Assembly (NCBI GenBank): GCA_028599035.1
Contig: JAQRMT010000003.1
Location: 1-36,176 of the forward strand
DNA length: 36,176 nt
Direction: 5' to 3'
Source of the DNA: Gammaproteobacteria bacterium
GTDB lineage: Bacteria > Pseudomonadota > Gammaproteobacteria > PS1 > Pseudothioglobaceae
In this document: positions 1-36,176 of the stretch, in pieces
Position numbering within the stretch: position 1 is the first letter of the stretch
How the letters are laid out: each line of letters opens with the position of its first letter
Translations under genes and position numbers: made by a program
Notes under the pieces: model-generated
Database searches by the model: none
Told to the model about the DNA's origin: nothing
The model's input: the letters and a program-made list of their open reading frames with translations, nothing else

Positions 1-1
1 G

Positions 2-115
2 AAGATGGAAGTAGAACTTCTTTCTCCAATCGCCATGGAAGATGGCTTAAGATTTGCCATTAGAGAAGGCGGTCGCACAGTGGGTGCGGGTGTGGTTTCT
101 AAGGTGGCGGATTAA
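2..115 (+). CDS. tuf: Elongation factor Tu, C-terminal fragment (truncated by window start)
   Basis: Frame 2 reads ...[36 protein letters not shown], the characteristic EF-Tu C-terminus. Confidence 0.95.
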
Positions 116-160
116 GAGTAAAAAAGTAAGTGGCTTGAATTATTTTCAAGTCTTATAAAA

Positions 161-200
161 TACCTTTAGTGATTCATGTGATTACTAAGGGAATTTTTTT
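161..200 (+). terminator. Possible terminator downstream of tuf
   Basis: CCTTTAGT...ACTAAGG imperfect inverted repeat followed by GAATTTTTTTT, just before the tRNA. Confidence 0.35.
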
Positions 201-207
201 TAAATTT

Positions 208-283
208 AGGCAAGTGGCTCAATTGGTAGAGTGGCGGTCTCCAAAACCGTTGGTTGGGGGTTCGAGTCCCTCCTTGCCTGCCA
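208..283 (+). tRNA. tRNA-Trp (anticodon CCA), 3' CCA encoded
   Basis: Acceptor stem AGGCAAG/CTTGCCT, D arm GCTCAATTGGTAGAGT, anticodon loop CTCCAAA, T arm with GGTTCGAGTCC, terminal GCCA. Confidence 0.95.
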
Positions 284-302
284 TATTTTTTAAGGATGTA
301 AT

Positions 303-677
303 GTGAGTAAGAGTGTAGAGAGTCAAGTAAAGGCAGAGTCGTCAATAGGAATGATTGTATCAATCCTAATTGTAGTGGGCTTTCTTGTGCTTTTCTATTT
401 AGATCCGTTTGAGTTGAATACAACACTGTATAAAGTGTTGGTTTTATTAGCAGGTTTGGTGTTAGCAGGATTTGTATTTTTCAAATCACCGCAGGGTGTT
501 CGATTAAATGCGTTTTTTAAAGAGACAAAAATTGAACTACGCAAAGTTGTTTGGCCAACGAAAGATGAGACTATTAAGACAACTGGCATGATTATGGTAG
601 CAGTGGTTATTGTTGCGATTTTCTTGTGGATTGTTGATGCATTTTTCACTTGGGCTGTTCAACTACTAACAAATTAA
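303..677 (+). CDS. secE: Preprotein translocase subunit SecE (GTG start)
   Basis: 124 aa; TM-rich N-terminus and conserved ...FFKETKIELRKVVWPTKDETIKTT...; position between tuf/tRNA-Trp and nusG. Confidence 0.95.
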   Translation: MSKSVESQVKAESSIGMIVSILIVVGFLVLFYLDPFELNTTLYKVLVLLAGLVLAGFVFFKSPQGVRLNAFFKETKIELRKVVWPTKDETIKTTGMIMVAVVIVAIFLWIVDAFFTWAVQLLTN

Positions 678-689
678 GAGGGGTTTTAG

Positions 690-1223
690 ATGGCTAAGAG
701 ATGGTATGTACTCCACGCAAGAAGCGGTTATGAAGCAAAAGTAAAAATTGCAATTGAAGAGGCGGTTGCTAGAGAAGGTTTAGAAGACTTACTTAGCGAA
801 GTTATGATTCCGACCGAACAAGTGGTAGAGCTTAAAGACGGTCAAAAGAAAACAGCTGAGCGTAAATTTTTCCCAGGCTATATGTTAATTAATATGGAAT
901 TGACTGAACCAAGCTGGTTGTTGGTGAAGAATACCAGCAATGTGATTGGGTTTATCGGCGGCTCTTCGGGCAAGCCGTCGCCCATCACTCAACGAGAGGT
1001 TGACAAGATCATGGCGCGCGTCCAAGAAGGTGCTGACAAGCCTAAACCTAAGGTTGCTTACCAACCAGGCGAAGAAATTCTGGTTGTTGATGGGCCTTTC
1101 AATGAGTTTAATGGTACGATTGAAGCGGTGGATTATGAAAAGAATTTACTGAAAGTAGAGGTGTTGATTTTTGGACGCTCTACACCAGTAGAGTTGGCGT
1201 TTTCTCAAGTGCAGAAAACTTAA
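690..1223 (+). CDS. nusG: Transcription termination/antitermination protein NusG
   Basis: MAKRWYVLHARSGYEAKV...FFPGYMLINMEL...; KOW-like C-terminus; synteny. Confidence 0.97.
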   Translation: MAKRWYVLHARSGYEAKVKIAIEEAVAREGLEDLLSEVMIPTEQVVELKDGQKKTAERKFFPGYMLINMELTEPSWLLVKNTSNVIGFIGGSSGKPSPITQREVDKIMARVQEGADKPKPKVAYQPGEEILVVDGPFNEFNGTIEAVDYEKNLLKVEVLIFGRSTPVELAFSQVQKT

Positions 1224-1231
1224 TAAAACAA

Positions 1232-1292
1232 CTTTCGGGTTGTGATTTAACAGGGGAGCTTAATCTTGAATTGAGCGTTTGTACCCAAAACT
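1232..1292 (+). promoter_or_regulatory. Candidate L1-binding autoregulatory leader of rplKA
   Basis: Hairpin CAACTTTCGGGTTG followed by GGGGAGCTTAATCTTGAATTGAGCGTTTGTACCC, which folds as GCTTAAT/ATTGAGC plus outer GGGG/ACCC with an asymmetric loop, resembling an L1 target; lies directly upstream of rplK. Confidence 0.45.
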
Positions 1293-1304
1293 AAGGATAA
1301 AAAA

Positions 1305-1733
1305 ATGGCTAAAAAAATAGAATCATATATCAAGCTGCAGATTCCAGCACAAGAGGCAAATCCTTCACCTCCAGTAGGTCCAGCATTGGGTCAGCATGGT
1401 GTGAATATTATGGATTTTTGTAAAGCATTTAATGCTTCAACACAAGATATTGACAAAGGCATGAAAGTGCCAGTGGTTATTACGGTTTATAGTGACCGTA
1501 GCTTTACTTTTATTACTAAGACACCGCCAGCAGCGCTGTTAATTCTAAAAGTAACGGGCATTAAAAAAGGCAGTGGCGTGCCACATACTGATAAAGTTGG
1601 CAAGATTACGCGTGCGCAGTTAGAAGAGGTTGCAACGATTAAAATGAAAGATTTGAATGCAAATGATATGGATGCGGCAGTGAATATTATTGCTGGTACA
1701 GCCCGTTCAATGGGTATTGAAGTGGAGGGTTGA
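1305..1733 (+). CDS. rplK: 50S ribosomal protein L11
   Basis: [43 protein letters not shown]... Confidence 0.98.
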
Positions 1734-1737
1734 GAAA

Positions 1738-2433
1738 ATGGCTAGATTAACAAAAAAACAAAAAGAGTTTGCAACAAAAATTGAAATTGGCAAGCACTAC
1801 TTAATAACTGAGGCATTGACATTATTAAAAGAATGTTCAGTTGCAAAATTTGACGAATCTATTGATGTAAGCATTAACCTTGGTATTGATGCAAACAAAT
1901 CTGATCAGAATGTGCGTGGTGCGGTTGTCCTGCCAAATGGTACTGGAAAATCAGTTCGTGTTGCGGTATTTACCCAAGGTGACAATGTGGAGAAAGCAAA
2001 AGCAGCAGGCGCTGATGTTGTTGGCATGGACGATCTAATGAAATCAATGCAAGACGGCGACCTTAATTATGATGTGGTGATCGCCTCTCCAGATGCAATG
2101 GGTGTTGTGGGTCGCTTAGGTCAAGTGTTAGGGCCTAGAGGTCTAATGCCTAATCCTAAGGTTGGTACAGTAACACCAGATGTTGCCACTGCGGTTAATA
2201 ATGCGAAAGCAGGTCAAGTGCGTTATCGTACGGATAAAGCAGGTATTATTCATGCTGGTATTGGTAAAGCGTCATTTAGCGCAGAAGCATTAGCTGAAAA
2301 TATTGCTGCCTTAATGGAGGCATTGAAAAAAGCAAAACCCAGTTCAGCCAAGGGTGTTTATTTCAAGAAAGTGAGTGTTTCATCAACCATGGGTCCAGGT
2401 TTAAGTGTTGATGTAGCGTCAGCCGACGCTTAG
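1738..2433 (+). CDS. rplA: 50S ribosomal protein L1 (start reassigned to MARLTKKQK)
   Basis: L1 motifs ...[25 protein letters not shown]...; the ORF-track start at 1690 lies inside rplK, and ATG 1738 gives the canonical N-terminus. Confidence 0.96.
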
Positions 2434-2453
2434 TCAATAGATAAGAATTCTTT

Positions 2454-2600
2454 TAGGTCTTAGATTGTTCTATGATCTCAAAGACCATAGGTGCAAATAT
2501 TCCTCCTGGAGTATTTGTTTAATTGAGTGGTAACACACTCGGCCTATGTAGAGAGTATGAGAATACTCTAGGGTGAAGGTTATACAAATGTATGGCTTTC
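2454..2600 (+). promoter_or_regulatory. Ribosomal protein L10 leader (L10(L12)4-binding mRNA element)
   Basis: 199-nt structured gap upstream of rplJ with nested stems (CATAGG...CCTATG, AAATATTC.../GAGTATTT, AGAGTAT.../ATACTCT), in the canonical L10-leader location. Confidence 0.7.
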
Positions 2601-2632
2601 TTTTTTAAACTGTTTTTTAGGAGAGAGACAAA

Positions 2633-3154
2633 ATGGCTCTAAATCTTGAAGCAAAAAAAGTTGTTGTCGAACAAGTAAATACACTCGCACAGGGTAGTAT
2701 TTCTGTTGGCGTAGCTGAGTATCGTGGATTAACAGTTGAACAAATGACTAATCTTCGTGCTAGCGCAATAGATGCGAATGTTTCTTTACGCGTGGTAAAG
2801 AATTCGTTGGCAAAAAGGGCGCTAGAGAATACGGCATGTGAGTGTGTAATGCCTGTGCTTAGTGGACCGGTAATTCTTGGTTTTTCACAAGAAGATCCAG
2901 GTGCAGTAGCGCGTGTATTCAATGATTTCGTTAAAGAAAACGAAGATTTAGTTGTTAAGGGTCTGGGTGTTTCAGGTGATTTTGTGGAAGCAAATGAACT
3001 TAAACGCATTGCAGACTTACCAACCAAAGATCAGGCGATTAGCTTAGTTATGGCATTGATGTTGGCACCAGTTGAGAAACTAGCAAGGAGTCTAAATGAT
3101 ATCCCTGGTCAAGTAACTCGAGTGGTTTCAGCAGTGGCACAACAAAAACAATAA
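2633..3154 (+). CDS. rplJ: 50S ribosomal protein L10
   Basis: [16 protein letters not shown]...[19 protein letters not shown]... Confidence 0.97.
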
Positions 3155-3177
3155 TAAATAAAAAAGGAGTAAATATC

Positions 3178-3555
3178 ATGGCTAAATTAACCAATGAAGA
3201 TATTTTAAATGCAATTGCTGACATGTCAGTAATGGATGTGGTTGAACTGGTTTCAGCAATGGAAGAGAAGTTCGGTGTATCAGCGGCAGCGGCAGCAGCA
3301 CCAGTAGCAGTGGCAGCAGATGCTGGCGCAGCAGTGGAAGAAAAAGACGAGTTTGATGTAATGTTGACTAGTTTTGGTGAGAAAAAAGTTGCTGTTATTA
3401 AAGCAGTGCGTGGCATCACAGGTCTTGGGCTTAAGGAAGCAAAAGACATGGTTGAGTCAGCGCCTGTTGCTGTTAAAGAAGGCGTGCCTAAAGCGGAGGC
3501 GGAAGACACCCAAAAGCAGCTTGAAGAAGCAGGTGCTAGCGTAGAACTTAAATAA
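3178..3555 (+). CDS. rplL: 50S ribosomal protein L7/L12
   Basis: Ala-rich hinge and ...[42 protein letters not shown]... Confidence 0.98.
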
Positions 3556-3567
3556 TTAGTTTTGCGT

Positions 3568-3606
3568 AAACACTATAGTCCCCGCAAGGGGATTTTAGTG
3601 TTTTTT
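3568..3606 (+). terminator. rplL-rpoB intergenic attenuator/terminator-like hairpin
   Basis: AACACTA..TCCCCGCAAGGGGA..TAGTGTTTTTT stem-loop with T-run. Confidence 0.6.
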
Positions 3607-3729
3607 GCACTCTTAAATGAGTGCTTTCAGTCTATAGCTTTATAGGCTGACTTAATTACTAAAGGACTTTCTTAGAAGAAAGTCTTTTAAAAAATGTTAA
3701 ATTGTAAGATTAAATAATGCGAGGTATTC

Positions 3730-6700
3730 ATGGCTTATTCATTTACTGAAAAAAAGCGAATTAGAAATAATTTCGGTTCAAGAGAATCAATTCTAACTGA
3801 ACCGGATTTACTGGCCATTCAGATTGAATCATTCAACGGCTTTATTCAGGCTGGTAGAGAAGAAAAAGAGGATGTTGGTTTGCATGCAGTTTTTCAATCT
3901 GTCTTCCCAATCACAGCGAATAATGGTTATGCAGAGATTGAATATGTGGACTATAAATTACAAGAACCAAAGTTTAATGTTGAAGAATGCAAATTGCGTG
4001 GCGCTACTTTTGCCTCAATATTACGGGTTAAGTTAAACCTGGTTTTATTTGATAAGAATGGATCAATTTTAAAGAAAAAACGCAAAGTTAAGCAAATTAT
4101 TGAAGAAGATGTTTATTTAGGTCAGTTGCCATTAATGACTGAAACAGGTACTTTTGTTATTAATGGCACAGAACGAGTTGTAGTATCTCAATTGCACAGA
4201 TCTCCTGGTGTGATTTTTGAACATGATAAGGGTAAGACACACTCTTCAGGTAAGATTTTATTCTCATCTCGTATCATTCCTTACCGTGGCTCATGGTTGG
4301 ATTTTGAATTTGATCATCACGAGCATTTATATGTGCGAATTGACCGTCGTCGTAAATTACCAATAACCACGCTACTGCGTGCAATGGGTCTTGATTCGAA
4401 TACAATTCTTGATACTTTTTTTGAGAAAGTTAATGTCAAGCTTAAGGCAAAATCTTGCGATGTAAGTTTATCTCCTGAAAAATTTAAAGGCACAATTGCT
4501 GAATTTGACATTACCTCAGGCAACGATGTGGTGGTTGAAAAAGGTCGCCGTATTACGGCTAAACATGTAAAACTTCTAGAGAAGGCGGGCATAAAGTCCA
4601 TCAACACTCCGCTTGAATATTTATTAGATAAAATAGTTTCGCAAGATCTAATTGATAAAGAAACAGGTGAAATTTTAATCGCCGCCAATAGCGCAATTAC
4701 TGAAGAAGTACTGGAAGTTATTACCAGTAATAAAGTTAAAAAACTTGAAATTCTATATGTCAATGAATCTGAAACAGGTGCTTATATTTCTGATACTTTG
4801 CGCCTAGATGAGACGCAAACTGAAATTGAAGCGCGTATGTCTATTTACCATGTGATGCGTCCAGGTGAGCCAGCAACAGAAGATGCAGTTAATTTATTAT
4901 TTAATAACTTATTCTTTAAAAATGAGCGCTACGATCTTTCTAAAGTAGGTCGTATGAAGCTTAATCGTCGTTTAGGCGTTGCCTCGGAAGCAGGTATACA
5001 TGTATTGGCAAATGACGATATTTTGAATGTTATTAAATTACTGATTGATATTAAAGATGGTAAAGATTCGGTTGATGATGTTGATACGCTTGCCAATAGA
5101 CGCGTTAGAGCGATTGGTGAAATGATTGAAAATCAATTTAGAATTGGTTTAGTTCGTGTTGAAAAGGCAGTTAAAGAGGGTTTGAACTTGGCTGAAACAG
5201 ACGAATTAACCCCGCAAGACTTAATTAACTCAAATCCAGTATCGGCTGCCGTTAGAGAGTTTTTTGGCTCTTCTCAGTTGTCGCAGTTTATGGATCAAGT
5301 TAACCCGTTATCAGGCGTTACACATAAACGCCGTATTTCTGCTTTAGGTCCTGGCGGTTTAACCCGTGAGCGAGCTGGCTTTGAAGTGCGTGATGTACAT
5401 CCATCACATTATGGTCGTTTATGTCCAATTGAAACACCAGAAGGTCCAAATATTGGTCTGATTAACACTTTGGCAGTTTATGCTAAAACTAATAATTATG
5501 GCTTTTTAGAGACCCCTTATCAAGTGGTTAAGAGCGGCAAAGTGACAAATGAAATTATCTATGTTTCTGCGATTGATGAAATCGCACATACTATAGCGCA
5601 AGCGAATGCCAGTGTTGACGCAAAAGGCAAATTGATGGATGATTTAATTTCTTGTCGTCATAAAAACGAATTTGTTTTAGTGGATTCCGCTGATGTGACT
5701 TTGATTGATATTGACTCTAAGCAAATCTCATCCGTAGCAGCATCTTTGATCCCCTTCTTAGAGCATGATGATGCAAACCGTGCCTTGATGGGATCAAACA
5801 TGCAACGCCAAGCCGTTCCTGTGTTAAAGGCTGAAAAACCTTTGGTTGGTACGGGTATTGAGCGAGTAGTGGCGACTGATTCTCGTGTTTGTGTAACTGC
5901 CAAGCATAGCGGCGTGGTTGAGGCAGTTGATGCCTCTCGCATTGTTATTCGTGTAGATTCTAAACAGGCTAAAGCAGGCGAATTGGGTGTTGATATTTAC
6001 AATCTTACTAAATATGCTCGCTCTAATCAAAACACCTGCATCAATCAAAAACCTTTGGTTAAGACTGGTGATAAAATAGTAGCAGGTGATGTCTTGGCTG
6101 ACGGCCCTTCAACCGATTTAGGCGAATTAGCATTAGGTCAAAACATGAAGATTGCCTTTATGCCGTGGAACGGTTATAACTTTGAAGACTCAATTTTAAT
6201 CTCTGAGCGAGTTATACAAGAAGATCGTTACACCACGATTCACATTGAAGAACTCACTGCCTACGCACGAGACACTACGCTAGGTTCTGAGGAAATTACC
6301 GCTGATATTCCAAATGTTAGTGAATCCGCTTTGTCTAAATTAGACGAAGTAGGTGTGGTGTATGTCGGTGCCCGTGTGAAGGGTGGCGACATCTTGGTGG
6401 GCAAGGTAACACCTAAAAGCGAAACAGTGCTCTCCCCAGAAGAGAAATTATTGCGCGCTATTTTTGGTGAAAAAGCCAGCAGTGTTAAGGATTCTTCATT
6501 GCGTATCGGCGCATCAAAATCTGGTGTGGTTATTGATGTACAAATCTTTACCCGTGATCGCATTGAAAAAGACGCAAGAGCATTGAGTATTGACGAAAGT
6601 CGTTTGGCAAAAATCAGAAAAGATATTGACGATGAGTTTGGTATTATTGATGGTGATATTTATCGTCGTATTCGTGCGACACTTTCAGGCAACACGGTAA

Positions 6701-7812
6701 CAAAAGGTGTGGGCAATATTGACATAGGTGATAAATTAAACGCTAAAGCAATGCGACCTTTAGAGGAAGTTGATTTTGCTAAACTTAGGGTGAAAGATGC
6801 AACTGTTAATAAAGAAGTGGCGGCATTGGTTAAACAAGCTAAAGCGAAACGAGTCGAATTTGATGCCTTCTTTGAAAATGAACGCGCTAAGATTAACGAA
6901 GATGCAGAATTACCACCAGGCGTAATGAAGATGGTTAAAGTTTATGTGGCAACGCGTAAAACTTTACAAGTGGGTGATAAGATGGCGGGTCGTCATGGCA
7001 ACAAGGGTGTTATTTCACGAGTATCTCCAGTAGAAGATATGCCTTATTTAGCGGATGGCTCTACTATTGATGTGGTGCTTAATCCGTTAGGTGTTCCATC
7101 TCGAATGAATGTTGGTCAGGTATTAGAGGTTCATTTGGGTTATGCCGCTAAAGGTTTGGGGCATAAGATTGCTGCAATGTTGGATGAAAAGCGCAGCGAA
7201 ATGGTTAAAGAGATTAGAGATTTTTTAGATAAAGTTTATAATTCTTATGGCAAGAAAGAAGACCTTAAATCATTTAATGATGAGGAAATCATTGAATTAG
7301 CCAACAACTTACGCGCAGGTGTGCCAATGGCAACACCGGTATTTGATGGTATTAAAGAAGATGATATTAAATCGCTATTAAAGTTGGCTGATTTGCCAGA
7401 GTCTGGTCAAGAGCAGCTTTATGACGGTCGCACAGGTGAAGCATTTGACCGACCAGTAACGGTGGGTTATATGCATATGTTAAAACTTAATCACTTGGTT
7501 GATGACAAGATGCATGCGCGTTCAACTGGTCCTTATTCATTGGTTACACAGCAGCCGCTAAGTGGTAAAGCACAATTTGGTGGTCAGCGCTTTGGTGAGA
7601 TGGAGGTTTGGGCGCTTGAAGCCTATGGTGCAGCACATACATTGCGTGAAATGTTGACGGTCAAATCAGATGATGTGGTAGGTCGTGCGAAGATGTATAA
7701 GAGTATTGTTGATGGTGTTAACTTAACGGAATCAGTGATGCCAGAATCATTTAATGTATTAGTTAAAGAGATTCGTTCACTGGGTATTGATGTTGAATTG
7801 GAACAAAATTAG
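3730..7812 (+). CDS. rpoB: DNA-directed RNA polymerase subunit beta
   Basis: 1360 aa; ...[65 protein letters not shown]... Confidence 0.99.
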
Positions 7813-7821
7813 GAGAGTTGA

Positions 7822-10800
7822 ATGAAGGATTTATTAGCGATTTTAAAAAATCAAAACAAAGAGCAAGATTTTGATGCAATTAGAGTTGGACTGGCTTCTC
7901 CTGAGAAGATTCGTTCATGGTCGTATGGAGAGGTAAAAAAGCCTGAAACCATTAACTATCGTACTTTTAAACCCGAACGCGAAGGTTTATTCTGTGCCAA
8001 AGTCTTTGGACCAATGAAAGACTTTGAGTGTTTGTGTGGTAAGTATAAGCGCATGAAGTTCCGCAATGTAGTATGTGAAAAATGTGGCGTTGAAGTAACA
8101 CTATCAAAGGTTCGTCGCGAGCGTATGGGTCATATTAACCTAGCAGCGCCCGTGGCACATATTTGGTATTTAAAATCACTTCCATCTCGTCTTGGGCTGT
8201 TGATGGACATGACCCTAAAAGATATTGAACGGGTGTTATACTTTGAAGCATTTCTAGTTACCGATCCAGGCAACACACCGCTGACACATAAACAGTTGTT
8301 GACTGAAGAAATGTATTTTGATGCGTTAGATGAATTTGGTGATGATGAGTTTGAAGCAAAAATGGGTGCAGAAGCTATTCAAGATGTTCTCAAAGATATG
8401 CAGCTTGAAAAAGAAGCGGCCAATCTGCGTGAAGACAGTCTCAACACCAAGAGTCAGACTAAGCTTAAGAAGTATAACAAGCGTTTGAAGTTGGTTGATT
8501 CTTTGATTCAATCAGGCAACAAACCTGAGTGGATGGTGCTTAATGTGTTGCCAATTTTGCCGCCAGATTTACGCCCATTAGTGCCATTAGATGGTGGACG
8601 ATTTGCCACCTCTGATTTGAATGACTTGTACCGTCGAGTGATTAATCGTAACAACCGTTTAGCGCGTTTGTTGGAATTAGATGCGCCTGAAATCATCGTG
8701 CGTAATGAAAAAAGAATGTTGCAAGAAGCAGTAGATTCACTAATTGATAATGGTCGTCGTGGTCGTGCAGTGATGGGTAATAATCGTCGTCCGCTTAAGT
8801 CAATTGCCGATATGATTAAAGGTAAGCAGGGTCGTTTCCGTCAAAATTTATTAGGTAAGCGAGTTGATTATTCAGGTCGCTCAGTGATTGTTTGTGGGCC
8901 TTATCTTAAATTACATCAGTGCGGACTGCCCAAAAAAATGGCATTGGAATTATTCAAGCCATTTATCTACAATCGTTTGCAAGCACAAAATTTAGCATCA
9001 ACCATTAAAGCAGCGAAAAAAATGGTAGAAGCAGAAACGCCGGAAGTTTGGGATATTTTGGAAAAAGTTGTACACCAACATCCAGTGATGTTAAACCGTG
9101 CACCAACTTTACACCGTCTAGGTATTCAAGCGTTTGAGTCATTATTGATTGAGGGTAAAGCAATCCAATTGCACCCCCTAGTTTGTGGCGCATTTAATGC
9201 TGACTTTGATGGCGACCAAATGGCAGTGCATGTGCCGTTATCTGAAGAGGCACAATTAGAGGCAAGAACCTTAATGTTAGCCTCTAACAATGTCTTACAC
9301 CTTGCAAGTGGTGAGCCAATTATTGTGCCTTCACAGGATGTGATTTTGGGTCTTTACTATATGACTCGCGATATGATAAATCAAAAAGGCGAGGGCATGG
9401 TTTTTGCCAATGCAGCTGAAGCACTTAATGCCTATGAGTCAGGTGCGACTACTTTGCATGCAAAAGTTAAATTGCGTATTCAAGATTATGAAAAAGTTGA
9501 TGGAAAATATCGACCAAGCAGTAAACGCATTGTTGATACTACTGTTGGTCGTGCTATTTTTTCAAAAATTCTGCCGAAAGGCTTATCATTTGACTTAATT
9601 AATCAGGCTATTAGTAAGAAAGTCGTATCAAAATTAATCCATATTTGCTATCAAACGCAAGAATTAAAAGATACTGTGATTTTTGCTGATCAAATGATGT
9701 ATATGGGCTTCCAATACTCAACTAAATCAGGCATCTCATTTTGTTCAAACGATATGACCATTCCAGATACTAAAGAAGGCATGATTGACGAGGCGAAAAC
9801 GCAAGTCAAAGAGGTTCAAAAACAGTATTCACAGGGCGTGGTTACTGATGGCGAGCGCTATAACAAAGTGATTGATATTTGGTCACGCACTTCTGAAAGG
9901 GTGGCAAAAGCGATGATGGACGAAATTGGCTTTGATGATTTTGTCAATGCTGAAGGTGGGACTGAAAAATTACCCTCATTTAACTCGGTTTATATGATGG
10001 CTGATTCTGGTGCTAGGGGTTCTCCTGCACAAATGCGCCAGTTAGCAGGTATGCGTGGTCTAATGGCAAAACCGGACGGCTCAATTATTGAAACACCGAT
10101 TACTTCAAATTTCCGTGAAGGTTTGAATAATATGCAATACTTTATTTCAACGCACGGCGCACGAAAAGGTTTGGCTGATACTGCACTTAAAACAGCGAAC
10201 TCAGGTTACCTGACGCGTCGTTTGGTTGATGTTGCGCAAGATTTGGTGGTTAATCATGATGATTGTGGCACAGAGAATGGCTTGACGATGAAAGCGACTA
10301 TTGAAGGTGGCAATATTGTGCAAACCTTAGGTGATGCAGTATTAGGTCGAGTAATGGCCGAAGATGTTTTGGTTCCAGATTCGAAAAAAGTATTATTACC
10401 TAAAGGTCATTTAGTCACTTTAGAGGATTCAGATAAAATTAATGAGCTAGGCGTAGAGTCTATTAAATCGCGCTCTACCATTACTTGTAGTGCGCGTTAT
10501 GGCGTGTGTTCTTCTTGTTATGGTAACGATATGGCGCGAGGGCATAAAATTGGTGTTGGTGAGGCCGTTGGTGTGATTGCAGCACAGTCAATTGGTGAGC
10601 CTGGCACACAGTTAACAATGCGTACTTTCCATATTGGTGGTGCAGCATCTGCATCAACTGTAGTGAGTAGTGTCAATATTGACAACAATGGTGTAGCGCA
10701 TTTTGAAAACCTCAAATCAATCACTAATGCAAGTGGTGATTTGGTGGTTATTTCTCGCTCTTCTGAGGTCACTATCCGTAATGCCAAAGGTCAAGAAGTT

Positions 10801-12024
10801 GAGCGCTATAAGATTCCTTATGGTGCGATTGTTCATATTCAAAATGGTGGTGCGGTTAAAGCAAAAGATAAAATTGCTGACTGGGATCCGCATACGCACC
10901 CAATTATTTCTGAACAAGCAGGCCGTGTGGTTTTTGTTGATTTTATTGAAGGCATTACCGTTAATAAAAACACCGATCCACTCACTGGACTTAACTTTTT
11001 TGAAATGATTGACGAAAGCGAACGCTCTTCAGTGGCAAAAGGATTGAAGCCAATGATTAAGGTGGTTGATGAACAAGATTCTGAAATGATATTGTCTACG
11101 CACTATTTACCATCAGAGGTTAAAATTACTTTAGAAGATAATCAAGTGATTACCGCCGGTGAGGTGTTAGCAAAAATTCCTAAAGACCAGTCTAAGACCA
11201 GTGATATTACAGGTGGTTTACCGCGTGTTGCAGACTTGTTTGAGGCGCGCAAAGCTAAGGATCACTCCATTCTTGCAGAAGCAAGTGGTATTGTTAGTTT
11301 TGGTAATCCAACCAAGAGCAAGGAGCGCTTAACTATTACTTCAGAAGAGGGTGAGGCCATTGAGATGATGATTCATAAATGGCGTCAAATCAATGTATTT
11401 GATGGTGAAACAGTTGAAAAAGGTGATGTGATTTCTGATGGACCATCAAATCCACACGATATTCTGCGTTTATTAGGCGTAGAGGCATTGGCGAGTTATG
11501 TGGTTAAAGAGGTGCAGAATGTTTATCGTCTGCAAGGTGTGAATATCTCTGATAAACATATTGAAGTGATTGTTAAGCAAATGTTACGCAAGGTAGAAGT
11601 GCTTGATATAGGTGATTCTAATTTAGTGAATGGCGAAACAGCTGAGTATGCCTGCGTAATTGATATGAATAAACAATTAGTGGCGCAAGGCAAAGACCCA
11701 GTAGTTTATCAAAGACTGCTAATGGGTATTACTAAGGCATCGCTGGCAACGGAGTCATTTATTTCTGCAGCGTCGTTCCAAGAGACAACGCGTGTATTAA
11801 CTGAGGCATCAACCACAGGTCGTGTTGATAACTTGCTAGGACTCAAAGAAAATGTTATTGTTGGTCGTTTAATTCCAGCAGGTACAGGCTTTGTTCACCA
11901 TCAAGAACGCCGCGCACGCCGCGCACGCCGCGCACAAAGCATAATGCAAGCAGCAGAAGCAGAGGCAGCACTCTCAGCTGAGTTGAGTGAGGCAGAAGCC
12001 AAGGCGGAAGTGTCTGCTGAGTAA
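7822..12024 (+). CDS. rpoC: DNA-directed RNA polymerase subunit beta'
   Basis: 1400 aa; zinc-binding [24 protein letters not shown]; catalytic NADFDGD. Confidence 0.99.
11908..11934 (+). repeat. Three perfect tandem copies of CGCCGCGCA inside the rpoC 3' end
   Basis: 9-nt unit at 11908-11916, 11917-11925 and 11926-11934; encodes RRARRARRA. Confidence 0.95.
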
Positions 12025-12070
12025 TAAGTGTGGTAGATTTGACAAGGTCAAACCTTGTCATTGCTAAATA

Positions 12071-12105
12071 AAAAACCGTGCTAATGTAAGTTAGTGCGGT
12101 TTTTT
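12071..12105 (+). terminator. Terminator of the rplKAJL-rpoBC cluster
   Basis: AAAAACCG..CTAA-loop-TTAG..CGGTTTTTT; preceded by a second hairpin GACAAGGTCAAACCTTGTC (about 12040-12058). Confidence 0.7.
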
Positions 12106-12158
12106 ATGTTTTAAGGTTTACATAATTGTATAAAGTGTTCATATTAGTGGTTTAAAAT

Positions 12159-13619
12159 ATGGTTATGAATAAAGTAAATTTCGATAAATATGTGACTAAG
12201 GGGTATAACCATATCCCAGTGTATAAATCCTTAGCAATTGATACAGATACTGCATTAGGTTTGTATTTAAAATTAGCCAACACACCTTATTCCTATCTTT
12301 TTGAATCGGTTGAAGGTGGTGAAAAATGGGGTCGTTATTCTATGATTGGCTTGGCGGCAAAAACTGTCATTAAAGTCTTTGATTTTGATGTGCATGTTGA
12401 GTATCAGGGCGAATTACTTGAGTCAAATACAGTGGCAGACCCATTAGCGTGGGTTGAGCAGTATTTGGCGAAATACAAAGTGCCACAACTAGATGAATTG
12501 CCAGATTTTAATGGTGGTTTAGTGGGATATTTTGGCTATGAGATTATTCGCTATATTGAGCCAAAATTATCTACAATCAACAAACCAGATGAATTGAATA
12601 CACCTGATATTTTGCTCATGGTGTCTGATGATTTGGTGGTGTTTGACAACCTATTAAACCAAGCATTTGTTGTTACCCATATCAATCCAAACAAACAAAG
12701 TTATGAAGATGCGCAAGTGCGATTAGACGAAATTTCAATCCAAACTAAAATGCCATTTAATCATACGCCCTATCAATCAGATAATCTAAGTGAGCAAGAT
12801 TTTATTTCAAGTTTTGGTGAAGAAAATTATAAGGCGGCAGTTAAGAAAATCCAACAATATATTGTGGCAGGAGATGTAATGCAAGTGGTGCCATCGCAAC
12901 GATTAAGCGCTAGGTTTAGCGCTCCACCGATTGAATTGTATCGCCAATTACGCCGTCTGAGTCCATCGCCTCATATGTATTATCTTAATTTAGGCGATAC
13001 CATGATTGTTGGTTCATCGCCTGAAATTTTAACTCGTGTTGATAAAAACAGACGGGCAACAGTGCGTCCGCTCGCTGGTACTCGTTCTCGTGGTCAAAAT
13101 GAGGAAGAGGATTTGGCGTTGGAAAAAGAGTTGCTAGCAGATGAAAAGGAAATCGCCGAGCATTTGATGTTGATTGATTTGGGGCGTAATGACCTTGGAC
13201 GGATTGCTAAGACGGGTAGTGTTAATTTGACTAATAAGATGTTTATTGAGCGCTATTCACATGTGATGCACATTGCCTCAAATGTTGAATGTGAATTGCA
13301 AGAGGGAATGAGTGCGATTGATGTACTAAGAGCTACTTTCCCCGCAGGGACGCTGAGTGGTGCACCAAAAGTACGAGCAATGGAGGTTATTAACGAAGTT
13401 GAGCCATTGAAGCGCAATATTTATTCAGGGGCGATTGGTTATCTTTCTTGGCATGGTTGTATGGATATGGCAATCGCTATTCGTACAGCAGTCATCAAAG
13501 ATGAAACGATCTACATTCAAGCAGGCGCAGGCATTGTACATGATTCAGTGCCGCAGTCTGAATGGGACGAAACCTTGCACAAGGCACGCGCATTAATTAA
13601 AGCTGCTGAACGAGTTTAG
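12159..13619 (+). CDS. trpE: Anthranilate synthase component I
   Basis: 486 aa; ...GGLVGYFGYEIIRYIEP..., ...QVVPSQRLSA..., ...RPLAGTRSRG..., ...LSGAPKVRAMEVI... Confidence 0.95.
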   Translation: MVMNKVNFDKYVTKGYNHIPVYKSLAIDTDTALGLYLKLANTPYSYLFESVEGGEKWGRYSMIGLAAKTVIKVFDFDVHVEYQGELLESNTVADPLAWVEQYLAKYKVPQLDELPDFNGGLVGYFGYEIIRYIEPKLSTINKPDELNTPDILLMVSDDLVVFDNLLNQAFVVTHINPNKQSYEDAQVRLDEISIQTKMPFNHTPYQSDNLSEQDFISSFGEENYKAAVKKIQQYIVAGDVMQVVPSQRLSARFSAPPIELYRQLRRLSPSPHMYYLNLGDTMIVGSSPEILTRVDKNRRATVRPLAGTRSRGQNEEEDLALEKELLADEKEIAEHLMLIDLGRNDLGRIAKTGSVNLTNKMFIERYSHVMHIASNVECELQEGMSAIDVLRATFPAGTLSGAPKVRAMEVINEVEPLKRNIYSGAIGYLSWHGCMDMAIAIRTAVIKDETIYIQAGAGIVHDSVPQSEWDETLHKARALIKAAERV

Positions 13620-13650
13620 CATATCATAATATTAGGCTTTAATAATAGTC

Positions 13651-13678
13651 TTGCATTTGTTGGCAATCTGAGTATTAT
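13651..13678 (+). promoter_or_regulatory. Candidate sigma70-type promoter for the sox operon
   Basis: TTGCAT (13651-13656), 16-nt spacer, TATTAT (13673-13678), about 70 nt upstream of soxX. Confidence 0.4.
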
Positions 13679-13747
13679 GCATATCTAGTTAGGTTTTTAC
13701 GAATTTGACTGTAGGTTTTATTTTTTTAAACAAGTGAGGAGAGAAGT

Positions 13748-14095
13748 ATGAAAAGAAGCATTTCTGTCTCAGTGGTTGTTACCTTGGCGACATTATTTGT
13801 AATGCCAATGGAAGCAGTCGCTAAAGACGCAATGACAGGTAAAGAGATTGCCTTTGATCGTAAATTGGGCAATTGCCTAGGTTGTCATTCGATTGCAGGT
13901 GGATCGCAGCCAGGCAATGTTGGACCGCCGTTAATTGCGATGAAAGCAAGATTCCCAAGTAGGGCTGTATTAAGAGACCAAATTTGGGATGCAACGGTTA
14001 AAAATCCAAATTCTTTAATGCCACCATTTGGTAAGCATAAAGCATTATCTGAAAACCAGATTGATAAGGTTACAGATTTTATTCATTCATTATAA
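13748..14095 (+). CDS. soxX: Sulfur-oxidation c-type cytochrome SoxX
   Basis: Signal peptide; single CXXCH heme motif (CLGCH); ...SLMPPFGKHKALSENQIDKVTDFIHSL; adjacent soxYZA. Confidence 0.93.
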   Translation: MKRSISVSVVVTLATLFVMPMEAVAKDAMTGKEIAFDRKLGNCLGCHSIAGGSQPGNVGPPLIAMKARFPSRAVLRDQIWDATVKNPNSLMPPFGKHKALSENQIDKVTDFIHSL

Positions 14096-14111
14096 TTTTA
14101 AGGAGATCACA

Positions 14112-14555
14112 ATGAAAAGAAGATTATTTTTAAAAAGTGCAATGGCAGGTTCTGCTGTTGTAACAGCAGTAGGTGCAGGCTTGTTAACACCATCAGCAGC
14201 TTTCGCTGCAACAGCAGATTTTAAAGCAACATCAGATGTAGCAATGAAAAATGCATCAAGCGCAGGCAACGGCTCGTTTAAGTTTAAAGCGCCTAAAATC
14301 GCTGAAAATGGTGCAGTTGTTCCAATGGAAGTCAACGCTTCCAAGATGAGCAATGTGACTAATATTTCTTTCTTAATAAGGGAAAATGGCACGCCATTAG
14401 CAGCATCATTTAATCTGTCTGGGGCAGTTGGTTTTGTTTCTACTCGTGTTAAGATGGGTAAAACTTCAAAAGTAGATGCACTGGTTACTGCAGGTGGTTC
14501 TACGACGAAAGTAACGAAAGAAGTTAAAGTAACAATTGGCGGCTGCGGCGGTTAA
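14112..14555 (+). CDS. soxY: Thiosulfate-oxidation carrier protein SoxY (start reassigned to MKRRLFLKS)
   Basis: Export signal MKRRLFLKSAMAGSAVV; C-terminal swinging arm ...VTIGGCGG*; Shine-Dalgarno AAGGAG before 14112. Confidence 0.95.
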   Translation: MKRRLFLKSAMAGSAVVTAVGAGLLTPSAAFAATADFKATSDVAMKNASSAGNGSFKFKAPKIAENGAVVPMEVNASKMSNVTNISFLIRENGTPLAASFNLSGAVGFVSTRVKMGKTSKVDALVTAGGSTTKVTKEVKVTIGGCGG

Positions 14556-14582
14556 TTCAACATATTAATAGGAGAATATATT

Positions 14583-14885
14583 ATGGCAAAGATTAAATTA
14601 AAACCGAAGGCTAGAAAAGGTGTTATCAGCATTAAAGCACTCATTAAGCACCCAATGGAAACTGGTCTTCGTAAGAAGAAAGGTAAATTAGTGCCTGCAA
14701 ATCACATTGAACATATGGTTATATTACATAATGGCAACAAAGTGGTTGATGCAGATATTGGTAGTACAGTGTCTAAAGACCCTTACTTTAAGTTCAAAGT
14801 TGCTGGCGCTAAAGGCGATACCATTGAACTTAAATATAAGGACAATCTAGGAAAGACAGGCTCTAAGACTGCAAAGTCTAAGTAG
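14583..14885 (+). CDS. soxZ: Thiosulfate-oxidation carrier complex protein SoxZ
   Basis: 100 aa; ...VISIKALIKHPMETGLRKKKGKLVPANHIEHMVILHNGNKVVDADIG... Confidence 0.95.
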   Translation: MAKIKLKPKARKGVISIKALIKHPMETGLRKKKGKLVPANHIEHMVILHNGNKVVDADIGSTVSKDPYFKFKVAGAKGDTIELKYKDNLGKTGSKTAKSK

Positions 14886-14912
14886 TTTGTTTTTATTATT
14901 GAGGAGAGATTA

Positions 14913-15776
14913 ATGAAAAAATTAACAACAACAATGGTAGTGGTGGCCTTATTAAGTTCTACTACTGCATTTTCGGTGCAGCAATCATCAGTTGTGCAAG
15001 CTGATATTGATGCTTTTCAAGGTTATTTTAAAAAAAGGTTTCCCAATTTATCGCTAGATGACTTTTCTAAAGGTCCTTATGCGATGAGTGAAGACAAGAT
15101 GTTGCAGTTTGAAGCGGCAATGGACATGCCTCCGTTTGAAGATCATGTAGACAAAGGTGAAAAGTTATGGAAAACTGCTTTTAAGAACGGTAAGACTTAT
15201 TCCAGCTGTTTTTCGGGTAGCGACGAAACTTTGCGTACGCAGTTTCCAAAATGGAACGCTGCTAAAGGTAAAGTGGATACTTTAGAGCAAGCGATTGTTG
15301 ATTGCCGTGTTAAAAATGGCGAGAAGAAAATTGGCACTGGTAAAGGTAAATTGGCTTGGATGTCAGCCTACTTAACTACTATTGCCGAAGGTCAAAAAAT
15401 CAATGTAATTGTGCCCGAAGGTGATGCAAAGGCATTAGCGGCCTATAAAGACGGTAAAAAGTTTTTCTATGCTAAACGCGGACAGCTCAGCTTGTCTTGT
15501 GCGAATTGTCATGTTGACAATCCAGGGATGCGCATTCGTGGCGATACACTTTCACCTGCACTTGGTCAAATTACCCACTTTCCGGTATGGCGTGGAAAAT
15601 GGGCTAGGAAGAAGGGCGATGGTTTCGGTACTATTCAGCGTCGTTATGGTGGCTGTAACAAACAAGTTCGCGCTAAGCCATTTAAAAGACATAAGAGTCA
15701 ATACGACAATCTAGAATATTTCCATACGGTGATGAGTAATGGGATGGAGATTTCTGGCACTGAATACAGACAATAA
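14913..15776 (+). CDS. soxA: Sulfur-oxidation cytochrome SoxA, monoheme type
   Basis: Signal peptide; one CXXCH (CANCH); conserved YGGCNKQVRAKPF active-site Cys; synteny. Confidence 0.93.
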   Translation: MKKLTTTMVVVALLSSTTAFSVQQSSVVQADIDAFQGYFKKRFPNLSLDDFSKGPYAMSEDKMLQFEAAMDMPPFEDHVDKGEKLWKTAFKNGKTYSSCFSGSDETLRTQFPKWNAAKGKVDTLEQAIVDCRVKNGEKKIGTGKGKLAWMSAYLTTIAEGQKINVIVPEGDAKALAAYKDGKKFFYAKRGQLSLSCANCHVDNPGMRIRGDTLSPALGQITHFPVWRGKWARKKGDGFGTIQRRYGGCNKQVRAKPFKRHKSQYDNLEYFHTVMSNGMEISGTEYRQ

Positions 15777-15787
15777 AGGAGAATAAA

Positions 15788-16147
15788 ATGAAAAAACTAT
15801 TATTAACAACATTAACTGTATTTGCATTGTCGGCTCAGGCTGATTTGATTGCAGTAGATCATGGTCACAATTGGAACAGTTCACCTGTTGCATCTGTAAT
15901 CGCCTCACCCGTTGCATTTGAGGCTACATTTAAGGCTGCAGTAAAAGCTGCTAAAAAGGAGCAGGCTAAGGCTAGGAAAGTAGGTTTTGAATGGCGTGAT
16001 ATTGGTAAGTTTTTAAAAGGAGCCGCCAAGAAACACAAGGCAGGCGACACCAAAGGCGCAATGAAACTAGTTAAAAAAGCTAAAAATCAAGCAATGCTTG
16101 GTCAGCAACAAGCTAAAGATCAGGCTAATGCGGGGCCTAGTTTTTAG
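15788..16147 (+). CDS. soxK: SoxXA-binding protein, SoxK/SAXB-like
   Basis: Signal peptide; ...AKKEQAKARKVGFEWRDIGKFLKGAAKKHKAGDTKGAMKLVKKAKNQAMLGQQQAKDQANAGPSF resembles SoxXA-binding proteins; directly after soxA. Confidence 0.75.
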   Translation: MKKLLLTTLTVFALSAQADLIAVDHGHNWNSSPVASVIASPVAFEATFKAAVKAAKKEQAKARKVGFEWRDIGKFLKGAAKKHKAGDTKGAMKLVKKAKNQAMLGQQQAKDQANAGPSF

Positions 16148-16165
16148 ACTCGTTTAGTTGTTTAG

Positions 16166-16197
16166 AAAAAAATACCCCTTTATTGGGGTATTTTTTT
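16166..16197 (+). terminator. Terminator of sox operon
   Basis: AAAAAAATACCCC / GGGGTATTTTTTT perfect hairpin with T-run. Confidence 0.9.
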
Positions 16198-16237
16198 GTC
16201 TGTAAAATAGAAATTTTTTATGCCATTATATTTTTAA

Positions 16238-19200
16238 ATGTCCACTGAATTTGTCCATCTTCATTGTCATAGTGAATACTCTGTTGAAAACAGTTTAATT
16301 CGCATACCAAAATTAGTCAATCAAGCTAAAAAATTAGGCATGAGTGCGATTGCACTAACGGATAATGGTAATTTATTTGCCGCTGTTAAGTTTTACAAGG
16401 CGGCAAAAAGTGCTGGCATTAAGCCAGTTTTTGGCGCCGAGATTACGCTTATAGATGAAAATAAAGTGTTTTCTTTGTTGCTTTTTTGTCAAGATCAACA
16501 AGGGTATTTAAATTTATCTAGGTTGATTTCTTTATCTTATTTGGAAGGGCAAGGTGTAGATAATGTTAGTATTACAATTGAACAGTTATGCCAATATAGT
16601 CAAGGCTTGATATTGGTTGCACTGCCTGTGTATAGCGATGTGGCACAAGCCCTAACTGGAAATCGAATGCCTGAGGCACAAGAGAAAGCCAAATTTTGGC
16701 AACAGGTATTTGCAGATCGATTTTATTTAGGGGTGCAACGCACTAATCGTGCTCATGATGAGCAACACCTGCATCTTTGCATTGAGTTAGGATTGGCGCT
16801 TGATATTCCCTTAGTGGCAAGTAATGATGTGCAATTTTTAGAAAAGGGTGAATTTGAGGCACATGAAGCGCGTATTTGCATCTCTCAAGGGGGATTGTTG
16901 GATGACGCACGGCGTGAAAAGCATTATTGTGCCGATCAATATCTAAAATCAGCTGATGAGATGGGTGATTTATTCTCCGATATTCCTGAAGTGATTGCCA
17001 ATAGTATTGAAATTTCTAAACGCTGTAATGTGCATTTTGAATTATACAAAAAGAATTATTTGCCAGATTTCCCCGTACCTGAAGGGCTTAATATGGCGCA
17101 GTTTTTCTCTCAAGAGTCAGAAACAGGGCTGAATCAACGCTTAGAAGGAATAAAGGTTGAACGCCAAATTTATGATAAGCGCCTAAAGTTTGAATTAGGT
17201 GTTATTGTTCAAATGGATTTCCCTGGTTATTTTTTAATTGTTGCTGATTTTATTCGTTGGTCTAAGGACAATGGCATTCCTGTTGGACCTGGTCGTGGCT
17301 CTGGTGCAGGCTCACTGGTGGCATATGCGCTCGGTATTACGAATGTTGACCCGATTAAACATGAATTGCTGTTTGAGCGTTTTCTTAATCCTGAACGGAT
17401 TTCTATGCCAGATTTTGATGTGGATTTTTGCACCGAACGCCGTGACGAAGTGATTGAGTATGTATCACAAAAATATGGCGCTGAAAAAGTATCGCAAATT
17501 ATCACTTACGGCACCATGGCAGCGAAAGGAGTAGTGCGTGATGTTGGGCGTGTTTTGGGGCATCCTTATGGATTTAGTGATGGTATTTCTAAATCTATTC
17601 CAAATGATTTAAAAATCAATTTATCACGCGCACTGGGTCGTTTTTCAGAGAGTGATTCACAAGAAAATAAAGATAAATGGTTTTCAGAGGAGTTGGCACA
17701 ACGATATGACTCCCAAGAAGATGTCACCACACTAATTGATTTATCCTTGCAATTAGAGGGTTTAGTGCGCAATGTGGGCACACATGCGGGTGGTGTGTTG
17801 ATTGCACCAAGTAAGATCAGTGATTTTTGTCCAGTTTATAAAGCCAGTGAAGAAGATGGCGTGGTTTCGCAATTTGATATGAAGGATGTTGAAGCAGTTG
17901 GACTGGTTAAGTTTGATTTTTTAGGCTTGTCAAATTTAACGGTAATTGATAAGGCTGTTAAACTCATTTATGCTAAAGGATTAAGTGAAGATTTAATTGA
18001 TATTGATACTTTATCTTTAGAAGATGAAGGTGTTTATAAATTATTACAACGATGTGATACCACAGGTATTTTTCAATTAGAGTCAGAAGGAATGCGTAGT
18101 TATTTGAAAAAACTACAAGCCGACTCGTTTGAAGATATTGTGGCAATGCTGGCTTTGTATCGTCCAGGGCCACTTGATGCGGGCATGGTAGATGACTATA
18201 TTAATGTTAAGCATGGCAAACAAAAAGTAAAGTATCCACATCCAATGCTAGAAGAGGTTTTAAAACCAACTAATGGTGTGTTTTTATATCAAGAGCAGGT
18301 GATGAAATCTGCACAAGTGATGGCAGATTATTCACTTGGTGGAGCGGATTTATTGCGTAGGGCGATGGGTAAAAAGATTGCTGCAGAGATGGATGCACAG
18401 CGAGGGGTTTTTGTTGAAGGTGCTGCCAAACATGATATTGATGAAAAAAAAGCCAATGAAATTTTTGATTTAATTGACAAGTTCTCAGGTTATGGCTTTA
18501 ACAAATCTCATTCGGTGGCGTATGCTTATATATCCTATCAAACCGCATGGCTTAAGGCACATTATCCCGCTGCTTTTATGGCATGTGTGCTCTCAGGACT
18601 GATGGGCGATACGGATAGAGTTAGTTCTGTTGTGAATGATGTACGAGCTATGGGGCTTATTATCCAAGCCCCGAATGTGAATGAATCGTTTTATGAGTTT
18701 AGTATTCAGGATAACAAGACTATCACTTATGGCTTAGGCGCGCTTAAAGGGGTGGGTGAAAGCGTTGTTGAGCTATTGGTTGCCGAACGAAAAGCACATG
18801 GCAATTATCAGGACTTATTTGATTTTTGCATGCGTATAGAAAGACAATCTCTAAATAAGCGCACACTTGAGGCGTTAATTTATAGTGGCGCTTTAGATGG
18901 GTTTAAAGTCGATAGAGCAACCTTGATTCAGACTTATTCAAGTGCAATGAAACAAGCAGAGCAACGACAAAATGATCGTTCAAGTGGGCAAAGTGGGTTG
19001 TTTGGCGATATTGATGGGTGTAATGAATATGAAGCGCATTATTTATCAGCACCACCTTTTTCCTTTAGGCAAACACTAGAATTTGAAAAGAGTGTGATGG
19101 GCTATTATTTTTATCACCACCCAACAGACGAGTATCGGGGCGATTTAAAGAATATTTTTTCTGTTTTACCGCAAAATATAGCGTTTAGAAACAATAAAGA

Positions 19201-19702
19201 AACGCAAGTATTGGCACTTCTTTCTGAAGTGCGTCATCGGACCACTAAGAATGGCAGGCAAATGGCTTTAATCACACTTGAAGACAGCAAGATTAAATTG
19301 AGTGGCGTTATCTTTGCCAAGGTATTAGAGTCGGGCCTGGTGAGTGATGTATTAATCGTTGATACCGTGGTTGTGGTATCTGGAAAAATCAACAAAGATT
19401 ATCGTGATGAGTGGCAATTGGTGGTTGATAGTATTGATAGTATTGATAAAGTAAAGGAGAAATACGCTAGAAGCTTTGAAATATCACTCAACAGTCAACA
19501 TCTGTCGCTATTTGAGCAACTTTCAATATTGCTTAAGCAAAATCAAGGGCAATGTCCAGTTAGGCTGCATTATCAGCTGAAACAATCCAAAGGCTCTATA
19601 TCGTTAAATCAAGCGTATTCTGTTAAACCAAATCAACAATTAATTAATGCAGTTGATACTCTGTTGGGCAGTCGTGTTAGTCGCACTAATTATTCACATT
19701 GA
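16238..19702 (+). CDS. dnaE: DNA polymerase III subunit alpha
   Basis: 1154 aa; PHP domain FVHLHCHSEYSV; ...PVGPGRGSGAGSLVAYALGITNVDPI..., ...PDFDVDFC... Confidence 0.97.
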   Translation: MSTEFVHLHCHSEYSVENSLIRIPKLVNQAKKLGMSAIALTDNGNLFAAVKFYKAAKSAGIKPVFGAEITLIDENKVFSLLLFCQDQQGYLNLSRLISLSYLEGQGVDNVSITIEQLCQYSQGLILVALPVYSDVAQALTGNRMPEAQEKAKFWQQVFADRFYLGVQRTNRAHDEQHLHLCIELGLALDIPLVASNDVQFLEKGEFEAHEARICISQGGLLDDARREKHYCADQYLKSADEMGDLFSDIPEVIANSIEISKRCNVHFELYKKNYLPDFPVPEGLNMAQFFSQESETGLNQRLEGIKVERQIYDKRLKFELGVIVQMDFPGYFLIVADFIRWSKDNGIPVGPGRGSGAGSLVAYALGITNVDPIKHELLFERFLNPERISMPDFDVDFCTERRDEVIEYVSQKYGAEKVSQIITYGTMAAKGVVRDVGRVLGHPYGFSDGISKSIPNDLKINLSRALGRFSESDSQENKDKWFSEELAQRYDSQEDVTTLIDLSLQLEGLVRNVGTHAGGVLIAPSKISDFCPVYKASEEDGVVSQFDMKDVEAVGLVKFDFLGLSNLTVIDKAVKLIYAKGLSEDLIDIDTLSLEDEGVYKLLQRCDTTGIFQLESEGMRSYLKKLQADSFEDIVAMLALYRPGPLDAGMVDDYINVKHGKQKVKYPHPMLEEVLKPTNGVFLYQEQVMKSAQVMADYSLGGADLLRRAMGKKIAAEMDAQRGVFVEGAAKHDIDEKKANEIFDLIDKFSGYGFNKSHSVAYAYISYQTAWLKAHYPAAFMACVLSGLMGDTDRVSSVVNDVRAMGLIIQAPNVNESFYEFSIQDNKTITYGLGALKGVGESVVELLVAERKAHGNYQDLFDFCMRIERQSLNKRTLEALIYSGALDGFKVDRATLIQTYSSAMKQAEQRQNDRSSGQSGLFGDIDGCNEYEAHYLSAPPFSFRQTLEFEKSVMGYYFYHHPTDEYRGDLKNIFSVLPQNIAFRNNKETQVLALLSEVRHRTTKNGRQMALITLEDSKIKLSGVIFAKVLESGLVSDVLIVDTVVVVSGKINKDYRDEWQLVVDSIDSIDKVKEKYARSFEISLNSQHLSLFEQLSILLKQNQGQCPVRLHYQLKQSKGSISLNQAYSVKPNQQLINAVDTLLGSRVSRTNYSH

Positions 19703-22002
19703 CGCAAATAGTAGCGTGAAAAATCCCTCCTGTATTCTTTGAACTCAATATTATTGCTGAGCAAAATATCAATCTGTCCAGAGCAACTGGTTTGTAAAAT
19801 TTTGATATTATTGGACTGATAACGCTGAATAATGGCTTGACTAGGATGGCGAAAACGGTTTTTAAAACCGCTAGAGACGATAACCAACGAGGGTGATACT
19901 GCATCTAAGAATGCTTGTGTTGATGAGGTTTTGCTACCGTGATGTGGTGAGAGTAATACCGCACTTTTTAGTTTTTCTTTGTTGTTTTTTACCAAGTGGC
20001 GTTCGGTTTTTCTCTCAATATCTCCGGTCAGTAGCATGCTGTATTTTGATGTGGAGATTTTGAGCACGCAAGAAGTATTATTGTCCTTAAAATAAGTGTT
20101 TTTATCAGGGTTGAGTATTTCAAATATTACTCCATCCCATTGCCAATTTTGCCCCGTTTGGCAATCTAAAGTCGTGCGTTGAATTTTTTCAGGCACTGAA
20201 GTTAATATCTCACTCACTTTAAAATTATCTAGAATATTATCAAGTCCGCCAATATGATCGTTGTCGCCATGGGAAATAATTACTTTGTCTAAATGCCGAA
20301 TGTGTTTGGCTTGGAGGTAAGGCGTAATCACACTGTCGCCAAGGTTGAAGCCAGAACGATATTTTGCACCTGTGTCAAACAACAATGTGTGATTTTTGGT
20401 TTGTACCACGCTTGCCAATCCTTGACCCACATCGAGCGTAGTAATCAAGACCGAGTTGTCTTCTATATAGTCATTAGGTGCAAATAACATCAACACCAAC
20501 ATAGGGGCAGATAGCCACCGCAATTTTAGCGCTTTGGGGGATATGGCAATAAATGCAATACCGATAAAGAGAGTTAAATCTATCAGCGAGGTTTGTGCAT
20601 AATGCCATTGATTAAAATCAAATTGTTGTAAGTACTCCAGCATATAAGACAGATAAATAAGCGCCTGATTAGCAATAGAAAAACTTATTTCCGACAAATA
20701 GGATAAGCCACTAAAAGTCAGCAGTGCGCCAATAAGCGATAGAGGTGTGACGATAAAACTAAATACGGGTATGGCAATTAAATTGGCGATTGGCGATAGT
20801 GCCGAACCTGAGGAAAAGAACCAAACTGTGAGTGGCAGTGTGGCAATACTAATTAGCAGTTGAATATAAATTAGGCGGTAGAACCAAGGCTTGCTTTGAT
20901 ACTGCCTAACGCCGTAAATAATGATTGCCACTACATAAAATGACAGCCAAAAACCAACACTAAAGACACTTAGTGGATTGTTGAGCAATACCAAAAGCAG
21001 TGCAACGCCATAGAGTTGCCAAACATTGTGATGACGCTTGAAAATAATGGAGGCAAACACCACGCTCGCCATGATAAAAGCACGACCTGTTGGCACTGAA
21101 AATCCAGCAATTAGCGCATATAAAAAGGCAGATATAAGCCCAAAATAAGCGCCTATGATTGGTGCTGGCACCATCAAGCTCAGGCGTGTTGAGTAGCGCC
21201 ATAAAAACTGCACTAATAAAAACACAAAGCCAGAGATAAGTCCAATATGCAGACCAGAAATAACACTAAGATGGGTGATATTGGTGGCTCTGAACAGTAA
21301 CCAGTGTTTATTGGTAATTAAAGAGCGATCGCCGATAATGAGTGCGTTTATTACCCCTCCAAATTCTTGTTTTTCTAAAATTGGCGCCAAAGAGTGGCGG
21401 ATGTTTTGTCTTAATCTATCGGTTGACAGCGTCTTATCGGCAGTGTTAATGCGTTGGTTAGCAGGCGAAGAGCGAACATAGCCTGTGGCACTAATACGCT
21501 TGTAGAACAGCCATTTTTCATAATCAAAGCCACCTAAGTTTTGATAGCCATTATTGTGTTTTAATTTTAACAGCAGTCGCCAAGTGTCTCCTGTATGTAA
21601 ATTGGGTGCTTTTTTAAGCTCATCAGGGCGATTATACCAAGCCAATTTTAAACGCCCTTGAAAAGGAGAACTTGCTTTGAAAATAAATTTTGTATTGTGT
21701 GTGGTTTTTTCAGGTAATTCGACAATTTCACCCGTAATAAGAATCGGTTTATTGAGGTAAATATCTTTGATTTGAGTGTTAAGAACTTGTGTTGATATTA
21801 GGCTCATCCAAACAAAGCCAAGCACTAAAGTCGCTAAGTTTAAACTCAGTGCCTTATACCTCTTAAAACTTATAGAAATTGCCAAAATAAGGGTAAAAAA
21901 TAGTCCCCATTCCACAGGGCTTATTTGCAGAGTATTTTTGAGCGAAAACAGACCGATTCCAAGGAGAAAATTTAAGGCATAAATTAGCATAAAAATGGGC
22001 AA
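19690..22002 (-). CDS. comEC: DNA internalization/competence protein ComEC/Rec2
   Basis: 770 aa; multi-TM, ...HLSVISGLHIGLISGF..., C-terminal metallo-beta-lactamase-like ...DVGQGLASVV...ISHGDNDHIGGLDNIL...LSPHHGSKTSS... Confidence 0.93.
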   Translation of the reverse strand: MPIFMLIYALNFLLGIGLFSLKNTLQISPVEWGLFFTLILAISISFKRYKALSLNLATLVLGFVWMSLISTQVLNTQIKDIYLNKPILITGEIVELPEKTTHNTKFIFKASSPFQGRLKLAWYNRPDELKKAPNLHTGDTWRLLLKLKHNNGYQNLGGFDYEKWLFYKRISATGYVRSSPANQRINTADKTLSTDRLRQNIRHSLAPILEKQEFGGVINALIIGDRSLITNKHWLLFRATNITHLSVISGLHIGLISGFVFLLVQFLWRYSTRLSLMVPAPIIGAYFGLISAFLYALIAGFSVPTGRAFIMASVVFASIIFKRHHNVWQLYGVALLLVLLNNPLSVFSVGFWLSFYVVAIIIYGVRQYQSKPWFYRLIYIQLLISIATLPLTVWFFSSGSALSPIANLIAIPVFSFIVTPLSLIGALLTFSGLSYLSEISFSIANQALIYLSYMLEYLQQFDFNQWHYAQTSLIDLTLFIGIAFIAISPKALKLRWLSAPMLVLMLFAPNDYIEDNSVLITTLDVGQGLASVVQTKNHTLLFDTGAKYRSGFNLGDSVITPYLQAKHIRHLDKVIISHGDNDHIGGLDNILDNFKVSEILTSVPEKIQRTTLDCQTGQNWQWDGVIFEILNPDKNTYFKDNNTSCVLKISTSKYSMLLTGDIERKTERHLVKNNKEKLKSAVLLSPHHGSKTSSTQAFLDAVSPSLVIVSSGFKNRFRHPSQAIIQRYQSNNIKILQTSCSGQIDILLSNNIEFKEYRRDFSRYYLRQCE

Positions 22003-22272
22003 TAAAATAACATTATAATGGGTTTAGTGATTCACAAGCTTATGGCTGTCTAATATTCTGTGAAACACTTGATTTAATGCGTGAAACTCTAAAAGTTTTC
22101 CCCATTGTAAAGTAAAAGTAACAAACACACATATTATTAAAGTTTATTGGTTTTCGTTTATTCTGCAAGTCATTGATTTTTAATTAAAAAAATAAGTGAT
22201 TGTTTTTTATTCAAAACCATAAAAACACGCAATACAGCAACACTTTTTCTGATTTTTATGGAGATATTAACA

Positions 22273-22300
22273 GAGTTATCCACAGTTTTGTGGGTAACTC
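22273..22300. repeat. 12-bp inverted repeat containing two opposed DnaA-box-like 9-mers
   Basis: GAGTTATCCACA-GTTT-TGTGGGTAACTC; TTATCCACA (22276-22284) and TGTGGGTAA (22289-22297). Confidence 0.8.
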
Positions 22301-22334
22301 TATTGAGTGTTGATTTAACAAGGTTTCCTGCACT

Positions 22335-23525
22335 TTATAAAAAATTTTCAACCAGTATTTCGACAATTTTTCGACTCAGTTTTTGTTTACTGCTTTTTTC
22401 GATTTTTATGGTATTTTTTTGGTCTAAAAATAGCACCTCATTTTCATCACTTTTAAAGCCTAAATCATCCCTAGAAACATCATTTAAAATAATGGCATCA
22501 CACCCTTTATTTTTGAGCTTATTTTTGGCATTTTCAAGCAAATTTTGTGTCTCTGCGGCAAAGCCAATACACAGAGGTTTTTTGGTCAATTGACATACAG
22601 ATTTTAAAATATCTTGGGTAGGAGATAGCTCTAGAATTAGATTTTTTTCAGACTTTTTGATTTTGTCTTTTTTGATGTTTTGAATCGAGTAATCACTTAC
22701 AGCAGCACAGGCAATAAAAATATCTTGCTCAGCAATATTATCCATTACTGCTTGATACATTTCTCTGGCGCTCATTGCTGGGATTAGTTGCGCTTTTTGA
22801 TTGAGTGTAACGCTAATATTGCCATGCACAAGGGTTACTTGCGCACCTGCTTCAATACAGGCATTTGTAAGTGCTGATCCCATTTTTCCGCTAGAATGGT
22901 TGGATATATATCTGACGGGGTCGATTGCCTCAATGGTTGCACCGAGGGTGATGAGCACTTTTTTGCCACTGAGTTTGGTGTTTTGAAAAAGTAATCCTAC
23001 TTGCTCGGCAATCGCACTTGGGTCGCCTAGGCGGCCTTCGCCAATATCGCCACAAGCCTGCTTGCCACTGTCAGGCTTGATAAGCATCACTTGTCTTTTA
23101 AGTAATGTTTTTAAATTTGCTTGCACGCTATTAGCGGCATACATCTGCTGGTTCATTGCCGGTGCGATTAAAATTGGACAATCACTCGCCAAAACAACAC
23201 TACCAAGTAAATCGCCAGCCTTACCTGAGGCTAAATTGGCAATAGTATTGGCACTGGCTGGTGCAATTAAAATAGCGTCTGCCCATTTAGCTAATTCAAT
23301 ATGTCCTATGGCCAATTCGGCTTCTTTATCCCATAAATTATCATGTACTTTGTTTTTAGAAACCACTTGTAAGGATAATTCAGTAATGAATTGTGCGCCA
23401 CTTTGGGTGAGAATAACACGCACTTGCGCACCTAAATCTTGTAATCGGCGTACAATATCAGGCGTTTTGTAAGCGGCAATTGAGCCACTAACAGCTAGAA
23501 TAATATTTTTATTGGTTAATGTCAT
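22335..23525 (-). CDS. coaBC: Bifunctional phosphopantothenoylcysteine decarboxylase / phosphopantothenate-cysteine ligase
   Basis: 396 aa; MTLTNKNIILAVSGSIAAYKTPDIVRRL..., ...PAMNQQMY..., ...TLGATIEAIDPVRYISNHSSGKMG... Confidence 0.96.
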   Translation of the reverse strand: MTLTNKNIILAVSGSIAAYKTPDIVRRLQDLGAQVRVILTQSGAQFITELSLQVVSKNKVHDNLWDKEAELAIGHIELAKWADAILIAPASANTIANLASGKAGDLLGSVVLASDCPILIAPAMNQQMYAANSVQANLKTLLKRQVMLIKPDSGKQACGDIGEGRLGDPSAIAEQVGLLFQNTKLSGKKVLITLGATIEAIDPVRYISNHSSGKMGSALTNACIEAGAQVTLVHGNISVTLNQKAQLIPAMSAREMYQAVMDNIAEQDIFIACAAVSDYSIQNIKKDKIKKSEKNLILELSPTQDILKSVCQLTKKPLCIGFAAETQNLLENAKNKLKNKGCDAIILNDVSRDDLGFKSDENEVLFLDQKNTIKIEKSSKQKLSRKIVEILVENFL

Positions 23526-24568
23526 TTTGGTGTTGCGGTTATTTTAATATCATTGCCCAGCATTCTTATGTCGCTAATGTTGAGTTCAATTTTATCTGCT
23601 AGCGTGTCAATTGGCAGGCTTATCATTGAGTTAGCATTGCTACCCATCAATATCGGCGCAGTGTAAATAATAAACTCATCAATCAGTTCTTCTGCCATCA
23701 TAGCGCCAATTAAGCCAGATCCAGCCTCCAATAAAACGCTGTTAATGCCTTGCGCTGCTAATTGTGACATAGTATCGACTAAATCCAATTTTCCAGTGTT
23801 TTTAATTTGTGTGTTTATAGGATTAAAAACTTGGGTGTTGGCATCGCTGGAAAATATTTTTAATGCAGTGTCAGTAATTTGATTTTTGCCATCAATCACT
23901 ACACGAAGTGGCGCACTATCAATGCCATCAAGCCGCACCGTCATTGATGGATTGTCTGCTAATATCGTGCCGGATCCGGTCATGATTGCTTGATTAGCAG
24001 CGCGTAATTTTTGCACATCTTGCCTTGCCATCTCGCCTGTAATCCATTTGCTTTCACCAGATGCCATTGAAGTTTTACCATCTAAGCTCATGGCAATTTT
24101 ACAAGTAATAAAAGGCAATCCAGTCTGCATACGCTTGATAAAAGCACGATTAAGTTGCCTGGCTTCGGTTTCAAGTAAGCCAACCTCTACAACAATACCA
24201 GCATTTTCTAGCATTGCCACACCTTTACCGCTGACCAAAGGGTTGGGATCAAGCGTGGCAACAATAATTTTTTTAACACCTGCATCAATAATTGCTTGTG
24301 TGCAAGGTGGCGTTTTTCCTCGGTGGGCGCAAGGCTCTAAAGACACATAAAGTGTTGTGCCACTTGCTTGGTGATTGATTTGTGCTAGTGCGTTAATCTC
24401 TGCATGTGCCTCGCCAAAAGTTCGGTGGTAGTCCTTAGCAAGAATTTCATTATCCTTAACAATCACGCAGCCCACCATGGGATTAGACGCAACACCATAT
24501 CGACCTTTGCGTGCGATCTGGAGTGTTAGCGACATAAAATGCGTGTCATTTTTTGAAAAAGTCGTCAT
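23522..24568 (-). CDS. ribD: Bifunctional diaminohydroxyphosphoribosylaminopyrimidine deaminase / 5-amino-6-(5-phosphoribosylamino)uracil reductase (start reassigned)
   Basis: ...MSLTLQIARKGRYGVASNPMVGCVIVKD...HAEINAL...SLEPCAHRGKTPPCTQAII...; the ORF-track start (24715) runs into divergent recA, so MTTFSKN at 24568 (or MSLTLQ just inside) is more plausible; ATGA overlap with coaBC. Confidence 0.93.
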   Translation of the reverse strand: MTTFSKNDTHFMSLTLQIARKGRYGVASNPMVGCVIVKDNEILAKDYHRTFGEAHAEINALAQINHQASGTTLYVSLEPCAHRGKTPPCTQAIIDAGVKKIIVATLDPNPLVSGKGVAMLENAGIVVEVGLLETEARQLNRAFIKRMQTGLPFITCKIAMSLDGKTSMASGESKWITGEMARQDVQKLRAANQAIMTGSGTILADNPSMTVRLDGIDSAPLRVVIDGKNQITDTALKIFSSDANTQVFNPINTQIKNTGKLDLVDTMSQLAAQGINSVLLEAGSGLIGAMMAEELIDEFIIYTAPILMGSNANSMISLPIDTLADKIELNISDIRMLGNDIKITATPK

Positions 24569-24615
24569 AATATTTCGTATATAATTACACCACATTTTAC
24601 CTAAGGAGAAACACA

Positions 24616-25641
24616 ATGGATGAACAGAAAAAACAAGCTTTAAAAGCTGCATTAGCGCAAATTGATAAGCAGTTTGGCAAAGGCTCAGTAATGTTTTTGG
24701 GCGACGAAGGGTCAAGTGCTGACATTGAAGCGGTTTCTACAGGTAGCTTGAGTTTGGATATTGCACTTGGTATTGGCGGGCTACCTCGTGGGCGTGTGGT
24801 TGAAATTTACGGTCCCGAATCCTCAGGCAAAACCACCTTGACGCTACATGTGATTGCCGAGATGCAAAAACTTGGCGGCACTGCAGCTTTTATTGATGCA
24901 GAACATGCGCTTGACCCCCAATACGCTAAAAGATTAGGTGTTAACACCGATGAGTTGTTAATTTCCCAGCCTGACACAGGCGAACAGGCGTTAGAAATTA
25001 CTGATATGTTGGTGCGTTCAGGCGGTGTAGATGTTGTGGTGATTGACTCTGTTGCAGCACTTACACCGAAGGCAGAAATTGAAGGTGAAATGGGCGCATC
25101 ACATATGGGCTTGCAGGCGCGTTTGATGTCTCAAGCCTTGAGAAAGCTCACTTCTAATATTAAAAAGACCAATACTATGGTGATTTTTATTAATCAATTG
25201 CGGATGAAGATTGGCGTGATGTTTGGTAATCCTGAAACCACAACTGGCGGCAATGCGTTGAAGTTTTACGCCTCAGTGCGTTTGGATATTCGCCGTATTG
25301 GTGCAATTAAAAAAGGCGATGAGATATTGGGTAACGAAACCCGCGTCAAGGTATTGAAAAACAAAGTCGCACCGCCTTTCAAGCAAGCTGAATTTCAAAT
25401 TCTTTACAACGAAGGCATTTCTCGTGAAAGTGAAATTATTGATTTGGGCGTAAAACATGGATTTGTAGAAAAAGCAGGCGCTTGGTATAGCGTTGGCAGT
25501 GAAAGAATCGGACAGGGTAAAGATAATGCCAGAGATTATCTCAAACAAAACATTGAACTGAGCCAAAAAATCGAAGCCCAAATTCGTGAAAAAATCATGG
25601 CAAAAGATGAAGACTTGAATCAGGACACAGGCTCTGAATAA
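24616..25641 (+). CDS. recA: Recombinase A
   Basis: 341 aa; ...[27 protein letters not shown]..., ...[37 protein letters not shown]... Confidence 0.99.
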
Positions 25642-25666
25642 GTCGGCTTATAACAGCGCATTAGGA

Positions 25667-26047
25667 ATGCTCGCTAGACGCGAGCATTCTTATTTAGAGC
25701 TTACTAGAAAACTCTTGAACACTTACCCAGAAGACGAAATAGCGCAAGCACTAGAAAAACTCAAACAACAAAACTACCAGTCTGATAAGCGATTTTCCAA
25801 CGAATTTATTCAAATGCGTTTTAATCAGGGTAAAGGCCCAGTTAAGATAGCTATTGATTTAAAGCAACGAGGCATTGAACATTTTGATTTGTCTGAGTAT
25901 GATTTTTTTGCCTTAGCAAAAGAAATTAGAACATCAAAATATGGCAAAGAAGTCCCAAGTAATTACAAAGAAAAAGCCAAACAACAGCGTTTTTTGCAAT
26001 CTAGGGGGTTTGGATTTGATGAAATTAAGTTTTCTTTTGAGTCGTAA
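25667..26047 (+). CDS. recX: Regulatory protein RecX (true start may be upstream)
   Basis: ...LARREHSYLELTRKLL...DEIAQALEKLKQQNYQSDKRFSNEFIQMRFNQGKGPVKIAIDLKQRGI...; directly after recA. Confidence 0.9.
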   Translation: MLARREHSYLELTRKLLNTYPEDEIAQALEKLKQQNYQSDKRFSNEFIQMRFNQGKGPVKIAIDLKQRGIEHFDLSEYDFFALAKEIRTSKYGKEVPSNYKEKAKQQRFLQSRGFGFDEIKFSFES

Positions 26048-26109
26048 AAGAAAACGCCCATCAAAGATGGGCGTCGGGCCAAACGCATTTAAGTTTGTTT
26101 GGTGTGGTG
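26045..26109 (-). repeat. 65-nt repeat copy 1; candidate minus-strand small RNA or terminator element
   Basis: 64/65 identical to 26173-26237; contains 9-bp hairpin ACGCCCATC-AAA-GATGGGCGT that on the minus strand is followed by TTTTCTTTTA. Confidence 0.85.
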
Positions 26110-26115
26110 TAAGTA

Positions 26116-26145
26116 ATTATACATAAAAAAATAGTTCAATATGAA
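26116..26145 (-). promoter_or_regulatory. Candidate minus-strand promoter for repeat copy 1
   Basis: On the minus strand: TTCATA, 18-nt spacer, TATAAT; predicted +1 (about 26110) sits at the edge of the conserved unit. Confidence 0.4.
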
Positions 26146-26172
26146 CCCTTTTTTAGTAATATGAATATTCTT

Positions 26173-26237
26173 TAAAAGAAAACGCCCATCAGAGATGGGC
26201 GTCGGGCCAAACGCATTTAAGTTTGTTTGGTGTGGTG
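26173..26237 (-). repeat. 65-nt repeat copy 2
   Basis: Same 65-mer with a single A/G difference in the hairpin loop; 128 bp after copy 1. Confidence 0.85.
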
Positions 26238-26287
26238 CGAAGGATTGCACATCTTGATAGAAAAAAAATACACTAAGGTGAAAAAAC

Positions 26288-26896
26288 ATGAAAAATACAA
26301 CACATAGGGTCATTATTTATATTGATGGTTTTAATTTTTATTACGGTATTCGTTCACTTGGACAACAATACAAATGGCTTGATGTCGAGGCTTTATCACA
26401 AAGTTTTATTGAAAAAGACGAAGATTTGATTGCTGTTAAATTTTTTACTGCAAAATTAAATGGTAGAAATGAGGCGGCGGATAGGCAAAGTATTTATTGG
26501 GATGCACTTTCTAAACATTGTCCCAAGGTGCAAATTATTGAAGGTTATTTTGCTAAAGCAAGAAAGTGCAAGCATTGCGACAATAAAAATAATGAAGAAA
26601 AGCAAACCGATGTGAATATCGCTTGTGAGATTTTACAAGATTGTTATGAGGATAAATTTGATGTTGCTTATTTGGTGAGTGGTGACAGTGATTTAGTGAC
26701 ACCGATTAAAAAAGCGCTGTTATTGGGTGAAACCATCATTATTGCCAATCCACCCAATCGAAAAAGTATGGAATTAAGCGATAATGCAACTAGTTGCTTC
26801 GATATTAGTGAAAATCGTTTGCGTAAACATCAATTGCCAGAACAGATACCCACCAAACGCAACCCTTTAAAGCGACCAGAAAAATGGAAAAAATGA
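26288..26896 (+). CDS. NYN-domain (PIN-like/LabA-DUF88) putative RNase
   Basis: ...IIYIDGFNFYYGIR..., ...QTDVNIACEIL..., ...YLVSGDSDLVTPIKKA...: the acidic NYN motifs; extra CKHC. Confidence 0.85.
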   Translation: MKNTTHRVIIYIDGFNFYYGIRSLGQQYKWLDVEALSQSFIEKDEDLIAVKFFTAKLNGRNEAADRQSIYWDALSKHCPKVQIIEGYFAKARKCKHCDNKNNEEKQTDVNIACEILQDCYEDKFDVAYLVSGDSDLVTPIKKALLLGETIIIANPPNRKSMELSDNATSCFDISENRLRKHQLPEQIPTKRNPLKRPEKWKK

Positions 26897-27270
26897 ACAA
26901 AATATTTACTCTACATTCGCCGTTATATATTAAATATCCGAATGGAGAAACTCGGGTAATTGAGGAGATTTTTCAGCATCCAAAAGGGGTTTTGTATTTT
27001 GAATTGTTTTGGGAGAAAGACCCAGAATACAGCATTCATTTGATTAAAGGCAAGATTACGGGCGATGGACCTTGGCGAGTCGGTGAATGTAGTTTTCATG
27101 TATTGGGGTGTAATCATACGCATCCACAAATGTGTGAAATGCACAGTTTTTGGCAAAGCGAATTATTACAAAACTCTGGACAGTTCAGAAGTGGTGAAGT
27201 GGTAAAAATTGCCTTAGAAAAAGGCGCTATTTTGCCCGATGACTATCCAATAAACGACAAAAAATTTTAA
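26893..27270 (+). CDS. Hypothetical protein, Cys/His-rich (start MNKIF..., 4-nt overlap with the NYN gene)
   Basis: Continuous ORF; ATGA overlap with the NYN stop; contains ECSFHVLGCNHTHPQMCEMH. The ORF track starts 9 nt upstream at 26884. Confidence 0.8.
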   Translation: MNKIFTLHSPLYIKYPNGETRVIEEIFQHPKGVLYFELFWEKDPEYSIHLIKGKITGDGPWRVGECSFHVLGCNHTHPQMCEMHSFWQSELLQNSGQFRSGEVVKIALEKGAILPDDYPINDKKF

Positions 27271-27272
27271 AA

Positions 27273-30500
<3,228 letters not shown>

Positions 30501-30523
<23 letters not shown>

Positions 30524-32345
30524 AATACACATCTAATACCGCTTTAGCAAGTGGTGCAGCTTTTGCACTACCACTACCAGCGTTCTCTACAATAACGGCA
30601 ATTGCAATTTTGGGGCTCTCAATAGGTGCAAATCCAGTAAATAATGCATGGTCTCGTAAGTGCTCCTCTAAATTAGCTGCAATATACTGCTCTTCAGCAT
30701 CCAAGCCAAATACTTGAGCAGTCCCTGTCTTCCCTGCTAGGGTATATCTTAAGTTTTTGTTAAGTCTCCTAGCGGTGCCTTTTGGCGTATAGATGGCTTG
30801 TCTCATGCCTTCAATCACATCTTCCCAATTATGAATGTTTTTAATAGGGATTTGTTTCTGAGAACTTTTATTTGTATTTTTAATGTCACCCCCTGATACT
30901 TGTGTACTCTTTAGTAATTTAGGTTGAATAATTATGCCTTTATTGGCTAAAGCTGCCGTGGCAACAGCTAGTTGTAATGGGCTAGCAGTCATAAAGCCTT
31001 GCCCAATACCTGTAATCAAGGTTTCTCCTCGATACCAAGGCTCATCTTTATTGATTTTTTTCCAAGCCTTTGAAGGTAAGATGCCACCCTGTTCTCCGGG
31101 GATATCAATACCCGTTATTTCGCCAAAATTAAAAGGTTTTAAGCCATGATGTAAGTTATCAATCCCCATTTTGTTGGCTAAGTCATAAAAAAATACATCA
31201 TTTGATCGAGCAATAGCGTCTATAACATTAACATCACCGTGACCATTTCTGTCCCAATTATGAAACTTGCGTTTTACACCAGGTAGTTGGTAATAGCCTC
31301 TGTCAAATACAGTGAATTGATTATTGATTGCACCTTGCTCTAGTCCAGCAAGTGCCACCATAGGCTTAATGGTGGAGGCAGGGGGATACAAGCCTTGAAT
31401 GGTGCGATTAAGTTGTGGGATGTCTTTTGAAATTTGTAATTTTTTATAATTTTTGTGTGAGATGCCATTTACAAACCAATTAGGGTTGTAAATAGGGGTG
31501 CTTACCATCACCAGTACTTCGCCATTCGTGGTGTCAATTGCCACAATAGCACCGCGTTTACCTTTGAGTAAAGATTCCGCCTTTTTTTGCAATTCTAAAT
31601 CAATACTAAGATACAGGTCTGTGCCTTTTTCTGCCGCTTGAATAATCTGCGTATTAATAACTCTGCCAGTTACATTGCGTTCAATTTGTTTCTTGCCATT
31701 TTTTCCATGCAAGAGTGTTTCGTATTGCCTTTCAATGCCAGTTTTTCCTACAAAAGAAGTGCCTAAATAATTTTTCTTGTCATAGAAGGCCTTGTCTTTT
31801 TTGTTCATTCTAGATATATAGCCAGTTACATGGACACTAGAGTCATTGTGAGGGTAGATGCGATGAAAATAAGGTTCAATATCAACGCCAATAAATTGGT
31901 TGCTGACTAAAAATTCTGCCACCTGTTTTTCACTCAATTTGTGCTTGAGTGGGATGTTGTGGAATTTTTTATAGCGTTTTTTATTTTTATTAAAAATACC
32001 AATATCTTTATCATTAATAAAATCATACTGTTTAAGCAATAACAATGTTTCAGGAATATTGTTGGTTTTCTCAGGGGTGAGTGTGAGCTTATAGGCGAGC
32101 TGATTGTTGGCAATGACCTTGCCGTTGCGATCAAAGATTTTTCCACGAGCCGAGGCTATTGGCAATAGTCGCATTTGATTGCCTAGAGATTCTTCGGTGT
32201 AATAGTCATAATTACTGATTTGCAGATTGTAAAGTTTTGAAATTAAAACCAAAGTCAGAATAAAAATAAAAACAAACGCTAGAACCAACCTACTAGAAAA
32301 AATCTTATTTTCTAATGCAGTGTTACTAATTTTATCCATAGACAT
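30501..32345 (-). CDS. mrdA: Penicillin-binding protein 2 (peptidoglycan D,D-transpeptidase)
   Basis: 614 aa; SxxK motif ASTIKPM, SND motif (ARSNDVFFYD), KTGTAQ. Confidence 0.95.
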
Positions 32346-32348
32346 TTA

Positions 32349-32819
32349 TTAATGTTTGCATTTTGAGAGTATTAATTGCACTACGGGCCAAAATAATGCA
32401 CTTGATAAGGGGGCGGCTAGTAAATAGTAATTGAAATTAAGACTCTGAGTAGATAAAGCATGCACTAATAGCAATACAAGTAAATAGATGGCAGATGCAC
32501 TAAATATATAAATTTGTTGGGTACTGAGATTGGAAACGGCAAAGGATTGTTTTATCTTGACAATAAAAGCACTACTCAAGATGAGTGCCAAGGCATTTTG
32601 AGCTAAAATATTTCCATACAGCACATCAATTAAAACACCCAATATCAAGGCGAAAAAGAATTGCCCTTGAGGTTTGAAACAAATCAGCCAATAAGTGAAA
32701 AACAGTAACGCCCAAAAAGGAGCAACATCTAAAACGATTGCAGGCAAAGGCGCCGCACTGATGATGAGCGTAAATAAGGTAATTTTAGCAAGAAAAATAT
32801 AAGGTCTTTGAATGTTCAT
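32349..32819 (-). CDS. mreD: Rod shape-determining protein MreD
   Basis: 156 aa hydrophobic protein between mrdA and mreC; ...LILGVLIDVLYGNILAQNAL... Confidence 0.88.
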   Translation of the reverse strand: MNIQRPYIFLAKITLFTLIISAAPLPAIVLDVAPFWALLFFTYWLICFKPQGQFFFALILGVLIDVLYGNILAQNALALILSSAFIVKIKQSFAVSNLSTQQIYIFSASAIYLLVLLLVHALSTQSLNFNYYLLAAPLSSALFWPVVQLILSKCKH

Positions 32820-32821
32820 AT

Positions 32822-33643
32822 CTAGTTGTCAATAGTGCTATTAATTAAAACAAATTCCAGTTGTTCAATGGTTTGTGCTGGAGTGAGCTCAATTGTTAAA
32901 AATGAATCATTTGCTCGTTTTTCTATATGACTAACACGCCCTACTGGGTATCCTGCTGGGAATTTTGAGCCAATGGCACTGCTTAAAAAGACATCCCCAA
33001 GCACCACATCAAGTTCAGATTCAACAAAGCGCACCACTAACCTCCCCCGACGAGAAGACATACCTTTGCCAATGCCACGGATACCATTTCGTTGGTTTTT
33101 AACGGGGATATGTTGGGTTGGGTCAGTTATCAGCAATATGGTTGCATAAAAAGGCGTTACTTGGGTAATTTGCCCAAGTATGCCATCAGCGCCTAGTGCG
33201 ACTTGACCGACTTTAATGCCATCGCTACTGCCTTTATTAACAACAATTTGTTTTTTTAATCGTGATTGGGCGACGGAACTAACATGTGTTAATATAAACG
33301 CCTCTTTATCAAATTGATAGCGTGATTTTAATAATTGAGTGAGTTTTTGGTTTTCTAGTAATAGGGCATTATGATCTTGCAAGTCAACCTTTAAACGAAT
33401 TAATTCAACCTTGAATTGTTTATTTTGATTTAATAAAAGTTGTTTTGTGGTGCCTTGCTCGTTAATCCAAATATAGAGTTGAGAGGGCAAATTAACCAAC
33501 AAATATACGGGTGAGATGAGTTTGGCAATAGAGTGTTTAAGGCTATCCAAATAGGAGAATTTATAATCTGAAAAGATCATAAAAATCGCAAGCACGATAG
33601 GTATAAAAAGTTTCAGAAATTCTTGCATAAACCCCCTGAACAC
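32822..33643 (-). CDS. mreC: Rod shape-determining protein MreC
   Basis: 273 aa; N-terminal TM, ...VVNKGSSDGIKVGQVALGADGILGQITQV... Confidence 0.94.
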   Translation of the reverse strand: MFRGFMQEFLKLFIPIVLAIFMIFSDYKFSYLDSLKHSIAKLISPVYLLVNLPSQLYIWINEQGTTKQLLLNQNKQFKVELIRLKVDLQDHNALLLENQKLTQLLKSRYQFDKEAFILTHVSSVAQSRLKKQIVVNKGSSDGIKVGQVALGADGILGQITQVTPFYATILLITDPTQHIPVKNQRNGIRGIGKGMSSRRGRLVVRFVESELDVVLGDVFLSSAIGSKFPAGYPVGRVSHIEKRANDSFLTIELTPAQTIEQLEFVLINSTIDN

Positions 33644-33653
33644 TTGTGGGATA

Positions 33654-34685
33654 TTATTCTGCTGCCAAAAACCCTATATTGTGCTGACTAATCATATCTA
33701 GGGCGATGCCACCACCACGAGCCACACAAGTTAAAGGGTCATCGGCAATACGCACAGGCAACTTGGTTTCTTTGCTGATAAGCATGTCCAGGCCTTCTAA
33801 CAGTGCGCCACCACCTGTTAATACCAAGCCATTTTCTGCAATATCAGAGCTTAATTCTGGCGGTGTTTGTTCTAATGCTATTCTAACCGCACCAACAACG
33901 GTTGCCAGTGGCTCTTGTAAAGCGCCTCTGATTTCTGTGTTGGTGACTTCAAAAGCCACCGGAATACCTTTGGCAACATCACGACCTCTAAATTGCATCT
34001 TTCTAATTGCACTTGTTTTAAAGGCCGATCCCACCTCTTCTTTGATTTTTTCAGCAGTAGATTCGCCAATAATAATGCCGTGTTCTCTACGCACAAATTT
34101 AACAATATGGTCGTCAAATACATCGCCACCCACGCGCAGTGAGTCGGAATAGACAATGCCATTGAGCGACATAATTGCAATTTCTGTTGTACCACCACCA
34201 ATATCAACAACCATAGCGCCTGAGGCTTTGCTGATTGCCATGCCAGCGCCTAGTGCTGCTGCCATTGGCTCTTCAATTAAATACACATCTCGCGCGCCCG
34301 CACCAACGGCACTTTCTTTAATCGCACGGCGTTCTACTTGGGTAGCGCCGCAAGGCACACAAATAAGCACCTTAGGGCTGGGTGAGAAAAACCCAGAATG
34401 CAAGACTTTCTTAATAAAGTGTTGTAACATTTTTTCCGTGATTTTGAAGTCAGCAATAACGCCGTCTTTCATTGGTCGAATTGCCTCAATTGAACCAGGC
34501 GTTCTACCTAACATATCCTTAGCATCTTGACCGACTGCGATAACAGTCGCCTCTGTTGCGCCTCTTTCGTGATGAATGGCGACAACAGATGGCTCGTTTA
34601 ATACGATTTCGCCATCCATAAAAATAAGCGTGTTAGCTGTGCCAAGATCAATAGAAAGACTTTGAGGTTTGAAAAAATTAAACAT
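33654..34685 (-). CDS. mreB: Rod shape-determining protein MreB
   Basis: 343 aa; ...[28 protein letters not shown]..., ...[16 protein letters not shown]..., ...[12 protein letters not shown]... Confidence 0.98.
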
Positions 34686-34777
34686 AAAAACTCCGCTTAG
34701 GTATTAGATAAAATAAATAGCAGATATAATACTATAAATAGCCAATAACTTCTTAACAAATTCAGGCAATAATTAAT

Positions 34778-36176
34778 ATGAAAATCCAACAAAACCATGT
34801 GATTGAAAGCATTGCCAATGCTTTGCAATATATTTCTTACTATCACAGTCCTGATTTCATTCAGGCGATGGCAAATGCTTATGAAAAAGAAACCCATCAG
34901 ACTGCTAAAAATGCCATTGCCCAAATTTTAATTAATTCAAAAATGGCAGCGATTGGACAGCGCCCAATGTGTCAAGACACAGGCATTGTTAATGTCTTTG
35001 TTGAAGTAGGCATGAATGTCTCGTGGGCAGCAGATTTATCCTTAGAAGATATGATTAACGAAGGCGTTCGTCAAGCCTACACCAAGGCAGAAAACCCCCT
35101 TCGTGCCTCAATTGTCAAAGACCCACTGTTTAGCAGAACCAACACCAAAGACAACACCCCAGCCGTTATTCAAATGAAAGTGGTCAAGGGCAATCAACTT
35201 AACTTTATCGTTGCCGCTAAAGGCTGTGGTTCAGAAAATAAGGCAAAATTTGCCATTCTACAGCCCGATAGTAATGTGGTTGATTGGATTATTGAGACAA
35301 TTCCAACCATGGGTGCAGGCTGGTGTCCACCAGGCATTATTGGCATTGGCGTGGGCGGTACGGCCGAAAAAGCTATGCTCATGGCAAAAGAAAGCCTGAT
35401 GGAACCGATTGATATTCAAAACATTGCCCAAAAAACAAACCCAAACAATCTGGAAAAATTACGCCTAGAACTGATGGAAAAAATCAACAATCTTGGTATT
35501 GGTGCTCAAGGTCTGGGTGGCTTAACCACTGTGTTAGATATTAAGATTAAAGATTACCCAACCCACGCCGCCTCTCAAGCTGTTGCCTTGATTCCAAACT
35601 GTGCCGCTACTCGTCATCTGCATTTTTCTATGGATGGCTCAGGCGTAGCAACCCTGCCAGAAGTGGATATGAGCATTTATCCTGAGTTAGAAATGGATTA
35701 TTCTAAGTATGAAAAAGTTGACTTAAACTCACTCACTCGCCAACAAATGACCCAATGGAGTATTGGCGATACCTTGTTACTCACTGGCACGCTCATCACT
35801 GGTAGAGACGCAGCACATAGCCGTCTTAAGCAAATGCTAGACAATGGCGAAGGTCTGCCCAAAGGCGTAGATTTTAAGAATAAATTTATCTATTATGTCG
35901 GCCCAGTGGATGCTGTCAACGATGAGGTGATTGGCCCTGCAGGCCCTACTACTGCCACACGCATGGATAAGTTTACCGATATGATGCTAGAACAAACAGA
36001 AATATTTGGTATGATTGGAAAAGCCGAGCGAGGTGCAGCAACCACGCAAAGCATCAAAAAACATCAAGCCAGTTATTTGATTGCCGTGGGCGGTGCGGCT
36101 TATTTGATTTCTAAATCTATTAAAAAAGCCAAAAAAATAGCCTTCACAGAAATGGGTATGGAGGCTATTTATGAAT
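34778..36176 (+). CDS. Fumarate hydratase class I (3' truncated by window end)
   Basis: ATG 34778 open to the window end: MKIQQNHVIESIANALQYISYYH...RPMCQDTGIVNVFVEVG...GCGSENKAKFAIL...WCPPGIIGIGVGGTAEKAMLMAKESL...ITGRDAAHSRL...; absent from the ORF track because there is no stop. Confidence 0.95.
   Translation, partial: MKIQQNHVIESIANALQYISYYHSPDFIQAMANAYEKETHQTAKNAIAQILINSKMAAIGQRPMCQDTGIVNVFVEVGMNVSWAADLSLEDMINEGVRQAYTKAENPLRASIVKDPLFSRTNTKDNTPAVIQMKVVKGNQLNFIVAAKGCGSENKAKFAILQPDSNVVDWIIETIPTMGAGWCPPGIIGIGVGGTAEKAMLMAKESLMEPIDIQNIAQKTNPNNLEKLRLELMEKINNLGIGAQGLGGLTTVLDIKIKDYPTHAASQAVALIPNCAATRHLHFSMDGSGVATLPEVDMSIYPELEMDYSKYEKVDLNSLTRQQMTQWSIGDTLLLTGTLITGRDAAHSRLKQMLDNGEGLPKGVDFKNKFIYYVGPVDAVNDEVIGPAGPTTATRMDKFTDMMLEQTEIFGMIGKAERGAATTQSIKKHQASYLIAVGGAAYLISKSIKKAKKIAFTEMGMEAIYE

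Follow-up and report, generated by a model that had tools for sequence, protein, structure and literature searches.

The described systems that come closest to the locus reported here are the type III toxin-antitoxin modules (ToxIN, CptIN and TenpIN), in which a structured RNA gene lies 5' of an endoribonuclease gene, with a terminator between the two. Tandem RNA repeats, carriage on plasmids and linkage to defence candidates are further traits of these modules that recur among the loci described below. That a small RNA can neutralise an unrelated protein has been worked out for the AbiF RNA (RCd22; Rfam RF03085): it is a non-coding RNA with its own promoter and terminator, two repeated motifs and a position beside an Abi protein, and it neutralises that toxic protein via direct binding (PMC12373285). 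NYN ribonucleases, too, have been seen in a defence setting—the CRISPR-associated enzyme of Bacteroides fragilis cleaves single-stranded RNA in a Mn-dependent manner, although it operates within a type III CRISPR system on crRNA, with no dedicated small RNA gene (PMC11346440). Finally, PADLOC lists the NYN family HEC-09 as a single-gene defence candidate, and an RNA partner is absent from its description as far as we found. The space between HmaA and HmaB is a site where HEC genes are embedded, and several relatives of the gene considered here adjoin HmaA.

The window—the whole stretch of DNA that was analysed, 36,176 nt from a gammaproteobacterial contig—contains two near-identical repeats between recX and a gene encoding a clear HEC-09 member. 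Our analysis supports each repeat as the gene of a small RNA, about 62–65 nt long. We consider this RNA to be partnered with the NYN ribonuclease and most likely to serve as its antitoxin, acting like the RNA of type III toxin-antitoxin systems (probability about 0.58). The features are as follows.

26045–26109, minus strand: RNA gene copy 1, with its 5' end near 26109 and its U-rich tail over the recX stop codon (relatives and covariation)
26054–26074, minus strand: copy 1 terminator stem-loop, ACGCCCAUC-UUU-GAUGGGCGU, then the U-rich tail (fold and covariation)
26079–26102, minus strand: copy 1 hairpin 1, CCAAAC-loop-GUUUGG, whose loop AAACUUAAAUGC is unchanged in intact close relatives
26116–26145, minus strand: putative copy 1 promoter, TTCATA (26140–26145), 18-nt spacer and TATAAT (26116–26121), with a conserved -10 position
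26173–26237, minus strand: RNA gene copy 2, with its 5' end near 26237 (sequence, genome search and fold)
26182–26202, minus strand: copy 2 terminator stem-loop (fold and covariation)
26207–26230, minus strand: copy 2 hairpin 1 (fold)
26244–26249, minus strand: weak -10-like TGCAAT of copy 2, at the same distance from the hairpin as in copy 1
26288–26896, plus strand: NYN-domain ribonuclease gene, 202 aa, the divergent partner (PADLOC HEC-09, PDLC04163; NYN, PF01936)

An earlier, sequence-only reading had proposed a minus-strand small RNA from the two 65-nt units, and both are present as claimed, 128 bp apart from start to start and identical at 64 of 65 positions; the sole mismatch is an A/G difference in the terminator loop, and the flanks of the two units are unlike each other. 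A search of the 1.3-Mb genome returned these two copies only (98% identity). Three RNA copies occur in another genome (G449), so the duplication in the window is not unique. We agree that the edge of copy 1 coincides with the recX stop codon (26045–26047), which means that the U-rich tail of the RNA overlaps the stop. The proposed CCAAAC/GUUUGG hairpin stands, as does the terminator, with a stem of 10 bp; the TTCATA-N18-TATAAT promoter of copy 1 was likewise found. The minus-strand fold of either copy has an energy of -21.5 kcal/mol, against -9.9 and -9.7 kcal/mol for shuffled sequences (z = -4.5 and -4.8), with none of 200 shuffles equally stable, and the U-tract is a property of the minus strand only. 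Comparison with Rfam gave no family above its gathering threshold in the window; STnc100 and other terminator-bearing small RNAs showed a weak similarity (E = 0.013, 23 bits), STnc100 scoring far under its gathering score of 47.

Intact relatives of the unit were found in the thiotrophic symbiont of Bathymodiolus brooksi (G003, locus L081), which belongs to the same genus as the window, and twice in a deep-sea gammaproteobacterial MAG of another genus in the same family (G094, loci L082 and L083). In these relatives the loop is invariant, and the stem CCAAAC/GUUUGG is replaced by CCAAGC/GCUUGG. From three sequences of Thioglobaceae we built a covariance model (R1), which retrieved further, diverged RNA copies; within the family, its matches below 33 bits were mostly ordinary terminators and not homologs. 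Two-sided changes affected 8 of 15 pairs among 11 divergent-form RNAs, including those from Thermus and Microbacterium, and the covariation score was 0.371 versus 0.139 for shuffles (0 of 500 as high) and 0.015–0.097 for slid controls—values biased in favour of the structure, to which the alignment had been fitted. Of 17 RNAs, nine have an exact TATAAT 12–14 nt 5' of the hairpin (0.4 expected), and the remaining eight have a box with one or two mismatches 12–16 nt away; a TATAAT is also present at the NYN-side copy of a broken relative (G002). The covarying 5' hairpin, the covarying terminator and the conserved -10 box—which keeps its distance despite diverged flanks—argue for small-RNA genes, as do G-U pairs that preserve terminator pairing on the minus strand only. 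The hallmarks of such a gene (a promoter, a structure with compensatory changes and an intrinsic terminator) are thus all present.

These observations also bear on whether the units are a mobile or structural repeat (REP/MITE or attC) or a mere terminator. Near-identical copies between diverged flanks would suit such an element, and attC-like elements are visible by eye 3' of recX in G002 and G007, but we regard the explanation as scarcely credible in view of the promoter, the covarying two-hairpin structure, the occurrence of two undispersed copies per genome and the absence of attC-like end-to-end pairing from the fold of the units. The REP/MITE alternative raised by the sequence-only reading fails for lack of dispersed copies. 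Its idea of a relic of a tRNA terminator fails as well: no tRNA was found near the units in the window or in relatives, hence the resemblance of copy 2 to a tRNA end is due to chance. When searched against phages and plasmids, the 65-mer gave chance matches only, mostly on the terminator.

The interpretation as an RNA gene was therefore upheld, but its partner, the NYN ribonuclease gene, had been missed. The encoded protein matches the HEC-09 profile (PDLC04163) over its full length (E = 1.1e-62; residues 6–201 against positions 2–203 of 203) and keeps all the catalytic residues of the family, in which D13 and N16 are conserved in 39 of 39 NYN proteins and D108, D133 and D135 in 38 of 39. A phmmer search of the NYN protein against solved structures returned nothing, and an AlphaFold prediction from the single sequence had a pLDDT of 33.

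Approached from the RNA side, R1 matches in two further contigs (G022:C84 and G096:C53) lie divergently just upstream of an NYN-domain gene, as in the window, and the model also detects the RNA at NYN genes on Thermus and Microbacterium plasmids. From the protein side, we collected HEC-09 genes, first within the family and class and also from plasmids and phage-like contigs, and read their upstream regions; the sources included Pseudomonadota, Thermus, Actinomycetota and Leptospira. Upstream of almost every gene we observed an unpaired C-rich leader (ACYACMCC, ACUACCCC or similar), a hairpin and a terminator. The RNA is divergent in the window clade, Thermus, Microbacterium and G290, most of which share GGCCCGACGCC; at most other loci RNA and NYN share a strand, and the terminator precedes the NYN start codon. 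An intrinsic terminator within 220 nt upstream was detected at 36 of 40 NYN loci and 46 of 240 control ORFs (Fisher p = 3e-18), and the leader-hairpin-terminator module at 27 of 40 and 18 of 240, respectively, with the NYN set including two near-duplicate pairs and the control rate raised by drawing ORFs from loci partly picked for terminator matches. In a held-out, phylum-wide set, the same script was positive at 11 of 18 loci (61%; p = 2e-4 versus controls), short of the preset threshold of 80%. With a second model (R2), which detects the RNA at three further loci, the count rises to 14 of 18; the RNA of another two was recognised by eye. At least five of the seven loci missed by the script have long or branched terminator loops (L176–L178, L182 and L194). 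Mapped on the NYN tree, RNA orientation changes three times, against 9.8 times with shuffled labels, with one discordant actinobacterial pair. Across 35 NYN loci, the Rfam scan (RF03085 included) gave no matching family; it hit only tRNAs and plasmid RNAI, at other places within these loci.

Judged from sequence comparison, the small RNA is thus a well-supported candidate for a dedicated partner of the NYN ribonuclease. Could it instead be a trans-acting regulator of the usual kind, aimed at other mRNAs and adjacent to NYN by chance? The short C-rich leader recalls sRNAs that pair with ribosome-binding sites, and intact copies do exist without an NYN gene; still, linkage to one protein family recurs across several phyla, with the RNA in either orientation, which makes this account very improbable. 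Control of NYN expression, by attenuation at same-strand loci or by pairing with the NYN start region, also seems rather unlikely. The same-strand terminator does stand between promoter and NYN start, and in one of two tests the whole leader plus hairpin had a small pairing advantage on the cognate start region (p = 0.03), but the unpaired leader alone shows no cognate preference for the NYN start (p = 0.89). Moreover, at divergent loci, including the window, the RNA is transcribed away from NYN, so attenuation is impossible there.

To return to the antitoxin, computation establishes the gene anatomy, the covariation and the cross-phylum linkage to HEC-09 NYN genes; on the reading preferred here, the RNA would also be expressed and bind its neighbour's product. 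With its C-rich unpaired 5' leader, short hairpin and terminator, the folded RNA would bind the NYN enzyme and hold it inactive; loss of RNA supply, e.g., when a phage halts transcription in its host or a cell loses the plasmid, would free the ribonuclease. The module would then be an RNA-protein toxin-antitoxin system of type III-like action, but its enzyme is unrelated and its RNA genes have promoters of their own. This interpretation draws on the retained active-site residues, on RNAs that outlast NYN, on plasmid carriage and on a type III layout in Escherichia. Two genomes contain an NYN gene with an internal stop next to an apparently intact RNA (G264, L119, TAG; G261, L115, TGA), and in a third (G655, L181) NYN has an internal stop codon and the integrity of the RNA is uncertain. 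In G003, G094 (twice) and G312 an intact RNA stands where NYN is missing. NYN without a visible RNA is clear once (Paenarthrobacter) and doubtful in one or two more cases, perhaps G578. The NYN gene is present in 397 plasmid records, including very small mobilizable plasmids of 3.5–5.7 kb, and on one Escherichia plasmid (L142) four tandem hairpin repeats of 29–33 nt precede a terminator and then NYN—a type III layout as described previously (PMC5086642).

Other observations weigh against an antitoxin. The intact RNAs of G003, G094 (two copies), G312, G421:C30 and G339 have no NYN gene within 1.5 kb or as far as the contig extends, and these may have another role; the held-out rate of the script, under its preset threshold, counts on this side too; in addition, recX loci without NYN have a broken RNA (G011 and G022:C47) or one split by an insertion (G002), and the RNA is mostly a single unit and no tandem array. 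There are also differences from the described systems. The enzyme, an NYN (PIN-like) protein, falls outside the ToxN, CptN and TenpN families as well as Abi_2/AbiF. Type III systems form one operon, an arrangement shared by the same-strand relatives, whereas the RNA of the window clade is divergent and has its own promoter and terminator; as for the tandem array of type III systems, the window has two whole genes and no array, the Escherichia locus has its four repeats, and most loci have one unit.

The Hma context brings in a further explanation, in which RNA and NYN nuclease form a phage-defence complex and the RNA, as cofactor, guide or sensor, activates or directs the enzyme rather than inhibiting it. 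HEC-09 is itself a defence candidate found via its embedding in Hma systems; the RNA in G312 lies antisense between HmaA and HmaB, that of Thermus directly follows the HmaA helicase gene and precedes NYN, and an orphan Cas1f adjoins one RNA copy. The presence of the RNA in Hma operons therefore leaves room for a role in the defence operon itself. Nevertheless, the RNA has no variable guide-like segment, its loop and leader being conserved among close relatives, and an interrupted NYN beside an intact RNA suits an inhibitor better; we hold the cofactor or guide role to be unlikely. More broadly, it appears somewhat probable that HEC-09 NYN enzymes are RNA-protein machines with a phylum-spanning small-RNA family, sometimes within Hma operons, the RNA being a cofactor that controls an anti-phage nuclease or else an antitoxin of a class with no relation to ToxIN. 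A widespread, unexplained defence candidate (Klebsiella, Xanthomonas and E. coli plasmids) would thereby gain a second component that is invisible to annotation pipelines, and earlier protein-only tests of HEC-09 may have missed it. If the RNA is an antitoxin, it would define a further class of RNA-protein toxin-antitoxin systems, built on an unrelated ribonuclease. A literature search on small RNAs, toxin-antitoxin systems and phage defence in connection with NYN or HEC-09 revealed no such pair; the novelty is provisional, since preprints and most subscription journals lay outside its scope.

The recX locus itself carries traces of a longer history. Unit remnants lie 3' of recX in G011, G002 and G022:C47, with no intact NYN gene after them, and in G002 the other RNA half sits beside an NYN stump about 4.8 kb away. 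This pattern fits an RNA-NYN module that was formerly placed after recX and then lost or broken several times. All three remnants are cut near CGCATTTAA, a conceivable attachment site, but their neighbours differ and one may be a deletion. A 128-aa protein encoded at 26884–27270 of the window, with no Pfam or PADLOC match, is retained beside the NYN stump in G002. Between the halves of the split RNA, G002 has a RelE-like toxin and antitoxin which, together with the attC-like elements noted above (L036 in G002, L040 in G007), suggest integron cassettes or a hot spot. A repeated element resembling a MITE or IS end (GAGACCTTTGCATAAATAGG...) occurs at L043, L040, L011 and L083 and abuts one RNA promoter, and the stand-alone Cas1 of subtype I-F lies at 2280–3269 of L083, directly beside the intact RNA copy and near the contig end.

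We also noted variants of the NYN gene. In four loci—G000:C60 (L103), G022:C16 (L098), G007:C40 (L099) and G002:390840 (L100)—one reading frame joins a HEC-09 NYN domain to a D-alanine-D-alanine ligase domain; the ligase assignment comes from an NCBIfam match for L099, with which L098, L100 and L103 agree in length and C-terminus. Each fusion gene is accompanied by a divergent small RNA of a different type (GTTATCTGGGCAAAGTAA...). The third HEC-09-like NYN gene of G000 (G000:C86, L127) has a hairpin-terminator RNA upstream on the same strand. Finally, three plasmid records (H73, H76 and H136) name their NYN proteins 6-hydroxy-3-succinoylpyridine 3-monooxygenase HspA, an annotation that is probably wrong.
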